This document shows positions 1 to 64,000 of a DNA stretch of 64,000 nucleotides, piece after piece. Every line of letters starts with the position of its first letter. Within the stretch, counting starts at the first letter, position 1. The stretch covers positions 62,001 through 126,000 of the forward strand of contig JAPLLG010000009.1 in assembly GCA_026387665.1 (NCBI GenBank), in the 5' to 3' direction. Position numbers and translations under genes: made by a program. The notes under the pieces were generated by a model, which searched no databases, was not told where the DNA came from, and saw only the letters and a list, made by a program, of their open reading frames with translations. The stretch comes from Nitrospirota bacterium (GTDB lineage: Bacteria > Nitrospirota > Nitrospiria > Nitrospirales > Nitrospiraceae).

Positions 1-738
1 GAAGAGCTTGCGGCTGATCACTTGCGGGTCCGGTTTCAAGAGCCCGATGCGATCTCCATGGCGATTCTTCGTCACCTCAGTCAGCCCCAGATCGGGGAAG
101 GTGCTGTCGAACTCCACGTTCCGCGCAAAGAGCTGATAGGTCGAGCCCATCAGCGGGTTGAAGATGTCGTTGCATATGCCCGTCTGCGTGCGGAAACGGA
201 TCAGCTCGCCCCGGCAGACCTGTTTCGTGCCGACATCCTGGAAATTGGGATGGGTCTGGGGCAGCTGCATGTCCGGCCAGATTTTCAACACTGGGCCGGC
301 CTTGCCGTCGCGGCCTGTGACGTAGGATTTATAGGTCCCGTTGTTGTCGAAAAGGTTGAACTTGATGAGTTCGATCCGCTGCAGCTCTAACTCATAGAGC
401 GCGCCGTTGATCCCATGCGCATTGGGACCGATGTACTTGGCATCGGACAGAACATGGAGTGGAACTTTTGACGTGACGTCACCCGCGCCCCAGAAGTTCG
501 GCCAATCCAGCCAAGGCCCCTGACTGAATGCCACGGCACGGTCTCCTCCGAGACAACGAGCCCGCTCCTCGGGAACCTTTCCAAGGAAGCGCTCCTCCCT
601 GGTTTTTGCGACTCGCTGGATGTCGCCATGTGCCAGCACTTTCAGGCAGGCGATCCCGGACTCCACAACATCGCATCCGCTGAGCAGGCACAGCCCCGTC
701 ATGACTGCGAACATTGATGGGCGACGTATCTGTCTCAT
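1..738 (-). CDS. Haem-peroxidase-family lipoprotein, 5' part only
   Basis: The frame opens at ATG 738, eight bases after a GGAGG ribosome site, and runs without a stop off the left edge, so only the first 246 residues are visible. Residues 1-22 form a lipoprotein signal ending in LLSGC, so the mature protein is probably lipid-anchored outside the cytoplasm. From about residue 150 it has the entry segment of bacterial members of the animal haem peroxidase superfamily: a CNDIFNPLMGST stretch, then FARN, KNRHGDR, LLKPDPQVISRKLF. The haem ligand and catalytic histidine region would lie beyond the window. The substrate is unknown. The family call comes from motif memory; the lipobox and open frame are seen directly. 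Confidence 0.72.
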   Translation of the reverse strand, partial: MRQIRRPSMFAVMTGLCLLSGCDVVESGIACLKVLAHGDIQRVAKTREERFLGKVPEERARCLGGDRAVAFSQGPWLDWPNFWGAGDVTSKVPLHVLSDAKYIGPNAHGINGALYELELQRIELIKFNLFDNNGTYKSYVTGRDGKAGPVLKIWPDMQLPQTHPNFQDVGTKQVCRGELIRFRTQTGICNDIFNPLMGSTYQLFARNVEFDSTFPDLGLTEVTKNRHGDRIGLLKPDPQVISRKLF

Positions 739-1245
739 ATGCAGCCCTCCTCAAGATTGGGAAGTATTGCACGCGACATCACCGGCCCCAGGCTACGACT
801 CGGGCAACATAGAGTCAATATTCCCTAAGTGTGAATACATGCATTATCAAGTGACGGTGCTCCAGAGGGAGGGAAAGATCAGGGCTGATTCCTGTTGTGC
901 TGCGCAGCCGGCAAACAGCAGTGCGAAAACATTTGGAGGAGAAGAAGGACCTACGTTCGTGTGGTCGCTCGACCTAGCAGGCATCTTGGCGAACGGAACA
1001 TCCGCTGCCATTCTTTCGATCTTGGAAGGCGCCGACTCAACGTTGTGCCTTGCAGAGAAGCGAGAACAACATTCGAGACATTTTCCGGACTCACGATTCT
1101 CGCGTGACACCGGTCACTGGCCGATCTAGGGACCAAGAAGCTACACCTGCCTGCTATCGACGATTGAGGCCTCTGGAGTGTAAAGAGTTCAGCCGCATGT
1201 TGGCCACGGGTGCGAGCATAGGACAGTGACCAGGCAGCGCCCCTC
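739..1245. other. Intergenic, no supported gene
   Basis: Short frames occur on both strands but none has a ribosome site, recognisable domain or neighbour logic. I see no strong hairpin with a T-run and no repeat shared with the rest of the window. It holds the upstream region of the peroxidase-like lipoprotein on one side and the 3' flank of the zinc-ribbon gene on the other. Confidence 0.5.
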
Positions 1246-1608
1246 TTACGTTTCCATCATTTCCAATCGCGCATCGAATTCATGCCCGCAGGCCGTACAA
1301 CGGATACAATCCGACTCGACCGTCAACTCGTCCGCCCGGATCCCCATGCCCCCACAATCGAGACACCGAGCGAGGTGGACCCTCTGATGGTCCACGGTTT
1401 CGTATTGCGTGCCACGGAGACAATACACCGGACTCCCGTCAAGCAGCCACGAGTTCCCCGCGTTGTCGACCACCGGCAAGGTCAAATAATGATGGTTCAC
1501 GTAGTCTTCAAGCTCCTGCCGGCTGGCGAACCCGTCCTTAATCAGCTTTCCCCCCACCACCTCGTAGAGCCGGTTCTCTTTCACGATCACCTTGGTTGGA
1601 CCCATCAT
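1246..1608 (-). CDS. Small zinc-ribbon protein
   Basis: Product of 120 residues. The start is one of two adjacent ATGs (1608 or 1605) behind a GGGAGGT ribosome site; a longer frame upstream lacks such a site. The N-terminal half is a short globular region. The C-terminal half carries two CxxC pairs (CLDCGG and CIRCTACG) about 20 residues apart, the spacing of a zinc ribbon. No catalytic motif is visible, and the function is unknown; it may bind nucleic acid or act as an adaptor. It is followed on the opposite side by a CBS-domain gene in the same direction, about 100 bases away, so co-transcription is possible. Confidence 0.7.
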   Translation of the reverse strand: MMGPTKVIVKENRLYEVVGGKLIKDGFASRQELEDYVNHHYLTLPVVDNAGNSWLLDGSPVYCLRGTQYETVDHQRVHLARCLDCGGMGIRADELTVESDCIRCTACGHEFDARLEMMET

Positions 1609-1707
1609 GCACCTCCCGTTCTGATAGGAGCGTATGGCTAGAAAGCAGATGGCATGAACAAGAAACGTATCTCGCCAGACGAACGGCACTTCACGAGCGA
1701 CGTGTTG

Positions 1708-2481
1708 TCAAACGACACCCGAGTAGTATCGGAGAATGTTGCTCACGGAAATGACCCCGATGATCGCCCCATCTTGCGTCACGGCCAGATGGCGGGTGGC
1801 CTGCTCCTTCATCATGCGCACGGCGTCGATAATCGGCCGATCACCTTCTATCGCCACCACCGGCGTCCGCATGCAGATTTTGACAAGGGTCGTATTGGGA
1901 TCCAGCCCCTTGGCCACCACCTCGCGGGCCAGGATAGAGTCTGTGATGAAGCCCACGTAGGACTGGCTATCCGTCACGAGGAGCGAACCCAGCTTCCATT
2001 GCTGCATCAACTGCCCCGCTTCTCGCAGGCTGGCATCCTGAGACACATTCCGAATGTCGAAGGACATGTGTTCGGCGACCTGGGGGCCGGTGAGGACCTG
2101 CCGACTGGTCTTGTGCTTCTTGGGTTCGGCGGATCGGCGCGCCTCCAGTTCCGAGATACAGGTTTCCAATACCCGGCTGCGCTGCAAGAGGCTTTGGCGC
2201 AGGCTATCCATGCCCGTGCCCTCCGGCGCCTCGTCCGGCATATTCACCAATCCAGCGGCCTCGCCCACCTCTGCATATTCATAGGCCTCCAACAACTCGG
2301 AGGTCTCCCCGAGAAGATCGGCAATCATACGCTCTGTTTCCAGGTCGAACTCATCCAGGCTGCGCGTGGGCGTGCCCTTGCCCAGGAACGGAGCGAACCC
2401 GGCGAGCTGCTTTCGCAGCTGCTCGATGCTCCGGTCCAGAGAGACCCGTAGTTTCTTGGGAGTGGTGCGCGTCGTGTCCAT
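1708..2481 (-). CDS. CBS-domain pair protein
   Basis: Protein of 257 residues starting at ATG 2481 behind AGGAGGTGCC. Residues 1-125 are predicted mainly helical and charged, without a recognisable domain. Residues 130-257 form a tandem CBS pair (a Bateman module): VAEHMSFDIRNVSQDASLREA opens the first repeat, and ICMRTPVVAIEG followed by HLAVTQDGAIIGVISVSN belongs to the second. CBS pairs usually bind adenine nucleotides and regulate a partner activity; no enzyme domain is fused here, so the regulated partner is unknown. The zinc-ribbon gene lies just downstream in the same orientation. A second, unrelated CBS protein is encoded at 63014. Confidence 0.85.
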   Translation of the reverse strand: MDTTRTTPKKLRVSLDRSIEQLRKQLAGFAPFLGKGTPTRSLDEFDLETERMIADLLGETSELLEAYEYAEVGEAAGLVNMPDEAPEGTGMDSLRQSLLQRSRVLETCISELEARRSAEPKKHKTSRQVLTGPQVAEHMSFDIRNVSQDASLREAGQLMQQWKLGSLLVTDSQSYVGFITDSILAREVVAKGLDPNTTLVKICMRTPVVAIEGDRPIIDAVRMMKEQATRHLAVTQDGAIIGVISVSNILRYYSGVV

Positions 2482-2764
2482 GGCACCTCCTAATGATAAT
2501 GGCTGAGAATGGCAAATCTTACCTCCGCTCGATCAGCAAGGGCAAGCGACCGGCAGGAGAAGCACCAGACGCACTGATGCAGCGGAATGTGCCCTTGAGG
2601 TTGCGCCGGGACAGAGGACACAGTCGGACGACTCGGTGCAGAGCATGCCAACCTTCCATCAGGCGAAATCACCCCACTCAACCTGGCCACTCGCGTGAAG
2701 GTCACCAGCCCCTCACGGCCCAACTGATGTGGTTTCGCGGGCCGGACCCGCTTAGGGGGCAAGG

Positions 2765-4105
2765 TCAGCGGAGAAAGAGGAACCAGAGGTAGACTGCGCT
2801 CATGAGGACCGACCCGATCATGACGGGAAACCCGAGCTTGAAGAACTGCCAGAAAGAGATGGGATAGCCGGCTCTGCGCGCCATATCCACGATCACGACG
2901 TTCGCGCTCGCGCCGATGATCGTGCCGTTCCCTCCCAGGCACGCGCCCAGCGCCAGAGCCCACCAGAGGGGAAGGATGTCCGGCTGATGCACCAGGGTGG
3001 CATAGTCCGTAATCTCGGGATGCAGCGAGCGGGCGAGGTCCACGATCAACGGATTCATCGCCGCGACATAGGGAATGTTATCCACCAGGGCCGAGAGGAT
3101 GGCCGATCCCCAGAGCACTGCCATCGTCGATCCCGCAAGGTTCCCTTGCGTTACCGCGACCAACTGATCGGCCAGATAGCGAATCACGCCGACCTTGACC
3201 AAGCCGCCGACCAGCACGAACAACCCGATAAAAAAGAAGATAGTTTTCCATTCGACATCGGTGAGATAGGACAGTTCCTCGCCATCCTCCGGCTTCCGTC
3301 TCGCATGCCCGAGCAACATGAACAGGCTCGCGCCAAGAAGCGCGATCGTGGCCGGCTCAAGATGAATGAGCGAATGGACGCAGAACCCCACGTTCACGAT
3401 CCCCAACAGCCAGAGACAACGGTACAGGAAGGGCCGATCGACAATGGCCTCTCGCGAGTTCAAGGCCAGCACCGCCGTTCGGAGATGCGGCAACACGGTC
3501 ATCTTTCGCCCGAAAATGACCCACAGCGCCGCCACAAATACAGCCAGGATCAACAACGCGATGGGACCCAAGACCGCCAGAAAGTCGAGATAGCCCAACT
3601 CCGCCTTGCTGGCGATCATAATGTTGGGCGGATCGCCGACCAGCGTCGCGGTCCCGCCGATGTTCGACGCCAGCGCCTCGGTAATCAGAAAGGCAATGGG
3701 ATTGAGTTCCAACCGCTTGGTAATGGCCAACGTAACCGGCGCCATGAGCAGCACGGTGGTGACGTTATCGAGCATGGCCGAGAGGCCGGCCGTCAGCAGG
3801 GCCAGCAGCACCAGCAGACGGAACGGCTTCGCGTCGGCCCGCTGCGCCGCCCAGATGGCCAAGACCTCGAAGAGACCGGTCTCCCGGACAATGTTCACGA
3901 TCACCATCATCCCGATCAGCAGAAACACGACGCCGTAATCGATGCCGAACTCATGGGAGTAGAAGGCCTCGTCTTGCGACACCACGCCCAGCCCAATCAT
4001 CACCGCCGCCCCGAACAATGCCACAATCGTCTTGTGGATCCGCTCGGTCATGATGACTAAGTAGCACACACCGAAAATAAGCAGGGCCACAGACACAGAA
4101 GACAT
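2765..4105 (-). CDS. ArsB/NhaD superfamily permease
   Basis: Protein of 446 residues with about eleven hydrophobic segments, an inner-membrane ion transporter of the ArsB/NhaD (SLC13-like, P-protein) group. Supporting features are the paired amphipathic signatures LSAMLDNVTTVLLMAP near residue 110 and LSALVDNIPYVAAMNP near residue 335, each with the conserved D-N pair in a broken helix, plus GGTATLVGDPPNIM and GGNGTIIGASANVV. Members move arsenite, Na+/H+ or organic anions, and the sequence alone does not settle which. Arsenite export in this window is better assigned to Acr3 at 9056, so a sodium/proton or anion role is more likely. It stands alone in its transcription direction after a 283-base gap. 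Confidence 0.85.
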   Translation of the reverse strand: MSSVSVALLIFGVCYLVIMTERIHKTIVALFGAAVMIGLGVVSQDEAFYSHEFGIDYGVVFLLIGMMVIVNIVRETGLFEVLAIWAAQRADAKPFRLLVLLALLTAGLSAMLDNVTTVLLMAPVTLAITKRLELNPIAFLITEALASNIGGTATLVGDPPNIMIASKAELGYLDFLAVLGPIALLILAVFVAALWVIFGRKMTVLPHLRTAVLALNSREAIVDRPFLYRCLWLLGIVNVGFCVHSLIHLEPATIALLGASLFMLLGHARRKPEDGEELSYLTDVEWKTIFFFIGLFVLVGGLVKVGVIRYLADQLVAVTQGNLAGSTMAVLWGSAILSALVDNIPYVAAMNPLIVDLARSLHPEITDYATLVHQPDILPLWWALALGACLGGNGTIIGASANVVIVDMARRAGYPISFWQFFKLGFPVMIGSVLMSAVYLWFLFLR

Positions 4106-4200
4106 GCCATTCCCCTTGTCGCGTAAACAATACCACTGAGCGAAAGCCTCTCACGCATTATCGGGAGACCGCCACTACAATGCAATGAAAGTCGTGTAAC

Positions 4201-4365
4201 AGGATGCCCCAAAAGGCCGCCAGCTTCGTTCTCGCAAATCGTGAAAGGTAAGACGTGAAAGGTGAAACGTGGGGAGGCAGGCCTTTCTTCCTCCGAAACC
4301 TTTCACGTTTTACGTTTCACATTTCACGAACGCCCAAAACAGCCTTTTTGAGCAACCTGCGCAAA
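4201..4365. repeat. Two half-copies of the 120-bp repeat around a palindrome
   Basis: Bases 4201-4236 match, in reverse orientation, the right end of the repeat at 31222, 55551 and 57521 (conserved core GCCAGCTTCGTTCTCGC). Bases 4329-4365 match the outer end of the same repeat in the other orientation (AGCCTTTTTGAGCAACCTGC). Between them sits a different repeat (4241-4320). The 399-base gap 4106-4504 holds these repeats and no supported gene. Confidence 0.7.
4241..4320. repeat. Inverted repeat built from GTGAAACGT units
   Basis: Left arm 4241-4263 and the reverse complement of right arm 4298-4320 match at all but two of 23 positions; both are strings of GTGAAA(C/G)GT-like units. Related units occur at 49962, 52952 and 55282, always between genes. 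Function unknown; it could fold into a hairpin between the convergent-free gap of the permease and methyltransferase genes. Confidence 0.8.
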
Positions 4366-4504
4366 GGACTCCTCTTGCCCTAGACATGCAGACCCGTGGA
4401 GCCTTGCCACGTTGATTCGCTTCGCTGGTCCCGCTACGATGACCGTCCTGGGAAGGGTGCCTCGACAGCCCCTGAACCGTTCACGCAGGCAAGGAGGAAT
4501 CCTG

Positions 4505-5362
4505 ATGCCCCCACCGACCGCGCAACAGATCATCGAAGCCCAACGTCAGGATTGGAATCGTGTGGCCGGTGGCTGGGAGAAGTGGGACCACTTCTTCGAG
4601 CAGAACCTGGCCTGCCTCAATCACCGGCTCGTCGCGGATGCGCGGCTGCGAGCCGGTCAGCATGTGCTCGATCTCGGGTCCGGCACCGGCTATCCGGCCC
4701 TGCTCGCCGCGCAGGTCGTCGGACCGCAAGGCAGCGTGATCGGCATCGACGTGGCCGAATCCATGCTGGCTGTCGCAGGCCGCAAAGCGAAAACGCTCGG
4801 TCTGGCAAACGTGACCTTTCACGCCGGAGATGTGACGACGCTTCCGTTCGGAGCCGGTTCGTTCGACGCGGTGACCAGCCGCTTCTGTTTGATGTTTCTC
4901 CCTCACATTCCCAAGACCGCCGCAGAGATTGCGCGGGTCCTGAAACCGGGCGGCTGGCTCGCCGCAGCAGTCTGGTCCGCGCCGGACAAAAATCCCTCCC
5001 TCCTCCTGCCCATGAACGTGATCAAGCAGTTCCTCGACCTGCCGCAGCCGGACCAGAGCGCCCCAGGCATTTTCCGGCTCGCCAAGCCTGGCGATCTCGC
5101 CGGTATGCTGCAACAGGCCGGCCTGACAGACCTCATGGAGCAGGAGTTTCTCGCCGAATGGTCCTACCCTTCGGCGGAGGACTACTATCGAAGCCTGATG
5201 GACATTGCCGCGCCAATCCAGAATCTCCTGGCGCAACTGACGCCGCAGCAACAGCGAGAAGCCGAGCAGAAGATCGTTGCCGCAGCCGAGGAATATCGGA
5301 GAGGCACAGCCCTGGCATTCCCCTTCGCAGCCCGCATGGTCGCGGCACGCAAACCTCTGTGA
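4505..5362 (+). CDS. Class I SAM-dependent methyltransferase
   Basis: Protein of 285 residues. ATG 4505 follows AAGGAGG by seven bases; the frame continues upstream but without a better start. The Rossmann methyltransferase core is clear: motif I VLDLGSGTGYPALLAA near residue 55, an acidic end of strand 2 (VIGIDVAESML), motif II/III region HAGDVTTLPFGAGSFDAV, and post-motif VLKPGGWLAAAVW. This is the UbiE/Methyltransf_11 type. The C-terminal third probably forms the substrate site and gives no clue to the acceptor. It lies upstream of, and separate from, the arsenic methylation genes, so an arsenic role is not implied. Confidence 0.85.
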   Translation: MPPPTAQQIIEAQRQDWNRVAGGWEKWDHFFEQNLACLNHRLVADARLRAGQHVLDLGSGTGYPALLAAQVVGPQGSVIGIDVAESMLAVAGRKAKTLGLANVTFHAGDVTTLPFGAGSFDAVTSRFCLMFLPHIPKTAAEIARVLKPGGWLAAAVWSAPDKNPSLLLPMNVIKQFLDLPQPDQSAPGIFRLAKPGDLAGMLQQAGLTDLMEQEFLAEWSYPSAEDYYRSLMDIAAPIQNLLAQLTPQQQREAEQKIVAAAEEYRRGTALAFPFAARMVAARKPL

Positions 5363-5385
5363 ACAACTCCGGCCCGAAACTATGG

Positions 5386-5391
5386 TAGGCT
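5386..5391 (+). promoter_or_regulatory. Extended -10 box five bases before a GTG start
   Basis: TGG precedes TAGGCT, which is followed by five bases and then GTG 5397. The same 11-mer (TGGTAGGCTGC) with the same spacing stands before rlmN at 25943. No convincing -35 is seen here. Confidence 0.5.
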
Positions 5392-5396
5392 GCGTT

Positions 5397-5897
5397 GTGA
5401 CTCGCGCATTCCCCCTATTCAGCGGTTCGCTAGTCCGGCGCTGGCTCCTGGCAGGATTGATCGCCTGTCTGTCCTCTCAGACTGCCTGGGCCGATGTGCC
5501 GCGCCTGCCTGCGACTCTGTGGCAGAACGCGCCCGAACAGGCGCCCCTCCCGCGGAAGCCCTGGATCATCCACGACCGGGCCATCGCCTTGAACCTCCCA
5601 TCGCTGCTGACCCTGAAAGATGCGGCGGCCAGGCCACACACTCCCCTCTTCATCGAACTCTTCAATGGTCTCCGCTATGAGTTGGCGATCGACTCCACCA
5701 TCTCCCGCAGCAACGACTCAGCCGTGGTGCGAGGGCTCCTCAAACACAGCGATCACGGGGACTTTATTTTCTATATCAATGGCACCGTGATGGCCGCCAC
5801 CATCCACGTCGGGCATCGCCTCTTCAAAGTCGAACATGTGGCCAACGGCCGCCACCGATTATTGGAACTGAATCCCGCGAAACTCCCTCCGGACTAG
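5397..5897 (+). CDS. Secreted protein resembling a metalloprotease propeptide
   Basis: Start GTG 5397 is preferred over ATG 5382 because 5382 lies before the -10-like box, while 5397 sits five bases after it, as in rlmN. This gives 166 residues with a typical signal peptide (basic start, hydrophobic LLAGLIACL, cleavage after AWA). The mature part, about 130 residues, is beta-rich and resembles the propeptide-like domain found before bacterial M12-type zinc metallopeptidases (the GDFIFYINGTVMAATIHVG region followed by LLELNPAKLPPD). The catalytic domain with its HExxH motif is absent and not encoded nearby. It may be an inhibitor-like or binding domain that stands alone. It ends 15 bases before the next gene. 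Confidence 0.6.
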   Translation: MTRAFPLFSGSLVRRWLLAGLIACLSSQTAWADVPRLPATLWQNAPEQAPLPRKPWIIHDRAIALNLPSLLTLKDAAARPHTPLFIELFNGLRYELAIDSTISRSNDSAVVRGLLKHSDHGDFIFYINGTVMAATIHVGHRLFKVEHVANGRHRLLELNPAKLPPD

Positions 5898-5912
5898 CCA
5901 CGGCGAAAGCCC

Positions 5913-6296
5913 ATGATGTACCCCCTCCTAGCCAATCTGACCCTCATTGTTCACCTGGCATTCGTGGCCTTCGTCCTGTTCGGCGGGCTGCTCGTGCTGA
6001 AGTGGCGCTGGATCGCCTGGCTGCACCTGCCTGCTGCAACCTGGGGCGCGGTCGTCGAATTCACCGGCTGGATCTGTCCCCTCACGCCGCTGGAACATTG
6101 GCTGCGCGCGCAGGCAGGAGAAGCCTCCTCTCGTTCCGACTCCCTGGTACAATATCTCCTGCCGGCGCTCTATCCCTCCGGCCTCACGAGGGAGATTCAG
6201 ATTCTACTCGGGATGCTGGTCTTGGCGGTGAACCTCGCGATCTATGGCTGGCTCTGGCACCGCACCAGCGTGAAGACAACGCGAGGCGCGAAGTAG
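5913..6296 (+). CDS. DUF2784 membrane protein
   Basis: Protein of 127 residues with four hydrophobic segments (about residues 5-28, 35-55 as a re-entrant or short segment, 80-100 and 103-120). The pattern of an aromatic W-rich second segment (WIAWLHLPAATWGAVVEFTGWICPLTPLE) and a following LEHWLR is typical of the DUF2784 family of small inner-membrane proteins, whose function is not known. It begins 15 bases after the preceding secreted protein, suggesting one transcript, and is followed by a 110-base gap before arsM. Confidence 0.8.
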   Translation: MMYPLLANLTLIVHLAFVAFVLFGGLLVLKWRWIAWLHLPAATWGAVVEFTGWICPLTPLEHWLRAQAGEASSRSDSLVQYLLPALYPSGLTREIQILLGMLVLAVNLAIYGWLWHRTSVKTTRGAK

Positions 6297-6326
6297 GACG
6301 ATTCATCTTGTTCGGCAGACCTGCGG

Positions 6327-6332
6327 TATAAA
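6327..6332 (+). promoter_or_regulatory. arsM: Possible -10 box for the arsM-arsS transcript
   Basis: TATAAA lies 74 bases before the arsM start. The -35 region 17 bases upstream is poor (CATCTT). No copy of the ATCAA-N6-TTGAT operator seen around arsR is present here, so arsM-arsS may not be under direct ArsR control. Confidence 0.35.
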
Positions 6333-6405
6333 GAGATATTGACCTGGTTGTCCGGTCTTGATAGAGGAACGGGTCCGCGCATGTTCATTCGATTGTGAGG
6401 ATTCT

Positions 6406-7593
6406 ATGCCAATGGATGAGATTACCCAAAAAGTCAGCGATCGTTATGCCAAGGCCGCGTCGACGGGCGAACAGATGTGTTGCCCGACCAGTTACGATAT
6501 GGCCAATCTCCAATCCTTCATCCCCGAAGAGGTCCTCAAGATTTCCTATGGCTGCGGAACGCCGGCCGGGCTGAAGACCGTCTCCCAGGGAGAAACCGTG
6601 CTGGACATCGGGTCCGGCGGCGGGATCGATTGTTTCGAAGCCTCCCGGCTCGTCGGCCCCACCGGCCACGTCATCGGGATCGACATGACCGACACAATGC
6701 TGGCCATCGCCAGAAAGAATGCCCCCCTCGTCGCGGCCAATCTTGGCTATCCTCTGTCCAACGTCGAGTTTCGCAAAGGGATGGCGGATGCGATGCCGGT
6801 GGAGGAGGGGACGGTCGATTTGATCATCTCCAATTGCGTGATCAACCTGGCGCCGGATAAACGGAGGGTCTTCCGGGAAATGTTTCGCGTGGCCAAGTCG
6901 GGCGGGAGGTTCACGATCTCCGATATCGTGGCAGATCAACCGGTGCCGCAATATTTAATCCATGATACGGAAAAATGGGGCGACTGCCTCTCCGGGGCCC
7001 TGACGCTCGCAGACTATATCGCGGGGCTGGCGGGAGCCGGCTTCCTGGGCATTCACCTGATCACGTCCTCGCCCTGGCAGGTGATCGACGGCATTCACTT
7101 CTTCTCCGTCACCTTAACCGGCTATAAACTTCCCGCCGAGGCGCCGGTCTCACCTGTTCGTTATGCCACGCTCCGCGGACCCTTCAGCCGGGTGGTCGAT
7201 GAACTGGGCACGACCTATTTCCGAGGCGTACCCCAGCCGATCACGCCGGACGTTGTCGGCCTCTTAAGCCTGGCTCCGTTGGCTGCGCACTTTGTCCTGT
7301 CCCCCGACCAGGTCAGGCTGGATCAAACCGATGGCCGATGGACTGCGGTTTGTCCGCCAGAGGCCTCCTGCCTCTGGCAAGGGCACTTCGCCCTGCTCGC
7401 AGGGCCCTTCGCCGAAGCAGCCGACGACGATCACCATCTCTATCGCCGGGGTGAACCGGTGGAGATTTGCGACAAGACACTCGCCGTATTAGCGACAACA
7501 GGCTATGAACCCCATTTCGCGATCATCAATCGCGCGGGCCGGAGCGTCAGCGGTGAAGCTGTGACCTGCGCACCAGATGGGAGCTGCTGCTGA
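6406..7593 (+). CDS. arsM: Arsenite methyltransferase-like protein ArsM
   Basis: Protein of 395 residues from ATG 6406 (GAGGA site); a TTG 48 bases upstream is less likely. The N-terminal two thirds match ArsM: CCPTSYD near residue 23, YGCGTPAGL near residue 47, motif I VLDIGSGGGIDCFEA, IGIDMTDTMLAIAR, and ISNCVINLAPDKRRVFREMFRVAKSGG with the conserved NCVINL cysteine. The cysteine pairs in these places are the arsenite-binding residues in characterised members, which make mono-, di- and trimethylated arsenic from arsenite and SAM. A C-terminal extension of about 150 residues ends in a Cys-rich tail (CAPDGSCC) and is of unknown role. It ends three bases before arsS, so the two are probably co-translated. 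Confidence 0.85.
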   Translation: MPMDEITQKVSDRYAKAASTGEQMCCPTSYDMANLQSFIPEEVLKISYGCGTPAGLKTVSQGETVLDIGSGGGIDCFEASRLVGPTGHVIGIDMTDTMLAIARKNAPLVAANLGYPLSNVEFRKGMADAMPVEEGTVDLIISNCVINLAPDKRRVFREMFRVAKSGGRFTISDIVADQPVPQYLIHDTEKWGDCLSGALTLADYIAGLAGAGFLGIHLITSSPWQVIDGIHFFSVTLTGYKLPAEAPVSPVRYATLRGPFSRVVDELGTTYFRGVPQPITPDVVGLLSLAPLAAHFVLSPDQVRLDQTDGRWTAVCPPEASCLWQGHFALLAGPFAEAADDDHHLYRRGEPVEICDKTLAVLATTGYEPHFAIINRAGRSVSGEAVTCAPDGSCC

Positions 7594-7596
7594 GGC

Positions 7597-8637
7597 ATGG
7601 CTCTGACCCTGCTGGGACAACAGAATCCCCTCGCCTCCCCCACGGAACAATTGAAGATTCTCAGGGAGACCACGAGCTGTCCCCCCTTCGAGTCACAACT
7701 CGATCGAGTCGGCCTGCTCCCCCTCCGCGCCACCGGGATCACGGTCTTTCAAATCAATGTCGGCAAGCTCTGCAATCAGACCTGTCGGCACTGCCATGTC
7801 GATGCGGGACCGGACCGGACCGAAAGCATGTCCCTCGAAACGGCGGAGCAATGCATCAGGGCTCTCGCGAAGACCGATATTCCTACCGTCGATATCACGG
7901 GCGGAGCGCCGGAACTGAATCCCAACTTCCGCTGGCTGGTCGAGCAGGCTCATTCCCTCGGTCGGCATGTGCTGGATCGCTGCAACCTCTCCGTGCTGCT
8001 GCTTCCGTCACAGGCGGATCTGGGCGAGTTCCTGGCTAGACATCGCGTGGAAGTGGTCGCCTCGCTCCCCTCCTATCAAGCGGGGCAAACCGACGCGCAG
8101 CGAGGAGAAGGCATCTTTGAAAAATCGATCGAAGCCCTGCGGCTGCTCAATCGGCTTGGCTATGGCCAGCCTGACAGCGGGCTCTCGTTGAATCTCGTCT
8201 ACAATCCGACAGGGGCCTTTCTTCCGCCGAAGCAGGAGGCCATCGAAGCACAGTTCCGGAAAGAACTTCTGGCTCGGCAGGGAGTCTCGTTCAACCACCT
8301 CTATACGATCACCAACATGCCGATCAGCCGGTTTCTTGAGTTTCTCCTGGAGAGCGGCAACTACGAGCAGTATATGGAACGGTTGGCCAACGCCTTCAAT
8401 CCCGTTGCCGCGGCCAACGTGATGTGCCGTCACATAATTTCAGTGAGTTGGGATGGCAGACTCTACGACTGCGACTTCAACCAGATGCTGGATCTACCGG
8501 TTAACCAGACGGCGCTGGCCCATATCCGAGACTTCGACCCGGTTCAACTCGCCCAGCGCCAGATCGTCACAAACAACCATTGCTACGGCTGCACTGCCGG
8601 GGCCGGTTCGTCTTGCGGCGGGGCTGTCACGGTGTAA
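7597..8637 (+). CDS. arsS: Arsenosugar biosynthesis radical SAM protein ArsS
   Basis: Protein of 346 residues. A radical SAM [4Fe-4S] motif CNQTCRHC lies near residue 58 in a TIM-barrel core (VDITGGAPELNP follows the cluster). The C-terminal end has the family tail HCYGCTAGAGSSCGGA, probably ligating an auxiliary cluster. ArsS-type proteins are linked with ArsM to transfer the deoxyadenosyl group onto dimethylated arsenic, giving the precursor of oxo-arsenosugars. It follows arsM by three bases. It ends only five bases from the end of convergent arsC. The family call is firm; that this strain makes arsenosugars is inference. Confidence 0.9.
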   Translation: MALTLLGQQNPLASPTEQLKILRETTSCPPFESQLDRVGLLPLRATGITVFQINVGKLCNQTCRHCHVDAGPDRTESMSLETAEQCIRALAKTDIPTVDITGGAPELNPNFRWLVEQAHSLGRHVLDRCNLSVLLLPSQADLGEFLARHRVEVVASLPSYQAGQTDAQRGEGIFEKSIEALRLLNRLGYGQPDSGLSLNLVYNPTGAFLPPKQEAIEAQFRKELLARQGVSFNHLYTITNMPISRFLEFLLESGNYEQYMERLANAFNPVAAANVMCRHIISVSWDGRLYDCDFNQMLDLPVNQTALAHIRDFDPVQLAQRQIVTNNHCYGCTAGAGSSCGGAVTV

Positions 8638-8642
8638 TCCCG

Positions 8643-9059
8643 CTACTGCTCTCGATCGGCCAGAAACTGCCGAATGGCCGAGGCGATCTCGTCGCGGACG
8701 CGGCGAAAGACGAGGCGGCGGCCCTCCACGTCTGCAATTGCTGCCGGGTCATCGAAACTCCAATGGATCAATGTCGTCTTGCCTGGCCAGAGGGGACAGG
8801 TTTCTTTGGCCCGATCGCAGACCGTCACCACATAGTCGAGGGGCTGCGCCGCATATTCCTCGACATGTTTGGATCGATGCTGTGCAATGTCGATCCCGAC
8901 TTCAGCCATGGCCTCAACCGATCCAGGATTCAGACCGACCGGCTTGGTTCCCGCGCTGAAGACCTCGTAGCGGTCACCAGCCAGATGCCTCAACCAGCCT
9001 TCTGCCATTTGGCTGCGCGCCGAATTGCCCGTGCAGAGGAAGAGGACCGACTGTTTCAT
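8643..9059 (-). CDS. arsC: Arsenate reductase, thioredoxin-coupled type
   Basis: Protein of 138 residues of the low-molecular-weight tyrosine phosphatase fold. It has the P-loop CTGNSARS with nucleophile Cys9 and Arg15, and the redox pair Cys81 and Cys88 (TVCDRAKETC), matching the three-cysteine relay of the thioredoxin-dependent ArsC of Gram-positive bacteria. It reduces arsenate to arsenite in the cytoplasm, which Acr3 then exports. Its ATG overlaps the acr3 stop by four bases (ATGA), so translation is coupled and the gene is the last of arsR-acr3-arsC. Confidence 0.95.
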   Translation of the reverse strand: MKQSVLFLCTGNSARSQMAEGWLRHLAGDRYEVFSAGTKPVGLNPGSVEAMAEVGIDIAQHRSKHVEEYAAQPLDYVVTVCDRAKETCPLWPGKTTLIHWSFDDPAAIADVEGRRLVFRRVRDEIASAIRQFLADREQ

Positions 9060-10135
9060 GCCACCACCTCACGCCTGAACCAATGTCTCGTTCTGTTGCA
9101 GATGCCGCAGACCGACAACATGACCGGCACCTCCACCAGCACCCCCACCACCGTGACCAACGCCGCTCCCGATTCGGGGCCGAACAGCGCAATGGCGGTC
9201 GCCACCGCCAATTCGAAAAAGTTACTGGCCCCGATCAAGGCACCAGGCGCCGCGATTTCATAGGGCACATGAAACCGGTACATGAGCCCATAGGCCAATG
9301 AAGAATTCATATAAACCTGGAACAAAATCGGCACCGCGATCAATACGACATGCACCGTCTTGCCCATAATGTTCTGGGCCTGGAAGGCAAAGATGAAGAC
9401 CAAGGTGAGGAGCAGGGCCGAGATGGTGACCGGAGCGAATCGCGGCAACAGCACCTCTTCCAGCCACAACTGCCCCTGTTGCCGCACGAGCCAGGCCCGG
9501 AGCCCCCACCCGATCGCCAGAGGAATCACGATGAAGGCCAGGACCGAATAGAACAAGACATCATAGGGCACGGACAGGGACGAGGCGCCGCTCACCAGCA
9601 GACCGACAATCGGCACAAACAACACGAGCATGATGAGATCGTTTACCGACACCTGGACCAGCGTATAGGCGGGATCACCGTCCGTCAGATAGCTCCAGAC
9701 GAACACCATCGCCGTGCAGGGGGCTGCGGCCAGAATGATCGCCCCGGCGATATATTGATCGGCTTCGGCTGGCGTGATCCAGGCAGCAAAGACGATACGG
9801 AAGAAGAGCCAGGCAAAGAACGCCATCGAGAAGGGTTTAACCACCCAATTGACGAACAGGGTAATGAACAATCCGGTCGGGCGAGTTCCGACATGGCGAA
9901 TCGAGGCGAAATCGACCTTCATCATCATCGGCACGATCATGAGCCAGATGAGCAGCGCGATTGGCAGGTTGATATGGCTGCCCTGGCCGAACTCCATCTC
10001 CCGCAAGGTCTGGACAAGGCCGGGAGCCGCCTGCCCGAGCAGCACGCCAACAACCATGCAGAGCGATACCCAGAGGGTCAGGTACCGTTCAAAGGGATTC
10101 AGTTTCTTCTCGACTGCCGGCGGCGTGGCTTCCAT
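9056..10135 (-). CDS. acr3: Arsenite efflux permease Acr3
   Basis: Protein of 359 residues with about ten membrane helices, matching the ACR3 (BART superfamily) arsenite exporter. Family features seen include WLMIVPMMMKVDFASI near residue 65, the catalytic-cysteine region AAPCTAMVFVWSYLTDGDPAYTLVQVSVND near residue 135, and GASNFFELAVATAIALFGPESGAALVTVVG near residue 305, which holds the conserved glutamate. ATG 10135 follows GGAGGG. An ArsR-type operator lies 19 bases upstream of the start, separating it from arsR, so it may have its own regulated promoter as well as read-through from arsR. Confidence 0.95.
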   Translation of the reverse strand: MEATPPAVEKKLNPFERYLTLWVSLCMVVGVLLGQAAPGLVQTLREMEFGQGSHINLPIALLIWLMIVPMMMKVDFASIRHVGTRPTGLFITLFVNWVVKPFSMAFFAWLFFRIVFAAWITPAEADQYIAGAIILAAAPCTAMVFVWSYLTDGDPAYTLVQVSVNDLIMLVLFVPIVGLLVSGASSLSVPYDVLFYSVLAFIVIPLAIGWGLRAWLVRQQGQLWLEEVLLPRFAPVTISALLLTLVFIFAFQAQNIMGKTVHVVLIAVPILFQVYMNSSLAYGLMYRFHVPYEIAAPGALIGASNFFELAVATAIALFGPESGAALVTVVGVLVEVPVMLSVCGICNRTRHWFRREVVA

Positions 10136-10153
10136 GATCCCTCCAAGTAAACC

Positions 10154-10169
10154 ATCAAGAATTATTGAT
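10154..10169. promoter_or_regulatory. ArsR-type operator between arsR and acr3
   Basis: Perfect inverted repeat ATCAA-N6-TTGAT, the form expected for ArsR/SmtB regulators. On the minus strand it overlaps a possible -10 (AATAAT) 18 bases after CTGACT, so bound ArsR would block an internal acr3 promoter. The same half-site stands upstream of arsR. Confidence 0.7.
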
Positions 10170-10186
10170 TCATCGAATAAAAAAAG

Positions 10187-10507
10187 TCAGCAGCGGGGAT
10201 CGGAGCGGCCCTTCTTCCTCATGACCCTGAGCGACGCCACCAGCTCTTCAAGCTCCGCAACCGCATCGGCATTGATGGCGTAATAGATCCAGCGGCCCTC
10301 GGGACGATCCTGAATCAAGCCTGCATCTTTTAGGACTTTCAGGTGAAACGACAGCCGCGATTGCCCGGCCTGCAGGGCATCGGTCAGCTCGCAGACGCAA
10401 CGTTCGCCGTCCTTCAGCTGGTCGAGAATGTCCAGCCTGGTCTCGTCTGCCAGCGCGTGGCATAGTTCGGCGGTCTTGGCCCGGTTCTTCCCCGACAAGG
10501 TAGGCAT
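10187..10507 (-). CDS. arsR: Arsenic-responsive repressor ArsR
   Basis: Protein of 106 residues with a winged helix-turn-helix (QSRLSFHLKVLKDAGLI is the recognition helix region, followed by the GRWIYYAI wing). Cys37 and Cys39 in ERCVCEL on helix alpha-3 match the classical arsenite-binding motif; Cys16 and the C-terminal Cys106 could be further ligands. It would repress arsR-acr3-arsC until arsenite binds. The -10 box ends only five bases before the ATG and there is no ribosome site, so the message is probably leaderless. Confidence 0.95.
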   Translation of the reverse strand: MPTLSGKNRAKTAELCHALADETRLDILDQLKDGERCVCELTDALQAGQSRLSFHLKVLKDAGLIQDRPEGRWIYYAINADAVAELEELVASLRVMRKKGRSDPRC

Positions 10508-10512
10508 CGTTT

Positions 10513-10542
10513 CTTATACATCAAGAATTCATGATGGGTCAA
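10513..10542 (-). promoter_or_regulatory. arsR: arsR promoter with operator in the spacer
   Basis: On the minus strand TTGACC (10537-10542) and TATAAG (10513-10518) are separated by 18 bases (10519-10536), and that spacer is exactly an inverted repeat with perfect CATCA/TGATG outer arms and a GAATTC centre. Repressor on this site would exclude RNA polymerase. Its ATCAAGAATT half matches the second operator at 10154. Confidence 0.8.
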
Positions 10543-10558
10543 CCGGCGAGAATCCCGA

Positions 10559-10587
10559 TTGCGTCGCTTCTGGCAGTCTGCTAGTCT
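10559..10587 (+). promoter_or_regulatory. hflK: hflK promoter
   Basis: TTGCGT, 17 bases, then TAGTCT preceded by TGC (extended -10). The predicted start is about 42 bases before the hflK ATG. Confidence 0.5.
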
Positions 10588-10635
10588 GGCTTGGCTACAG
10601 CAGCTTCACCCTTTATTTTCGGATGACTACATCGC

Positions 10636-11667
10636 ATGGTATATGACCCCAAAGATCCCTGGAGCAAGAAGAGCGACCCGCTCGAGGATGTCCTCCGGCA
10701 GGCTCAATCGCAGTTCAAGAACCTGATGCCCTCAAGCGGCATCAGAAACCTTGCCATGGCCGCGCTGTTAATTTTTCTCACCTGGCAGAGCGCGTTCATC
10801 GTGAGCCCGGACGAAGAAGGTGTCGTCAAACGATTCGGCACCCCGGTCCGCACCGTGGGACCTGGCCCCCATGTGAAAATTCCTCTCATCGAGTCGGTCC
10901 TGCAGCCGAAAGTCGAAAAGCTCCATCGGATCGAGATCGGGTTCCGGACCGATCGGCAGGGCCGCCAGCAAATGTTAGCGCAGGAAGCCCTGATGCTCAC
11001 CGGCGACATGAACATCCTGGCCATCGAGTTCATCGTGCAATATAAGATTAAAGGCTCTGCGAACTATCTCTTTAGTGTCGCGGAGATCCATGAGACGATC
11101 GGCAAAGCGGCCGAAGCCTCCATGCGGGAAGTGGTCGGCAAGAGCAAGATCGACGAGGCCTTGACGACCGGCAAAGCCCAGATCCAGCAGGACACCATGG
11201 TGCTCCTCCAGTCCATTCTCGACCAGTATCAGGGCGGCGTCCAAATCGCCGCCATTCAACTGCAAGATGTCGATCCTCCGGAAGCGGTGGCGGCGGCCTT
11301 CAAAGATGTGACCAATGCCAAGGAAGATCGGGAGAAGCTGATCAACCAGTCACAGAGCTATCGCAACGACATTCTGCCGAAAGCCAAAGGCGAAGCCGCT
11401 CAGGTGGTGAACCAGGCCAAGGGCTATGCCCAGGCCAGGCTGAACCGCGCCCAGGGCGAGGCCAACCGTTTCGTGGCGACCCTGAAAGAATACAATCAGG
11501 CCAAAGACATCATCAGCAAGCGGCTCTACATCGAAACCATGGAAGAAATCCTGCCGAACATGGAAAAAATTATCATTGACGGCAAAGCGGGCGATCGCGT
11601 GCTGCCCTACCTGCCGCTTGAACGGCTCAAAGCCAAATCCAGCGCCGCTGAGGAGCCAAAACCATGA
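10636..11667 (+). CDS. hflK: FtsH-modulating SPFH protein HflK
   Basis: Protein of 343 residues. A single N-terminal membrane segment (about residues 37-55, LAMAALLIFLTWQSAFIV) is followed by a band-7/SPFH domain (VVKRFGTPVRTVGPGPHVKIP, then IEFIVQYKIKG) and a coiled-coil rich in Ala, Gln and Glu (about residues 235-290). HflK and HflC form a large periplasmic cage around the FtsH protease and limit its access to membrane substrates. It overlaps hflC by four bases (ATGA), as expected for a stoichiometric pair. Confidence 0.93.
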   Translation: MVYDPKDPWSKKSDPLEDVLRQAQSQFKNLMPSSGIRNLAMAALLIFLTWQSAFIVSPDEEGVVKRFGTPVRTVGPGPHVKIPLIESVLQPKVEKLHRIEIGFRTDRQGRQQMLAQEALMLTGDMNILAIEFIVQYKIKGSANYLFSVAEIHETIGKAAEASMREVVGKSKIDEALTTGKAQIQQDTMVLLQSILDQYQGGVQIAAIQLQDVDPPEAVAAAFKDVTNAKEDREKLINQSQSYRNDILPKAKGEAAQVVNQAKGYAQARLNRAQGEANRFVATLKEYNQAKDIISKRLYIETMEEILPNMEKIIIDGKAGDRVLPYLPLERLKAKSSAAEEPKP

Positions 11668-12524
11668 CCAAGCAGGGATTCATCATTGCCATGCTGGCGG
11701 TCGTCATGGGGTTGTTTCTCCTGGGAGCCTCGCCGCTCTTCATCGTGGACATCACCCAGAATGCGATCGTCGTCCAGCTCGGCAAGCCGGTTCGCAACCT
11801 TACGGAGCCGGGGCTCTACGCGAAGGTGCCGTTCATTCAAGAAGTCACCTACTTCGACAAACGCCTGCTGGACTATGACTCGGACCCCCAAGATGTGATC
11901 ACGCAGGACAAGAAGACCCTGCTGCTGGACAACTACGCCAAATGGCGGATTGTCGACCCCTTGAAGGTGTATCAGAACTTTCAAAGCCAGCGGGGCGCGC
12001 TCCAACGGCTGCACGACATTATCTATTCCGAGCTCCGGGTCGAACTCGGGCGCCATGACCTGCTGGAAATCGTCGCGACGGGCCGAGCCGAGCTCATGAC
12101 CATCGTGACCCAACGGTCGAATGAGAAGGCCTCCGCCTACGGGATCGAAATTCAGGATGTGAGGATCAAACGCGCCGACCTGCCAGAGCAGAACGAAAAG
12201 GCCGTGTTTGCCAGAATGCAAGCCGAGCGGGAACGGCAGGCGAAGCAATACCGGGCGGAAGGGGCTGAGGAAGCGCAGAAAATCCGTTCAGAGGCGGAAA
12301 AAGACCGCGAAATTATTCTGGCTCAGGCCTACAAGGAATCGGAAGAACTGCGTGGCGCCGGGGATGCGAAAGCCTTTAAGGTCTATGCGGACGCCTACCG
12401 GCAGGACCCTCACTTCTTTGAATTTACCCGTTCGATGGAAGCCTACAAGAAGACGTTCAAAGACAAGTCCACCATGGTGGTCAGCCCTGATTCAGAGTTC
12501 TTCCACTATCTGAAGCATCGCTAG
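11664..12524 (+). CDS. hflC: FtsH-modulating SPFH protein HflC
   Basis: Protein of 286 residues with an N-terminal membrane anchor (IIAMLAVVMGLFLLGASPLFIV), then the SPFH domain (AIVVQLGKPVRN, PGLYAKVPFIQEVTYFDKRLLDYD) and a charged coiled coil (RMQAERERQAKQYRAEGAEE) followed by the conserved PHFFEFTRSMEAYKK region. It is the partner of HflK in the FtsH regulatory complex. The gene ends three bases before the end of convergent fhs, with no room for a separate terminator. Confidence 0.93.
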   Translation: MTKQGFIIAMLAVVMGLFLLGASPLFIVDITQNAIVVQLGKPVRNLTEPGLYAKVPFIQEVTYFDKRLLDYDSDPQDVITQDKKTLLLDNYAKWRIVDPLKVYQNFQSQRGALQRLHDIIYSELRVELGRHDLLEIVATGRAELMTIVTQRSNEKASAYGIEIQDVRIKRADLPEQNEKAVFARMQAERERQAKQYRAEGAEEAQKIRSEAEKDREIILAQAYKESEELRGAGDAKAFKVYADAYRQDPHFFEFTRSMEAYKKTFKDKSTMVVSPDSEFFHYLKHR

Positions 12525-12527
12525 CGG

Positions 12528-14210
12528 TCAGGACAGCCCCACAACCTCGCCCGTGGCTGGATCGATGCCGATCCGTTCCCCTGCCGGCTTCTTGGGCAGT
12601 CCCGGCATGAGTTGAATGCCGGAACAGACTGCGGTGAGGAAGCCGGCCCCTGCCAGCATTCGCACTTCCTTGATCGGCAGCGTAAACCCGGTTGGGCGCC
12701 CCTTCAAGGCAGGATCGTGCGACAAGGATAACGGCGTCTTGGCCATGCAGATGGGCAACTGATCCAGTCCAAGCTGCTCCGCCACCTCGATATCCCGCTC
12801 GGCTGCTGGGTCGAACGATACGCCCGAAGCTCCATAGATCTCTGTCGCAATGGTCTGAATCTTCTTCTTGATCGGCCAGGCCACGTCATAGAGATGCCTG
12901 AACGATGATGGTTGCTCTGTAGCCCTGGCCACAGCCTGCGCGAGGGCTTCCGCCCCCTTGCCTCCATCGGCCCAATGGGTTGAGACCGCAGCATCCACCG
13001 CGCCAACCTCTCTGGACCTCTCGCGAACCCATTCCAGCTCAGCCACCGGATCATCCACAAACGCATTGACCGCCACAACCACCGGCACTCCATGGGCCTT
13101 CACGTTCGCGATGTGCTGCTCCAAGTTCGCAAAACCCTTGACCAAAGCCTCCTGATTCGGCCCGGTCAACCCTGCCGGAAGCGGGACACCGGCCTTGACC
13201 GTTCCTCCGCCACCGTGAAGCTTGAGGGCTCGGAGGGTCGCCACAACCACGGCCACCGCTGGCTTGAATCCTGAGAGGCGGCACTTGATGTTAAAGAACT
13301 TCTCCGCCCCGAGATCGCTGCCGAATCCAGCCTCCGTCACGACATAGTCGGCACAACGTAGGGCGATGGCATCGGAAATAATTGAACAGTTCCCATGAGC
13401 AATATTGCCAAACGGGCCCGTATGCACGAAGGCCGGCGTGCCCTCCAGCGTCTGCACTAAATTCGGCAACGGCGCGTCTCTGAGCAAAACGGCCATAGAC
13501 CCGGCACAGCCCAGCTCTTCTGCCCGCACGGCCTTGCCACCCGTCGTGAACCCGACGATGATCTGCCCGAGCCTGCGGCGCAAGTCGGCCTGACTCGAAG
13601 CCAAGGCCAGCATCGCCATGACTTCCGAGGCTTCCGTAATCACAAACTGGCCTGTGCGACCTGCCGTCCCCTCACCCAGCGAAACCTGCCGGAGCGACCG
13701 ATCGCTGATCCCCAAAGTCCTGGGCCAGGTGATCCGATTCGGATCTATCTGCAGTCCATTTCCATGAAACAGGTGATTATCGACAAAGGCCGAGAGGAGA
13801 TTGTGGCTGGCGGACACGGCATGGGCATCGCCGGTCAAATGAAGATTGATCTCTTCCATGGGAAGGACTTGCGCTCTCCCTCCCCCCGTTCCTCCGCCTT
13901 TGATCCCGAACACTGGCCCCAACGAGGGCTGCCTAAGCGTCACGGCCGTTCGATGGCCGAGGCGGGAAAGGCCCATGGCAAGCCCAATAGACGTAGTCGT
14001 TTTGCCTTCTCCGAGCGGAGTCGGATTGATGGCGGTCACGAGCACATACCGGCCAAGGCGCGCCGATTTGAGCCGCTCAAGCACATCCAGCGAGACTTTT
14101 GCCTTCAGCCTTCCGTAGGGCAGCAGCTCGCTAGCCAGGATACCAAGCTGGTCGGCGATATCCTGAATAGGACGAGCCTTCACGGATCGGTTGATCTCAA
14201 TGTCTGTCAT
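12528..14210 (-). CDS. fhs: Formate-tetrahydrofolate ligase
   Basis: Protein of 560 residues, the usual family length. It makes 10-formyl-tetrahydrofolate from formate, ATP and tetrahydrofolate in the cytoplasm. The nucleotide-binding loop TPLGEGKTTTSIGLAMGL near residue 64, the GPVFGIKGGGTGGGRAQVLPMEEINLHLTGD block and the GFGSDLGAEKFFNIKCR segment are family signatures. It is monocistronic, between hflC (convergent) and the M23 peptidase gene. In a nitrite oxidiser it would feed one-carbon units to biosynthesis from formate; that role is inference. Confidence 0.95.
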   Translation of the reverse strand: MTDIEINRSVKARPIQDIADQLGILASELLPYGRLKAKVSLDVLERLKSARLGRYVLVTAINPTPLGEGKTTTSIGLAMGLSRLGHRTAVTLRQPSLGPVFGIKGGGTGGGRAQVLPMEEINLHLTGDAHAVSASHNLLSAFVDNHLFHGNGLQIDPNRITWPRTLGISDRSLRQVSLGEGTAGRTGQFVITEASEVMAMLALASSQADLRRRLGQIIVGFTTGGKAVRAEELGCAGSMAVLLRDAPLPNLVQTLEGTPAFVHTGPFGNIAHGNCSIISDAIALRCADYVVTEAGFGSDLGAEKFFNIKCRLSGFKPAVAVVVATLRALKLHGGGGTVKAGVPLPAGLTGPNQEALVKGFANLEQHIANVKAHGVPVVVAVNAFVDDPVAELEWVRERSREVGAVDAAVSTHWADGGKGAEALAQAVARATEQPSSFRHLYDVAWPIKKKIQTIATEIYGASGVSFDPAAERDIEVAEQLGLDQLPICMAKTPLSLSHDPALKGRPTGFTLPIKEVRMLAGAGFLTAVCSGIQLMPGLPKKPAGERIGIDPATGEVVGLS

Positions 14211-14231
14211 AGATTGAGTACGAATAGGATC

Positions 14232-14281
14232 GCTATACCGTCATGCCGCGGCAGTATAGCATGAGAACCGAGGAGGGTCAG
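14232..14281 (-). promoter_or_regulatory. fhs: fhs promoter with overlapping inverted repeat
   Basis: On the minus strand CTGACC (14276-14281), 17 bases, TATACT (14253-14258) with an upstream TGC. The -10 lies inside an inverted repeat GCTATAC (14232-14238) and GTATAGC (14254-14260), whose centre is the palindrome TGCCGCGGCA. The repeat could bind a regulator. Confidence 0.6.
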
Positions 14282-14322
14282 GATGGGAGGGAGAGGGAGA
14301 AGGAAAAGGAAGGCCGAACGAA

Positions 14323-15348
14323 CTATTCGAGGATGTACTTGACCGGGTCCAGCGTCTGGCCATAGACCTTGACCATGTAGTGCAGATGGGGCCCTGTAGC
14401 AAGCCCGCTGCTGCCGACTAAACCCACGACTTCCCCGCGCTTCACGCGCTGCCCCTCTTTGACTAACGACTTGGCCAAGTGGCCATAGAGGGTTTCGATA
14501 CCGAATCCGTGGTCCAGCTTCACGAGATTGCCCAGCTTCGGGTCAAACCCGACCATGGTCACGCGCCCTTGGGCGGGAGCCTGGACCGGCGCATTGGCAG
14601 CAGCTCCGATATCCAGCCCGTCATGCCAGGCCGGCTTTTCCGTAAAGGGAGACACTCGCGGACCAAACCCGGAGGTCACCCAGCCCTTTACGGGCCAAAT
14701 GGAGGGAGTAGCGGCCCAGCGAGAAGACTTCTGCTCGGCAGCCAGGGACAACTCTTGAAGGAACTGCTCCTGCACCGTCGCTTCTTTTGATAGCCATTCG
14801 ATACTATTCTTGATCGAGGCGATCATCTCCTCCTCAGTGAGGCCATTCGAACCGGCCAGGAGGCTATCAGCCGCATGGGCTGCTTCAGTAGAGCCTGGGA
14901 TCAGGCTGCTGGCGTCACTTTTCTGAGTCTTTTCAATGGCAGGCATGACATTGCCCTCTGGAAGGGGAACGTCTTCACCGCCTCGCCCATTTACCATGTC
15001 CCCTGTCTTAGGGGCTTCAATACCCAGCATGACCCGGAGGCGTTGATTGACCTCCTTCATGCTCGTCAAACGCTTCTTCAGGTCGTCAACGGCCGTCGAG
15101 AAGGCTGCCGTCTGCTCCCGCGAACTCATCGCCTCAGCGCGGAACCCGGCAAGCTCCCAGACTTCATTGGTTCTGATCACATAATGCGAAATAACGAGCG
15201 CATCCGCCAACACAAGAATAGACAATCCAATCAATATCTTACGAATAGCTTTGCGGGAAAAGCTGAACCGCAACGGCTTAGCCGTTGAGCCCCGAAAGAT
15301 CACGACGGTATAGGCGTCGTTATTTTCTGTACCGTTTCCTTGTCCCAT
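14323..15348 (-). CDS. M23-family murein endopeptidase-like protein
   Basis: Protein of 341 residues with a cytoplasmic N-terminus, one membrane segment (about residues 35-53, KILIGLSILVLADALVI), a coiled coil (residues 75-110) and a C-terminal LytM/peptidase M23 domain. Zinc ligands are visible as WHDGLDIGA (H and D) near residue 240 and HLHY near residue 323, with the GYGHL-type loop GIETLYGHLAKSL between. Such proteins cut cross-linking peptides in peptidoglycan, and the coiled-coil form is common in division or shape factors. The three key metal residues are present, so it is probably active. It has its own promoter at 15404. Confidence 0.87.
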   Translation of the reverse strand: MGQGNGTENNDAYTVVIFRGSTAKPLRFSFSRKAIRKILIGLSILVLADALVISHYVIRTNEVWELAGFRAEAMSSREQTAAFSTAVDDLKKRLTSMKEVNQRLRVMLGIEAPKTGDMVNGRGGEDVPLPEGNVMPAIEKTQKSDASSLIPGSTEAAHAADSLLAGSNGLTEEEMIASIKNSIEWLSKEATVQEQFLQELSLAAEQKSSRWAATPSIWPVKGWVTSGFGPRVSPFTEKPAWHDGLDIGAAANAPVQAPAQGRVTMVGFDPKLGNLVKLDHGFGIETLYGHLAKSLVKEGQRVKRGEVVGLVGSSGLATGPHLHYMVKVYGQTLDPVKYILE

Positions 15349-15403
15349 AATTTCTACCCCCTATCAGAGCGGGGCTCCTCTACGTCCTTGAGAGCACTCA
15401 ACA

Positions 15404-15432
15404 AGTGTACCTATCCAGGGCACTTCGGTCAA
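15404..15432 (-). promoter_or_regulatory. Promoter of the M23 peptidase gene
   Basis: On the minus strand TTGACC (15427-15432), 17 bases, TACACT (15404-15409), about 55 bases before the start codon. Confidence 0.55.
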
Positions 15433-15474
15433 CCTTTACTCTCCTTGAGACCGAAATATGGCCAGGCACCACAA

Positions 15475-15822
15475 TTAGTTGTAGGTCTCATCGGCAACCC
15501 ATGCTAGATATCGATCAAGCCCTGCACTAACGGACAGTGCGATAATCTCGGGAGTCTCATAGGAATGCAGTTTCTTGATCGCCTGTTCAAGGGCTGGATA
15601 CCGAGCTTTCGTCGACTTCAAGATGATGAGAATTTCCCGCCCTTTCACAATCTTCCCCTTCCAGCGATAGATCGATTGAATCGCCGGAACAATATTCGCG
15701 CAGGCCGCCAGGTTGGCGCTCACCATCGCATTGGCAATCTTGGCTGCCTCTTTTTGGTTTGCCGCCGTAACCAGGATAACCAGCACTTGCCTGGACGCTG
15801 TCTTCAAACGTGGCGTAGCCAT
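15475..15822 (-). CDS. cutA: CutA divalent-cation tolerance protein
   Basis: Protein of 115 residues, a normal CutA length, with the signature CANIVPAIQSIYRWKGKI near residue 42 and the LHSYETPEIIAL block near residue 90. CutA forms stable trimers and is linked to metal tolerance and protein quality control, though its biochemical activity is unsettled. Start ATG 15822 follows GGAAAGG. The gene ends about 40 bases upstream of the M23 peptidase promoter and appears to be its own unit. Confidence 0.93.
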   Translation of the reverse strand: MATPRLKTASRQVLVILVTAANQKEAAKIANAMVSANLAACANIVPAIQSIYRWKGKIVKGREILIILKSTKARYPALEQAIKKLHSYETPEIIALSVSAGLDRYLAWVADETYN

Positions 15823-16071
15823 GAAAGAGCCTTTCCGCGTCGCACTGGCTGTCGCCCGTGACCTGGTACTAGAGCAATTCCCGGGCTAGACCATGGCGCG
15901 ATGCTAATTACTTATATTTATCAAGCTATTAAGCGTATATGCGACCATGATCACTGCTCCGATAGATGCCGGAACAGATCGGAACAGCTACTCACTGGTA
16001 CATGCATGACAAAAAATGCACAGGTTAGATCTCGATATTCTGATTGCTGAGTCAAGACGGCGATCAGTTCA

Positions 16072-16101
16072 TTGACAGCCTTTTCTCCCCTCGCATATGA
16101 T
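16072..16101 (+). promoter_or_regulatory. Strong promoter of the rhodanese gene
   Basis: Perfect -35 TTGACA, an 18-base spacer and TATGAT, about 25 bases before the ATG, with AAGGAGG in the leader. It lies in the 302-base gap 15823-16125, which otherwise holds nothing I can support. Confidence 0.8.
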
Positions 16102-16125
16102 GCCCGTAGATAAGGAGGCCACTCA

Positions 16126-16446
16126 ATGGGTTTTGCCATTTCCCCGAAAGAACTGAAAGCGCGACTCGACAAGGGCGACAAGCTGGTCCTGGTGGATGTG
16201 CGTGAGGATTGGGAATATTCGCTCGCAAAGATAGACGGTTCGATCCTGATTCCACTCGGAACCCTTCCGCAATCGCTGGCCAAGCTGAACCACGATTCGG
16301 AAATTATTGCCATCTGCCACCATGGCATGAGAAGCGCCGATGCGACGAACTTCCTGCTTCAACAGGGGTTCCCAAATGTGAAGAATTTGGTGGGAGGAAT
16401 CGACGCCTGGTCGACTCAGGTCGATGGAACCGTCCCTCGATACTAG
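16126..16446 (+). CDS. Single-domain rhodanese
   Basis: Protein of 106 residues comprising one rhodanese domain. The active-site loop is CHHGMRS near residue 66, with the catalytic Cys, preceded by LVDVREDWEYSLAKIDGS and followed by LVGGIDAWS. The six-residue loop fits sulfurtransferase activity on thiosulfate or a persulfide carrier. A clear AAGGAGG precedes the ATG and a consensus promoter drives it, so it is likely well expressed. No partner gene is adjacent. Confidence 0.92.
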   Translation: MGFAISPKELKARLDKGDKLVLVDVREDWEYSLAKIDGSILIPLGTLPQSLAKLNHDSEIIAICHHGMRSADATNFLLQQGFPNVKNLVGGIDAWSTQVDGTVPRY

Positions 16447-16507
16447 GCCTGCTCCGTCTGGATGGGCGGTCCATGCGTTCCGCTCCCTCCCGCCCACGCG
16501 ATCGTAA

Positions 16508-17431
16508 CTAGCCCATACGCTCGCGGAAATAGTCGACGGTGAGCTTAAGCCCTTCACTGAGTTCGGTTCTGGGCTCCCAGGACAATTCTTGACGGATCTT
16601 GCTGGGATCGATCACGCTCCGCGCCTGCTCGCCCTTCTTGGCCGGCCCATGCACTTCCTTGCTGGTTGAGTTCGTGTGCGTGATGAGCAGCCGCATCAAA
16701 TCGTTGATCGAGGTTTCTTGCCCCGTCCCAACATTGTAGGTGCCTTGCGTGTCCTGACCCATCACCGCAAGATTGGCCTCCACCACATCCTCGACATAGA
16801 CGAAGTCTCTGGTTTGGCGCCCATTGCCGTGAATGATCGCTTGCTCGTTATTCAGCAGCTTCTGAATGAAGATCGCGATGACACCGGCCTCTCCATCAGG
16901 ATCCTGACGCGGCCCATACACATTGGCATAGCGCAGATTCACCACCTGAAGCCCGCTCACTCGTTGGTAGTAGGAGAGATATTGCTCCCCGCATAGCTTG
17001 CTGATGCCGTAGGGAGACAGGGGCCGCGTGGGATGGGACTCAGGGGCAGGATAGACATCCTGCTCTCCGTAGATCGCTCCGCCGGAAGACGAAAACACCA
17101 CCTTCCGCACTCCGTGCCTGACGGCCTGCCGCAACACATTCAACATCCCCAACACATTCACCTGGGCATCGAAGACCGGATCTTCCACCGATTTACGGAC
17201 ATCCATCTGCGCCGCAAGGTGCATGACGACATTGGGCCGTTCGTTGCGAAACACGCCTTCAAGCCGCCAACTCTGAATATCCATCTTACAGAAGCGAGCG
17301 GCGCGATTGAGGTTTCTCCGCTTTCCCGTGGACAGATTATCCACGATCACAACCTCATGCCCTTCCTGGAGCAAGCGATCGACCACATGCGAGCCGATAA
17401 AACCGGCTCCGCCCGTCACCAGTACCTTCAT
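16508..17431 (-). CDS. NAD-dependent sugar-nucleotide epimerase
   Basis: Protein of 307 residues from ATG 17431, which follows GGAGG; the frame is open 18 bases further. It is an extended short-chain dehydrogenase: GGAGFIGSHVVDRLL at the N-terminus for NAD binding, Ser-Ser-Gly near residue 118, and the catalytic YGISK near residue 143. The best family match is UDP-glucose 4-epimerase or a related UDP-hexuronate epimerase acting on envelope sugar precursors. Substrate cannot be fixed from sequence. It follows tlyA in the same direction 54 bases later. Confidence 0.88.
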   Translation of the reverse strand: MKVLVTGGAGFIGSHVVDRLLQEGHEVVIVDNLSTGKRRNLNRAARFCKMDIQSWRLEGVFRNERPNVVMHLAAQMDVRKSVEDPVFDAQVNVLGMLNVLRQAVRHGVRKVVFSSSGGAIYGEQDVYPAPESHPTRPLSPYGISKLCGEQYLSYYQRVSGLQVVNLRYANVYGPRQDPDGEAGVIAIFIQKLLNNEQAIIHGNGRQTRDFVYVEDVVEANLAVMGQDTQGTYNVGTGQETSINDLMRLLITHTNSTSKEVHGPAKKGEQARSVIDPSKIRQELSWEPRTELSEGLKLTVDYFRERMG

Positions 17432-17485
17432 GCCTGCCTCCATCGCCAATGCATCGTCACCATCATCGCTCCGCCCCAGGCCCGG

Positions 17486-18244
17486 TCATGCTGTCATCAC
17501 GCGCGTAAACCCGACCAGGATCTCACGATTGCCTTTTCGCCCGATCACGGGAGAATCGAGCACACCTTTTAGCTGAAGCCCCAACTGCGTCGCGCAAGCA
17601 ATGACCTTCTCCGTCACCGCTTCGCGCTGCGCATCGTCCCGCACGATTCCCCCTCGCCCCACCTGCCCCTTGCCGACTTCAAACTGGGGCTTCACGAGCG
17701 CCACAACCGTTGCGAAACGATTGAGGAGACCGACAACGGCAGGCAAAACCAGGGTCAGGGAAATAAAGGAGACGTCGATCACAGCTAAGTCGATCGGCTC
17801 AGGGACCGTTGTACGGTCAACATACCGAATATTGGTCCGTTCGAGCAAGACAACACGCGAATCCTGCCGCAGCTTCCATTCGAACTGCCCATACCCCACA
17901 TCGACGGCATAGATCTTGGTCGCGCCCCGCTGCAACAAACAGTCGGTGAATCCGCCGGTCGAACAGCCGACATCCAGGCCAATCGTCCCGCTGGGATCAA
18001 TCTGAAAGGCATCCAGCGCCGCCGCTAATTTGTCGCCCGATCGGCTGACGAACAATGCGGGCTGCACGACTTCGATTCGCGCATCCAGCGGCACCAGCTT
18101 CGCCGGCTTGTCTACCATCATCCCATCCACCGAGACTCCGCCCGCCAACACCGCTCTGGCCGCAGCCTCACGGCTGGGCACCAGGCCCTGCAACAGCAGC
18201 ACACGGTCCAACCGTTCTTTGCGAATACGAGGGGTGGATGACAT
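17486..18244 (-). CDS. tlyA: TlyA-family rRNA ribose methyltransferase
   Basis: Protein of 252 residues. Residues 1-65 are an S4 RNA-binding domain (RLDRVLLLQGLVPSREAAARAVL), joined to an FtsJ/RrmJ-like methyltransferase with motif I GLDVGCSTGGFTDCLL near residue 90 and VDVGYGQFEWKLR. The K-D-K-E-type tetrad fits 2'-O-ribose methylation, in TlyA of 16S and 23S rRNA cytidines. It is downstream of xseB in a conserved order (xseA-xseB-tlyA). Confidence 0.92.
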   Translation of the reverse strand: MSSTPRIRKERLDRVLLLQGLVPSREAAARAVLAGGVSVDGMMVDKPAKLVPLDARIEVVQPALFVSRSGDKLAAALDAFQIDPSGTIGLDVGCSTGGFTDCLLQRGATKIYAVDVGYGQFEWKLRQDSRVVLLERTNIRYVDRTTVPEPIDLAVIDVSFISLTLVLPAVVGLLNRFATVVALVKPQFEVGKGQVGRGGIVRDDAQREAVTEKVIACATQLGLQLKGVLDSPVIGRKGNREILVGFTRVMTA

Positions 18245-18304
18245 AGGGACTAGGGACGCAACGCTAGGGAGTGGAGGCGGGCTGAGAGGCCCCTTTCAGA
18301 AAAT

Positions 18305-18553
18305 CTAGGCGGACGGCTCATCCGATTCGTCGTCTGCGGAGAAGGCATGGATGCGCTTTTTGCCGTTCTTGTCTTGCACGAGCACTTCGACTTTATGTTC
18401 GGCTTCTTCGAGAATCTTGAGGCAATTCTTCGAGAGGCGAATGCCTTCCTCGAAAATCCTGAGCGATTCGTCCAGCGGAAGATCGCTTTTTTCCAACTCA
18501 CCGACAATCGCTTCCAACCGCGCCATGGCCTGTTCGAATTTCACCGCTGCCAC
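18305..18553 (-). CDS. xseB: Exonuclease VII small subunit
   Basis: Protein of 82 residues from GTG 18553 with a GAGG ribosome site. The helical-hairpin signature FEQAMARLEAIVGELEKSDLPLDESLRIFEEGIRL is typical of XseB, followed by CLKILEEAEHKVEVL. It binds the XseA catalytic subunit to form the single-strand exonuclease. It lies 57 bases after xseA and before tlyA. Confidence 0.93.
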   Translation of the reverse strand: MAAVKFEQAMARLEAIVGELEKSDLPLDESLRIFEEGIRLSKNCLKILEEAEHKVEVLVQDKNGKKRIHAFSADDESDEPSA

Positions 18554-18610
18554 AATATGCCTCGTAATCTATAGGTGTAGAAAACCATTATACGCGACCA
18601 CCCCTCGATT

Positions 18611-19996
18611 TCAAACCGAGGAATCGTCCACGATCCGCGTGACCCTGCAATGCAATCGTCCTCTGGCCAATTGCGCCTCCAGCTCCTGCCCCACCTCCAC
18701 GTCGCTCGCTCGATGGAGGACCTGCCCAGCTGGGACCGTCTGTAAAATACTGTAGCCCCGGCCAAGAACCGCCAGGGGGCTCAGGGTATTGAGCTGCGCC
18801 AGCAACGCATGGATCCGGTGACGATGCTGCGCCAAGATCGTTCCCATCTGCCCTTCGAGACGCTTCGAGAATTGCGGAACCGTCGCCAGCCCCTGCTTGA
18901 TCGTGAGAATGGGATTGAGGCCGGAGAGATCCCGCTGCGCCTCATGCACCCGTTCACGCCCGGAGGTCAACACGCGCTGAAGCAACTCGCGCAACCGATC
19001 CACCATGTCATCGGTCCGTTGCGCCGCATCCTGGAGACGGAACCGCACATCCGTCACCCCGCGAATACCGGCATCCAACCTCTGCCGCTCGAACGCGCAA
19101 TGCCGGAGCATCATCTGCCCCATACGGAGGGTCAGCTCCCGCAATCGCTCCACGATCTCAGCCAATACCGGAACGACCGCCTCGGCGGCCGCTGACGGAG
19201 TCGGTGCACGGAGATCGGCGGCGAAGTCGGCCAGCGTCACATCGATTTCATGCCCGACCGCCGACACCACCGGCACGTGGGAGGCGACAATGGCGCGCAC
19301 CACGATCTCCTCGTTGAAACTCCAGAGATCCTCCAGCGATCCTCCGCCTCGCCCGACGATGATGACATCCACGGAGCCCCAGTCGTTCAAGGCAGCCAGC
19401 GCTTCGGCAATTTGACGCCCGGCGCTCTCCCCCTGGACTTGCACCGGAGCGATCAGGATATGCAATGTCGGCCAGCGACGCCTGAGCACGGCCAGAATAT
19501 CCCGAATGGCGGCGCCCGTCGGCGAGGTGACCACGCCCACCGTTCTGGGAAATGCCGGAATCGGCTTTTTTCTGTCCTGATCGAACAGTCCCTCCGCAGC
19601 CAATCGCTCTTTCAACTGTTCGAAGGCCAGCTGCAGCGCACCGACGCCTTTCGGCTCCACCGTATCGAGCACGATCTGATATTCACCGCGCAGCTCGTAG
19701 ACCGTGAGCCGCCCCCGCACGATCACCTGCATCCCCTCTTGCAAGGCAAAGCGCAGCTTCAGCGCGCTGGACCGGAACAGCACCGCGCGAATCTGGCTCG
19801 TTTTGTCCTTGAGGGTGCAGTAGACGTGACCCGACCCTGGCGCACGAATATTGGACAGCTCGCCTTCCAGCCAGATGTCGGAGAATTGTTCTTCGATGGA
19901 GGTGCGGAGCAGCCCCGTCAATTCCGAAACCGTGAAGACCTGTTTCGGGGGAGCGGGCTGAGAAAAGAGATCAGGGAAACCGGGAGGGCTCGTGAT
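18611..19996 (-). CDS. xseA: Exonuclease VII large subunit, possible ATC start
   Basis: The only bacterial standard start in the frame near the 5' end is TTG 19921, but conserved XseA sequence (VFTVSELTGLLR) begins before it. The open frame continues back to ATC 19996, four bases after an AGGAG ribosome site and ten bases after the ymdB stop. The ATC start gives 461 residues, the normal length. The OB-fold domain (SNIRAPGSGHVYCTLKD) is followed by the catalytic core with GVVTSPTGAAIRDIL and VIIVGRGGGSLEDLW, then a long coiled coil. ATC could be a rare start, or a G-to-C change of ATG. With XseB it degrades single-stranded DNA. Confidence 0.85.
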   Translation of the reverse strand: MTSPPGFPDLFSQPAPPKQVFTVSELTGLLRTSIEEQFSDIWLEGELSNIRAPGSGHVYCTLKDKTSQIRAVLFRSSALKLRFALQEGMQVIVRGRLTVYELRGEYQIVLDTVEPKGVGALQLAFEQLKERLAAEGLFDQDRKKPIPAFPRTVGVVTSPTGAAIRDILAVLRRRWPTLHILIAPVQVQGESAGRQIAEALAALNDWGSVDVIIVGRGGGSLEDLWSFNEEIVVRAIVASHVPVVSAVGHEIDVTLADFAADLRAPTPSAAAEAVVPVLAEIVERLRELTLRMGQMMLRHCAFERQRLDAGIRGVTDVRFRLQDAAQRTDDMVDRLRELLQRVLTSGRERVHEAQRDLSGLNPILTIKQGLATVPQFSKRLEGQMGTILAQHRHRIHALLAQLNTLSPLAVLGRGYSILQTVPAGQVLHRASDVEVGQELEAQLARGRLHCRVTRIVDDSSV

Positions 19997-20005
19997 GAGA
20001 CTCCT

Positions 20006-20785
20006 TTAATCGATAATGCGAATGCGTTCGATCGACAGCGCCTTCCCGAGACGCGCATCTAGCTCGATCAGGACCGCGCAGAACACGGCTGGCCCGGAGG
20101 CTACTTCAAAGCGCCGGGGCATCCCGGTCAGAAACTTTTCGATCGCCAGTTCCTTTTTCACCCCGATCACGGAGTGAAGCGGCCCGGTCATCCCGATATC
20201 CGTAATATAGGCCGTCCCTTTCGGGAAAATCTGGTCATCGGCCGTTTGCACATGCGTATGGGTCCCGACTACGGCGACGACCTCTCCGTCCAGATAATGT
20301 CCCATCGCCATTTTCTCCGACGTCGCTTCCGCATGCATATCGACAATCACGGCAGCCGTTCGTTTTTTCAACGAGGCCAACTCTTTTTTGGCTGCCTGAA
20401 AGGGACAGTCCAACGTCGGCATGTAGGCCCGCCCCATCAGCTGGAGCACGCCCAACTGTTCCCCGCCGGCTGACTCGACCACCACACTGCCAGATCCCGG
20501 CGCACCGCTCGGATAATTGGCCGGACGAAGCAGGCGCGGCTCCCGTGGAAAATAATCGAGAATTTCCTTCTTGTCCCAAGCATGGTTCCCGGTCGTAATA
20601 ACCGCAAGCCCCATGTCGAACAACTCTTCCGCCAACTCCGGCGTAATGCCGAACCCGGCGGCGGCGTTTTCCCCGTTGCCAATCACGATATCAACCTGCC
20701 GCTGCGCCACCAGCCTGGGCACAGCCCGGGCCACCGCACGGCGCCCAGGCTCTCCAAAAATATCGCCAATGAAGAGAACCTTCAC
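20006..20785 (-). CDS. ymdB: YmdB-type metallophosphoesterase
   Basis: Protein of 259 residues from GTG 20785, overlapping the rny stop by four bases (GTGA). The di-metal phosphoesterase motifs are present: FIGDIFGEPGR at the start, NGENAAAGFGI near residue 38, TTGNHAWDKKE near residue 65, and MHAEATSEK and GTHTHVQTADD later. The TIGR00282 family hydrolyses 2',3'-cyclic nucleotides in vitro and in Bacillus affects biofilm formation. The rny-ymdB pairing is conserved. Confidence 0.93.
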   Translation of the reverse strand: MKVLFIGDIFGEPGRRAVARAVPRLVAQRQVDIVIGNGENAAAGFGITPELAEELFDMGLAVITTGNHAWDKKEILDYFPREPRLLRPANYPSGAPGSGSVVVESAGGEQLGVLQLMGRAYMPTLDCPFQAAKKELASLKKRTAAVIVDMHAEATSEKMAMGHYLDGEVVAVVGTHTHVQTADDQIFPKGTAYITDIGMTGPLHSVIGVKKELAIEKFLTGMPRRFEVASGPAVFCAVLIELDARLGKALSIERIRIID

Positions 20786-22359
20786 TTAGCATACTCCACA
20801 TACCGGCTCTCGCGAATCACGGTCACTCTGATCGTGCCGGGATAGGTCAATTCCTGCTCAATCTTTTTTGCCAGATCGCGGGACAGTTGGAAGGACTCGG
20901 TATCCGTAATGTCTTCCGAACGGACAATGACGCGAATCTCCCGGCCCGCTTGAATGGCATAGGCCTTCTGCACCCCTTTGAGCCCCGTGGCCAGCGACTC
21001 CAGCTTCTCCAGCCGCTTAACGTAGGTCTCCAGCGCTTCCCGGCGCGCCCCCGGCCTGGCCGCAGACAAGGCTTCCGCCGCCGCGACCAATACGGACTCG
21101 GGACAGATCGGCTCCACTTGCTCGTGGTGCCCTGCAATGGCATTGATGATTTTTTCGCTCTCGCCGTACTTCTTGGCGATCTCCGCGCCCAACATGGCAT
21201 GGGGGCCTTCTTCTTCATGACTGACGGCTTTCCCAATGTCGTGCAGCAGCGCGCCCCGTCTGGCCAGCTTCACGTCGAGACCCAGCTCCGAGGCCATGAT
21301 GCCGCAGATATAGGCCGCTTCGCGCGCATGGTAGAGGTTGTTCTGCCCGTAGCTGGTCCGGTACTTCAGCCGGCCGAGCACTTTGATCAATTCCGGATGG
21401 AAATCCGAGAGCCCCAACTCGAAAATAATCTTCTCGGCTTCTTCGTACATGAGCTTGTCGATATCGACTTTGACCTTCTCGACGATCTCCTCGATTCGCG
21501 TCGGATGGATACGCCCGTCATGCATCAACCGTTCGAGCGACACCTTGGCGATCTCCCGGCGCAAGGGATCGAAGCCCGAGATCACGACGGCTTCCGGCGT
21601 TTCATCAATGATCAAATCGATCCCGGTTGCGGCTTCGATTGCGCGGATATTGCGCCCTTCCCGTCCGATGATCCGCCCCTTCATTGCGTCGTTCGGGATC
21701 TGGACAACGGAAATCGTGGACTCGGCGACATAGTCGCGCACCACCCGTTGAATCGAGGAAGTAATGATCTCGCGCGCTTCCCGCTCCGCATTCTCCCGCG
21801 CCTCTTCCAAGATCCGCTTGGCCAGCCCAATCGCCTCCAGCCGCGCCTGACTTTCCATTTCATGGATGAGCTGCTTCTTCGCCTCGTCGGATGTCATCCC
21901 CGCGACGCGCTCCAGCGCCTCACAGTGCTCCTTCTCCGCTCGCGTGCAAGCCGCTTCCTTCACCGTCAGCTTCTCTTCCCGCTTCACCAGCTCCAGATCC
22001 CGCTTCTGGAGATCGCTGTCCCGCTTGTCGATCGCGCTGACCCGTTTTTCGATGGTCTCGTCGCGCTGCAGCAAGCGTTTCTCGACGATGGCGAGCTCGG
22101 CCATCTTGGCCTTCTGCTCCTTCTCAAGCTCCGCCTTCGACTGGAGCAGCAGGTCTTTCGCTTCCAGCTTCGCTTCCTTGACAATATTGTCCGCTTCCCG
22201 CTGGGCATTCTGCACCGACTGGCGGGCCTGTTCCTCTTCCTGCGCCTTCTTCGCGGCGCCCGATGAGCGGCGGATCAATTCAAACAGCCCGACTCCGAGC
22301 AATCCCCCAACGAGTCCTGTCAACAGATACGCAATAATTGAGGTAAAAATTTGACTCAC
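20782..22359 (-). CDS. rny: Ribonuclease Y
   Basis: Protein of 525 residues from GTG 22359. It has an N-terminal membrane anchor (YLLTGLVGGLLGVGLFELI), a long charged coiled coil (residues 30-200), a KH RNA-binding domain (GRIIGREGRNIRAIEAATGIDLIIDETP, near residue 230) and an HD domain with the metal site HDIGKAVSHEEEGPHAMLGAEIA near residue 375. RNase Y starts mRNA decay at the inner membrane. The next gene, ymdB, is translationally coupled. Confidence 0.95.
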   Translation of the reverse strand: MSQIFTSIIAYLLTGLVGGLLGVGLFELIRRSSGAAKKAQEEEQARQSVQNAQREADNIVKEAKLEAKDLLLQSKAELEKEQKAKMAELAIVEKRLLQRDETIEKRVSAIDKRDSDLQKRDLELVKREEKLTVKEAACTRAEKEHCEALERVAGMTSDEAKKQLIHEMESQARLEAIGLAKRILEEARENAEREAREIITSSIQRVVRDYVAESTISVVQIPNDAMKGRIIGREGRNIRAIEAATGIDLIIDETPEAVVISGFDPLRREIAKVSLERLMHDGRIHPTRIEEIVEKVKVDIDKLMYEEAEKIIFELGLSDFHPELIKVLGRLKYRTSYGQNNLYHAREAAYICGIMASELGLDVKLARRGALLHDIGKAVSHEEEGPHAMLGAEIAKKYGESEKIINAIAGHHEQVEPICPESVLVAAAEALSAARPGARREALETYVKRLEKLESLATGLKGVQKAYAIQAGREIRVIVRSEDITDTESFQLSRDLAKKIEQELTYPGTIRVTVIRESRYVEYAK

Positions 22360-22567
22360 CCCCCTACAATCGCGAGACGAGAAACAGCCTGTTCCTCAGC
22401 CTCATCTTGATACAAGATTGGTCAACGGTCCTGTGCTAATGAAGGGAGCGCAGCGGAAGAATAGGTATACGGAAGAGGATCGCCCAACACGCGGCCGACA
22501 GACTTACTCCGAGAACGGACTCCACGGGGATGAAGATCGTGCTGAATTGAGAGAACGAGTACGTCCC

Positions 22568-22755
22568 GTGCAGGACAAATCCCACGAAGTCCCTCTGCGC
22601 TGGAACCCCCTCATCCGCATGAAAGGATTGCGTGCGTGAACCGGAAGCAACCGAAGACTGTTTCCGTGCACCGCACTGCCGGACGGCAGCAGATACTCCA
22701 TGACTTTACCCAGCATCTCCAAGAGGTTATACATGAGGAGGACGAACCCTTGCAC
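22568..22755 (-). ncRNA. ssrS: Candidate 6S-like RNA between zapA and rny
   Basis: This 188-base stretch can fold end to end. Its 5' GTGCAAGG pairs with its 3' CCTGCAC, then GTC with GAC, CCTCT with AGAGG, and GCTGG with CCAGC, separated by unpaired internal regions. The length and the long rod with central bubbles fit 6S RNA, and the place between zapA and rny is one where 6S genes occur in several phyla. I know no sequence motif that proves it, and no clear promoter is seen. A 105-residue frame overlaps the region but has no ribosome site. The flanks, 22360-22567 and 22756-22910, hold nothing else supported. Confidence 0.45.
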
Positions 22756-22910
22756 ACATGATCTCTGTCTCAATTTCACCAGCATCAAAAACCCACATCT
22801 ATTCCGCGGTGACTGCATCATCTTCCCGGATTACTGAACCGGTTCGAGCGTGACCTAATCGTATCCCTACCGTCGCATCCGCGACATCCCGACATCCACG
22901 TCTGACGATA

Positions 22911-22931
22911 GCAAAGGGGTCTCCCCTTTGC
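22911..22931 (-). terminator. Hairpin after zapA
   Basis: Nine-base perfect stem GCAAAGGGG/CCCCTTTGC with a three-base loop, ten bases after the zapA stop. It lacks a T-run, so it may be a processing or stability hairpin and not a classical intrinsic terminator. Confidence 0.5.
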
Positions 22932-22940
22932 AAGGCGAAT

Positions 22941-23237
22941 CTACCGGAACAGCGAGGTCGGCACCTGCTCTTCGATGGACTCCATGAGCGACGTCATCCG
23001 CCGCTCGACATCCGCCTCACCCTGCGCGCGCTTCCGTTCAACTTCGAACAACTGATGGGCCAGGTTGACCGCCGTCAGCACGGCAAGCTTCGACGGGGTC
23101 GTGGTGTTCATCCCCTCCGCAAGATGGCGCATATGGCCATCCACGAAGCTGGCGAGCCGACGGATATAGGCCTCGTCCGCCTCGCCGCGGATCGCGAACC
23201 GTTGACCGTAGATTTCCACATCAATGGTCTTCGTCAA
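22941..23237 (-). CDS. zapA: Cell division protein ZapA
   Basis: Protein of 98 residues. The start is taken as TTG 23237, eight bases after AAGGAGG; the longer frame upstream lies in another gene and encodes non-family sequence. The N-terminal beta part TKTIDVEIYGQRFAIRGEADEAYIRRLASFVDGHM is characteristic of ZapA, followed by LAVLTAVNLAHQLFEVE and a coiled coil. ZapA bundles FtsZ filaments at the division site. It overlaps the upstream coiled-coil gene by 17 bases. Confidence 0.9.
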   Translation of the reverse strand: MTKTIDVEIYGQRFAIRGEADEAYIRRLASFVDGHMRHLAEGMNTTTPSKLAVLTAVNLAHQLFEVERKRAQGEADVERRMTSLMESIEEQVPTSLFR

Positions 23238-23484
23238 TGGCCACCTCCTTGCGTTCTTCAAAGCACTCCAACAACTCCACGTCGCCGAGAACTTTTTCGA
23301 TGCGAGACTTGATATCGACGCGCTCTTGCTCCCAGCGCCGATTCGAATCATCCTTCTCCGCAAGTCGCTGTCGCACCACCGTCAATTCTGCTTCAACCGC
23401 CGCATTCCGCTTCTTGAGTTCTTGAACGAGCTTCACCAAATCTTTAATGCGATTTTCGAGTGCGTCCAGCCGATCCAGCGCCAT
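23221..23484 (-). CDS. zapB: ZapB-like coiled-coil protein
   Basis: Protein of 87 residues, almost all predicted coiled coil: residues 1-75 show regular heptads of Leu, Val and Ile with Glu, Arg and Lys. ATG 23484 follows AAGGA. The position directly upstream of, and overlapping, zapA supports a role in the division ring as a ZapB-like partner. Coiled coils are poor evidence of homology, so the name rests mainly on context. Confidence 0.7.
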   Translation of the reverse strand: MALDRLDALENRIKDLVKLVQELKKRNAAVEAELTVVRQRLAEKDDSNRRWEQERVDIKSRIEKVLGDVELLECFEERKEVAIDEDH

Positions 23485-23561
23485 TTCCTTGCTCCCCTTT
23501 AAGCCCCTACAGGTTGTGGCGCACTATAGAAACTTGCCTAGATCTTGTCAAGAAATGGCCC

Positions 23562-25838
23562 TTAGAACGTCTTGCCCAACCGCGCATACTCACGATAGCT
23601 CCGCAGCACGCGTTTCACATATTGCCGCGTCTCCTGATAGGGGATCAATTCGACGAACTCATCCTGGCTTCGTCCACGATGCAACGTAATCCAATTCCCC
23701 ACCGCGATCGGCCCGGCATTGTAGGACGCGATGGTATACGCGACATTCCCGGAAAACTGTTCAAGCAGCTGCTCCACGTAGTGGACGCCGATGCGAATGT
23801 TGGTCTCTTGATCGAACAAGTCCTCCCGCCCGACGGCGGGCAGCCCGAGTCGCTGCGCGACATTATTGGCCGTGCCCGGCATCACCTGCATCAGGCCGAT
23901 CGCCCCGACCCGCGACACCGCCCGCCAATCGTATTGGCTCTCCTCTCGAATGATCGCCGCCACCAGATAGGGGTCGACACCCTTCGCCCCCTGGCCCTTG
24001 ATTGTCGGCAAGAGCCCCATCGGATAGGCGACAGGCCAGAGCGCCGGGGAGACGGACCCGCCGGTTCGCTCCAATTGATCGCGGAACTTGGCCCGCGCAA
24101 GCCGGAGGCCATGGTGATAGGCGCCCGCCTCGTTCAGCATCGTCGAGAGCACCATGAGGAGGCCCGGCTCCCGGCTATACCGGTCGATCAGCCCCGCCAC
24201 CTCTCGCGCCACATCTGAATCCAGCCCCAGCGTCTTCAGCTCAAGCGCGCGCCGATAAGCTGTCTGCTGCTCGATCTCGGCTCTCGTCGTCACAGCCCCT
24301 GCCGCCGCACCATTCACCGGCTCGCCATCGTTCGCCGGGACACTCGCCGGCACTGGTTCCGGTGCAACGGACTCCGGCAGCGGGATCTGGGTACGTTCGC
24401 GCGCCAGCTGACAGTAATAGGTATAGATAAATCGATGACAGAGCTGCACATAGACATCGTGAGCCTGCGGCTGCTGGTTCAGCTCGGCCGCGCGCGCCAT
24501 CCAATAGAGCGCTTGCGGCTCGAACTCTCCGTCATGCTGCTCCACGAGCGCCCGCAACTGGTCGAAGGCCTCGCGATAGCGCCCCATCCGGTAATAGCCC
24601 CAGCCCACGCGCCACTGTCCCTCGGCTCGCTGAGAGGCAGGCTCTCCAACTTTCGCCACCTGCCGATAGTGCGCAATCGCATCGTCGAAACGGCCCTGAT
24701 CCTCCAGCCATACACCGGCAAAGAGCGTGATCTGCCCCTTCTGTTCCGGGGACAGCGACGACCCTGCCGCCGTATGAGCCAGCTCCAATAACTTGTCGCC
24801 CTGGCCCTGCCGAAGATAGACGCGGGCGAGCCAGACCGAGGCTTCGGAGGATTCCGTTGCGCCCTCTTTCGCCAGCGCGCGAAACGTCTCTCTGGCCTGG
24901 TCGTACTGTTTGAGCCGGACCTGCGCGATGCCGAGCTTCAACTTCGCCTCGGTGCGCTGAGGCGATGAGGGATCAGCCGCAAGAAACTTCCGGAGCTCCT
25001 CAATCGCCTCAGCATGGAAGGCTTGCCCAAGATAGGCCTGCGCCCTGGCAAGCCGCTCGCTCGGCTGAACCACCCATGGCTCACCGCCCAGGTTCGAAGC
25101 TAGCAACGCTTCTGCCTCTTTGGCTTCCGGACTGAAGGCAAACCGCACCCAGAGCTGCCGCAGCGTCTCATGGCCTTCCTGAATATTATTCTCTCGCAAC
25201 TGGCAGGCGCCCTGCCGAAGCAGCGCCAGGGGCGTCTCCACTTCCTTCTGGCTCAGCCCCACCGCCTTGGCAATCCAGGCTGTCGCTTCGCGGCAACTCA
25301 ACGTCTGATACCAGGCTTCTCCGGCTCGATAGGCTGCCTTGACCACCAACGGGGAATTCGGCGCGGTCTGGGAAATGGTTTCGAACATCTCGGCTGCCTG
25401 CTTACCCTCCCCAAGCTTCAGTAAAGCCTCTCCCATCCACAAACGGACATAGTCATCCAAAAGCGGCGAATCGTTCTGGGCCGCGCGGAGAAACTGCAGC
25501 GCCGCGGCAGGATCCCGTTCCAGGAGCAGCACCCCGGACAGCAAGCCTGCGCGCGCAGCCCAGACCGTGGCAGGAAATTGTTTCCTCAGCCGTTGGAGCC
25601 GCTCAAGCTTCAGCGACAAGACCTGTTCTTTGTTGAGCGACTTGCCAAGCCGTTCTTTCGGCAGAGCGGCTGCTTGAAAGCAGGCTTCCACCGTCTCACA
25701 GGTATCGGGGACACTTGGCAGAGGAAGGGAGGAGGAGTCGGCGGATACAGGCCAGGAGAACAACACAGCCCAGCAGAGGCCCAGAGCCGTGACGGAGAGC
25801 AGCTTTCGCACCGTTCGTTGATTCATACGATCATGCAC
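23562..25838 (-). CDS. slt: Soluble lytic murein transglycosylase with TPR solenoid
   Basis: Protein of 758 residues with a signal peptide (VTALGLCWAVLFSWPVSA). Residues 60-560 form a helical TPR-like superhelix, as in the ring-shaped Slt70. The C-terminal lysozyme-like domain has IREESQYDWRAVSRVGAIGLMQVMPGTANNVA near residue 625 with the catalytic Glu, then GVHYVEQLLEQF and AYTIASYNAGPIAV. It cleaves the glycan strand of peptidoglycan to 1,6-anhydro ends in the periplasm. Two starts are possible (25838, 25826). A second, small transglycosylase is at 35290. Confidence 0.92.
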   Translation of the reverse strand: MHDRMNQRTVRKLLSVTALGLCWAVLFSWPVSADSSSLPLPSVPDTCETVEACFQAAALPKERLGKSLNKEQVLSLKLERLQRLRKQFPATVWAARAGLLSGVLLLERDPAAALQFLRAAQNDSPLLDDYVRLWMGEALLKLGEGKQAAEMFETISQTAPNSPLVVKAAYRAGEAWYQTLSCREATAWIAKAVGLSQKEVETPLALLRQGACQLRENNIQEGHETLRQLWVRFAFSPEAKEAEALLASNLGGEPWVVQPSERLARAQAYLGQAFHAEAIEELRKFLAADPSSPQRTEAKLKLGIAQVRLKQYDQARETFRALAKEGATESSEASVWLARVYLRQGQGDKLLELAHTAAGSSLSPEQKGQITLFAGVWLEDQGRFDDAIAHYRQVAKVGEPASQRAEGQWRVGWGYYRMGRYREAFDQLRALVEQHDGEFEPQALYWMARAAELNQQPQAHDVYVQLCHRFIYTYYCQLARERTQIPLPESVAPEPVPASVPANDGEPVNGAAAGAVTTRAEIEQQTAYRRALELKTLGLDSDVAREVAGLIDRYSREPGLLMVLSTMLNEAGAYHHGLRLARAKFRDQLERTGGSVSPALWPVAYPMGLLPTIKGQGAKGVDPYLVAAIIREESQYDWRAVSRVGAIGLMQVMPGTANNVAQRLGLPAVGREDLFDQETNIRIGVHYVEQLLEQFSGNVAYTIASYNAGPIAVGNWITLHRGRSQDEFVELIPYQETRQYVKRVLRSYREYARLGKTF

Positions 25839-25918
25839 CGGTCGTCATTCTCACCACTGTGACTACTTATATCAGTGTCCCTGCTCTCTTGCCAGCAAAG
25901 CCGCGTAAATCCTATGCC

Positions 25919-25948
25919 TTGTTCCACTTTTTCAGCCTGTGGTAGGCT
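25919..25948 (+). promoter_or_regulatory. rlmN: rlmN promoter, leaderless type
   Basis: TTGTTC, 18 bases, then TAGGCT with an upstream TGG (extended -10). Five bases separate the -10 from the ATG at 25954, so the predicted transcript would begin at or within a base of the start codon. Confidence 0.6.
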
Positions 25949-25953
25949 GCACC

Positions 25954-27060
25954 ATGTCGCATGAGCCAACCGCCGCCCCATCCAGTTCACCTCCCGTCAA
26001 CCTCCTGGCCCTCACCGAAGAGGGGCTGGGTCGGTTTCTGCAGCAATTTGAATGGCCCCGCTACCGGATCGGTCAGATCTTGCGCTGGCTCTATCAGCGG
26101 CGCGCCGGCAGCATCACGCAGATGACCGATCTCTCACAGAAAGATCGAGAGCAACTGGCCCACGTCGCCACGATTTCGCGCACGCAACAGTGCACCGTAC
26201 TTGAATCAGCCGACGGCACGCGCAAGTTCCTCCTCACCTTGGACGACGGGCTCCGCATTGAAACGGTGCTGATTCCGGACGAGGAGCGGCTCACGCTCTG
26301 CGTCTCGACCCAGGTGGGCTGCATGCTGGATTGCGGCTTCTGCCTGACCGGCACCATGGGACTCAAACGCAACCTCAAGGCGCATGAAATCGTCGATCAG
26401 GTCCTCACGGCGCAAGACCATTTAACCGGCGAGGAACGACTCACCAACCTCGTCTTCATGGGCATGGGAGAACCGCTGGCCAATATCGAGGCCCTCTCCA
26501 CCGCCATCCAATGCCTGATCAATAAGTCCTGGGGATTGGGCTGGTCGCCCCGCCGCATTACCGTCTCGACCGCGGGGCTCGCCGCCAGATTGAAGGATGT
26601 GGCAGCGCTCGGTGTGAATCTGGCCATCTCCTTAAACGGCACGACGGAAGAGCAACGCCAGCAGTTGATGCCGGCGGTCAGCCAGATCGCTTCGCTCAAA
26701 ACGCTCATGGCCGCCTGCCGCTGCTATCCGCTCGCCCCGACCAGACGGCTGACGTTTGAATATGTGTTGCTCGCCGGCGTGAACGATCGCGACGAGGATG
26801 CCCATCGACTAGTGAAGCTGCTCAAGGGCCTCCGCTGCAAAGTAAACCTGATTCCCTTCAATGAGTTTCCCGGCAATCCCTTCCGCCGGCCGACCGATCG
26901 CAGCGTGCTGGCCTTCCAGGCAATCCTCACACGGGCCGGCGTCGATGCCTTCATCCGCAAGAGCCGCGGACGCGACGTGCTGGGCGCCTGCGGACAATTG
27001 GGCAATCTCTCGCCCGACTACGCGGGGCGCGCCTTGACACAAATTGAATCCCGTTGCTAG
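25954..27060 (+). CDS. rlmN: 23S rRNA A2503 and tRNA A37 methyltransferase RlmN
   Basis: Protein of 368 residues; ATG 25954 is chosen because the GTG 15 bases before it lies inside the promoter. The radical SAM motif CMLDCGFC sits near residue 125 after TLCVSTQVG. The methyl-carrying Cys is near the C-terminus (GACGQL), with Cys of the active pair present, and FMGMGEPLANIEAL is a family block. It methylates C2 of A2503 in 23S rRNA and A37 in some tRNAs. Its 3' end holds a promoter for the following peptidase gene. Confidence 0.95.
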   Translation: MSHEPTAAPSSSPPVNLLALTEEGLGRFLQQFEWPRYRIGQILRWLYQRRAGSITQMTDLSQKDREQLAHVATISRTQQCTVLESADGTRKFLLTLDDGLRIETVLIPDEERLTLCVSTQVGCMLDCGFCLTGTMGLKRNLKAHEIVDQVLTAQDHLTGEERLTNLVFMGMGEPLANIEALSTAIQCLINKSWGLGWSPRRITVSTAGLAARLKDVAALGVNLAISLNGTTEEQRQQLMPAVSQIASLKTLMAACRCYPLAPTRRLTFEYVLLAGVNDRDEDAHRLVKLLKGLRCKVNLIPFNEFPGNPFRRPTDRSVLAFQAILTRAGVDAFIRKSRGRDVLGACGQLGNLSPDYAGRALTQIESRC

Positions 27061-27063
27061 CAT
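27034..27063 (+). promoter_or_regulatory. Promoter inside the rlmN 3' end
   Basis: Perfect TTGACA, 18 bases, then TAGCAT. It overlaps the rlmN stop codon and excludes the in-frame starts 27044 and 27062 for the next gene, supporting ATG 27086. Confidence 0.65.
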
Positions 27064-27085
27064 GCACCGTGCGCGCCGCCCAACC

Positions 27086-28471
27086 ATGATCTGGCTGAAC
27101 TCCCGACATATGATGCCACTATTTCTTTTGATTGCCGCAAGCAGTCTCCTCTTCGCCTTCGCCTCGCCCGCCGCGGCCACAGAAACCCGTGAATTCATCC
27201 TGTCCAACGGAATGAAAGTCCTGTTGGTCGAAGTGCCCAAAGCGCCGGTGGCCACCGTCCAAGTCTGGTACAAAGTCGGCTCGCGCAACGAAGTCATGGG
27301 CCGGGCAGGCCTCTCCCACATGCTGGAACATATGATGTTCAAGGGCACTGTGAAATATCCCAAGGGCACCTTCTCCCGCCTCATTCGCAAGAACGGCGGA
27401 ATCGACAACGCCTTCACGAGCCAGGACTTCACCGCCTACTTCGAAAATCTCGCGGCAGACCGCGTCGAGCTGGCCCTGGAAATGGAAGCCGATCGGATGC
27501 AGGGGCTCATCCTCGACATGAAGGAGCTGACGACGGAGCGAGAGGTCGTGAAGGAAGAACGACGCCTGCGCACGGAGGACGACCCGCAAGGCGCGCTCGT
27601 GGAAGCTCTCTTCGCCCAGGCCTATCTCAGCCATCCCTACCATTGGCCGGTGATCGGCTGGTTCAACGACCTGGATGCGATGACCCTGGACGACTTGCAG
27701 CGGCATTACGACACCTATTATTCGCCCAATAATGCGACCCTCATCGTGGTGGGCGACATCAAAGCCGACAGCCTGCTCCCCGCGATCAAACAGCTGTTCG
27801 AACCGATTCCGCGAGGACCGGAGCCCAAGCCGATCGCCACGATGGAGCCGGAGCAGAAAGGCGAACGCCGTTTCCTCCTCAAGCGCGATGCGCAAGTCGC
27901 GTTCGTCATGATGGGCTACCGCGTGCCGAACTTTACGAGCGAAGACTCCTACGCGCTCGACATTCTGGATTCGATTCTGTCGCACGGGAAAAGCTCGCGC
28001 CTCTATCAAAGCCTCGTGTATGAGCAAAAATCGGCGCTGGCCGTCGGGGCAGAATACAGCTTGCTGCAGACAGATCCTGGCCTGTTCTACTTCTATGCCC
28101 TCGTGAGCCCCAACCAGAAACCTGAGCTGGTCGAGGAGGCCCTCAACCGGGAGATCAAACGGCTCCAGGCCGACCCGCCGACGGAACTCGAGCTCCAACG
28201 GGCGAAGAACCAGGTCGAAGCCTCCCATGTCTTCGAACAGGACTCCAACTTCCGGCGCGCCATGTTGCTCGGACAGGCCGAATCCGTCAGCGCCGGCTGG
28301 CGGAAGATCGACCAGTTCGTCGAACGGATCAGAGCAGTCACAGCCAAGGACATCCAGCGTGTCGCGCGCCAATACTTGACGGAAGACAACCGGACCGTCG
28401 GCACCTTGATTCCCGTGCCGCCGAAACAACCGGACGCGCCCTTCAGCGCCGCGCAACAGGGAAGGCCCTAA
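27086..28471 (+). CDS. M16 zinc peptidase, catalytic member
   Basis: Protein of 461 residues with a signal peptide (PLFLLIAASSLLFAFASPAAA). The inverted zinc motif HxxEH is intact as H78-M-L-E-H82, with the distal Glu in the TTEREVVKEERR segment about 75 residues on. A second M16 domain forms the C-terminal half (KSSRLYQSLVYEQKSA, FYFYALVSPNQ). M16B proteins work as two-subunit, clam-shell peptidases for small unfolded peptides, here in the periplasm. The next gene, two bases away, encodes a partner that lacks the zinc motif. Confidence 0.9.
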   Translation: MIWLNSRHMMPLFLLIAASSLLFAFASPAAATETREFILSNGMKVLLVEVPKAPVATVQVWYKVGSRNEVMGRAGLSHMLEHMMFKGTVKYPKGTFSRLIRKNGGIDNAFTSQDFTAYFENLAADRVELALEMEADRMQGLILDMKELTTEREVVKEERRLRTEDDPQGALVEALFAQAYLSHPYHWPVIGWFNDLDAMTLDDLQRHYDTYYSPNNATLIVVGDIKADSLLPAIKQLFEPIPRGPEPKPIATMEPEQKGERRFLLKRDAQVAFVMMGYRVPNFTSEDSYALDILDSILSHGKSSRLYQSLVYEQKSALAVGAEYSLLQTDPGLFYFYALVSPNQKPELVEEALNREIKRLQADPPTELELQRAKNQVEASHVFEQDSNFRRAMLLGQAESVSAGWRKIDQFVERIRAVTAKDIQRVARQYLTEDNRTVGTLIPVPPKQPDAPFSAAQQGRP

Positions 28472-28473
28472 CC

Positions 28474-29820
28474 ATGCCGACGGCAAGACGACGAACGATC
28501 CTGACCCTTGTGATGGGATGCTGCGCCCTCCTCTGGGCAGCCGGCCCCGCTTTGGCGGCGGAGATCGCCCCGACGAAATTCACGACCGCAAACGGCATCA
28601 CCGTCCTCGTCCTGGAGCAACATTTCCTCCCCATTGTGGAAATCCACGCGCTGATCAAAGCTGGCTCGGCGCAAGATCCTCCCGAGAAGGCAGGACTCGC
28701 GAACCTCGTCGCCAGCCTCCTGGACGAAGGGACGACGACCCGCACCTCCAAACAGCTCGCGGAGCAAATCGACTTCATCGGCGGAACCTTGGAGGCCAAA
28801 GCCTCGGAGGATTTCACCACCGCCTCCATCCGCGTGCTCAAGAAGGACGTCGATCTCGGATTCACCCTGCTCGCAGACATGCTGCAGCGCCCCGCGTTTC
28901 ACAAACAGGAATTCGACCGGATTCGCACCCAACTCCTGGGCGAGATGGCCAGCGATAACGACGACCCGGGCCATATCGCCATGAAGGCGTTCAATCAGCT
29001 CGTCTTCCACGGACACCCCTACCGCTGGCCCGTCAATGGCACGGAGGAGACGATCAGCAAGATCTCCCTGGCCGATGTGCAAACCTTCTACGGGCGGGAA
29101 TACTCTCCTTCCCACGTCATCCTGACCATCGTCGGCGACGTCACGCTCGACCAGGCCGCAGCTCTGGTCCAGGCCCATTTTGGCAGCTGGAAGAAAATTG
29201 CTTCGACGGCGCGGAGCCAAAAAAAGCCCCTGCCGGTCGAGCGGAAAACGGTCCAGCTCATCGAGAAAGACCTCACTCAATCCACCATCGTGATTGGCCA
29301 TGGGGGCCTCTCGCGCGCGCATCCTGATTTTTATTCGGTCACGGTAATGAACTACATCCTGGGGGCCGGGGGATTTTCTTCCCGCTTGATGGATTCGATT
29401 CGCGACAAGCAGGGACTGGCCTACGGCATCATGAGCCATTTCGACGCCAGGCTGATGCCAGGCTCGTTCTGGGTCAACCTCCAAACCAAGACGGAAACGA
29501 CGAACCAAGCCATCGCCGGCGTCCTGGCCGAGATCAAATCCATCCGCGACCAGCCTGTATCAGATCAGGAACTGGCCGAGGCCAAATCATTCTTAGTTGG
29601 CAGCTTCCCGCTGCGATTCGATTCCACCGCGAAGCTCGCCCAGGTGCTCGCCCAGGTGGAGTTCTATGGCCTGGGGTTCGAATACTTTACGCAATATCCG
29701 AAATGGATCGACCGGGTTACGAAGGAAGATGTCCAGCGCGTCGCCAAACAGTACCTGGACCCTCAGCGTTACGCGCTCGTGGTGGTGGGCAACCTCGCCA
29801 AAGCGAAAGTGAAGCGCTAG
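28474..29820 (+). CDS. M16-family protein, non-catalytic partner
   Basis: Protein of 448 residues with a signal peptide (VMGCCALLWAAGPALA). The M16 fold is clear, including NGITVLVLEQHFLPIVEIHALIKAGSAQDPPEKAGLANLVASLLDEG, GAGGFSSRLMDSIRDKQGLAYG and the C-terminal VAKQYLDPQRYALVVVG. The HxxEH positions read ANLVASLLDEG, so no zinc site is formed. In the family such subunits pair with a catalytic one, here the gene directly upstream, to complete the substrate chamber. Confidence 0.88.
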   Translation: MPTARRRTILTLVMGCCALLWAAGPALAAEIAPTKFTTANGITVLVLEQHFLPIVEIHALIKAGSAQDPPEKAGLANLVASLLDEGTTTRTSKQLAEQIDFIGGTLEAKASEDFTTASIRVLKKDVDLGFTLLADMLQRPAFHKQEFDRIRTQLLGEMASDNDDPGHIAMKAFNQLVFHGHPYRWPVNGTEETISKISLADVQTFYGREYSPSHVILTIVGDVTLDQAAALVQAHFGSWKKIASTARSQKKPLPVERKTVQLIEKDLTQSTIVIGHGGLSRAHPDFYSVTVMNYILGAGGFSSRLMDSIRDKQGLAYGIMSHFDARLMPGSFWVNLQTKTETTNQAIAGVLAEIKSIRDQPVSDQELAEAKSFLVGSFPLRFDSTAKLAQVLAQVEFYGLGFEYFTQYPKWIDRVTKEDVQRVAKQYLDPQRYALVVVGNLAKAKVKR

Positions 29821-29859
29821 CCCACGTTGTCTCAACGCGACCCCCGAGGTCAGGCATTC

Positions 29860-30669
29860 ATGATGACCGAACCCCTCCAAGGCAAACTCGACCGGCTCCG
29901 CCAGGTGATCTCGGACATGCAGTCCGTCCTGGTCGCCTTCTCCGGCGGGATCGACAGTACCGTCGTCTTGAAAGTCGCCCATGAGCAGCTCGGCGCGCGA
30001 GCGCTGGGCATCACCGCAGTCTCGCCGACCTTTCCCACGATCGAACTCGACGGCGCAAAGCAGGTGGCAGCAGAGATCGGCGCGCGCCATGAACTGGTCC
30101 AGACCGATCAACTCGACATCCCGGCCTTCGTGCAGAACGACGCGGCCCGCTGCTTCCATTGCAAAACGGATCTCTATCAATTGCTGGACGGGCTGCGCGA
30201 ACCTCGCGCAAGCCGATGGATTGTGGACGGGACAAATCTCGACGATCTGGGGGACGACCGGCCCGGCATCACCGCCGCGCGCGAGTGGAACGTGCGAAGC
30301 CCGCTGGTCGAAGCCGCACTGTCGAAAGCCGATGTGCGGGCGCTCGCCCGGACCCTGGGACTCTCCAATTGGGATAAGCCGGCAGCCGCCTGCCTCTCGT
30401 CCAGAATTCCTCGCGGCATCCCGATCACAATCGACAATCTCCGGCGCGTGGAGCAAGCCGAAGCGATCCTCCAGGCTGAGGGATTGCGCCAGGTGCGGGT
30501 GCGGGAGCATGGAGAGATCGCGCGAATCGAGGTTGGAACGGAGGAGTTTGCTCGGCTGAATCAGCCGGAGCTGCGCGCGCACATCAGTGCCAGCCTCCGC
30601 AAAGTGGGATTCCGTTTTGTCTGTGTGGATTTGGAAGGGTACAGACCGGGCGGGACCAGCCTAGGCTGA
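29860..30669 (+). CDS. larE: ATP-dependent sacrificial sulfur transferase LarE-like
   Basis: Protein of 269 residues from ATG 29860; TTG 29827 is less likely. The PP-loop SGGIDSTVVLK sits near residue 30, with CFHCKTDLYQLL near residue 92 and PAAACLSSRIPRGIPIT near residue 180. The latter contains the Cys that donates sulfur in LarE of Lactobacillus, which thiolates a nicotinic acid mononucleotide derivative to make the nickel-pincer cofactor. No larB, larC or larA lies nearby, so other functions of this family (it also includes nucleotide-thiolating enzymes) remain open. It ends 18 bases from convergent atpF. Confidence 0.82.
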   Translation: MMTEPLQGKLDRLRQVISDMQSVLVAFSGGIDSTVVLKVAHEQLGARALGITAVSPTFPTIELDGAKQVAAEIGARHELVQTDQLDIPAFVQNDAARCFHCKTDLYQLLDGLREPRASRWIVDGTNLDDLGDDRPGITAAREWNVRSPLVEAALSKADVRALARTLGLSNWDKPAAACLSSRIPRGIPITIDNLRRVEQAEAILQAEGLRQVRVREHGEIARIEVGTEEFARLNQPELRAHISASLRKVGFRFVCVDLEGYRPGGTSLG

Positions 30670-30686
30670 CCCGCCCGATCGAAACA

Positions 30687-31193
30687 TTATCGCTGGTAGG
30701 ATTTCGACAGGGCCTCGAGCGCCTCGTCTGCGAACTTCTTGTGGTCCGCGTCAGTCAAACTGCGCTGCACCACCTTCTCCGCGACCATCAACGCCAACTC
30801 CGTCGTCTGGGCGCGAATGTCCTGAATCGCCTTGCGGCGCTCATGATCGATTTCGCGCGTCGCATCGCCCTTGATCCGATCGGCCTCAGTCGTCAGCCGC
30901 TGCTCATTTTCTTCCATGAGCCGCTGCGCCCGCTCTTTCGCGGCCGCCAAAATGCCTTCCGCTTCTTTCGCCGCGGCATTCAGCTTGGCCTCGTACTCCT
31001 TGAGTTTCCGCTCGGCCTCTGACCGATGACGCTCGGCTTGATCAAGGCTGTCCTTGATTTTCTTCTCCCGCTCTTCCAACACGCCCAAGATGCCCGGGAA
31101 GGCAAACTTGTAGAGCACGAAGAAAAGAATCCCGAACGACAGGACTTCCCAGAAAATCAGGGAAGAAAAAAAGTGAGATTCAAACTGCGGCAT
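30687..31193 (-). CDS. atpF: ATP synthase F0 subunit b
   Basis: Protein of 168 residues with one N-terminal membrane helix (SSLIFWEVLSFGILFFVLYKFAF) and then a long charged right-handed coiled coil (residues 38-160, AEGILAAAKERAQRLMEENEQR) that forms the peripheral stalk. It is the last gene of an atpI-atpB-atpE-atpF cluster; the delta subunit and F1 genes do not follow, since larE converges here. A repeat element separates it from atpE by 146 bases. Confidence 0.93.
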   Translation of the reverse strand: MPQFESHFFSSLIFWEVLSFGILFFVLYKFAFPGILGVLEEREKKIKDSLDQAERHRSEAERKLKEYEAKLNAAAKEAEGILAAAKERAQRLMEENEQRLTTEADRIKGDATREIDHERRKAIQDIRAQTTELALMVAEKVVQRSLTDADHKKFADEALEALSKSYQR

Positions 31194-31221
31194 GATGTAG
31201 TTCTCTTCTTTTTATTTAAAG

Positions 31222-31339
31222 AATGCTCAAAATGGCTTTCCAGCAAGGCCGCAGAGCGTGAGAACCCCGAGGCGTACTGTCACAGTACGTTGAGGGGTTC
31301 GAGCGCTCGAGAACGAAGCTGGAAGCCGTTTTCAGCATT
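31222..31339. repeat. 120-bp repeat, copy 1, inside the atp operon
   Basis: Ends are inverted (AATGCTCAAAATGGC and GCCGTTTTCAGCATT). Shared inner blocks are CCAGCAAGGCCGCAG, GTACGTTGAG and CGAGAACGAAGCTGG, also found at 55551 and 57521. It begins exactly beyond the atpE stop codon and lies between atpE and atpF, so the atp mRNA carries it as a folded spacer. Confidence 0.85.
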
Positions 31340-31570
31340 CTATTTGCGGAGACCCATGATGATGAAGGCAATGACCAGACCGTACAAAGCGATGGCTTCC
31401 ACCAGCGCGAACCCGATCCACATATATTTTCCAACGCGGGCTTCCGCTTCCGGCTGACGCGCCACCGCTTCGATCATCTTCCCGAAGATGTACCCGATAC
31501 CCACACCGGCTCCGGCAAACCCTGCCGCCGCCAACCCCATACCCAACAATGCTGCTGCTGCTGAATCCAT
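31340..31570 (-). CDS. atpE: ATP synthase F0 subunit c
   Basis: Protein of 76 residues, two helices in a hairpin: GMGLAAAGFAGAGVGIGYIFGKMIEAVARQPE, the polar RQPE loop, then YMWIGFALVEAIALYGLVIAF with the ion-binding Glu. The sodium-site residues (Gln in helix 1, Thr or Ser after Glu) are not present, so a proton ring is likely. The stop codon abuts a repeat element on its downstream side. Confidence 0.95.
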   Translation of the reverse strand: MDSAAAALLGMGLAAAGFAGAGVGIGYIFGKMIEAVARQPEAEARVGKYMWIGFALVEAIALYGLVIAFIIMGLRK

Positions 31571-31607
31571 TGTGTCCTACTCCTCCCTTGTCTGAAACTC
31601 ACACGCG

Positions 31608-32402
31608 CTAGTGCGCGTGCTCATCGTGGCCGTGTAAGTGGAATGCGTCTCCCAAATAGACGCAAGTCAACACGGTAAAAATATACGCTTGAATGAATGC
31701 GATACCAACTTCCAATCCGTTCATGGCGATCGTGAACGCAAAGGGCAACCATCCGATCAACAATCCGCCGCTAATGGCCAAGCCGAACAGGACCCCGAGA
31801 ATCACATGGCCGGCCGTCATATTCGCAAACAACCGGACGGCCAACGAAATCGGCCGTGCCAATTGGCTGATCAACTCGATCGGGATCATCAAGGGCAGCA
31901 ACCAGGCCGGCGTGCCGGGTGGCACGAGGATGCCCAGGAACTTCACCCCATGCAACAGAAATCCCATGACCAGGCTCAGCCCATACACCAAGCAGGCGAA
32001 CACGGCGGTCACGACGATCTGACTCGTCACCGTATAGCTGCCGGGGATCAACCCGATCAGATTACAGAAGAGGATGAACAGGAACAGCGTAGCGATGAGG
32101 GGGAAGAATCGCATCCCCTCCTTGCCCATCGTATCCATGATGATGCCGCGGATGAAGTCCACCATCATCTCCGCCATGCTCTGCAACTTGCCTGGCACCA
32201 GCTTGCGCGCCGACCCCGCCATCACCATGAGCACCGCCACCAGGGCGACGACCATCCACATGATGACCACGGCTTTATTGATGGAAATATCCAATCCGCC
32301 CAGCGAGATCGGGATCCAATTGTGCAGCTCGAACGGATGCAGCGGACTTTCTTCCATGATACGTTCGTACTTTCTCTTGAAAATCGTTAGGTCTTCGGCC
32401 AC
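31608..32402 (-). CDS. atpB: ATP synthase F0 subunit a
   Basis: Protein of 264 residues (GTG 32402), or 249 from ATG 32357; the GTG start overlaps atpI by 16 bases. Five to six membrane helices are seen. The conserved Arg is in PISLAVRLFANMTAGHVILGVL near residue 190, and the C-terminal QAYIFTVLTCVYLGDAF is typical. A His-rich tail (HLHGHDEHAH) follows. It forms the proton half-channels next to the c ring. Confidence 0.94.
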   Translation of the reverse strand: MAEDLTIFKRKYERIMEESPLHPFELHNWIPISLGGLDISINKAVVIMWMVVALVAVLMVMAGSARKLVPGKLQSMAEMMVDFIRGIIMDTMGKEGMRFFPLIATLFLFILFCNLIGLIPGSYTVTSQIVVTAVFACLVYGLSLVMGFLLHGVKFLGILVPPGTPAWLLPLMIPIELISQLARPISLAVRLFANMTAGHVILGVLFGLAISGGLLIGWLPFAFTIAMNGLEVGIAFIQAYIFTVLTCVYLGDAFHLHGHDEHAH

Positions 32403-32608
32403 CGTTGCGCCGACCGGTACGCATTCCTGATCCCGGCTACGACGCCTAACACCAAGCCCACAACCATTCCCCAGGGAGTGGAGCCGAAGAGATATGTATC
32501 ACACACCCAGCCCAAACCGCCCCCAACAATCAGCGACGCGAGCAGATCGGTTCCGATCCGGACCGCTTGGCCGAGCCCCGCGTACAATGGATCTTGTGAA
32601 GGGGGCAT
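32387..32608 (-). CDS. atpI: AtpI/AtpZ-like assembly protein
   Basis: Protein of 73 residues with two hydrophobic segments (TDLLASLIVGGGLGWVCD and GMVVGLVLGVVAGIRN), the size and layout of AtpZ/AtpI, which help assemble the c ring. It is the first gene of the F0 cluster and overlaps atpB by 16 bases. The divergent pabB promoter lies upstream. Confidence 0.82.
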   Translation of the reverse strand: MPPSQDPLYAGLGQAVRIGTDLLASLIVGGGLGWVCDTYLFGSTPWGMVVGLVLGVVAGIRNAYRSAQRWPKT

Positions 32609-32677
32609 GTTGTACCCACGGAGGAGAGTGCGTGCCGCAGTCCGTCACGCAAGGACTCTGCCGATTGCGGGCGCGCA

Positions 32678-32707
32678 ATTCAAGCAGAATCATCCTAAAT
32701 TTGTCAA
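32678..32707 (-). promoter_or_regulatory. Promoter of the atpIBEF cluster
   Basis: On the minus strand perfect TTGACA (32702-32707), 18 bases, TTGAAT (32678-32683), about 70 bases before the atpI start. It lies back to back with the pabB promoter. Confidence 0.5.
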
Positions 32708-32720
32708 GCTGACCTCTGTT

Positions 32721-32749
32721 GTGACAGAGCGGAGACAGTCGGGTATAGT
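32721..32749 (+). promoter_or_regulatory. pabB: pabB promoter
   Basis: GTGACA, 17 bases, TATAGT. The predicted start near 32756 rules out the in-frame GTG 32752 and supports ATG 32788. Confidence 0.7.
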
Positions 32750-32787
32750 GGGTGGCGCGGGATTTGTCCAGCAATCGATCGTCACCC

Positions 32788-34272
32788 ATGACTCGTTTTT
32801 CCCAACCATCATTCCTCACTGGTCCTCCGCAGCCCTTGGTCCTCACGATGGACAACCGCGGGAGAACCCCCTTCGACCTCTATCGATTGATTGCCGCTCC
32901 CTCTCAGCCGTCCTTCCTCCTCGACAGCGGGAAGGGAACGGACGGAGGGAACCACTATTCTTTTCTGGGGAGCAGCCCCTTCGCGGTGCTAACCGGACGC
33001 CAAGGCCAGGCCTCCCTCTGGACCAGCGACGGACAGGTCCATTCGTCGAACGATCCCTTCGGCAGCCTCCAGCGGCTGTTTGACGGCCCCCAGATCGAGC
33101 CCGCACCGGGCCTGCCCCATTTTTTTGGCGGGGCCATCGGCTACTTCAGCTACGACCTCGTGCGCGACTTTGAAACGCTTCCAGTTATGGCCAAAGACGA
33201 TCTGCCGATCCCCCATTTGCAGTTCGGTCTCTATGACCTCATCGCCGCAGTCGATCATCGGCAGGACTTATTGCAGATTATCTTCTGCCCTCCCATGGAA
33301 CGGTTTTCCGGAGAGCCCAGAGAAGCCCTCTATCGCGAGGGCTTAGACCGATTGACAGAATGGGAAGCCAAGCTGAGCGGGCAGCCCACTCCTCTCGCTG
33401 AACTCCCCGCTCTCGATCAGATGGCCTTTCATCCGGACCAAACGCGCGAAGCCTATCTCGATCGAGTCCGGCGCTGTCAGGACTACATTGCGGCGGGAGA
33501 CATCTATCAGGCCAACCTGTCGCACCGCTTCACCCTGCAGCCTCCCGACACGTACCACGACAGTAGGGATCGACAAGCCTACGAACAGGAGCTCTATCGA
33601 CGGCTGCAAGCCGTCAACCCCTCCCCCTTCTCAGGGCTCCTGCACTTCGACGACGTCACCTTGATCAGCTCCTCGCCCGAACGGCTGGTCCGTCTCCACA
33701 ACCGGCAGGCGGACACGCGCCCGATCGCCGGCACCAGACCGCGCGGGCACGATGATCGTGACGATCAACGGCTCATCAGCGAATTACTCGCGAATGAAAA
33801 AGAGCGGGCAGAACACTTGATGCTCGTCGATCTCGAACGCAACGACCTGGGCCGCGTCTGCCAATTCGGCAGCGTGCAGGTCGATGAATTCATGGCCATC
33901 GAGCAATATTCCCACGTCAGCCACATCGTCTCCAATGTCAGCGGGACCTTGCGGCCAGAGGCCACACCCTTCGATCTGATTCGATCATTGTTTCCCGGAG
34001 GCACCATCACCGGCGTGCCCAAAATCCGCTGCATGGAGATTATCGAAGAACTGGAGCCGGTGCGCCGCGGCCCCTATACCGGATCATTCGGCTACATCGG
34101 CTGGAACGGCGATCTCGATCTCAATATCATCATTCGAACTTTGGTATGGTGTCAGGGGAAGGGCTACCTGCAGGTCGGCGCCGGAATTGTCGCCGACTCA
34201 GACCCGGCCAAGGAATATGAGGAAACGATTCAGAAGGCCCAGGCCTTCGTCAGCGCCTTGCAACGGAACTAA
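32788..34272 (+). CDS. pabB: Aminodeoxychorismate synthase component I
   Basis: Protein of 494 residues in the chorismate-binding fold. Signatures include DIYQANLSHRF near residue 245, LISSSPERLVRL, PIAGTRPRG, ELLANEKERAEHLMLVDLERNDLGRVC, the SHIVSNVSG block and GGTITGVPKIRCMEIIEELE. The motif reads PIAGT (as in TrpE and some PabB), while the E. coli type PabB has a Lys here. Pairing with the next gene, a PabC-like lyase, supports the folate (p-aminobenzoate) role over tryptophan. The glutamine amidotransferase subunit is not in the window. It ends two bases before pabC. Confidence 0.85.
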   Translation: MTRFSQPSFLTGPPQPLVLTMDNRGRTPFDLYRLIAAPSQPSFLLDSGKGTDGGNHYSFLGSSPFAVLTGRQGQASLWTSDGQVHSSNDPFGSLQRLFDGPQIEPAPGLPHFFGGAIGYFSYDLVRDFETLPVMAKDDLPIPHLQFGLYDLIAAVDHRQDLLQIIFCPPMERFSGEPREALYREGLDRLTEWEAKLSGQPTPLAELPALDQMAFHPDQTREAYLDRVRRCQDYIAAGDIYQANLSHRFTLQPPDTYHDSRDRQAYEQELYRRLQAVNPSPFSGLLHFDDVTLISSSPERLVRLHNRQADTRPIAGTRPRGHDDRDDQRLISELLANEKERAEHLMLVDLERNDLGRVCQFGSVQVDEFMAIEQYSHVSHIVSNVSGTLRPEATPFDLIRSLFPGGTITGVPKIRCMEIIEELEPVRRGPYTGSFGYIGWNGDLDLNIIIRTLVWCQGKGYLQVGAGIVADSDPAKEYEETIQKAQAFVSALQRN

Positions 34273-34274
34273 CC

Positions 34275-35150
34275 ATGTGGATTTACCTGAACGATCGATT
34301 TGTGCCGGAAGAACAGGCCGTCGTCTCCGTCTTCGACCATGGCTTCCTCTATGGCGATGGGGTCTATGAAACGATTCGCTCCTACGGGAGCCGGATCTTC
34401 ATGCGGAATCAACACCTCGCCAGGCTTCGCCGGTCTGCGGAGGCGATCGGCCTGACCATTCCCATTCCCGAACAGCAATGGCCGGCACTCCTCCACGAGG
34501 CCATGACGAAGAACGAGGTTGGACAAGGCCACAGCGACGCCTACCTTCGCATCACCATCTCACGGGGGCCTGGCGACATCGGCCTGGATCCGGCCCTCTG
34601 CCCGACCCCCACCGTCGTCATCATGACCAAACCGCTGCAGCCTCCCCCACCGGAACAATACAAGACCGGCGTGAGCCTGATCGTCGCCAAGACAAGACGG
34701 AACCTGCCCAGCGCCCTCTCGCCCCAGATTAAGGCCACCAACTTCTTGAACAATATCCTGGCCAAGAGAGAAGCGATCGCGGCAGGAGCCTTCGACAGCA
34801 TCCTGCTCAATTGGGAATCGCAGCTGACCGAATGCACTGTGAGCAATATATTTTTCGTCCGGGCCGGCAGGCTCTGTACCCCGGCCCTGGCCTGCGGCCT
34901 ATTGGACGGGATCACCCGCGACCTGCTGCTCGGCCTTGCGCGGGACGCGAAGATTCCGGTCGACGAGGGCCATTTCGGCGTGGAATCGCTCTACCAAGCG
35001 GACGAATGTTTTCTCACCAATACGACGATGGAAGTGATGCCAGCCACCAGAGTGGACGGCCATCCGGTGGGGAAGGGGACGCCAGGCCCCCTCACCCAAC
35101 AGCTCCATGGGCAATTTATGGCCAACCGGGCGCGCTTTTTAGAACCCTAG
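34275..35150 (+). CDS. pabC: Class IV PLP enzyme, probable aminodeoxychorismate lyase
   Basis: Protein of 291 residues of the fold-type IV PLP family. YGDGVYETIRSY near residue 25, the Schiff-base Lys in SPQIKATNFLNN near residue 153, and CTVSNIFFVRAGRLCTPALACGLLDGITRDLLL are present. The position right after pabB favours 4-amino-4-deoxychorismate lyase, which gives p-aminobenzoate and pyruvate. The sequence is equally close to branched-chain and D-amino acid aminotransferases, so the assignment rests on context. Confidence 0.78.
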   Translation: MWIYLNDRFVPEEQAVVSVFDHGFLYGDGVYETIRSYGSRIFMRNQHLARLRRSAEAIGLTIPIPEQQWPALLHEAMTKNEVGQGHSDAYLRITISRGPGDIGLDPALCPTPTVVIMTKPLQPPPPEQYKTGVSLIVAKTRRNLPSALSPQIKATNFLNNILAKREAIAAGAFDSILLNWESQLTECTVSNIFFVRAGRLCTPALACGLLDGITRDLLLGLARDAKIPVDEGHFGVESLYQADECFLTNTTMEVMPATRVDGHPVGKGTPGPLTQQLHGQFMANRARFLEP

Positions 35151-35236
35151 CAGCCACACCCATTCATAGACCCTGTTGCTTTTCCTCACTATTCTCACTG
35201 AGCCCCCCGGCATAGGAGCTGCACCTCTGTAGTTGC

Positions 35237-35264
35237 TTGACAGCCATTGGCAGGCTGGTATCGT
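35237..35264 (+). promoter_or_regulatory. Promoter of the small transglycosylase gene
   Basis: Perfect TTGACA, 16 bases, then TATCGT preceded by TGG. The predicted start is about 19 bases before ATG 35290. Confidence 0.6.
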
Positions 35265-35289
35265 TGCAACCAGACAGGACACCTTTGCT

Positions 35290-35982
35290 ATGAGCATGAC
35301 TTCCATCAAACGACAGGCAGCCCTGAAGCTCGCCACAGCAGTACTCGCAGGGATCGGCTCACTGACCCTCTCCGCGCCGGCGACTAGGGCGGAGATTTAT
35401 CAGTATGTCGCGCGCGACGGCTCCATTGCCCTGACCAATGTCCCGGTCGACCCCCGCTATCGAAGGATCGATACGGCAGCTCGATTGCGTCATGCCTCCA
35501 TGTCCGAGCGAGACCTTGAACCGGTCATTCGCCGCTATTCATCGCAACACCGGCTCCACCCCGCATTGGTCCGAGCCGTCATCAAGGCTGAGTCGAATTT
35601 CGATCCCTTGGCCATCTCTCGCGCAGGCGCGATCGGCCTGATGCAGTTGATGCCGCAGACGGCGCTCCGCCTCGAAGTGCGGGACATGTATGACCCGGAT
35701 GATAATGTGGGGGGAGGCACGAAGTATCTACGTCAGCTGCTGGACCGGTTCCATGGAAATTTACCGTTGGCCCTGGCGGCCTACAATGCGGGAGAAAACG
35801 CGGTCGAACGCTATCAGGCGCTCCCTCCGTACAATGAAACCAGACAATATGTCCGGAAAGTGCTCCAATATTACCGCGCGGGCCTGGTCCGCGATGGCGT
35901 GATCCTGACACGCCCGGTCACCCGACGCGGCCCCGCAGAGACAACAACGCCCCCCGCGATTTCCGGACGGCTTTCCCGCTAA
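35290..35982 (+). CDS. Small lytic transglycosylase
   Basis: Protein of 230 residues with a signal peptide (ALKLATAVLAGIGSLTLSAPATRA). A short DUF4124-like segment (EIYQYVARDGSIALTNVP) leads into an SLT domain: IKAESNFDPLAISRAGAIGLMQLMP with the catalytic Glu, YLRQLLDRFHGNLPLALAAYNAGENAV, then YVRKVLQYY. It cuts peptidoglycan glycan strands in the periplasm. TTG 35233 is excluded by the promoter. The last 65 bases overlap the end of convergent nadB. Confidence 0.9.
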   Translation: MSMTSIKRQAALKLATAVLAGIGSLTLSAPATRAEIYQYVARDGSIALTNVPVDPRYRRIDTAARLRHASMSERDLEPVIRRYSSQHRLHPALVRAVIKAESNFDPLAISRAGAIGLMQLMPQTALRLEVRDMYDPDDNVGGGTKYLRQLLDRFHGNLPLALAAYNAGENAVERYQALPPYNETRQYVRKVLQYYRAGLVRDGVILTRPVTRRGPAETTTPPAISGRLSR

Positions 35983-37561
35983 CCACGTCCCCACTCGAGA
36001 GGCGGCTGTGTTGCTGCCAGCCAGCCCGCTTGGCCTCCGGAAAGTCCGACCGGTAATGGGCCCCGACGCTATTCTCCCGCCAGAGCGCCGCTTCCGCGAC
36101 GCATTGCGCCACCTGCACCATGTTCTTCACTTCCAGCGCCGCTCTGGTTGCAAACGGCTGGGCCACGAGTTGCGCCCAGCGGGAGAGTTGCGCGCAGGCC
36201 CGAACGAGCGACTCGCCCGAACGAATGACGCCGACCTGGCCCCACATCGTGCGCCGGAGCGAGCTGCGCAACTTTTCCTCATCTTCTAATATGCCGAATG
36301 GGCCAGCCCGGAGCGCCGCGTCTTGCGCCGTCAGCTTGGGGATCTCCTGCCCCTCGGCAAACACCACAGCTGCCGCCGCCGCGCGCGCGCCAAACACTAA
36401 TCCTTCGAGCAAGGAATTGCTCGCCAGACGGTTCGCGCCATGCACTCCGCTGCAGGCCACCTCTCCGGCGGCGAAGAGCCCCGGAACCGTCGTCGCGCCG
36501 TTCAAGTCGGTCCAGACTCCACCCATCATGTAATGCGCGCTCGGAGACACCGGGATCCACTCCTCGGTGATATCGATGTCGTAGCGCAAGCAGGTCGCAT
36601 AAATCGTCGGGAACCGCCGCTTCACGAACTCCGCACCCAAGTGGGTCACGTCAAGATAGACGTGACGCGCTTTCGTGGCCGCCATCTCCGCCAGGATCGC
36701 CCGCGACACGATGTCTCTCGGCGCCAACGCCCCCATCGGATGGTAGCGCTGCATGAATAACGCGCCCTTATTGTTGCGCAGCTGCGCTCCTTCGCCGCGC
36801 ATCGCTTCCGACAACAGGAACGGCGGACTCGACGGCAGATATAACGCCGTGGGATGGAACTGTACGAACTCCATATCTTGCAGCACCGCCCCCGCACGCA
36901 GCGCCATGGCCATCCCGTCACCGGTGGCATTCGGGGGATTCGTCGTCCGCGCGTAGATCTGGCCGGCGCCGCCAGTCGTCAGCACGATCGCGCGAGCCGG
37001 CAACACAAACTGGCGGCCGGACGCTTCATCCAGCACCGCAGCCCCGCAACACCGCCCGTTCTCGACGACGAGATCCACGGTAAAGTGATGATCCAACCGC
37101 TGAATCTGCTTCTGCCGATTCACTTCGGCAATCAAGACGCGCACCATCTCGTTCCCCGTCGCATCGCCCCGTGCGCGCAGAATGCGGCTCCGGCTATGGG
37201 CCGCCTCCCTGGCAAACGCGAACTTGCCGCCGATCTTGTCGAACTTGGCCCCCCACCCGATCAACTCCTGAATCCGCTCGGGCCCTTCTTCGACCAGCAC
37301 CCGCACCGCCTCTTTCCGGCAGAGCCCATGCCCCGCTTTGATCGTGTCGGTCAAATGAATGGCCACATCGTCTTCTTCACTCATCGCCACCGCCACCCCG
37401 CCCTGCGCATGGATCGAACTACTCTGAAGCGGATGTCCCTTCGTCAGCACCATGACACGGCCGGAGCGGCTCAGCTCCAACGCCGCGCGGAGACCGGCGA
37501 CACCGCTCCCGATGACCAGGAAATCGGCCTGCAGCGGCACACGGGATCGACGAGTGGCCAT
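35918..37561 (-). CDS. nadB: L-aspartate oxidase
   Basis: Protein of 547 residues. The FAD site is GSGVAGLRAALELSRSG near residue 18, followed by SSIHAQGGVAVAMSEEDDVAIHLTDTIKAGHGLC, the TTGGAGQIYARTTNPPNATGDGMAMALRAGA block, and the active-site segment SPSAHYMMGGVWTDLNGATTVPGLFAAGEVACSGVHGANRLASNSLLEGLVFG. It oxidises aspartate to iminoaspartate, the first step of NAD synthesis. The lipoprotein gene upstream is three bases away. Confidence 0.95.
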   Translation of the reverse strand: MATRRSRVPLQADFLVIGSGVAGLRAALELSRSGRVMVLTKGHPLQSSSIHAQGGVAVAMSEEDDVAIHLTDTIKAGHGLCRKEAVRVLVEEGPERIQELIGWGAKFDKIGGKFAFAREAAHSRSRILRARGDATGNEMVRVLIAEVNRQKQIQRLDHHFTVDLVVENGRCCGAAVLDEASGRQFVLPARAIVLTTGGAGQIYARTTNPPNATGDGMAMALRAGAVLQDMEFVQFHPTALYLPSSPPFLLSEAMRGEGAQLRNNKGALFMQRYHPMGALAPRDIVSRAILAEMAATKARHVYLDVTHLGAEFVKRRFPTIYATCLRYDIDITEEWIPVSPSAHYMMGGVWTDLNGATTVPGLFAAGEVACSGVHGANRLASNSLLEGLVFGARAAAAAVVFAEGQEIPKLTAQDAALRAGPFGILEDEEKLRSSLRRTMWGQVGVIRSGESLVRACAQLSRWAQLVAQPFATRAALEVKNMVQVAQCVAEAALWRENSVGAHYRSDFPEAKRAGWQQHSRLSSGDVVSGKAVRKSRGALLSLRGRVG

Positions 37562-37564
37562 GGG

Positions 37565-38074
37565 TTACTTCTTCTTCGGGGACGGTGAAGGGGGAGTCGT
37601 GATCTGCCGGGCTTTCATGCCGAAAGGAGAGTCGCCCTGCATCCCTCGTAATAAAATTGCCTTGGTGCCGACCCACTGCAATCGCGTATGGCCGCGCTGA
37701 CGGAGGCCCGGATCGTCCGCATTTTTCTTCCACAGGCCCTGCCAATGCACGAAGACATCGACGTCGTCCCCTTCGACCATAATGCGCTCGATCGAGAAAT
37801 CCAACGTGATGACGCTAAACGTTTCGAAGTCGCCACGGGCCTCTTCCTGCAGCCGGTCCAGCTGGTCGAGCGGCATCATGAGCGAGGCCAGACCGGCCGC
37901 GTCCTTCTTCATATAGGTCTGGCGAAGCAATTCCACCGCCTGATCGATACGGAGGTACCGTTCGTGATCTTCGGGATATTGAATCGTCTTATTGCTACAG
38001 CCGACGCCGAGCCACGCCATCGAGCCGAGCAGACACAAAACGGGAAGCCACGAAATTCTATATGTTGTCATCAT
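37565..38074 (-). CDS. Lipoprotein with NTF2-like region
   Basis: Protein of 169 residues from ATG 38074 (or 38071). The lipobox is LGVGC at about residue 25 after a hydrophobic run. The mature part begins with helical YLRIDQAVELLRQTYMKKDAAGLASLMMPLD and continues with a beta-rich stretch (ITLDFSIERIMVEGDDVDVFVHWQGLWKK), which resembles a small cone-shaped NTF2-like fold. The C-terminus is a KK-rich tail. Function is unknown; it lies three bases before nadB, so the two are co-transcribed. Confidence 0.72.
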   Translation of the reverse strand: MMTTYRISWLPVLCLLGSMAWLGVGCSNKTIQYPEDHERYLRIDQAVELLRQTYMKKDAAGLASLMMPLDQLDRLQEEARGDFETFSVITLDFSIERIMVEGDDVDVFVHWQGLWKKNADDPGLRQRGHTRLQWVGTKAILLRGMQGDSPFGMKARQITTPPSPSPKKK

Positions 38075-38250
38075 GGCTGCAGTATAGGAATGGGTCTCAG
38101 GCAGGTCAAGCGGCCCGTGAGCCGGCCCGCGCCGCGCCACAGGGCTCCCAGTGACTTGGTCGAGCCGCACGCTCCATCAATTTAATCCGCCGATGGTCTT
38201 GCAATTTGGGATGGAAACTTCTACACTCCCCCCTTCGCAGGAGAGAACGC

Positions 38251-38346
38251 ATGTCCAGTGTTTTGAAAAAACGCCGTAAGAAAATGCGCAAGCACAAGTA
38301 TAAGAAGTTGCGCCGGCGTCAAAAATTCGAACGTCGTAAGAGCTAG
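38251..38346 (+). CDS. 31-residue basic AURKAIP1/COX24-domain protein
   Basis: Too short for most gene callers. ATG 38251 follows CAGGAGAG by about six bases. The product has 17 Lys or Arg among 31 residues and matches the bacterial AURKAIP1/COX24 domain (SSVLKKRRKKMRKHKYKKLRR). Mitochondrial relatives are part of the small ribosomal subunit, so an RNA- or ribosome-binding role is likely. It is followed 29 bases later by another small gene. Confidence 0.88.
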   Translation: MSSVLKKRRKKMRKHKYKKLRRRQKFERRKS

Positions 38347-38375
38347 GCTCACCCGAAAGCGGGGAGGAGGGGTTC

Positions 38376-38594
38376 GTGCCCGAAGGCAAGAAGGTTCGCA
38401 TCCGCGTCCGGACTGTGAGCTGTGTCTACGTAGGCGACTTCCTCATCCCCGCTATGCGGAACCGCGTGTCTGACGCGCTCAACGAAGAGCAACGTCTTTT
38501 TATCAGCCTCACCGATGTGGTGATCAACGATAAGGAGCGCTCGGACTTCGTTGCGCTCAACAAGAACCTGATTGAGTCCATCGCGCAGCTCTAG
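38376..38594 (+). CDS. Conserved small protein, unknown function
   Basis: Protein of 72 residues from GTG 38376, behind GGGGAGGAGGGG. The sequence predicts a small beta-rich fold (VRIRVRTVSCVYVGDFLI, then RLFISLTDVVIND) ending in a short helix (VALNKNLIESIAQL). It resembles short conserved proteins grouped as DUF6812-like, an uncertain match. The gene pairs with the COX24-like gene upstream, which suggests joint expression. No membrane segment, cysteine pair or catalytic motif is seen. Confidence 0.7.
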   Translation: MPEGKKVRIRVRTVSCVYVGDFLIPAMRNRVSDALNEEQRLFISLTDVVINDKERSDFVALNKNLIESIAQL

Positions 38595-38674
38595 CTGCCG
38601 GTGGGCACTCTTTCTTGAACGCTCTTCTGTGCTCGTTGCGCTGTTCATAGCCGCCCCGAAGATCGCCCCTCACC

Positions 38675-40405
38675 ATGTCCACTTTCTCACGATTTCTCCC
38701 GTTCCTGAAGCCCTACCTGTCCCGCATGACGCTCGCGGGTCTGCTGGTCATGGGGGTCGCCGCCATCAACCTGGCCCTGCTGCGGTTGGCCGGCATCCTG
38801 TGGGACGTCATTACCGTGCAGCGCGATCAGTCCCGCATGACGGAGCTAATCACCCTCTTTCTCGGGCTCGTCGCCTTACAGGGAATCTGTTCGATGGGCC
38901 ACAGCTATCTGACGGCCTGGGTGTCGCAACGCATCGTCGCCGACTTTCGCCGACATCTCTTTTCTCACCTGCATACGCTCTCGGTGAGCTTCTTTGCCCG
39001 CCGACGCACCGGCGAACTCCTTTCACGGCTCATGAACGATGTGACGGTCATCCAGTCCGTCGTCACCGAAACGCCAATCGATAGCGTCAAACATCTTGTG
39101 ACCTTCGTCGGGGGGATCGCGTTCTTACTGGCGATGAATTGGCGACTCTGCCTCTTGATCCTGGTCCTGCTCCCCCTGCTCGTCCTCGCGGCGAAATTCT
39201 TCGGGCGGCGGCTGAAGTTCCTCTCGACCTCGATTCAAGATCACACCGCAGCCCTGAGCACCCTGATCGAAGAAGTGATCTCCGGCATCCGTATCGTGAA
39301 GTCCTTCGTCCAGACACAGCGCGAAGAGACTCGGTTTGCCGCGCAAGTCGAACAGACCCTGACATTAACGATGCGACGGGCCGGCATCATGGCGGTGTTT
39401 ATTCCCGTCATCAGCCTCCTCACCTTCTCCTCGGCGGCGGCAGTCTTGTGGTACGGGGGACGCCAGGTCATCGACGGAGCCGTGTCGCCGGGCGACCTCT
39501 TCGCCTTCGTCCTCTTTGCCGGCATCCTGATCGGCCCCTTCAGCTCCGCTGCCCGCGTGTTCACGCAGATCAAGGAAGCCCAAGGCGCAACCCAACGGGT
39601 GTTCGAAATTCTGGACACCCCCTCCGACGTGAGCGACTCCCCCACGGCCACGACACTGCCCACCGTCTCGGGCCATATCAGGGCGGAACACGTCGGCTTT
39701 GCCTACGATCCGCGCCAACCGGTCTTGACGGATGTGTCCTTCGAAGCCAAGCCTGGCGAACTGGTCGCCATCGTCGGCCCCACCGGCGCGGGGAAAACGA
39801 CCATGATGAACCTACTCCATCGCTTCTACGATCCGACAGAGGGACGCATCACCATCGACGGCCAGGATCTCCGCCAGGTCACGATGGACAGTTGGTATCG
39901 GCAGGTCGCCCTGGTCCCGCAAGAAACGATCTTGTTCGGGGGCACGATTCTCGACAATATCCGCTACGGAAACAGGGAGGCGACGGAAGAGGAAGTGATC
40001 GCAGCAAGCCGTGCGGCCCATGCCCACGATTTCATCATGGGCTTCCCGGACCAATATCAAACCGTCGTGGGAGAAAAAGGAATCAATGTGTCGGGCGGAC
40101 AGCGGCAGCGCATCGCCATCGCCAGGGCCATTGTGAAGAACCCGCGGATCTTGTTATTAGATGAAGCCACGTCCGCTCTCGATAGCGAGTCGGAGCGACT
40201 CGTCCAGGAAGCGTTGGAACAGCTCATGAAGGGCCGCACAACCTTTGTGATCGCCCACCGATTGACGACCATCCAACGGGCTGACCGCATCCTCGTCTTC
40301 AGCAAAGGGTGCCTCGTGGAATCCGGCACCCATGCCGAACTGCTCGACAAAAAAGGGCTCTACCAGTACCTCTACACCCTTCGGCTCACCGAGCTCTCCT
40401 CGTAA
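38675..40405 (+). CDS. msbA: MsbA-like ABC exporter
   Basis: Protein of 576 residues, a half-transporter: six membrane helices in residues 15-310, then a nucleotide-binding domain. Walker A is GPTGAGKTT near residue 372, the signature is NVSGGQRQRIAIARAI, and Walker B is ILLLDEATSALDSESE, followed by the switch His in IAHRLTT. It resembles MsbA and related lipid or lipooligosaccharide flippases in the inner membrane. The substrate is not shown by sequence. The gap to the next gene is 243 bases. Confidence 0.88.
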   Translation: MSTFSRFLPFLKPYLSRMTLAGLLVMGVAAINLALLRLAGILWDVITVQRDQSRMTELITLFLGLVALQGICSMGHSYLTAWVSQRIVADFRRHLFSHLHTLSVSFFARRRTGELLSRLMNDVTVIQSVVTETPIDSVKHLVTFVGGIAFLLAMNWRLCLLILVLLPLLVLAAKFFGRRLKFLSTSIQDHTAALSTLIEEVISGIRIVKSFVQTQREETRFAAQVEQTLTLTMRRAGIMAVFIPVISLLTFSSAAAVLWYGGRQVIDGAVSPGDLFAFVLFAGILIGPFSSAARVFTQIKEAQGATQRVFEILDTPSDVSDSPTATTLPTVSGHIRAEHVGFAYDPRQPVLTDVSFEAKPGELVAIVGPTGAGKTTMMNLLHRFYDPTEGRITIDGQDLRQVTMDSWYRQVALVPQETILFGGTILDNIRYGNREATEEEVIAASRAAHAHDFIMGFPDQYQTVVGEKGINVSGGQRQRIAIARAIVKNPRILLLDEATSALDSESERLVQEALEQLMKGRTTFVIAHRLTTIQRADRILVFSKGCLVESGTHAELLDKKGLYQYLYTLRLTELSS

Positions 40406-40648
40406 ACCTCGAAGACTTGCTGCCACGCAGCTCAGTTGTCGCCCCAAACAGACCGATAAATAAAAGTCCCTAAGATATCCAGGCGACCAGCCATCTCGTT
40501 CGTTGTTCACCTGGCTGTCCCCCGCCACACGATACGCCTCCTGTCTCAACGTGCACTTATGCTGGCGGACTGAGCAGTCTCCTGGTAGGGTTCTAAGAAA
40601 AGGTCCGCGCCACCAACTGTTTTCCTGTACGACAAGTTGAGGAGCTCC

Positions 40649-43342
40649 ATGCCACGTTCGCGCCGAACCGGCCCATCAAAAAACCCGGCCACTCCACCAC
40701 CGCTTGCCGCGGAAGAGCAGCGCCTTGAAGAAGACGCCCGCCGGAAGGAACATTGGAAACGCTGGGGGCCCTATCTCAGTGAACGGGCCTGGGGGACTGT
40801 CCGTGAAGACTACAGCGCCACTGGGACCGCCTGGGAATCGTTTCCCCACGACCATGCTCGCTCGCGCGCCTATCGATGGAATGAGGATGGACTGGCGGGC
40901 ATCTCCGATCGCCACCAATACATCTGCTTCGCCATCGCCCTCTGGAACGGACGAGATCCCATTTTGAAGGAACGGCTCTTCGGCCTCACGGGCAACGAAG
41001 GGAACCACGGCGAAGACGTCAAAGACTATTACTTCTATCTCGATTCGACACCGACTCACTCCTACATGAAGTATCTCTACAAGTACCCGCAGGCGGAGTT
41101 TCCCTACGCGAAGCTCGTGGAAGAAACTCGTCGACGCGGCCGGCCTGACACGGAGTATGAACTGATCGACACCGGCGTCTTCGATGAAGATCGCTACTTC
41201 GACGTCACCGTGGAATATGCCAAGGCCACCCCGGAAGATCTCTCCATTCGCATCCAGGTCGTCAACCGTGGTCCCGATCCCGCTGAGCTGACGCTCCTGC
41301 CCACGCTCTGGTTTCGCAACACCTGGTCTTGGGGTCTCGACGCAAGGCGGCCGCGCATGCGGGAAGGAGCCGCAGCCAAGGGCATGAGCGTCATCGAGCT
41401 GGAACACGAGTACTATGGCAAGCGACGCCTCTGGTGCGATCGCCAACCGACACTGCTATTCACGGAGAACGAGACGAACACCAGCCGGCTCTATGGCGAC
41501 GAAGAGGGAGGCCGGTATGTGAAAGACAGCTTTCACGACTATGTGGTGCAGGGAGACATCGGGGCAGTCAATCCAGCCAAAATCGGCTCGAAAGCCGCAG
41601 CCCACTACACCTTCACCTTGGCGCCTGGCGCATCAGACACCATCCACCTTCGCTTGACGAACGACACAAGCACCAAGGGCCCCACGCGTAAGTCCTTCGA
41701 TGCAACCTTCACGCAACGGATTCAGGAAGCCAACGAGTTCTACGACCGCCTCGCGCCGAGCAATCTCTCAGACGATGCACGCCGCGTGCAGCGCCAAGCC
41801 TTCGCCGGCCTGCTCTGGAGCAAGCAGTTCTACCACTACGACATGTCACGCTGGCTCAAAGGCGACCCGATGGGGCCGGAACCGCCGCGCGAACGACTCC
41901 ACGGCCGTAACGCGGACTGGTCACACCTCTACAATGCCGACGTCATTTCGATGCCGGACAAGTGGGAATATCCCTGGTATGCCGCCTGGGACCTGGCGTT
42001 TCATTGCATCCCCCTGGCCTTAGTCGACGCGACCTTCGCCAAAGAACAACTGATCCTCATTCTCCGCGAATGGTATATGCATCCGAACGGTCAGATCCCG
42101 GCCTATGAGTGGGCCTTCGGCGACGTCAACCCTCCGGTCCACGCCTGGGCGGCCTGGCGGGTCTACAAAATCGAAAAGAAGCGCAAAGGGACGGGAGACC
42201 GGGTCTTCCTTGAGCGGGTATTCCAAAAGCTGCTCTTGAATTTCACCTGGTGGGTAAACCGTAAAGATGCCGAAGGGAAAAACATTTTCCAGGGCGGATT
42301 CCTGGGCCTCGACAACATCGGCGTCTTCGACCGCGGCGCGCCGTTGCCCACCGGCGGCCACATCGAACAATCGGATGCGACAAGCTGGATGGGCATGTAT
42401 TGCCTCAACATGCTCTCGATGGCGCTGGAGCTGGCCCGCGAGAACCGGGCCTACGAGGACGTGGCCAGCAAATTCTTCGAGCACTTCGTCTACATCTGCC
42501 GCGCCATGAACAATATCGGCGGTGAAAAGATCGAGCTCTGGAACCGGGAAGACGGGTTCTTCTACGACGTGCTCCATCTTCCCAACGGGGAGACCTTCCC
42601 CTTGAAAGTCCGCTCGCTGGTCGGGCTGATCCCGCTCTTTGCCGTCGAGACCTTGGATTTCGAGCTCATCGATCAGCTGCCGCGGTTCAAACACCGAATG
42701 CAGTGGTTCATTGAAAACCGTCCCGACTTCAGCTCGCACGTGGAAACCCAAACCCATGACGGCGGAGTCCGGCGCTTCCTCTCGCTGGTGAGCCGCGACC
42801 GGCTGAAATCCGTCCTGGGGTATATGCTGGACGAAAATGAATTCCTGTCTCCCTACGGCATTCGCGCCCTCTCGCGCTACCACAAGGAGCACCCCTACGT
42901 CCTGTCGGCGCTGGGCACGGACTATCGAGTCGACTATGAACCGGCCGAGTCGAGCACGGGAAATTTCGGCGGCAACTCCAACTGGCGCGGCCCGATCTGG
43001 TTCCCCGTCAACTATCTGCTGATCGAATCACTCCAGAAGTTCCATTACTTCCTGGGTGACGAATACAAGGTTGAATACCCGACCGGATCCGGACGCTCGA
43101 TCCCCTTGAACGAAGTCGCCGCAGAATTGTCACGGAGGCTCACCCACATTTTTCTCCGCGACCATACCGGACGGCGCCCCGTTTTCGGCGACACCACCAA
43201 GTTCCAGAAAGATCCCCTCTGGCGAGACGCGATCCCCTTCTACGAATACTTCCATGGAGACAACGGCACAGGCCTCGGCGCGAGTCACCAAACGGGCTGG
43301 ACGGGGTTGGTGGCGAAACTGATCCAGCAGTCGGGGGAATAG
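40649..43342 (+). CDS. GH63-like large glucosidase
   Basis: Protein of 897 residues from ATG 40649 behind GAGGAG; the TTG 12 bases upstream is weaker. The (alpha/alpha)6 barrel glycosidase core of the GH63/MGH1-like family is recognisable: [28 protein letters not shown] near residue 775, [20 protein letters not shown], and [20 protein letters not shown] near residue 435, including the acidic residues expected for the general acid and base. No signal peptide, so it is cytoplasmic. Substrate is probably an alpha-glucoside or mannosylglycerate-like compound. Followed by a glycogen debranching enzyme. Confidence 0.83.
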
Positions 43343-43357
43343 GGGAGCCTGGGGCAA

Positions 43358-43411
43358 ATGGCTGATAGCGTATAGCGAGAAACTCTTGCCATCGGCCATA
43401 AGCCATCAGCT
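43358..43411. repeat. ATGGCTGATAGC inverted-arm repeat, copy 1
   Basis: Arms ATGGCTGATAGC and GCCATAAGCCATCAGCT frame a short centre. The same arms, longer, occur at 56194-56281. The copy lies in the 87-base gap between the GH63-like gene and the debranching enzyme gene. Confidence 0.6.
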
Positions 43412-43429
43412 CTTGATACGCGAGAAACC

Positions 43430-45424
43430 ATGAAGGTTAACGCAACCACATGCCAGAACTTCGAGCAGGCGCTCAGCCTCGAATGGCTGGAGACCAACGG
43501 CCGCGGCGGGTTCTCGTCCGGCACGGTCGCAGGCGCGAATACCAGGCGATATCATGCGCTGCTCCTCACGGCACGGAAACCGCCAAGCGAACGCTTCGTC
43601 TTAGTCAATCATCTCGACGAATGGCTGGAAATGGACGGCCGCACGATCCCCCTCTCGACCAATCTCTACCCCAACGCCATTCACCCGGAAGGGTACCAAC
43701 AATGCATCGGCTTCACGACAGACCCCTGGCCCACCTGGACCTATGACTGCGACGGCACGGTCGTGCAACGAGAGGTCTTCTGCGTACGTGACCGCGACCT
43801 GGTGGTCATCCGATGGACGATCGCCCAAAAGACCAAGAAGGCGATTGCGCTGCGCCTGCGACCGATGCTGAGCGGGCGCGACTACCACGCAACCCACCAT
43901 ATGAACGACAGCCTCTCTCCCACCGCCACTGTGACGGACGGGCTCGTGTCCTGGCAGCCCTACAGCGGGTTGCCGTCGGTGCAGGCGCTCCAGAACGGAA
44001 CCTATCGTCATGACCCGACGTGGTTTCGCGCCGTGCAGTTCCCGGCTGAGCAGCAACGAGGACTTGACTTCGAAGAAGATTGGTGGTCGCCCGGTGAGTT
44101 CACCTACCAGCTCAACCATGGAGCCGCGGCGACCTTAGTCCTCACCACAGAACCCATCAATTCGCTGGATGTCGCGGCCCTGGCCAAGGGGGAGCGGAAG
44201 AGACGAGCCGGTCTTCGCGCGTCGGCCCCAACCGCTGATCCCTTGGCGGGCGAACTCTGGTACGGGGCGGAAGCCTATTTCTCTACGCGAGACAGCCAGC
44301 AAACCATCATTGCCGGCTACCCCTGGTTCACCGATTGGGGACGAGACACCTTCATCTCGCTGCCGGGGCTTTGCCTGGTGACAGACCGGTGGGAAATCGC
44401 CTGGCACATCATCGAATCCTTCGCCGCACATATCTCGCACGGTATGATCCCGAACCGCTTCCCCGACGCAGAGGGGCAACCGGAATACAACACAATCGAT
44501 GCCTCGCTCTGGTTTGTCCACGCGGTGGAACAGTATTTCATGTACAGCCATGACGAGGCTCGCGTGCGCTCCGTAGCCTGGCCTGCAATGAAACAGATCC
44601 TCGACGGCTATCGGCAAGGCACGCGCTATAACATTCATCGGGACACAGACGGGCTTATCGCCGGAGGGATCTCAGGAGTGCAACTCACCTGGATGGATGC
44701 CAAAGTCGGCGACTGGATCGTCACGCCGCGTCATGGGAAGCCGGTCGAGATTCAAGCGCTTTGGGCGAAGGCCTTGGAAATCGGGGAACGCCTTGCCACG
44801 ACATTCGGCGAACCGGCCTATGCCACACGTTGCCGAAAGGATCGGCAGCAGGCCGTCTCGTCCTTCCGCGCGAAGTTCTGGAACGAAGCGGGAGGCTATC
44901 TCTACGATGTGATCGACGGGCCAGAGGGCAACGACGCATCGATTCGCCCGAACCAACTCTATGCCATCTCTCTGTGCGACGACCTCGTCACCAAAAAACA
45001 GGCTCAGCAACTGCTCCAGGTCGTGAAGGAACATCTCCTCACGCCGGTCGGATTACGGACCCTTTCGCCGACAGACAGCCGCTATCGTGCACGGTACGAA
45101 GGTGGGGTACTGGAGCGAGACGGAGCCTACCATCAAGGGACCGTCTGGCCGTTTCTGTTGGGGCCGTTCATCACAGCCTGGCGGAAGGTCCACGGCAACA
45201 GCCCGGCGAAGAACAAACAGGCGCGGTCCTTTCTCAACGGGCTGGAGACGCATCTCCATGAAGCCTGTCTCGGCCAGGTCTCGGAGATTTTTGACGGGGA
45301 CGCGCCGCACCAGGCACGAGGCTGCGTCGCGCAGGCCTGGTCGGTTGCAGAACCGCTACGCGCCTTGATGGAAGACCTCGGCGTCACAGCCTGTGCCAAG
45401 CCTGCCTTATCGAAAAAATCCTGA
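43430..45424 (+). CDS. Amylo-1,6-glucosidase type glycogen debranching enzyme
   Basis: Protein of 664 residues. The N-terminal domain begins with LEWLETNGRGGFSSGTVAGANTRRYHALLL, a GH133 signature. The catalytic (alpha/alpha)6 domain holds AGYPWFTDWGRDTFISLPGL near residue 295 and YNTIDASLWFVHAVEQYF, then LTWMDAKVGDWIVTPRHGKPVEIQALW and DGAYHQGTVWPFLLGPFI, the acidic residues of which form the active site. It trims alpha-1,6 branches in glycogen-like polymers. It sits 87 bases after the GH63-like enzyme, with a repeat in the gap. Confidence 0.92.
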   Translation: MKVNATTCQNFEQALSLEWLETNGRGGFSSGTVAGANTRRYHALLLTARKPPSERFVLVNHLDEWLEMDGRTIPLSTNLYPNAIHPEGYQQCIGFTTDPWPTWTYDCDGTVVQREVFCVRDRDLVVIRWTIAQKTKKAIALRLRPMLSGRDYHATHHMNDSLSPTATVTDGLVSWQPYSGLPSVQALQNGTYRHDPTWFRAVQFPAEQQRGLDFEEDWWSPGEFTYQLNHGAAATLVLTTEPINSLDVAALAKGERKRRAGLRASAPTADPLAGELWYGAEAYFSTRDSQQTIIAGYPWFTDWGRDTFISLPGLCLVTDRWEIAWHIIESFAAHISHGMIPNRFPDAEGQPEYNTIDASLWFVHAVEQYFMYSHDEARVRSVAWPAMKQILDGYRQGTRYNIHRDTDGLIAGGISGVQLTWMDAKVGDWIVTPRHGKPVEIQALWAKALEIGERLATTFGEPAYATRCRKDRQQAVSSFRAKFWNEAGGYLYDVIDGPEGNDASIRPNQLYAISLCDDLVTKKQAQQLLQVVKEHLLTPVGLRTLSPTDSRYRARYEGGVLERDGAYHQGTVWPFLLGPFITAWRKVHGNSPAKNKQARSFLNGLETHLHEACLGQVSEIFDGDAPHQARGCVAQAWSVAEPLRALMEDLGVTACAKPALSKKS

Positions 45425-45476
45425 CTGGTCTCCACAACGGGACGAAGCCAGCCAGGAATCCAGCAGAGCGGCCAGA

Positions 45477-46316
45477 CTACAGCCCGATCGTTTCGATCAC
45501 CTGCAAATCTTCAGCGGTCAGGGTGAGCTGTTCGGCTTCGAGATCTTCTTTCATATGTTGCTGGTTCGTGGTGCCGGTCAAGGGAAGCATCCCCACCTGC
45601 ATCGCAAACAGGAAGACCACTTGCGCGAGGCCGGCCCGTAGCCGTTGGGCGATAGCGCGCAGGCTCGGCTCGGCAAAAATTCCCTGGTTCGCGGTCAACA
45701 ACGAAAAGCCTTGATAGATGATGCCATGGATCCGGCAGATCTCCCGCACCTCTTTGTCCCATCCCAATGCGGCATAACAGCGGTTTTGCACCATCATAGG
45801 TTTCACCGTGGCCTGGGCGCAGAGCTGGGTGAGTTGCTCCGCTGTGACATTGCTGATGCCGATCATTTTCGTCTTCCCCGACCGGTAGAGCCCCTCGATG
45901 GCGGCCCAAACCTCCCGGTCCGCCTCCCCCAATCCCTGTCTCTGATAGGGCCCATGCAAGACATAGGAGTCGAGATAGTCTGTGTGCAGATGGGCTAACG
46001 AACTGTCGAACGACTGGATCACTTGGGTCGTGAGATCAGCCGAGGCATCATAGGGGGTGCGGTGGTCCTGGCCATTCGTCGAGGTAAACTTGGTTTGCAG
46101 AAAGAGGCGATCGCGCGGGACCCCTTGCTGCGCGAGGGCCTGCAAGGCCTCCCCCACCAAGGCTTCCTGGTAATGGATCAGCTGGTTGGCCGTGTCAATG
46201 GCCGTGAAGCCGGCCGCCACGGCCATCTGCACCAGTTGCGTCGTGGCCTCTTTTTTCCATGCTGTGCCATACATGAACGAAGGAACCGGCACATGGTTAT
46301 AGGCGATCAAAGACAT
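45477..46316 (-). CDS. Aldo/keto reductase
   Basis: Protein of 279 residues from ATG 46316, behind GGAG; a longer frame upstream is not supported. The TIM-barrel NADPH-dependent reductase shows FTAIDTANQLIHYQEALVGEAL with the catalytic Asp, FLQTKFTSTN (Lys), LDSYVLHGPYQRQ (His) and MIGISNVTAEQL. The Tyr of the tetrad appears displaced: the usual DTAxxY position reads DTANQLIHYQEA, so the Tyr or His must be supplied a few residues on. Substrate unknown. It converges on the debranching gene with a 52-base gap. Confidence 0.82.
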   Translation of the reverse strand: MSLIAYNHVPVPSFMYGTAWKKEATTQLVQMAVAAGFTAIDTANQLIHYQEALVGEALQALAQQGVPRDRLFLQTKFTSTNGQDHRTPYDASADLTTQVIQSFDSSLAHLHTDYLDSYVLHGPYQRQGLGEADREVWAAIEGLYRSGKTKMIGISNVTAEQLTQLCAQATVKPMMVQNRCYAALGWDKEVREICRIHGIIYQGFSLLTANQGIFAEPSLRAIAQRLRAGLAQVVFLFAMQVGMLPLTGTTNQQHMKEDLEAEQLTLTAEDLQVIETIGL

Positions 46317-46458
46317 GCAGTGTTCTCCAACAGGCTGCGGATAGCTATTGCGGTATCGCGAACGTCGAGGGACTATCTGACCAGGATAAGAAGAGGCGAT
46401 CCTCGCAGCGGGCCGCGGCACACAAGGCCGCGGCTCCCCGATCTTTCCCCCAACGATG

Positions 46459-47727
46459 TTACTTTCGAACGGCGATCCCGTGGGTATCAGCCGTTTCTTT
46501 TTCGTCTTTCATATTGGTAATGACGGCCTGCCCTTTATAGTGGCCGACCTTCCCTTCGGCATCCACGTAAATGACACCGACGCCTGGGATCGTCCCCTTG
46601 GCATTGTGCACCACCTTGTCATTCCCAGTGAGGGGGTTGGGGCCGCGCAGCCCGACAAAGATATACTGACCGTCCGGCGCACTGTCCAGGAGATCAGGAG
46701 CTGGATCCTTGTTGAAGTCCGTCACCAGCTCGATCGAGCCTACGCTCAGGTTCGAGAGCGTATCGATGATTTCGACGTTGTTCCCGGCACGATCTGCGCT
46801 CCAGACATAACGCCCAACCCCGACCATCCCGTGGGAGTCGGCGAATTTATCATCCCGTTGAGACACCAGCTTGGCCGAGACCGACTTCGGCAGGGTGGAG
46901 AGATCGAGTGCATACACATCGTACGAAAGCGGCGCGATCGGCCAGCCGCCCCCGGAATTGATATACATCGTCTCTCCGACCTGAACACCGCCGCAGCCGG
47001 CGGGATGAATCTGATTGTTGTCGAGCGTGGCCACGACCTTCATCGGCGTGGTGGTGACATCGACCACCAACAATCCGCCGCCGCGCAACGTGACAAAGGC
47101 ATAGTGGCTGGACGATTCCGTAATCGGACAAATCGGCGAGGTATCCGGACGCTCCCCACCCTCCCACGCGGTGAGATTCACCACGTCCTTCTCGGGATCG
47201 AAGCTGAATGTATGGGCGGCATAGTCGGTCCAGATCCGGATGAATTTCTTCTCGGCGATATTCGCCGCAATCGCCATCTTCTGATCAGGCGTCGGCCAGG
47301 CCGCATGGACGTTCTTCCCCATCGACAAGCAGGCTTCCGGCTTGTGCGTCTGGGCATCCATAAACAGCACGTGGCCGCTCAGGAAGGAGAGGATCGCGTG
47401 ATCCTGGTTCTTGTTGAAGAACAGCATGTGCGGACGCCGGACTGGCTTCTTAGTTGCGGCTTCACAAAACGTGTTGATCTCGCCGGAGAGATCAATGGTA
47501 ACGGTCGGTTTCGCAGCGGCAGGATTCGCCGCGAGCGCTGCCCCGTCATAGATATAGAGGAAGCCGCCGCTTTCTTTCGCCGTATCGGATTGATCCGTCA
47601 GCCACACTTCATAGGCGGAGACTGGAGCCACGCCGCCGATCCCCACCCCGACCCCAACCAGGGCACCAGCCGCGATGGCAAGAACAAAACGAGACAGACC
47701 TCTGCTCGCCAGATCGTTGATTATCAT
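46459..47727 (-). CDS. Secreted beta-propeller protein
   Basis: Protein of 422 residues from ATG 47727 behind AAGGAGG; the frame upstream is open but unlikely coding. A signal peptide (FVLAIAAGALVGVGVGIGGVAPVSA) leads into repeats of the YVTN/lactonase kind: blades show GFLYIYDG, HVLFMDAQTHKPE, RGGGLLVVDVTTTPMKVVATL, NVEIIDTLSNLSVGSIELV and YIFVGLRG. There are about seven blades, with Cys pairs near residues 75 and 130. Such proteins are usually extracytoplasmic binding or redox partners; no haem or metal motif is seen. Confidence 0.75.
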   Translation of the reverse strand: MIINDLASRGLSRFVLAIAAGALVGVGVGIGGVAPVSAYEVWLTDQSDTAKESGGFLYIYDGAALAANPAAAKPTVTIDLSGEINTFCEAATKKPVRRPHMLFFNKNQDHAILSFLSGHVLFMDAQTHKPEACLSMGKNVHAAWPTPDQKMAIAANIAEKKFIRIWTDYAAHTFSFDPEKDVVNLTAWEGGERPDTSPICPITESSSHYAFVTLRGGGLLVVDVTTTPMKVVATLDNNQIHPAGCGGVQVGETMYINSGGGWPIAPLSYDVYALDLSTLPKSVSAKLVSQRDDKFADSHGMVGVGRYVWSADRAGNNVEIIDTLSNLSVGSIELVTDFNKDPAPDLLDSAPDGQYIFVGLRGPNPLTGNDKVVHNAKGTIPGVGVIYVDAEGKVGHYKGQAVITNMKDEKETADTHGIAVRK

Positions 47728-47856
47728 TTCGGCCTCCTTCAACCAGACGTGACAGGTGCGAAAAAATCCCCTCCCGACATGCAATGACCATTGCACCCGT
47801 GAGAAAGCATGTAGCGTAAGAGGATTAGAACGAGAGATCAATGGTCCATCCCGGCA

Positions 47857-47885
47857 GCAGGCTGCTGAAAAGTCCGCCAGCCAGG
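47857..47885. repeat. Half-copy of the 120-bp repeat
   Basis: GCAGGCTGCTGAAAAGTCC followed by GCCAGCCAGG matches the reversed right end of the 120-bp repeat. It is in the 344-base gap 47728-48071 upstream of the propeller gene. Confidence 0.5.
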
Positions 47886-48006
47886 AAACGCTGAATGAAC
47901 GGTGAGCGATGAACAAGGACACGGTTGTCACTTCAGCGTTCCGCGTTCATCGTGCAGAGTTCGCTCGCCACGGCCTGTTAACCAGAACCATCCGTCGCGG
48001 TTTCGT

Positions 48007-48044
48007 GGCCGGACCCTGGACTGCAAAAAATCCAGGATCCGGCC
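48007..48044. terminator. Strong hairpin after the small secreted protein gene
   Basis: GGCCGGACCCTGGA pairs with TCCAGGATCCGGCC, one mismatch in fourteen, around a CTGCAAAAAA loop. It lies 28 bases beyond the stop of the minus-strand gene ending at 48072. There is no T-run after it on the minus strand, so terminator function is uncertain. Confidence 0.5.
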
Positions 48045-48071
48045 TGCCGTTCATCGCTTCACCGCTCTCCC

Positions 48072-48437
48072 TCACTGCGGCGAAGCATTCACCCTCGTTC
48101 CTTCCTTCACAGGCGGCTCGATCTTGATATTCGGCCCCTGAACTTTGGGCAGCAGCCCCGCACCAGGCTTCTCCAGCAACCGCTGGTCATTCTGATTGAT
48201 CGGCAAATTCTGTTGCACGTGGACGTCGTCAAACGCCGCTGCCTGGGCCAACGAATTCTCTCCCGTCGCATTGGTCTGGCCAGGATCGTTCGCGAGCGAT
48301 TGCCCGCTGATTGGATCAACGGCCTTGCCCATGGGATACCCCTGGTGCTTCGGCAACATGGTCGGATTGGCCAGGGCGAGAGAGATCGGCAACAACAGGA
48401 CGGTGAAGACGGTGAGTAGAACGAGTGAGGTCTTCAT
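48072..48437 (-). CDS. Small secreted protein of unknown function
   Basis: Protein of 121 residues from ATG 48437 behind AAGGAGG. A clear signal peptide (MKTSLVLLTVFTVLLLPISL, then ALA) is followed by a Pro-, Asn- and Gln-rich mature part of about 97 residues (NPTMLPKHQGYPMGKAVDPIS, then VQGPNIKIEPP), which looks largely disordered. No cysteine and no domain is seen. A terminator-like hairpin sits in its leader and a strong hairpin follows its stop, so its expression may be regulated after initiation. Confidence 0.72.
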   Translation of the reverse strand: MKTSLVLLTVFTVLLLPISLALANPTMLPKHQGYPMGKAVDPISGQSLANDPGQTNATGENSLAQAAAFDDVHVQQNLPINQNDQRLLEKPGAGLLPKVQGPNIKIEPPVKEGTRVNASPQ

Positions 48438-48461
48438 GATGCAACCTCCTTGCTGAGAGGG

Positions 48462-48489
48462 AAAAAACAATAACGCCTTCGAAAGCGTT
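48462..48489 (-). terminator. Intrinsic-terminator-like hairpin in a gene leader
   Basis: On the minus strand AACGC-T-TTCGAA-G-GCGTT forms a stem, followed by ATTG and six T. It stands about 10 bases before the ribosome site of the gene starting at 48437. It could be an attenuator of that gene or the end of a leader transcript. The gap 48490-48808 upstream holds a -35-like TTGACT but no gene I can support. Confidence 0.55.
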
Positions 48490-48808
48490 GAACCGACGAG
48501 AGCACAGGAAAAGAACAAAAGGGAGATAACGGAAGCGTGAACGGCGATGAAACCGCCGAGCCAGGCTTCACACCACACCTCCTGAATATAAATAGCATCC
48601 CTCCCTATTGAAGCAGAGTCAAGCGGGTGAGAATCGGCCCAGGATGCCAGCTTGCGGCGCCGTGAGGAAGATCAGGAACTGCGGCTTACGGAGGGGCCAT
48701 GAGAACGAAATGGAACACGAGAAGCAGGGTGGCCGAGAGGGTATCGTTAGAATCTGAGCGATCAGGAAACCTGGGAGACGGCCCTTCAGCCGCCTCCCAG
48801 GAACCGAC

Positions 48809-49069
48809 TTATCGACGAGCGGCTTGATCGCGGGTGCAGCTTTCTTCCGCCAACATCCTCTGGCCTTTGCTGGCGTCACTGGGAATACGCCCCAGGCAAG
48901 TCGCCCAACTATCCTCTGCAGATCCGACAGCAATACGGTTACGGTCCGTCGACGCAACTGGCGCTGACGAGGCAGGAATCAATGCTACCGTCGCTTCACT
49001 CGCACAACCGCCCACCATCATCCCCAACAAGGCGATGACACCGAACACATTCACTGATCGATTTGCCAT
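48809..49069 (-). CDS. Small lipoprotein
   Basis: Protein of 86 residues with an N-terminal lipoprotein signal ending in VGGC at about residue 22 (VIALLGMMVGGC). The mature part of about 64 residues is short, with Cys58 and Cys78 possibly forming a disulfide (SWATCLGRIP, EESCTRDQ). ATG 49069 lies behind a G-rich site. No family is recognised. It lies between the small secreted gene and the next exported protein, all on the minus strand, without sharing an obvious operon. Confidence 0.7.
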   Translation of the reverse strand: MANRSVNVFGVIALLGMMVGGCASEATVALIPASSAPVASTDRNRIAVGSAEDSWATCLGRIPSDASKGQRMLAEESCTRDQAARR

Positions 49070-49160
49070 GACGCGCCCCCCTTATACATAAAGACCATTG
49101 TTTAGAACTTCGATGATCCTACTCTCGACGCAGCAGAAGAACAAGTTGAAGTCCTCGCTT

Positions 49161-49190
49161 CGCGCCAGCCAAGACGTTTTCAGCATCCTA
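49161..49190. repeat. Half-copy of the 120-bp repeat
   Basis: CGCGCCAGCCAAGACG followed by TTTTCAGCATCCTA matches the right end of the repeat at 57521. It abuts the stop codon of the exported-protein gene that ends at 49191, as copy 1 abuts the atpE stop. Confidence 0.5.
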
Positions 49191-49862
49191 CTAGTTAGGG
49201 CCGGTTTGAGACGACTTCCGGTTCGCCGTACCTTGCAAATCCATATCCAGCGAAACCGCGCTGTCCTGCTTCTTGGGATCGAGCTTGAGCGGCATCTGAT
49301 CGACAACCAGTTTGACCAGGGGCACCGCGACGATATAGGGAGTCTTCTCCGAGGGATTGGAATGCATCGAGAGCCGGACATTTTTCGGCCGCTGGCTCGG
49401 CATCAACAGGGGCTTCAGCTCCGCCGCCACAAATCCCACGAGCATCCCGCTGCCGTCGGCCAGCTTATGGATCTCATAGGCATTCGCGACGGGAGGGATT
49501 GCCTCTAACGGAAGATCCGGACTCTGCGTGACCAGCGCCAAGCCTAACAGCCTCGGGGTAATAAACCCGTAGCTCCCCGTCGGCGCAACCGAGAACCGAA
49601 TCCCGGAGGCGGAAGCACTGAGTTCGGCCACTCCGTTCTTCGTCCGCAATTGCCGACGCAGCTCCACTTCATTTCCGATCGTCTCGATCACGACCGCCGC
49701 CGGCGCAGCTGTTTGCACCGGCAACACTTCCGTCTTCCCTCCTCCTCGTGCCGCATCAAGCGACGCAGGGAGCAGGCTCATCAGGAACAGGCCCAGCAAC
49801 GTGCCGGCGAGCACCGACCGGACAGGCATAGGTCGAATCAATCGTGCAACGAGGTCAACCAT
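49191..49862 (-). CDS. Exported protein of unknown function
   Basis: Protein of 223 residues from ATG 49862 behind AGGAGG. The N-terminus has a basic segment and a hydrophobic run (VLAGTLLGLFLMSLLPASLDA) that looks like a signal peptide. The mature part is predicted beta-rich (GIRFSVAPTGSYGFITPRLLGLALVT, YEIHKLADGSGMLVGFVAAELKPLL) and has no cysteine. No family is recognised. It ends against a repeat fragment. The last residues are polar and probably disordered. Confidence 0.7.
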   Translation of the reverse strand: MVDLVARLIRPMPVRSVLAGTLLGLFLMSLLPASLDAARGGGKTEVLPVQTAAPAAVVIETIGNEVELRRQLRTKNGVAELSASASGIRFSVAPTGSYGFITPRLLGLALVTQSPDLPLEAIPPVANAYEIHKLADGSGMLVGFVAAELKPLLMPSQRPKNVRLSMHSNPSEKTPYIVAVPLVKLVVDQMPLKLDPKKQDSAVSLDMDLQGTANRKSSQTGPN

Positions 49863-49961
49863 GGGTGCAAATCCTCCTGGTACGGCAATAAAGAGCGAGC
49901 CCTTCTACAACAACTGCCCCCTTGTTTATCAAGCTTACCCTATGCGGCGCAATCTATGAGC

Positions 49962-50080
49962 CGTGAAACGTGAGACGTAAGCGGTTAAACGAACGACGAA
50001 ACCCTCCGCGGACCGAAACGGGGCCTGGCAATATTTCTCAACCACGCGAGGTTGAATTCCAAAACCTGGCTCTCATTCTG
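49962..50080. repeat. Direct-repeat family D, copy 1
   Basis: Order of shared parts: GTGAAACGT-like units, GCGGTTAAACGAA, then CCAAAACCTGGCTCTCATTCT. A diverged copy in the same orientation lies at 52952-53036. On the minus strand both copies contain a short open frame with ESQVL and a TAA stop at the same relative place. The 336-base gap 49863-50198 otherwise holds nothing supported. Confidence 0.6.
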
Positions 50081-50198
50081 CTTTGTCGTCATGGTATGCA
50101 CGATATGCCATAAAGAATCTCGAACTGTCTGCTCCCAGGCCTCTACGACTTTCCAAAGAAACCTTTTACGCAGCTCACGTAATCGATACAATATGACC

Positions 50199-50801
50199 AT
50201 GACACGCGACACCTCGAACACAGCTCCCATAACGGGGGCTCCCTTTAACCTTCCTGCCTGGGCTAAATTCTCCCTGCGACAACAAAAGATGCCACTGGTT
50301 TCGAGCAAGGATCGCATGCGTTTTGTGATTCGTTTAGCCATGAAAAACATTGAACATGGCACAGGCGGGCCTTTTGGGGCGGCCGTCTTTGAAGCAAAGA
50401 CGGGAACCCTGGTTTCTATTGGCGTGAACATTGTTGTGTTAGCGAATTGCTCTCATTCCCATGCAGAAATGGTTGCCTTAGCCAATGCACAGAAAAAACT
50501 CGAGAGTTTTGACCTCGGGGCGCCTGGATTTTCCGAGCACGAATTGGTCACCAGTTGCGAACCTTGCGCCATGTGCTACGGAGCGATTCCCTGGTCCGGA
50601 GTCCGAAGAGTCGTTTGTGGGGCGAGGGGCAAAGACGCAGAAGCGATTGGGTTCGATGAGGGTCCTAAGCCAAAGAATTGGGCGAGCGCATTAGAAGCAA
50701 GAGGCATTTCAGTTGTTCAGGACCTGTGCCGAGAAGAAGCGGCAGCCGTCCTTCAGGAGTACAAGAAGCGGGGCGGCATGATCTATAACCCGTACCAATG
50801 A
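50199..50801 (+). CDS. CDA-type nucleoside or guanine deaminase
   Basis: Protein of about 200 residues. The zinc deaminase motif is intact: HSHAEMVALANAQ (the HAE triad) near residue 100 and SCEPCAMCYGAI (the C..C pair) near residue 125, as in guanine deaminase and TadA-like enzymes. ATG 50199 is chosen since it lies seven bases after a TACAAT box; 50193 is also possible. Codon use is AT-richer than the surroundings. Substrate is uncertain: guanine or a nucleoside, or an intermediate. It begins an accessory patch. Confidence 0.8.
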   Translation: MTRDTSNTAPITGAPFNLPAWAKFSLRQQKMPLVSSKDRMRFVIRLAMKNIEHGTGGPFGAAVFEAKTGTLVSIGVNIVVLANCSHSHAEMVALANAQKKLESFDLGAPGFSEHELVTSCEPCAMCYGAIPWSGVRRVVCGARGKDAEAIGFDEGPKPKNWASALEARGISVVQDLCREEAAAVLQEYKKRGGMIYNPYQ

Positions 50802-51079
50802 CTTCAGTTGCATCACTCAAGACTTCATCTGACGGACATCTCAAACCTCGCGAGTGAGAGAGAATCACGCTCCATGACTGTTTAGCCCAAAAATCGGAAG
50901 ATCGCTTCGCCTATCCTGTCCTCTTTCCATACCGGCTCTCAGGGAACTAATAGTCATTTTCCAGCTATCTATCCGCTTCGAAAAATTGCGCGAACAAGAA
51001 CTTCAGGAACTGCATGTCCTTCAAGCGTTGGGACGTCGCGCGCCGCGAAAAGGGTGACTGCGCCGTTTCTTTCCGATTC

Positions 51080-52138
51080 CTAGTGGTCATGCCGGTGATG
51101 CAGTTCCGACAGGTGCGGGTGATCATGGGTGAGGGGCAGGTGCCGATGCAGATGAGCATGCGGTTCGTGAGGTAAAACCTCTCCGTCATGCCGGTGGTCG
51201 TGATGATCTTCGTGCCGATGAACATGGTCATGCTCTAACGCATCATGCCTGTGCGCATGCGCATGATGCGCCCGGAGGAGCAATGTGATGCCAAGCAGCA
51301 TGAGCGCAGTGGCGATCGCGTCTTGCATGGTCCATCGCTCGCCCAAAACCGGCACGGCAACCAACGCTCCGATGAAGGGAGCGGTGGCAAAGAACCCCGC
51401 CTCACGCGCCGCGCCGAGCAGCCGAAGGGCACGCATGTCGAGCACCAAACTCACCCCATAACTGACGAGTCCCAGCAGCAACGCCGCCAGCGTCATCCCG
51501 ACCGAGGGCCACGGTTGGCTGGTGAGACCCGCCAGGCCGAGCATCCCGAGACCGGCGCCGAGGGTCTTGATGCGCGTGACCACCAGCGGATCGCGCAGCG
51601 AGAGACGTTGACTCAGATTGTTGTCGACCGCCCAGCAGAGACAGGCGCCCAACACGGCAAGGATACCGACGAGGTCGCCACGGATCGCGCCTGGCTGATA
51701 GGTGAGTATCCCTGCAGCAACAACGATCGCGAGAACGCCGGCCAGTTCGAGCCGGACCAAATGTTCGCGAAAGACAAGCACGGCGACCAACACGGTGAGG
51801 GGCGCTTCCAGATTCAAGAGCAATGAGGTCAGGACGCCTGACAGGCGCTCCAGTCCCCACAACATCAGAAAGGGACCGAGCATCCCCCCGGTGAGAATCA
51901 CCCCCGCCAGCCATCCGACATCGGCCCGACGGACCGGGGCCTCCTGTACCCCATGCTGAAGCGGGCGTCCGGTCATCTCGAAGAGGAGCAATCCCAGGCC
52001 CGCGCCGAGATAGAGCAAGCCCGCGATCAGGATCGGGCCGCTCTCCGGCAGCAACAGCTTAGCGAAGGGAGGACTGATGCCGAACAACAGGGCAGCCGCA
52101 AGCCCGAAGAACGCTCCTTGCCGTTTCGAAGGACTCAT
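51080..52138 (-). CDS. EamA-family transporter with His-rich C-terminus
   Basis: Protein of 352 residues from ATG 52138 with ten membrane helices in two EamA (DMT) repeats. A typical signature is LLLNLEAPLTVLVAVLVFREHLV, followed by YGVSLVLDMRALRLLGAAREAGFFATAPFIGALVAVPVLGERWT. After the last helix comes a cytoplasmic or periplasmic tail of about 70 residues with over 25 His, in HDH, HHH-like and DHHDH clusters. The tail suggests metal-ion sensing or binding. Metal transport is inference; the EamA family mostly exports metabolites. Confidence 0.83.
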   Translation of the reverse strand: MSPSKRQGAFFGLAAALLFGISPPFAKLLLPESGPILIAGLLYLGAGLGLLLFEMTGRPLQHGVQEAPVRRADVGWLAGVILTGGMLGPFLMLWGLERLSGVLTSLLLNLEAPLTVLVAVLVFREHLVRLELAGVLAIVVAAGILTYQPGAIRGDLVGILAVLGACLCWAVDNNLSQRLSLRDPLVVTRIKTLGAGLGMLGLAGLTSQPWPSVGMTLAALLLGLVSYGVSLVLDMRALRLLGAAREAGFFATAPFIGALVAVPVLGERWTMQDAIATALMLLGITLLLRAHHAHAHRHDALEHDHVHRHEDHHDHRHDGEVLPHEPHAHLHRHLPLTHDHPHLSELHHRHDH

Positions 52139-52292
52139 GGGAAGGCAGCTTACCGAGGGGAAAACCGCAGCGCAATGGGTCAGGCTTCGCCGACGGCCTG
52201 GTCGGATATCACCCCACTGACAATGGCAGGAAACAAGCGGCGAACTACCGCGCGCTGCGAAACGATGCTTCGCAGCCATCGAATGTTACTCC

Positions 52293-52321
52293 TTGCCAGA
52301 AAGTAGCTTATAAGCTACGCT
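52293..52321 (+). promoter_or_regulatory. Promoter and palindromic operator of the toxin-antitoxin pair
   Basis: TTGCCA (52293-52298), 17 bases, TACGCT. A perfect 16-base palindrome GTAGCTTA/TAAGCTAC (52303-52318) covers most of the spacer and the start of the -10, as expected for autorepression by the antitoxin complex. Confidence 0.7.
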
Positions 52322-52328
52322 ATGAGTC

Positions 52329-52661
52329 ATGGAGGCTACGCCCAAAGATCTCCAGATCTACGTAACAGAAGATAGCCGGGCCCCCTTCAGCGAATGGCTC
52401 GCCTCGCTACGGGACACCAAGGCCCGCGCTAAAATTCGAATGCGGTTAGATCGAGTCAGTCTTGGGAATCTTGGCGATTGTCGTGGCGTGGGTGACGGGG
52501 TGCAGGAGCTCCGCATCGATTACGGCCCTGGCTATCGAGTCTATTTCGGTCAGGCAGGTACAGCCATTGTGCTGCTCCTCTGTGGAGGAGATAAGAGCAC
52601 GCAAGCCAACGATATCGAACAAGCAAAACGCTATTGGAGCGAGTACAGGAGGCGGCCATGA
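52329..52661 (+). CDS. higB: RelE/ParE-family (HigB-like) toxin
   Basis: Protein of 110 residues, matching the phage-derived Gp49-like/HigB addiction module killer family: LQIYVTEDSRAPFSEWLASLRDTKARAKIRMRLDRVSLGNLGDCRGVGDGVQELRIDYGPGYRVYFGQ. The basic-acidic and Tyr pattern fits a ribosome-dependent mRNA interferase fold. It overlaps the antitoxin gene by four bases (ATGA). The gene order toxin then antitoxin is typical of hig modules. Confidence 0.9.
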   Translation: MEATPKDLQIYVTEDSRAPFSEWLASLRDTKARAKIRMRLDRVSLGNLGDCRGVGDGVQELRIDYGPGYRVYFGQAGTAIVLLLCGGDKSTQANDIEQAKRYWSEYRRRP

Positions 52662-52951
52662 AGAAGAGCAAATCCTATCAAGCGGAACTGATTGAGGGCT
52701 TGCGCGACCCCATCGAGGCGGGAGAGTATCTGAATGCGGCGTTGGAGGAAGAAGACCCGGAACTGTTCTTAGTGGCGCTGAGAAACGTGGCTGAAGCACA
52801 AGGCGGCGTGGCACAACTCGCGGAGAAAACCAAACTCAACCGCGAAAGTCTCTACAAGATGCTCTCAGAACGCGGAAACCCAGAACTGAAAAGCCTCGAC
52901 ACCCTACTGCACGCCTTAGGATTCCGCCTCGCCGTAACTGCCAACCGATAA
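52658..52951 (+). CDS. higA: HigA-like antitoxin with helix-turn-helix
   Basis: Protein of 97 residues from ATG 52658. The C-terminal half has a helix-turn-helix (QLAEKTKLNRESLYKMLSERGNPELKSLDTLLHALG). The N-terminal part is helical, as for addiction module antidote proteins of the HigA group. It binds and inhibits the toxin and probably binds the palindrome upstream to repress the pair. A repeat begins immediately after its stop. Confidence 0.9.
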   Translation: MKKSKSYQAELIEGLRDPIEAGEYLNAALEEEDPELFLVALRNVAEAQGGVAQLAEKTKLNRESLYKMLSERGNPELKSLDTLLHALGFRLAVTANR

Positions 52952-53036
52952 GACGTGAAACGTAAGATGTGAACGGTTAAATGAAAGAGACGAAATGCCG
53001 CGCGATGTGAGATTGCAAAACCTGACTCTCAATCTA
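52952..53036. repeat. Direct-repeat family D, copy 2
   Basis: Begins at the antitoxin stop. GACGTGAAACGTAAGATGTG, then ACGGTTAAATGAA, then GCAAAACCTGACTCTCAATCT match copy 1 at 49962 in order and orientation. The minus strand keeps the ESQVL frame ending at TAA. Confidence 0.6.
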
Positions 53037-53090
53037 CCGCAACGAGCTCTCTGCCACTGACCGCACCATACACCACCCGCGCCGGGGGCA

Positions 53091-53900
53091 TCATTTCAGC
53101 TTACCTGTTCCATTACATCGTGGATAGCCTTGAAAAACGGCCTTCGGCAATTTCACCGAGTCCAGCGCATTCGGGTTCTCGTACACAGAGAAATGATAGT
53201 GCAACCCTGTGTCCCTGAGATCAACTCTGAAGATTCCAACACCACCAAGGCATTCGTATCGCCGGTCCGTGAAGCAGCCATCGCCAGAGCGATAGAGAGC
53301 GATGTCGGGGCCGAGGAGTTTCTCTAGCGATACGAAATAGTCGTCCCTGATCATCAACAAGCTTGGGGTGGAATCGCGAAACTTTTTATATCCATTCGAT
53401 ACGGCATTTCGAATCACTACCCAATTACCGACAGACCGCGCCTCTGCCTGAATGTATTTTGGCTGAGTGAACCGCGGACTGTTCTTCCCCTCAGCTTCCT
53501 TTACGTCCTTCTGCCAGCCACCGGTCTTTACTTCAACGAACACTCTTTCGCGAGTCGCGCCAACCATGAATTCTCCCCTGGTTCGGCCTTCTCCGGGTGG
53601 TTCCCATTCAATAATCGGCAAGGAGCACTTCGTTTCAAGAAAATATCCGACAGCAATCTCGGCAAACGTCCGGTCCCGCTGGTACGCCGACTTCTTAAGC
53701 CTAGAAACAAACCGGGGCATCTGTCCCTTGCCGTCAACAAACCGAAGCCACTCTTCGTGTACATCGGCCCACTCTGAGGCTGCAGGAAATTCGTCTTCTG
53801 AGATCCAATCGGCCTCCTGTGAAATCCCGTACAACAAGGGATGCCGACTTTGATCAATATAATTCGCAGCTCGATGGCGGCTGTAGTGCGTGGCTTTCAT
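53091..53900 (-). CDS. Putative PD-(D/E)XK-like nuclease
   Basis: Protein of 269 residues, assigned from ATG 53900; a TATAAT box at 53961 lies upstream. The central part has a nuclease-like core: GRTRGEFMVGATRERVFVEVKTGGWQKD, where Glu-Phe precedes a beta strand and VEVK supplies the E-x-K, as in restriction-enzyme folds. There is no DNA-binding domain or methylase nearby. The codon use is AT-richer than the neighbours, fitting transfer. It could be a solitary restriction or defence nuclease, but no family name is claimed. Confidence 0.6.
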   Translation of the reverse strand: MKATHYSRHRAANYIDQSRHPLLYGISQEADWISEDEFPAASEWADVHEEWLRFVDGKGQMPRFVSRLKKSAYQRDRTFAEIAVGYFLETKCSLPIIEWEPPGEGRTRGEFMVGATRERVFVEVKTGGWQKDVKEAEGKNSPRFTQPKYIQAEARSVGNWVVIRNAVSNGYKKFRDSTPSLLMIRDDYFVSLEKLLGPDIALYRSGDGCFTDRRYECLGGVGIFRVDLRDTGLHYHFSVYENPNALDSVKLPKAVFQGYPRCNGTGKLK

Positions 53901-54333
53901 GTCGCTCTGCCTAGGCTCACTAGCTTCTTCCAATTGTGCCAGAAACTGTACCGCAGTAGGATTATATACTGCCAAACGCCACCCTACGTAAACGAATACC
54001 GCGCGTGTCCAATAAGACTTGAACTCAACTTTCCACCCACATCCGCAGTCAGCGAAGCGGCTGGCGTGGTCTCCGCTAGGCACATCGAGCGGCTACCGCT
54101 CTTCCACCTTCACCTCTGAGGGCAGGCTAGATGTTCTCCCACTGTGCGCGGCCAGCGAGGGCCGTCTGGTTCTCTCTACCTCTTCATGGGGGAGTGGTCA
54201 GGCTGCCCTTCACTGCGCGCATCGAACAAGCACCGTTTCATCGTGCGCGTTCTGCGAGCAAGAAGGGCACCTGGCTACTTCCCCCTCCCTCCCCTCATTA
54301 ATATGGTACTGTAGAGACATCGGGAACCTGACG
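53901..54333. other. Intergenic, promoters only
   Basis: On the minus strand TATAAT (53961-53966) is a good -10 for the nuclease gene, with no clear -35. On the plus strand an extended -10 (TGG-TACTGT, 54307-54312) precedes the glutathione-type reductase gene by 21 bases. The rest, about 300 bases, shows no conserved protein frame or hairpin I can support. Confidence 0.5.
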
Positions 54334-55275
54334 ATGACCATTAAGGCACAATTTCCGGACGAACAGAGTGCCAAGGGTGCCTTCACCAGGCAGCCGGATG
54401 CCTTCAAGAACTGGGTGACGGCGAGCGGGAGCTCCAGCTACCAGGCTGCGAGCGGCCGCTATCATCTCTATGTCTCCCTGGCCTGCCCCTGGGCCCATCG
54501 CACGATCATCGTGCGGAAACTCAAACAGCTCGAAGACGTGATCGGCATGACGGTCGTGGACCCGATCCGCGATGAACGGGGCTGGGCCTTTCGCGACGGG
54601 CCGGGCCATTCGCTCGATCCCATCAACGGATTCCAATTCCTCAGCCAGGCCTACGAAGCCACCGACCCTGACTATCGGGGACGATTCACCGTCCCTGTCC
54701 TGTGGGATACGGCGACGAAACGCATCGTCACGAATTCCGACGATGACCTTATGCGGATGTTCAACGGCGAGTTCAACCGCTTCACTAATAGCACGATCGA
54801 CCTCTATCAAGAAGGCATCAGGAAAGAGATCGACGACCTCAACACCTTCATCTACGAGAATGTGAACGACGGCGTCTATCGCGCGGGGTTCGCCACCTCG
54901 CAGCAGGCCTACGAACGAGCCGTGCTGCGCCTCTTCGACGCCCTCGATCAGCTCGAGGACCGGCTTGCGCGCCAACGCTATCTGTTCGGCTCACAATTCG
55001 TCGAAACCGATTGGCGCCTGTTCGTCACCCTCGTGCGCTTCGACGTCGTCTACTATGGGCACTTCAAGTGCAACCTCCGTCGGATCATCGACTATCCGAA
55101 CCTCTTCGGCTACCTCAAGGACCTCTATCAGACGAATGGCATCGCCGACACCGTGAACTTCGACCATATCAAACGGCATTACTACGTCACTCATGCCGAC
55201 ATCAACCCGACCCGCATCGTCCCTCTCGGCCCCGATCAAGACCTCACCACTCCACATGGCCGCGAACGTCTTTAA
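54334..55275 (+). CDS. Glutathionyl-hydroquinone reductase-like GST
   Basis: Protein of 313 residues from ATG 54334. The active-site Cys is in SLACPWAHRTIIVRKLKQLEDVI near residue 51, followed by the domain pattern GWAFRDGPG, PVLWDTATKRIVTNSDDDLMRMF and the C-terminal helical region LEDRLARQRYLFGSQFVETDWRLFVTLVRFDVVYYGHFKCNLRRI. This is the Ecm4/YqjG (Xi-class) type, which reduces glutathionyl-hydroquinones. Glutathione use in this organism is not shown. The stop is seven bases before a palindromic repeat. Confidence 0.92.
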   Translation: MTIKAQFPDEQSAKGAFTRQPDAFKNWVTASGSSSYQAASGRYHLYVSLACPWAHRTIIVRKLKQLEDVIGMTVVDPIRDERGWAFRDGPGHSLDPINGFQFLSQAYEATDPDYRGRFTVPVLWDTATKRIVTNSDDDLMRMFNGEFNRFTNSTIDLYQEGIRKEIDDLNTFIYENVNDGVYRAGFATSQQAYERAVLRLFDALDQLEDRLARQRYLFGSQFVETDWRLFVTLVRFDVVYYGHFKCNLRRIIDYPNLFGYLKDLYQTNGIADTVNFDHIKRHYYVTHADINPTRIVPLGPDQDLTTPHGRERL

Positions 55276-55281
55276 TAAAAG

Positions 55282-55343
55282 AGACGTGAGACATAAAATG
55301 TTTTCGTGCTCGGATTCGAACATTTCACGTTTTACGTTTCACG
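55282..55343. repeat. GTGAAACGT-type inverted repeat after the GST gene
   Basis: Left arm GACGTGAGACATAAAATGTT and right arm AACATTTCACGTTTTACGTT (written on the plus strand) pair with some mismatches. The units are those of 4241-4320. It is placed seven bases after the gene end, where a terminator would stand. Confidence 0.6.
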
Positions 55344-55550
55344 CCCCCAAGCAACGTAGCATTTCAGGACAGCCCGCCCTGCACCATTGCCCTATTCTGC
55401 TACGGAACCGGTCTGTTGCCCCGGCTGCTCTATCCTGCCCCCTACTCTAACCACGCAGCACATCACAGATTTGCCACCGCCATCTTGCACGGCAGTAATG
55501 GCACTCCCCTTGCTCTCTTTATATTTCAATCGTCGCAGGTCACGAACGCA

Positions 55551-55670
55551 GGATGCTCAAAAAGGCTGCCAGCAAGGCCGCAGCGAGTGAAGGCCCGAGG
55601 CGTATCCGGAGGGTACGTTGAGGGTCTGAACGATGCGAGAACGACGCTGGCAGGTTTTTTGAGCATCCTG
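55551..55670. repeat. 120-bp repeat, copy 2
   Basis: Ends GGATGCTCAAAAAGGCTGCC and GGTTTTTTGAGCATCC are inverted. Inner blocks CCAGCAAGGCCGCAG, GGTACGTTGAGG and CGAGAACGACGCTGG match copies 1 and 3. It lies between the GST gene and the YbaK-domain gene; the 415-base gap 55276-55690 has no other supported feature. Confidence 0.85.
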
Positions 55671-55690
55671 CCTACTCCATGGAGGTTGCC

Positions 55691-56176
55691 ATGCCCGTCC
55701 TGAAAAGACTCCAAACCTATCTCGACAGCCACAAGATCCCCTACGAAGCGGTCAGTCATGACGCGGCCTTTAGCGCACGAAGAACGGCTGAAGCCCTCCA
55801 CGTGCGGGGCGAGCTCTTCGCCAAAGTAGTGATCGTCAAAGCAGACCAGCGGTTCGTGACGGTAGTCCTCCCCTCCACCTGGCGGGTGGATTTTAAGCGA
55901 CTCGAGGAGGCGCTGGACAGCAAACATGTGAGGCTGGCAACGGAACGTGAGCTCGCGGAACTCTTTCCCGACTGCGAAGTAGGCACGATGCCCCCCTTCG
56001 GCAATCTCTACAACATGGCCGTCTATGTCGATCAGCTGCTCACGCAAGACGAGCACATCTTCTTCGACGCGGGAACCCATACGGGAGCCATGAAACTTCG
56101 CTACCGAGACTTTGCTGAACTGGTGCATCCCACCGTGGCGCAGTTTCATAGGGAGCCGTCAACGCTCCAGTACTAA
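55691..56176 (+). CDS. YbaK/EbsC-domain aminoacyl-tRNA deacylase-like protein
   Basis: Protein of 161 residues from ATG 55691 behind GGAGG. The YbaK fold appears as VSHDAAFSARRTAEALHVRGELFAKVVIVKADQRFVTVVLPSTWRVDFKRLEEAL, with the conserved Lys in AKVVIVK, followed by LATERELAELFPDCEVGTMPPFGNL and DAGTHTGAMKLRYRDFAEL. The family hydrolyses mischarged tRNA such as Cys-tRNA(Pro) or Ala-tRNA(Pro). Which tRNA this one clears is not seen. Confidence 0.88.
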   Translation: MPVLKRLQTYLDSHKIPYEAVSHDAAFSARRTAEALHVRGELFAKVVIVKADQRFVTVVLPSTWRVDFKRLEEALDSKHVRLATERELAELFPDCEVGTMPPFGNLYNMAVYVDQLLTQDEHIFFDAGTHTGAMKLRYRDFAELVHPTVAQFHREPSTLQY

Positions 56177-56193
56177 CAGCTCGCCCCAAGAAA

Positions 56194-56281
56194 AGAGCGT
56201 ATGGCTGATAGCTGATGGTATCGGCCCTAACATAAATGCAGACGGTCTCTCCCCCGCCATACGCCATCAGCTATTAGCTCT
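56194..56281. repeat. ATGGCTGATAGC inverted-arm repeat, copy 2
   Basis: Arms AGAGCGTATGGCTGATAGC and GCCATCAGCTATTAGCTCT surround a 37-base centre; they share ATGGCTGATAGC with the copy at 43358. It lies immediately upstream of a predicted small RNA gene. Confidence 0.65.
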
Positions 56282-56303
56282 TCGCCCCCTCGACTATCAG
56301 CGC

Positions 56304-56332
56304 TTGTTTCGCCGCTCTGTCCATGCTACAGT
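56304..56332 (+). promoter_or_regulatory. Promoter of the predicted small RNA
   Basis: TTGTTT (56304-56309), 17 bases, TACAGT (56327-56332) with an upstream TGC (extended -10). The predicted first base, G56339, is exactly the first base of the hairpin below. Confidence 0.65.
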
Positions 56333-56338
56333 GGTCTT

Positions 56339-56411
56339 GATCGCATAAGACCTTCCGTGTTCGGGGGCTGCAGTCCCCCATTAGACACGAAGTCTCATGC
56401 GATCTTTTTTT
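56339..56411 (+). ncRNA. Candidate small RNA: 66-nt hairpin ending in seven T
   Basis: One long hairpin with all arms complementary: GATCGCAT/ATGCGATC at the base, then AGAC/GTCT, TTC/GAA, GTGT/ACAC, and GGGGG/CCCCC at the top with a CTGCAGT loop; single-base bulges (C52, C56) and an asymmetric internal loop (TC against ATTAG) separate the helices. Seven T follow directly (56405-56411), so the hairpin is also an intrinsic terminator. With the promoter seven bases upstream of its base, this is a self-contained ~73-nt transcription unit. No known family is recognised. No protein frame covers it. Confidence 0.7.
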
Positions 56412-56531
56412 GTCCGCACGCAGCCGTTCTGCATCTGCTGAGCTCTCCGCTTTAGGCGTACCCATCCATCGCTCACATTGCCAGCCCGTCATCGCCGTGG
56501 GGTCGTCCGTTACATTCAAAGAGGTGCATCC

Positions 56532-57593
56532 TTGTTTCTATCCGTATGGTCAACAGTCCGGGCATTCCTGCGCGACGCCGCAGGGAGCCTCTATCACATT
56601 CTTATCGTCGCCATGAGCGCCGGTATTGCGCTCTTGCTGCCGGCAGGGGCCAAACAGTTCTTGTCGTTCTGGTCACGCGTCGAGCATGACAAGCTCTCGC
56701 TCATCGCCGTAGAAATGACGGTGGCGATCCTCCTGATCGTCTGTCTCAACTACGTCCATCGCAGCAAGCGGGACCGGGCCCTCGCCACCGTAGCGACCGG
56801 CGCAGGCCTCGTCTCATTCTTCCCGCGCCGCACGAGGGGGGCGCAGCAACATATCGAGCAACTCAAAGACGAGCAGGGCACGGGCCGGACCATCTCGGTC
56901 ATCGGGTCCAGCGGCCACAGCACCTTTGTGGATCAAGTGGGCGGCCTGTCGTCGGTACTCGACAAATGCCTGGGAGCCAGAATCATGCTGGTGAATCCCT
57001 ACAGCCAGGAAGCGAGCGCACGCATCCAGGCGGTCAACCATCCCGAGTTCACACTGGACACATTCCGGAAAGAAGTCCGGCACAGCATCCAGCTCCTCAA
57101 GCGGCTGAAGGCCATAGGGAAGGACGTCAAACTCAAGCTTTATGCGGATTCCCCGTTGATCAAACTGGTGATCCTGGGCGACTACCTGTGGCTCCAGCAT
57201 TACCATGCCGATCTGGATATCCAGACCATGCCCGAATATGTCCTGCGGCATAACCGCAAGGACCATGGCCTCTATACCCTCTACGCCCACTACTTCGTGC
57301 AGCGATGGGAGAGCGCCGAGTGTCCGGAATATGATTTCGAGACGGACGAGCTGGTCTATCGTACTCGCGCCGGCAACGAGATCCGACGCGAGCAGTTTGA
57401 GATCGAAGCGGCGAACGAAGAAGTTGGAGCCCTGATGGAATCACGAGCCATCACCGTTACTCGGCCGAATCCGAGACCGATAGCCCGTAACGTAAATACA
57501 GAAGCAGAGCCATTCCACCGAATGCTCAAAATGGCCGTCCAGCAAGGCCGCAGGCGAGTCGAAACCGGAGGCATACCCTCAGGGGTACGTTGA
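56532..57593 (+). CDS. Two-helix membrane protein with unknown C-terminal domain
   Basis: Protein of 353 residues from TTG 56532, seven bases after GAGGTG. Two membrane helices (ILIVAMSAGIALLLPAG and IAVEMTVAILLIVCLNYV) are followed by a cytoplasmic domain with GRTISVIGSSGHSTFVD, ARIMLVNPYSQEASARI, KLKLYADSPLIKLVILGDYLWLQHYHADLDIQTMPEYVLRHN. The fold resembles the phospholipase-D-like sensing domains (DUF5919 group), a tentative match. The final 24 residues (from RMLKMAV) are encoded by a repeat element, so the natural C-terminus may have been replaced. Confidence 0.6.
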   Translation: MFLSVWSTVRAFLRDAAGSLYHILIVAMSAGIALLLPAGAKQFLSFWSRVEHDKLSLIAVEMTVAILLIVCLNYVHRSKRDRALATVATGAGLVSFFPRRTRGAQQHIEQLKDEQGTGRTISVIGSSGHSTFVDQVGGLSSVLDKCLGARIMLVNPYSQEASARIQAVNHPEFTLDTFRKEVRHSIQLLKRLKAIGKDVKLKLYADSPLIKLVILGDYLWLQHYHADLDIQTMPEYVLRHNRKDHGLYTLYAHYFVQRWESAECPEYDFETDELVYRTRAGNEIRREQFEIEAANEEVGALMESRAITVTRPNPRPIARNVNTEAEPFHRMLKMAVQQGRRRVETGGIPSGVR

Positions 57594-57640
57594 GGATTTC
57601 GATGAGCCGAGAACGAAGCTGGCGGACGTTTTCAGCATTC
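57521..57640. repeat. 120-bp repeat, copy 3, overlapping a gene end
   Basis: Ends AATGCTCAAAATGGCCG and CGGACGTTTTCAGCATT are inverted; inner blocks CCAGCAAGGCCGCAGG, GGGGTACGTTGAGG and CGAGAACGAAGCTGGCGG match copies 1 and 2. The stop codon of the membrane-protein gene (57591) falls within the GTACGTTGAG block. Confidence 0.85.
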
Positions 57641-57648
57641 TGCCGTGA

Positions 57649-58227
57649 CTAGAAGAGTGGGTGATGCGGACTCGACGTAAACGGCTCTGCGCTTGGCGCA
57701 ACGCCGGCATTGCCGAGAAAACGCCAGGCCCCATCCTCATGGACCAGATAGTGGACCTCCTGGAACCAGCTATCCAGCGTGATCCGCGCGCCGCCCTGGG
57801 ACTCCGTGCCGTACAGCCCGCCGGTGCAGGTGATTTCCGCACGCAGCTGAGACCCGGACCGGAACACCTTCACCACTGAAAAGAGATGGGTGGACGACAG
57901 GTTATGGTAGTGGGTGAAGACTTCGTCCCAGATTCGGCGCACATCCGTCGGCTTCAGGCCATGATAATTGTAGGCCTTGGCATAAAATTGCAGCACCTGG
58001 TCCAGGTCCTGTTTCTGTACGGCGGCTTCGGCGCGACCGAAGGCCGCCAGAATCTCCCGCAGAGCCGGATAGGAGACAACCGCCCTGTGATCCTGGATGG
58101 CCCGGCCATCCACCGTCAATGACACATCAGGGAGAATCTCCACCAGGGCATGGCTCTCTGGCGAGAGCGTCAGCCAGGCGACCGCAAAGACCGTGAAAAA
58201 CAGACACTGTGCCGATCGTCTCGCCAT
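57649..58227 (-). CDS. Secreted NTF2/SnoaL-like protein
   Basis: Protein of 192 residues with a signal peptide (CLFFTVFAVAWLTLSPESHA). The mature part has the alpha-beta pattern of NTF2-like proteins: ALREILAAFGRAEAAVQKQDLDQVLQFYAKAYNYHGLKPTDVRRIWDEVFTHY, then strands ITCTGGLYGTESQGGARITLDSW and FQEVHYLVHEDGAWRFLGN. No catalytic residues are recognised. It reads away from rbgA, and its far end abuts a repeat. Confidence 0.7.
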   Translation of the reverse strand: MARRSAQCLFFTVFAVAWLTLSPESHALVEILPDVSLTVDGRAIQDHRAVVSYPALREILAAFGRAEAAVQKQDLDQVLQFYAKAYNYHGLKPTDVRRIWDEVFTHYHNLSSTHLFSVVKVFRSGSQLRAEITCTGGLYGTESQGGARITLDSWFQEVHYLVHEDGAWRFLGNAGVAPSAEPFTSSPHHPLF

Positions 58228-58333
58228 GACAGGTTCCCCAAAGAATGAGTTGTTCTATGTACCACAGACAGCGCATATAAGGCAGCCGACAGTGTAGAAT
58301 ACAAGGCCTATTCACCGAGAAGGTTAAGCGGAC

Positions 58334-59227
58334 ATGTCTATCCAGTGGTTCCCCGGTCACATGAATGCGGCGCGCAAAGAAGCGGCCAAGACGATGGAAG
58401 TGATCGATGTCATCGTCGAGGTGTTGGATGCGCGCATACCGGAAGCCAGCTGCAATCCGCTGATCGAAGAGCTCCGCCTGGTCCGCCAGCGTCCGAGCCT
58501 GAAAGTGCTCAACAAGGCCGATCTCGCCGATCCCGCCATCACGCAAGCCTGGCTCGACTTCTATAACCGGCAACCGAACGTCAGCGCCGTGGCCCTCTCG
58601 TGCAGCCGGGCGGGCGATGCCTCCAAAGTGCCCCAGCTCTGCCAGCTGCTGGCCCCCCATCGCAACAGCAGTGTGAAGCCGCTCCGCATGCTGATCATGG
58701 GAGTTCCCAACGTCGGCAAATCGACCATGATGAACACGCTCCTCAAGCGCCGCATCGCGCGCGTGGGCGACGAGCCGGCCGTGACCAAGGTCCAGCAGCG
58801 GCACAAATTGAACGACCATATGGCCATCACCGACTCGCCGGGACTCTTGTGGGGAACCATCAAAGACCCGAACGTGGGCCTCCTCCTCGCCACGATCAAC
58901 GCCGTGGGCCATACGGTCGTCGATGACGAAGCGGTCGCCGAATTTCTCGCCGCCATCCTGCTCGCGCGCTATCCCGCCAGACTCACGGCCCGCTACGGAT
59001 TTGCCGTGGAGGGACTGACGCATACGGACGTAATCGACGCCATTGCCAAAAAGCGAGGCTGCCTCCTGACCAGAAGCGGCGGCGGGCTAGACCGGGACAA
59101 AGCGGCGAGGATTCTTCTGTTGGATTACCGCAACGGCACACTTGGCCGCACTAGCCTGGAAGAGCCGGACAGGCGCGAGACCATGCCGAACGTATCGCCG
59201 CTGAGCGCAAACACGACCATCTCGTGA
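58334..59227 (+). CDS. rbgA: Ribosome biogenesis GTPase YlqF/RbgA
   Basis: Protein of 297 residues with circularly permuted G motifs: NKAD (G4) near residue 58 comes before GVPNVGKSTMMNTLL (G1) near residue 122 and DSPGLL (G3), with TKVQQ as the switch region. The N-terminus WFPGHMNAARKEAAKTMEVIDVIVEVLDARIPE is the family signature. It acts in late maturation of the large ribosomal subunit. A short stem-loop with a T7 run follows at about 59246-59266 and may be its terminator. Confidence 0.92.
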   Translation: MSIQWFPGHMNAARKEAAKTMEVIDVIVEVLDARIPEASCNPLIEELRLVRQRPSLKVLNKADLADPAITQAWLDFYNRQPNVSAVALSCSRAGDASKVPQLCQLLAPHRNSSVKPLRMLIMGVPNVGKSTMMNTLLKRRIARVGDEPAVTKVQQRHKLNDHMAITDSPGLLWGTIKDPNVGLLLATINAVGHTVVDDEAVAEFLAAILLARYPARLTARYGFAVEGLTHTDVIDAIAKKRGCLLTRSGGGLDRDKAARILLLDYRNGTLGRTSLEEPDRRETMPNVSPLSANTTIS

Positions 59228-59426
59228 CATACACGTATCCGCTTGCTCTATGAGCCTGATTTTTTTAGCTGCACCAGCCCCAGGACTCCGTCATAATGGT
59301 CCCTCAATAGTTTTCTAATGTGACGCGTTTTCCTCTTCTCTCAGCACGCGTATTCGAGTAGAATGGCCCCGTTTCCTGAGACCTCGGACTGAACTCGGAG
59401 AGAGACGTGACCGATGGGCCCCCTGC

Positions 59427-60308
59427 ATGAATAGACTATCGTGCGATTCCATTGACGCCACCGATCAGGCGCCTGAAGCTGAGAAATACCAGTGGCAGGG
59501 AGTGCTCCCGTTCCTCAGCATCCACCTGATGTGTCTGTGGATCATTCAGACCGGCATCAGCTGGAAGTTGGTGGCCCTGGCCGTTACCAGCTACTACCTG
59601 CGAATGTTCGCCATCACGGCAGGATACCACCGCTACTTTTCGCACCGTTCATACAAAACCAGCCGGGCCTTCCAGTTTCTCCTGGCGTTTCTCGCCATGA
59701 CATCTGCGCAAAAGGGCGTGCTCTGGTGGGCCGCACACCATCGGCACCACCATAAGCACTCGGATCAGGAAAAAGATCGCCACTCCCCCCTGCAAAGGGG
59801 ATTCTGGTTTTCCCATATTGGATGGCTCTTATCCGAGAATTATGTGCAGACCGATCTCCGTCTCGTGCGAGACTTGGCGAAATATCCCGAGCTGCGCTTC
59901 CTCAACCAGTTTCACGTCATTCCGCCCCTCCTCTATGCGGGGCTGATGTATGCGGTGGGAGGCTTCCCGGGACTGATCTGGGGCTTCTTCATTTCCACCA
60001 CCGTCCTCTACCATTGCACCTTCTTCATCAACTCCCTGACGCACATCGTCGGTCGGGTTCGCTACAACTCCCGCGATGGCAGCAAGAACAGTTTCATCCT
60101 GGCGGTGCTCTGTTGCGGGGAAGGCTGGCATAACAACCACCATTACTACCAATCGTCGGTCAATCAGGGATGGTTCTGGTGGGAAGTGGACTTCTCCTAC
60201 TATATCTTGACCGTGCTCTCCTGGTTCGGAATCGTGTGGGACCTGAGAACTCCTCCTCCCCACATCAAAGCCAAGATCCTCGCGTCCGGAAACGCCCAAG
60301 CCCTGTAG
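59427..60308 (+). CDS. Membrane acyl-CoA (delta-9 type) fatty acid desaturase
   Basis: Protein of 293 residues with four membrane helices and all three histidine boxes of the stearoyl-CoA desaturase family: HRYFSHRSYK near residue 68, HHRHHHKHSD near residue 110, and HNNHH near residue 235. Conserved WFS/ DGSKNSF-like context also supports it. It puts a cis double bond into a saturated acyl chain using a di-iron site and oxygen. A TAGAAT box at 59359 is a possible -10. It is followed by a Cfa-type enzyme, 120 bases later. Confidence 0.93.
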   Translation: MNRLSCDSIDATDQAPEAEKYQWQGVLPFLSIHLMCLWIIQTGISWKLVALAVTSYYLRMFAITAGYHRYFSHRSYKTSRAFQFLLAFLAMTSAQKGVLWWAAHHRHHHKHSDQEKDRHSPLQRGFWFSHIGWLLSENYVQTDLRLVRDLAKYPELRFLNQFHVIPPLLYAGLMYAVGGFPGLIWGFFISTTVLYHCTFFINSLTHIVGRVRYNSRDGSKNSFILAVLCCGEGWHNNHHYYQSSVNQGWFWWEVDFSYYILTVLSWFGIVWDLRTPPPHIKAKILASGNAQAL

Positions 60309-60428
60309 CAAGACTCAACGGAGCGATCACTCCTTATGGTGTCTTCTTCCGTCGTAGCCCTCACTTCACACAATCCATTCGCCGTGCGTTACACGGAGCA
60401 TACCACCCCCTAGACCAAGGAAAGGCGG

Positions 60429-61547
60429 TTGCCCCCTATGGATCCACAACACGTTGTTCACGGGCTGCTCGAAAGAGCGCAGGTACATGTGAACGGGTCT
60501 CAACCGGGGGATATCCACGTCCACAACGACCGATTCTACGACCGGATCCTGACCGAGGGCTCGCTCGGGCTCGGCGAGTCCTACATGGAAGGCTGGTGGG
60601 ACGCCAATCAGCTGGACGAATTCTTTTTTCGATTTCATACGGCCGGACTCGACAAGGCCGTGCGCGACAAGCGGCTCATGCTGAACATGCTCCAGGCCCG
60701 CCTGTTCAACATGCAGAATCAGCGCCGCTCCACACGAGTCGCGCAACAACACTACGACTTGAACAACGAGTTTTACGAACGCATGCTGGGCCCCCACATG
60801 CAATATACCTGCGCCTATTGGAAGCGGGCGCAGAACCTGGCGGAGGCGCAGGAGCACAAATTAGATTTGATCTGCCGGAAGCTGCAACTCAAGCAAGGCG
60901 AGCGAGTCCTGGAGCTGGGGTGCGGATGGGGCGGCTTCGCGCATTATGCGGCTGCCAACTATGGCTGCTCGGTGGTCGCCTACAATATTTCCGAGCAGCA
61001 AGTGGCCTTTGCGCGGCGCCGATGCGCCGGACTTCCCGTGGAGATCAGGCTCAGCGACTATCGTAACGCGAGCGGGGAGTTCGACAAGGTCGCCGCCATC
61101 GGCATTTGCGAACATGTGGGATTCAAAAATTACCGGACCCTCATGGAGGTGGCCCACCGGACCGTCAAACCGCACGGCCTCTTTCTCCTCCATAGCATCG
61201 GCAACAATATCTCAGCCACCACCGGCGACCCCTGGTTCGACAAATACATTTTCCCCGGCGGCATGCTGCCCTCCGTGGCGCAACTGAGCGCGGCGATGGA
61301 AGGGCTCTTTGTCCTGGAGGACTGGCATAATTTCGGGACCGACTACGATCGCACCCTCCTGGCATGGCAGGAGAATGTCGACCGGCAACGGGGACAGTTG
61401 CCCCCCGCCTTCGACGAGCGCTTCACCCGCATGTGGCGCTACTATCTGCTGTCCCTCGCGGGAGCCTTCCGCGCCCGCACCATCCACCTCTGGCAAATCG
61501 TGATGTCGAAGCGGGGCCTGCTGGGCGGCTACGAATCGGTGCGGTAA
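60429..61547 (+). CDS. cfa: Cyclopropane-fatty-acyl-phospholipid synthase type methyltransferase
   Basis: Protein of 372 residues from TTG 60429, placed seven bases after AAGGA; ATG 60438 also possible. SAM motif I is LELGCGWGGFAHYAA near residue 162. The Cfa signatures ICEHVGFKNYRTLMEVAHRTVKPHG, LLHSIGNN and DWHNFGTDYDRTLLAW, followed by FTRMWRYYLLSLAGAFRARTIHLWQIV, match E. coli Cfa closely. It methylates the double bond of lipid acyl chains. Whether the product is a cyclopropane or a methyl/methylene group cannot be told from sequence. The TAA stop overlaps the next ATG. Confidence 0.9.
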   Translation: MPPMDPQHVVHGLLERAQVHVNGSQPGDIHVHNDRFYDRILTEGSLGLGESYMEGWWDANQLDEFFFRFHTAGLDKAVRDKRLMLNMLQARLFNMQNQRRSTRVAQQHYDLNNEFYERMLGPHMQYTCAYWKRAQNLAEAQEHKLDLICRKLQLKQGERVLELGCGWGGFAHYAAANYGCSVVAYNISEQQVAFARRRCAGLPVEIRLSDYRNASGEFDKVAAIGICEHVGFKNYRTLMEVAHRTVKPHGLFLLHSIGNNISATTGDPWFDKYIFPGGMLPSVAQLSAAMEGLFVLEDWHNFGTDYDRTLLAWQENVDRQRGQLPPAFDERFTRMWRYYLLSLAGAFRARTIHLWQIVMSKRGLLGGYESVR

Positions 61548-62896
61548 TGGCCATGATCTTGTCTGAAGAGCATGCCCGCAAACGCGACGCCTTGATCAAG
61601 ACCCTTCGTGCGTCAGCCACGGCCGGCCCCCTCGCGCTCGAGAAATCGACGTCCAATCTGTTCCGGCAACGGATTCAGGAGCCTCGGCAGAAGCTGGATC
61701 TGCGCCACTTCAATCACGTGATCCACGTCAACGAGCACGAACGGTACGCGGACGTCGAAGGGATGACGACCTACGAAGACCTCGTTCGTGCCACGCTGCC
61801 CTTCCAGCTGATGCCCGCCGTCGTGCCCCAACTGAAATCGATCACCATCGGCGGAGCGACGGCGGGAATCGGCATTGAATCCTCCTCGTTCAAGTACGGC
61901 TTCGTCCATGAAACGATCCTGGCCATCGACGTCCTCCTGCCGGACGGAACGGTTGCAGTCGCCACCCAAGAGAACGAGCATCGCGATTTATTTTTCGGTT
62001 TTGCCAATTCGTATGGCACGCTGGGCTATGCGCTGAAAGTGAAAGTGGCGCTCGTGCCCGTCAAGAAATTCGTCACACTCAAACACGAGCGCCATTCAGA
62101 TTTAGAAACCTATTTCCGCGCGCTGGGGCAGGTCTGCCAGGACAGGCAGGTGGATTTCGTCGACGGCACGATGTTCCATGGGCAGGAGCTCTATATCACG
62201 ACCGGGACATTCACCGACCAGGCCGAAGGGCTCAGCGATTACACCTATCGGCACATCTACTACCGGTCGATCCCCCGCAAAAGGATCGACTACCTCACGA
62301 CGCACGACTATCTGTGGCGCTGGGACACCGATTGGTTCTGGTGCTCGAAACATTTCCTCGCGCAGCAGCCGCTGGTGCGCTGGCTCTGGGGCAGGAAGCG
62401 TCTCAACTCCACGGTCTATTGGAAGCTGCGCAAGCGATTCAACGATTCACCCCGCGCGCAACTGGTGGCCAGAGTTCTGGGCGGGCGACAGGAAGCGGTG
62501 ATTCAGGACGTGGAAATTCCTCTTGAGCATGCGCCGGCATTCGCGCGGTTCTTCAACAAAGAAATCGGCATCACGCCCGTATGGATCTGCCCGGTCGCGG
62601 CCTACGATCCAGCGGTCTCCTATCCGTTGTATCCCATGAGTCCACGAACCCTGTATGTCAATTTCGGGTTCTGGGATTCCGTCAGGAGCGATCACGAGGA
62701 GGGTTACTTCAATAAGAAAATAGAAGCGAAGGTCCGGGAGCTCGGGGGCAAGAAATCTCTCTACTCGAATGCCTTTTATTCGCGCGAAACATTTTGGCAG
62801 CTCTACGACGAAACCACCTACCGCAGGCTCAAGACCCGCTACGATCCGACCTGCCAGCTTAAAGATCTCTACGAGAAATGCGTCCTCGCAAAGTGA
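61547..62896 (+). CDS. DHCR24-like FAD-binding oxidoreductase
   Basis: Protein of 449 residues; ATG 61547 overlaps the cfa stop by one base (TAATG). An FAD-binding (PCMH) domain occupies residues 55-200: YADVEGMTTYEDLVRATLP, PQLKSITIGGATAGIGIESSSFKYG and AIDVLLPDGTVAVAT. The C-terminal half (YLWRWDTDWFWCSKHFLAQ, YPLYPMSPRTLYVNFGFWDSV) matches the DHCR24/delta-24 sterol reductase-like family. In actinobacteria a similar oxidoreductase (TmsA/BfaA) pairs with a Cfa-like enzyme to make 10-methyl acyl chains; the same pairing is seen here. Confidence 0.85.
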   Translation: MAMILSEEHARKRDALIKTLRASATAGPLALEKSTSNLFRQRIQEPRQKLDLRHFNHVIHVNEHERYADVEGMTTYEDLVRATLPFQLMPAVVPQLKSITIGGATAGIGIESSSFKYGFVHETILAIDVLLPDGTVAVATQENEHRDLFFGFANSYGTLGYALKVKVALVPVKKFVTLKHERHSDLETYFRALGQVCQDRQVDFVDGTMFHGQELYITTGTFTDQAEGLSDYTYRHIYYRSIPRKRIDYLTTHDYLWRWDTDWFWCSKHFLAQQPLVRWLWGRKRLNSTVYWKLRKRFNDSPRAQLVARVLGGRQEAVIQDVEIPLEHAPAFARFFNKEIGITPVWICPVAAYDPAVSYPLYPMSPRTLYVNFGFWDSVRSDHEEGYFNKKIEAKVRELGGKKSLYSNAFYSRETFWQLYDETTYRRLKTRYDPTCQLKDLYEKCVLAK

Positions 62897-63001
62897 CTCC
62901 GCTACAAGAAGTCTTGAAAGAAAGCCCCCCACGCGCCGCGAAATGGAGTGCACGCGGATCTTCATTTTTCATAAACGCTGGGCATGAGGCGACAGTGGAG
63001 C

Positions 63002-63007
63002 TATAAT
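63002..63007 (+). promoter_or_regulatory. -10 box seven bases before an ATG, leaderless type
   Basis: Perfect TATAAT; the A of ATG 63014 is where transcription would begin. No ribosome site precedes the ATG. The -35 region is poor. Confidence 0.6.
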
Positions 63008-63013
63008 TTCGCT

Positions 63014-63487
63014 ATGGTTGAGCGCCCCATTCATGGCACACCACCCGACAGAACGATGGAAGAGCTCCCCTCTCAGACCGTAAAGAGCATCATGTCCAAG
63101 AAGGTGATCAGCATCACCATGGACGACAGCCTCGCTAAAGCCCGTGAGCTCTTCCTGGAGTTCCATTTCCATCATCTCTTGGTCCTGGAGTCAGAACGGC
63201 TGGTGGGCGTGATCTCCGATCGAGACTTACTCAAAGCCATCAGCCCTTTTATCGGATCCCTGTCCGAACTGGACCGAGACCGGGCCACCCTCAACAAACG
63301 AGCCCACCAGATCATGAGCCGGAATCCGATCACCGTCGAGGCCAGCGAAACCGTCGAGATTGCGGCGCAGCGGCTGCTGGGAAACCGGGTCTCCTGTCTT
63401 CCCGTCGTTACGCAAGACGGAAAGGTCAGCGGCATCGTCAGTTGGAGAGACCTGCTCAGAGTCTACCTGCCTCCCCCCTCCCAATAA
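63014..63487 (+). CDS. CBS-domain pair protein
   Basis: Protein of 157 residues. ATG 63014 is chosen because it follows the perfect TATAAT at +7; ATG 62984 lies upstream of that box. Residues 20-155 form two CBS repeats (IMSKKVISITMDDSLAKARELFLEFHFHHLLVLE and IMSRNPITVEASETVEIAAQRLLGNRVSCLPVVTQDGKVSGIVSWRDLLRVYL). It probably binds an adenine nucleotide and regulates an unknown partner. No enzyme domain is attached. It differs from the CBS protein at 1708 in lacking the long N-terminal helical part. Confidence 0.85.
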   Translation: MVERPIHGTPPDRTMEELPSQTVKSIMSKKVISITMDDSLAKARELFLEFHFHHLLVLESERLVGVISDRDLLKAISPFIGSLSELDRDRATLNKRAHQIMSRNPITVEASETVEIAAQRLLGNRVSCLPVVTQDGKVSGIVSWRDLLRVYLPPPSQ

Positions 63488-63603
63488 CCGTGAGTCTGAC
63501 AGGCTGGTGCCGAAGGTCTCGGCACCCTGAATCACGACGTGTGATCGCCAGACGTGCGGGAAATGCGCGAACAGCGAGACATGGACAGTTTATCTGGCAT
63601 GTG

Positions 63604-63643
63604 GGTTTGTCTGGTTTATTTCGTTCCCTGAACAAGACAAACC
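63604..63643. terminator. Inverted repeat between convergent genes
   Basis: GGTTTGTC and GACAAACC, eight bases each, with a 24-base loop, between the CBS gene and the end of the RNase gene. It could be a bidirectional terminator, but no T-run follows on either strand. Confidence 0.35.
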
Positions 63644-63666
63644 AGAGAACGGCGACTCTCTCCCAA

Positions 63667-64000
63667 TCAGACTCTGACGAAGTCGATGTACCCCCGCTCA
63701 ACATCCGTGCTGATGAGTTCCACTCGTACCTTGTCTCCGACGTCGAGGCCCGTCGTGCCCGTCACCACTCGCCCTTCAACCGGCGGCTCAAGGAGACGAA
63801 CCCATGTGCCCCGGTCTGACGCGCCCGTCACGATGGCGTCGAAGCGTTCCCTGATCCGCGATTCGAGCAAGAGGGCGGCGGCGGATTTACGAAGCCGCCG
63901 TTCGACCTTTTCCGCATCGTCTTCTTTCTCGGTGCAATGTTCGGCCAGATACTTCAGCTCTTCCGGTTTGTACGGAGTCGGCGCGTCGGCCAGCGCCGCC
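63667..64000 (-). CDS. RNase II/R family exoribonuclease, C-terminal end only
   Basis: The frame runs in from the right edge without a stop, so only the last ~110 residues are visible. An approximately 75-residue C-terminal S1-like RNA-binding domain is seen: RERFDAIVTGASDRGTWVRLLEPPVEGRVVTGTTGLDVGDKVRVELISTDVERGYIDFVRV. The preceding helical segment (ADAPTPYKPEELKYLAEHCTEKEDDAEKVERRLRKSAAALLLESR) matches the end of an RNB catalytic domain. The active-site aspartates lie beyond the window, so activity cannot be judged. Confidence 0.75.
   Translation of the reverse strand, partial: AALADAPTPYKPEELKYLAEHCTEKEDDAEKVERRLRKSAAALLLESRIRERFDAIVTGASDRGTWVRLLEPPVEGRVVTGTTGLDVGDKVRVELISTDVERGYIDFVRV

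Follow-up and report, generated by a model that had tools for sequence, protein, structure and literature searches.

Results

The locus lies on the forward strand of a Nitrospirota contig, within a window of 64,000 nucleotides (the whole stretch of DNA analysed), and comprises a promoter, a hairpin followed by a T run, a spacer and a protein-coding gene. The predicted promoter (56304..56332) consists of the −35 element TTGTTT (56304-56309), a 17-bp spacing and an extended −10 element, TGC (56324-56326) plus TACAGT (56327-56332). Six bases separate TACAGT from a 66-nt hairpin (56339..56404), the stem starting 7 nt past the −10 element with a first base that is the predicted +1. A tract of seven T directly 3′ of the stem (56405..56411) resembles the tail of an intrinsic terminator, and a conserved, unstructured spacer of 108 nt (56412..56519) leads from there to the ribosome-binding site, whose Shine-Dalgarno sequence AGAGGTG (56520..56526) is conserved in relatives. 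The downstream gene (56532..57593) starts with TTG and, judging from homologues and a structure model, would encode a two-helix protein with a phospholipase D (PLD)-like fold.

The hairpin is built of helices of 8, 4, 3, 5 and 6 bp, among them a basal (56339-56346/56397-56404), a middle (56348-56351/56392-56395) and an apical helix (56363-56368/56373-56378), and is interrupted by an A·C mismatch, single-base bulges and a 5-nt bulge. Its minimum free energy is −33.1 kcal/mol, compared to a mean of −15.7 (sd 2.9) for dinucleotide shuffles, none of which reached equal stability in 200 trials (z = −6.0). An earlier note on this DNA had described the promoter, the hairpin and the T7 run, and all three read as it claimed.

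Among six TTG-N16-18-TGnTAnnnT sites in the 64-kb window, only the leader site precedes a stable hairpin and a T run; T6 runs behind a long stem occur twice, the T run of the leader being one of them, and shuffled windows average 0.0. Simple promoter and terminator scans of the window listed neither the leader promoter, because its −35 element matches at three of six positions only, nor the leader terminator, because its stem is bulged. Since both promoter and pairing are conserved in relatives, as described below, we do not regard the element as a product of chance, in agreement with the earlier argument that a start-site-like promoter, the base of a hairpin and a terminator would not coincide accidentally. 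The statement that no known RNA family fits also held, in that a search of the element against the Rfam 15 covariance models returned no family at the gathering score or at E values up to 5. The element is single-copy in its own genome, where the sole other match comprises 14 bases.

Of 88 leaders, 83 carry the pattern TTG-N17/18-TGnTAnnnT. It stops 5-6 nt short of the hairpin match (8 nt in a single case), and the match itself opens one base ahead of the stem; the frequency of this pattern in shuffled upstream sequence was 0.14%. Above the promoter, by eye, sequence is not conserved in relatives without close identity. Pairing within the hairpin is likewise kept. Across 39 aligned sequences, 86% of cells were paired, compared to 35-53% when partners were slid, and the covariation score of 0.180 exceeded the 0.149 obtained in shuffles (0/500 reached it), which ignore relatedness. 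Among these 39 sequences, pairs in which both sides had changed were no more numerous than in shuffles. Position 7 changes across families from C-G to U-A in 11 of 25 cases, and compensatory G-C/A-U pairs are also seen in the stem. The earlier note had proposed a search for paired changes as a check, and the copies show pairing kept with compensatory changes. Amongst 80 copies, the basal helix formed 7-10 of its 10 pairs in every one, and the apical helix appeared as GGGGG/CCCCC, GGAGG/CCTCC, GAGGGC/GCCTTC and other variants. Total length ranged from about 73 to 84 nt with the arms remaining paired, and the sequence of the 5′ arm, AUCGyGUAAGACCU, varies less than pairing alone would allow.

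We searched for the element with a covariance model built from the 39 sequences, which matched 21 of 32 genomes of the genus, 65 of 175 of the family and 86 of 235 of the order. With BLAST, the region was clearly matched in the majority of genomes from the genus, and for many of these the conserved block starts at the hairpin. The hairpin is present in nearly all collected relatives of the downstream gene, with its first base 181-189 nt before the gene start. With a second covariance model, built from two families of the order (f1 and f2) and applied to 395 genomes of the phylum, matches were confined to these two families and one genome in another order of the class. Weak antisense matches arise because the stem is palindromic, and one weak match to the first model (L130, G025 C124) was taken as chance, being lone and short, with no linked gene found. 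Three genomes (G151, G152 and G097) contain second copies of the element. In divergent genera the hairpin gains about 8 nt and the spacer is unrelated, with the gene linkage kept. Nitrospira moscoviensis has the downstream gene and no hairpin; within the family, 30 of 98 genes or fragments of the downstream type, mostly divergent paralogues, lack an element match. By inspection, homologues of the PLD-fold protein in more distant classes have no such leader.

The element is linked to its gene. In the 175 family genomes, all 68 sense matches stand ahead of a region that matches one protein-family profile, at a distance of 83-126 nt; among them are the second copies of G151, G152 and G097 and the copies of the divergent genera. 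Every inspected copy from outside the family, where the contig was readable, precedes either that gene or one for a SulP protein, a few f2 copies at contig ends having been left out of the gene assignment. The distance from hairpin to gene is fixed in f1, and the upstream neighbours vary in kind and strand. Hairpin and T-tract stand behind a promoter and between the predicted start and the gene, on the same strand and less than 300 nt from the gene start, as in an attenuator, and the association with the gene is constant whatever lies upstream. Because all 68 family sense copies precede one gene, the description of the element in the earlier note as a self-contained small RNA gene stands only in part: its own promoter and terminator can be read from the sequence, but it is not self-contained. 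From this arrangement, we consider the element to be the 5′ leader of its downstream genes and not a free-standing gene.

Family f2 adds a second linked gene. Here, the leader precedes the same PLD-fold gene and also a gene for a SulP-family anion transporter (TIGR00815, PF00916 plus STAS). The two genes are often neighbours: at three f2 loci (L203, L204 and L219), the SulP and PLD-fold genes stand in tandem, and a separate promoter, hairpin and T7 run precede each of them. Two loci (L243 and L244) provide further SulP leaders. In most cases the f2 leader types are gene-specific, with GGATCCAGGAG before the PLD-fold gene and GCATCCGGGAG before the SulP gene. Both linked genes of f2 share the first codons MVxxIVAKIREG, which suggests an old duplication of the leader together with the gene start; the link to two genes could reflect a single duplication of leader plus first codons. 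A SulP protein search in 11 relatives, including the genome of the window, was empty.

To characterize the terminator, we counted T residues behind the stem and calculated the score of d'Aubenton-Carafa. At least six T fall within 8 nt after the stem in 83 of 88 leaders, and the T run stands right behind the stem in three families, reaching T9 at one locus (L241). The window copy scores 31.7 and 65 of 80 copies score above 0; the 15 copies at or below 0 include some with a misplaced stem register. Genus g14, among others, has an interrupted T-tract. At two loci (L165 and L168) the tract is lost, with promoter and hairpin arms partly kept, and such natural mutants could separate the function of the hairpin from that of the terminator. 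Termination is therefore not needed everywhere, and it is mainly these lineages with a weakened T-tract that hold back our confidence in the terminator reading.

The 108-nt spacer is 70-97% identical among many Nitrospira and conserved within groups, a conservation that is not explained by simple attenuation. Folding z values for the spacer were mostly at or above 0, no better than those of shuffles and mostly worse, and paralogous and distant copies keep the hairpin and the linkage with different spacers. A stretch resembling GTGATGGGA / GCCGTGGGG recurs in the spacer, even in distant genera. RNAalifold applied to one alignment (A1) proposed an alternative hairpin in the 5′ half, which is no switch by itself because it is compatible with the basal helix. 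Several further candidates were set aside by inspection: a coding role of the leader, as an upstream ORF or otherwise (neither reading frames nor stop codons are preserved), a loop-spacer pseudoknot GCAG/CUGC (broken in the g14 clade) and an additional promoter TTGC-N16-TG inside the spacer (which lacks a conserved −35 element). Sequestration of the ribosome-binding site by the ACCU arm was also rejected, the arm being complementary but weakly so and showing no covariation by eye.

The downstream protein has two predicted long N-terminal helices followed by the PLD-fold domain and is conserved to about residue 290. A first structure model was too poor (pLDDT 55); one from a wider alignment reached pLDDT 74.7 and matched NucT (Z 10.9 over 132 residues), PLD3 (Z 10.6), TrmBL2 (Z 10.5) and Nuc (Z 9.9), so that the modelled protein falls within the phospholipase D superfamily fold. 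In the alignments, by eye, the catalytic HxK(x)4D motif is absent: around the invariant Lys211 and Asp217, the residue two positions ahead of the Lys is Leu, and Lys and Asp are not spaced as the motif demands. The protein matches no Pfam or NCBIfam family above threshold. At the f1 loci read, the gene starts with TTG or GTG behind AGAGGTG and never with ATG, a non-ATG start behind a strong Shine-Dalgarno sequence being suggestive of translation held at a low level. At its 3′ end the gene extends into one copy of a dispersed repeat of about 123 bp, present in the window at 31220-31341, 55553-55672 and 57522-57644 (76-82% identical); with residues ~331-356 of the protein, tblastn matched similar sequences in other Nitrospira genomes (L067-L081). 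Beyond it, on the reverse strand (57649-58227), lies a gene for an uncharacterised 192-aa protein with a weak SnoaL-like match below the Pfam cut-off.

Discussion

Taken from sequence and structure, the element is probably a previously undescribed cis-regulatory leader RNA, in which a promoter-proximal intrinsic terminator would gate read-through into the gene behind it. RNA polymerase would start at or beside G56339, the first ~66 nt of each transcript would fold into the conserved hairpin, and hairpin plus T7 would act as the terminator, at which most transcripts may end as an RNA of ~70 nt. The remaining fraction would read through the 108-nt spacer and be translated from the AGAGGTG/TTG site into a membrane-anchored PLD-fold protein; in f2, the same kind of leader would also head the SulP transporter. 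With a start at the predicted +1, no transcribed sequence would precede the hairpin, which leaves no place for an upstream antiterminator. Read-through would instead depend on a factor or ligand that acts on the nascent hairpin, with its 5′ arm conserved beyond pairing, or on the elongating polymerase.

The clearest competitor to read-through control takes the element mainly as a 5′ mRNA hairpin, of the kind represented by the ompA leader, a stabilising 5′ stem-loop of bacterial mRNA. It would protect the message or bind a protein, with the U-rich stretch as a binding or landing site and termination as a minor activity. Like the ompA stem-loop, the hairpin would be 5′-terminal and stands in front of a gene; its stem begins at the predicted +1 and would give a blunt 5′ end, the 5′ arm is more conserved than pairing requires, the hairpin-gene distance is fixed in f1, and the interrupted T-tract of g14 and the partly kept arms of the two loci that have lost theirs all fit. 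We nevertheless judge this reading unlikely, since most leader copies, unlike the ompA type, carry a T run behind the stem, in three families, and have mostly positive, terminator-like scores, features that suit a terminator and that a stabiliser would not need. Nor is the inverted repeat well described as a DNA-level palindrome, an operator or cruciform at the promoter: its arms are conserved beside the promoter, but the length variation with arms still paired, the compensating changes that keep the apical helix paired and the strand-specific T run make this very improbable. Least credible, and already contradicted, is a 3′ terminator of the upstream gene; an editing-domain gene does end at 56176 on the same strand, but a conserved promoter intervenes, and across relatives the gene upstream changes and in many cases lies on the opposite strand, while the downstream gene stays constant.

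A different possibility is that the leader encodes a trans-acting small RNA, with or without a cis role. A terminated RNA of ~70 nt is predicted, and promoter and terminator of its own are present as far as sequence can tell, but conservation resides in the paired arms and not in an exposed seed, and the genome of the window has no Hfq gene by a PF17209 search that did give a match in five of the 14 control genomes, including E. coli. Since no Hfq gene was found and the element is never unlinked from its genes, including all 68 family copies, a purely trans-acting small RNA is unlikely; even allowing for an additional cis role, we hold this explanation to be quite improbable. The evidence does not call for it, and a secondary role in trans, as in GraL, may accompany the cis function.

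GraL is, by analogy, also the closest proven case for the leader we propose. In the greA leader of E. coli, transcripts stopped at an intrinsic terminator close to the promoter, inside the greA 5′ UTR, give short RNAs; there is no classical antiterminator, and about two thirds of transcripts are reported to be terminated (PMC6829880). The likeness lies in a promoter-proximal intrinsic terminator within the 5′ UTR of the controlled gene (PMC6829880) and is architectural, with no sequence relation expected. In GraL the terminator is preceded by about 19 nt, its hairpin is small and greA is the single gene, whereas in the Nitrospira leader a bulged, conserved hairpin would form the first 66 nt and the linked genes are two, encoding the PLD-fold membrane protein and the SulP transporter. 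Attenuators and riboswitches, as surveyed in PMC2965389, share a sense terminator within 300 nt of the gene start. They differ in that an aptamer, leader peptide or antiterminator cannot precede a hairpin at +1; with the stem at the predicted +1, no sensor would be transcribed before the terminator, as it is in the classical designs. Nitrospira is not mentioned in the main text of that survey, and the literature searched contained no paper on the Nitrospira leader.

The second linked gene offers a hint at the signal. It shares the SulP family (TIGR00815, PF00916, STAS) with the BicA-type transporters. SulP/BicA-type bicarbonate transporters are described in marine Nitrospira, where they are known as proteins only, the SulP protein of N. 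marina being BicA-like, and the passages on them in that study describe no leader RNA (PMC8115632). Because of the SulP partner and its BicA-like relative in N. marina, inorganic carbon or ion balance is a reasonable first guess at the signal, no more. From the N. moscoviensis transcriptomes small RNAs had been removed, and this species lacks the element. A bolder proposal, which we think unlikely, is that Nitrospirales possess a novel class of regulatory RNA whose terminator is itself the sensor: the hairpin of the first 66 nt would bind a ligand or protein, perhaps reporting inorganic carbon, pH or ion balance, and decide between a ~70-nt RNA and an mRNA without aptamer or antiterminator, and the short RNA might act in trans.

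For the nitrite-oxidising Nitrospira, the finding adds a conserved, family-wide candidate cis-regulatory RNA that is absent from Rfam 15. The shared leader connects SulP transporters with a PLD-fold membrane protein that is uncharacterised, and a terminator at the predicted +1 would leave no room for the usual logic of attenuation, which makes the control of read-through a clean, testable question.

Follow-up and report, generated by a model that had tools for sequence, protein, structure and literature searches.

A desaturase, Cfa and BfaA-family gene cluster of Nitrospirales that may direct the synthesis of mid-chain methyl-branched fatty acids

In Actinomycetota, the bfaAB operon is responsible for 10-methyl stearic (tuberculostearic) acid (PMC5660069, PMC7791843). 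The methyltransferase BfaB forms a methylene intermediate, and the FAD-dependent reductase BfaA requires NADPH (PMC7791843). The tmpBA genes of Pseudomonadota, in which the methyltransferase gene precedes that of a flavoprotein, are associated with 10-methylene palmitic acid (PMC7791843). TmpA resembles geranylgeranyl reductases and is not related to BfaA. In Rhodobacter sphaeroides, the Cfa-like enzyme UfaM methylates a cis-delta-11 chain without cyclopropanation, and its product is desaturated and oxygenated by UfaD and UfaO (PMC7380195).

The window analysed here is a stretch of 64,000 nucleotides from a Nitrospirota bacterium (contig JAPLLG010000009.1). A sequence-only reading had placed three neighbouring genes on its plus strand, and all three open reading frames were found to be intact, at that place and in that orientation. 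The features are:

59427..60308, plus strand: membrane fatty acid desaturase, 293 aa (PF00487, E=4.6e-17), with three His boxes
60438..61547, plus strand: E. coli-type Cfa SAM methyltransferase, 369 aa (PF02353, E=1.6e-78), proposed acyl methylene synthase
61107..61112, plus strand: codons for Cys224-Glu225 of the window Cfa, with Cys at the position of E. coli Phe238 and, directly after it, the Glu that serves as catalytic bicarbonate ligand (E. coli Glu239)
61547..62896, plus strand: BfaA-family FAD oxidoreductase, 449 aa (PF01565, E=9e-15), proposed NADPH-dependent methylene reductase

The His boxes of the desaturase are HRYFSH (aa 68), HHRHH (aa 104) and HNNHH (aa 235). The Cfa gene could start with the ATG at 60438 (369 aa) or, alternatively, with a TTG at 60429 (372 aa). 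For the FAD gene (fad), the ATG at 61547 (449 aa) and a more conserved ATG at 61553 (447 aa, MILSEEH) are available; the second is the likelier start, because an ATG a few bases on is common to all ten relatives compared. The one-base overlap of cfa and fad (TAATG), to which attention had been drawn earlier, is real in the window sequence but not generally conserved, since it is present in three of these relatives and missing from the other seven (TAACGGCCATG, TAGACCACATG, TAACCCACATG and similar junctions).

Genes for an E. coli-type Cfa and the FAD protein were detected together in 25 of 236 Nitrospirales genomes, and each of them alone in a single genome. One of these two cases is a contig end (G131), the other a 5'-truncated fad (G150). 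In all 25 complete cases the CMAS gene adjoins fad, either overlapping it by one base or lying a few bases apart. Judged from these genomes, cfa and fad are strictly co-inherited in Nitrospirales. The desaturase ortholog is located beside the pair in 23 genomes, in the order desaturase-cfa-fad, is present without the pair in five, and is missing from two carriers. As this order recurs in 23 of 236 genomes, and cfa with fad in 25, the arrangement is not due to chance. A natural deletion was found in G141, in which the desaturase gene is retained and fad is reduced to a C-terminal remnant. A search of the window genome for PF02461 (AMO) indicated that, by this test, the organism is not comammox.

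The FAD protein of the window is, on the evidence of identities and tree, a member of the BfaA family, named after the characterised 10-methylene reductase, and BfaA is its nearest characterised relative. It is about 45-53% identical to actinobacterial homologues and 48-57% identical to proteins adjoining CMAS genes in Actinomycetota, Pseudomonadota and Acidobacteriota. In Tsukamurella, the surroundings of the fad-methyltransferase pair (L150), with recR, ybaB, amidase, SRPBCC and DNA polymerase III genes, agree with the published map of bfaAB (PMC5660069), and the FAD protein of this pair is 46% identical to that of the window over 98% of the length, both falling into one family in the tree. 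An AlphaFold model built from 50 family members reached a pLDDT of 90 and showed a VAO/PCMH fold, with cytokinin dehydrogenases and DprE1 as the nearest solved folds; with 12 close sequences as input, the model was of poor quality (pLDDT 51). The likeness to DHCR24 was checked at the level of fold and family (VAO/PCMH, FAD_binding_4).

At least 588 relatives of the BfaA family were confirmed. Among the best 80 loci, a CMAS gene was present in the examined stretch of 63, nearly always beside fad, and was not found in that of 17, some of which were cut by contig ends. Three genomes tested from the latter group all possess a CMAS gene elsewhere. Because a CMAS gene was not found in these 17 loci, the BfaA family may have other substrates as well. 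When 34 genomes chosen for E. coli-type Cfas were searched, only two, a Methylohalomonas genome (G236) and G340, contained a BfaA-family protein with an identity of at least 49%, and each of these adjoins another CMAS type.

The window cluster and bfaAB thus have in common the reductase family, the combination of a CMAS methyltransferase with an FAD reductase, and the tight gene spacing. They differ in the gene order, which is reversed in the window (cfa, then fad), in the linked desaturase gene, and in the methyltransferase, an E. coli-type Cfa occupying the place of BfaB, with 30-36% identity between the two types. In the tree, the window and E. coli Cfas fall together, and BfaB forms a separate, distant clade; the methyltransferase is therefore not orthologous to BfaB. 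The order of methyltransferase and flavoprotein genes and the inferred chemistry are also common to tmpBA. A TmpA-like gene was not found beside the window Cfa, where the neighbour is a PF01565 protein, and the only TIGR02032 match in the window genome is weak and located on another contig (C2). As described, UfaM is Cfa-like and methylates a chain without closing a ring, as is proposed for the window Cfa, but its product is not reduced.

Full-length comparison with E. coli Cfa (6BQC) gave an identity of about 52% for the window protein (E=1.9e-126, 425 bits), which scores 555 bits against NCBIfam PRK11705, for which the cut-off is 400. The N-terminal lipid domain is common to both proteins, and the bicarbonate-site residues C139, E239, H266, I268 and Y317 (E. 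coli numbering) are all retained in the window Cfa. These residues were rejected as a discriminator, as they are conserved also in BfaB-type and reductase-linked enzymes. Differences in the window protein are Phe238 to Cys, Met237 to Ile and Gly116 to Ala, in addition to the linkage to a reductase gene.

Comparison of 364 alignment columns revealed column 238, followed by column 237, as the best one separating reductase-linked from unlinked E. coli-type Cfas. Phe at 238 was present in none of 33 reductase-adjacent enzymes (27 Cys, four Met, two Thr) but in 37 of 41 without an adjacent reductase, a contrast that was noticed after the fact and reflects few independent origins. The four exceptions without an adjacent reductase are L137, L157, L204 and L210. 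Among 33 CMAS rows outside the E. coli type that have no reductase next to them, only 15 contain Phe238. Phe occupies the corresponding position in the Cfas of E. coli, A. aeolicus and L. acidophilus and in CmaA1. Phe before the catalytic Glu, present in most reductase-free E. coli-type Cfas and in the solved cyclopropane synthases, is proposed here as a putative marker of E. coli-type cyclopropane synthases. It is lacking in the window Cfa, which is not a BfaB and, according to the tree, falls in a clade of reductase-linked Cfas without this Phe. Met238 pointed to a TmpA-like reductase: a geranylgeranyl-reductase-like gene follows the Met238 Cfas of two genomes (L232, L231), both sampled from the phylum to which a Solibacter MAG belongs. 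Residue 238 may steer the product. Gly116Ala was rejected as a marker; none of the 31 BfaA-adjacent E. coli-type Cfas lacks it, but seven unlinked ones have it too.

With an FAD protein of the BfaA family, and with cfa and fad together in 25 genomes, the earlier proposal of a BfaAB-like route of methylation and reduction is well supported. The products of the cluster are probably saturated membrane fatty acids with a mid-chain methyl branch, formed in situ on phospholipids. A cis-monoenoic acyl chain would be made or supplemented by the desaturase. Its double bond would then receive a methyl group from SAM through the E. coli-type Cfa, which would release an exo-methylene (or methyl-alkene) chain without closing the cyclopropane ring, and the BfaA-family flavoprotein would reduce this chain to the methyl branch with NADPH. 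We infer the chemistry of both enzymes in the window organism, the role of the desaturase and the position of the branch from these comparisons.

If the Cfa were an ordinary cyclopropane synthase, as annotated, the operon would yield cyclopropane acids, and the FAD enzyme would act on something else, for example by opening, oxidising or reducing another lipid. The score above the curated E. coli Cfa cut-off, the 425 bits to 6bqc and the full bicarbonate site are in line with this, but neither the curated model nor the bicarbonate residues separate BfaB-like from Cfa chemistry. The strict pairing with a BfaA-family reductase and the position in a separate clade with Cys, Thr or Met at 238 argue against it. 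Moreover, cyclopropanes are essentially absent from the published Nitrospira profiles examined, where only 19:0 cyclo was recorded in two enrichments (PMC3660363, Table 1), although no cluster-bearing strain is among them. This explanation appears distinctly improbable, and the cyclopropane label, which had been suspected to be wrong or incomplete, probably is so. A pathway of the furan fatty acid type, in which methylation is followed by desaturation and oxygenation instead of reduction, could be considered, as UfaM, another Cfa homolog, yields a methylated alkene (PMC7380195). However, the FAD protein is of the PF01565/BfaA type and not of the phytoene-desaturase-like UfaD type (PMC7380195), the neighbourhood of fad showed no UfaO-like gene that was noticed, and a separate amine-oxidase-like/DUF1365-like/CMAS cluster of many Nitrospirales genomes fits this role better. 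We regard the furan-type explanation as very improbable indeed.

The sequence-only reading had gone further and had assigned to the cluster the 11-methyl-hexadecanoic acid known as a Nitrospira marker lipid. In a single-contig Nitrospirales genome of 4,589,485 bp, which we take, from this length and a full [NiFe] hydrogenase, to be N. moscoviensis NSP M-1, neither a BfaA-type gene nor an E. coli-type Cfa was found. More than 20% of the fatty acids of N. moscoviensis are 16:0 11-methyl (PMC3660363, Table 3). N. bockiana and N. calida likewise exceed 20% of the 11-methyl acid. A strain with the lipid but without the cluster, the case that had been set beforehand against the assignment, is thus represented by this genome, and the assignment is not supported; one gene set common to the Nitrospira 11-methyl lipid was also rejected for this reason. 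As N. moscoviensis appears to lack the cluster genes, its 11-methyl-16:0 should be made in another way, by genes elsewhere in its genome. Other CMAS genes it may use are L121:4974-6272, with Cys at 238 and located beside a desaturase gene, and L120:4981-6291. A geranylgeranyl-reductase candidate was discarded, the one match being weak (E=7e-11). Because N. moscoviensis may use other CMAS genes, the absence counts against a shared origin, not against an 11-methyl product in the window organism. In favour of the latter, the proposed pathway is of the right type, Nitrospira has 16:1 cis11 among its main acids (PMC3660363), and UfaM places the methyl group on C11 of a delta-11 chain (PMC7380195). 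However, the BfaB rule (delta-9 to 10-methylene, delta-7 to 8-methylene) would predict that the Nitrospira acids 16:1 cis7 and cis11 give an 8- or 12-methyl branch; an 11-methyl product would require a UfaM-like choice of carbon on the delta-11 bond or a delta-10 substrate. A published lipid profile of a cluster-bearing strain was not found; if G054 and G056 are N. japonica NJ1 and Nitrospira sp. KM1, these two should be carriers, with mid-chain methyl acids predicted. That the cluster makes exactly 11-methyl-hexadecanoic acid is considered unlikely, and the putative methyl-branching cluster and the 11-methyl-16:0 of N. moscoviensis, joined in the first reading, are now separated.

A broader proposal is put forward tentatively, as a possibility somewhat short of probable: E. 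coli-type cyclopropane synthases may have been converted more than once to acyl-methylene synthases, with F238 lost in every lineage that gained a methylene reductase of the BfaA or geranylgeranyl-reductase type, and with this residue or its neighbourhood deciding whether the ring is closed or a methylene released. Nitrospirales and Acidobacteriota relatives would then possess a third way of making mid-chain methyl-branched lipids, so far unrecorded and recruited independently of both actinobacterial bfaAB and tmpBA. If this is true, several of the cyclopropane synthase labels assigned automatically in Nitrospirales, Acidobacteriota and other phyla would be wrong, and those E. coli-type Cfas that are likely to form a methylene could be recognised from a single alignment column. 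The old question of ring closure versus methylene formation in Cfa-family enzymes would become testable by exchanging one or two residues of the E. coli enzyme.

The three genes of the cluster are intact on the plus strand of the window, as the sequence-only reading had described them, and the three His boxes of the desaturase are present in its protein:

59427-60308, plus strand: desaturase with three His boxes, intact
60438 or 60429 to 61547, plus strand: Cfa-type methyltransferase (cfa), intact; PF02353; PRK11705
61547 or 61553 to 62896, plus strand: FAD oxidoreductase (fad), intact; PF01565

The window Cfa scored 555 bits against the curated E. coli Cfa model PRK11705 (cut-off 400), and E. 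coli Cfa is its top solved relative. The TAATG overlap of cfa and fad noted in the earlier reading exists in the window, but it is not a conserved feature, being absent from most of the relatives compared. An ATG a few bases past the overlap is common to fad of these relatives, and fad probably starts at ATG 61553 rather than at the overlapping ATG 61547 (window 61547-61555). A 371-aa open reading frame at 56478-57593 gave no match in Pfam and NCBIfam searches at E 0.001.

Scanning named genomes for homologs of the FAD protein revealed at least 588 relatives, and the best 80 loci were taken further. These 80 include Amycolatopsis, Actinomadura, Prauserella, and many Beta- and Gammaproteobacteria (48-57% identity), and at 63 of them a gene of the Cfa/cyclopropane-synthase-type methyltransferase family (CMAS) lies within the fetched stretch. 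Three genomes without CMAS at the fad locus (G242, G243, G244) harbor one elsewhere. The Tsukamurella copy, 46% identical to the window protein, is flanked by recR, ybaB, amidase, SRPBCC-family, and DNA polymerase III genes and is followed by a SAM methyltransferase gene, the neighbourhood of the published bfaAB map (PMC5660069). In this actinobacterial pair, BfaB forms a 10-methylene intermediate, which BfaA reduces with NADPH (PMC7791843). Nitrospirales proteins and actinobacterial BfaA fall on the same side of the FAD tree. The predicted fold is of the VAO/PCMH type (pLDDT 90), the nearest solved folds being cytokinin dehydrogenases and DprE1 (12-17% identity). Judged by its sequence, the window FAD protein is a BfaA. 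Some relatives come from records named as Magasanikbacteria, Woesearchaeota, Patescibacteria, and Bordetella parapertussis (L041, L045, L077, L072), likely binning or naming errors.

Among 236 Nitrospirales genomes, a close fad homolog is present in 26 and an E. coli-type Cfa (at least 72% identity) also in 26, 25 of them shared. Of the two unpaired cases, one lies at a contig end (G131); in the other (G150, L134:7380-8513), fad lacks codons 1-67 and no cfa adjoins it. Of the 25 pairs, 23 are accompanied by a desaturase ortholog; the desaturase occurs without the pair in five genomes and the pair without the desaturase in two. In G141, the 3' part of fad directly follows the desaturase (L031:1502-1764), as if cfa and most of fad had been deleted, and the G141 and G150 loci are decayed operon remnants. 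From these co-occurrence counts and the apparent deletion, cfa and fad are the predicted functional pair, with the desaturase as a frequent companion.

While the reductase family is the same as in bfaAB, the methyltransferase is an E. coli-type Cfa and not a BfaB. In the CMAS tree it clusters with E. coli-type Cfas that have a BfaA-type gene beside them, from Nitrospirota, Acidobacteriota, a Myxococcota-assigned MAG, and others. Two more lineages, both distant from it, consist of BfaB and of the partners in Beta- and Gammaproteobacteria. The simplest reading would be partner exchange, a single reductase family having been combined with at least three methyltransferase lineages.

Bicarbonate ligands were considered as a discriminator of types. 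In E. coli Cfa they include Cys139 and Ile268. Glu239, His266, and Tyr317 have been described as bicarbonate-binding residues of this enzyme (PMC11387697). The ligands were rejected, because they are kept in nearly every CMAS row with an adjacent reductase. When reductase-linked and unlinked E. coli-type Cfas were compared over 364 columns, the top separating column was residue 238, directly N-terminal to Glu239, followed by 237. Phe238 occurs in none of 31 BfaA-adjacent E. coli-type Cfas (27 Cys, two Thr, two Met), but in 37 of 41 without adjacent reductase. The association, picked out post hoc, has a Fisher p of 1e-16 with kinship ignored. Among solved structures, Phe occupies this position in CmaA1 and in the Cfa of E. 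coli, A. aeolicus, and L. acidophilus. The 53 BfaA-adjacent CMAS of other types carry 28 Leu, 24 Thr, and one His; in a smaller set, Thr marks BfaB rows and Leu Beta/Gamma rows. In G242 and G244, where fad is unlinked, the sole CMAS found has Leu. Four unlinked E. coli-type Cfas lack Phe238; for one of them, L210 (Cys238), the genome has a BfaA-type gene adjoining another CMAS. Outside the E. coli type, Phe is found in just 15 of 33 CMAS rows without adjacent reductase.

Two Met238 Cfas without BfaA (L213, L214), from genomes of the phylum of a Solibacter MAG, are followed by a gene for a geranylgeranyl-reductase-like flavoprotein, the TmpA kind of reductase:

L232:4523-6653: Met238 Cfa and geranylgeranyl-reductase-like flavoprotein
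L231:6960-9192: the same gene pair

The reductase gene at L232 matches TIGR02032 (E=9e-37); the L231/L214 copy is 68-71% identical and broken across two frames. These pairs resemble tmpBA in gene content, but the Cfa has a different origin. Their Phe238 sister L211, in one clade with L213 and L214 (100/100 support), has no such reductase in its locus. Independent origins of a non-Phe residue are few. They comprise a clade with Cys or Thr, the Met pair linked to TmpA-like reductases, possibly the L077/L109 Met pair, and two lineages that are not of the E. coli type. That residue 238 acts as a product switch is a testable proposal.

The cluster had been proposed to make 11-methyl hexadecanoic acid in Nitrospira. 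Genome G063, which we take to be N. moscoviensis NSP M-1, contains a full [NiFe] hydrogenase. Such a hydrogenase is expected in N. moscoviensis (PMC12342949). Searches of G063 revealed neither a BfaA-type gene nor an E. coli-type Cfa; its two PF01565 matches, in a very long and a 595-aa frame, are presumably a glycolate-oxidase-like protein and MurB. Two CMAS genes, neither of the E. coli type, were found instead:

L121:4974-8329: locus of a PF00487 desaturase, a small CMAS-like methyltransferase and, behind them, a CMAS gene carrying Cys at the 238 position
L120:4981-6291: non-E. coli-type CMAS gene with Val at the 238 position

Three species, N. moscoviensis, N. bockiana, and N. calida, contain more than 20% of the acid; N. 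marina has 0.8% and one culture of Ecomares 2.1 has 2.3%, and the markers listed for N. defluvii do not include it (PMC3660363). If G063 is N. moscoviensis, this species lacks cfa and fad, and the cluster cannot be the source of its acid, for which the L121 and L120 genes would be better candidates. In G025, presumably N. defluvii, the single CMAS match lies near SDR-like and amine-oxidase/DUF1365-like frames (named by eye). Several Nitrospirales genomes have an EMIEAVG-type CMAS adjoining amine-oxidase-like and DUF1365-like frames, also named by eye (L123, L125, L129, L138), possibly a cluster for furan or other modified fatty acids. Presumed N. japonica (G054) and strain KM1 (G056) both carry cfa-fad, and the literature yielded no lipid profile for either.

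BfaB introduces the methylene at the far carbon (delta-9 to 10, delta-7 to 8; PMC7791843), and UfaM methylates the near one (delta-11 to 11-methyl; PMC7380195). With 16:1 cis7 and cis11 as substrates, as in Nitrospira, possible products of the window enzymes are 8-, 12-, and 11-methyl-16:0, all compatible with the window sequence. The proposed methyl-branching route is likely as a pathway class, given the BfaA family and CMAS partner, while 11-methyl-16:0 as its product is unsupported in view of G063. The window operon is likely a BfaA-type methyl-branching operon in which the methyltransferase has been exchanged for one of the E. coli type.
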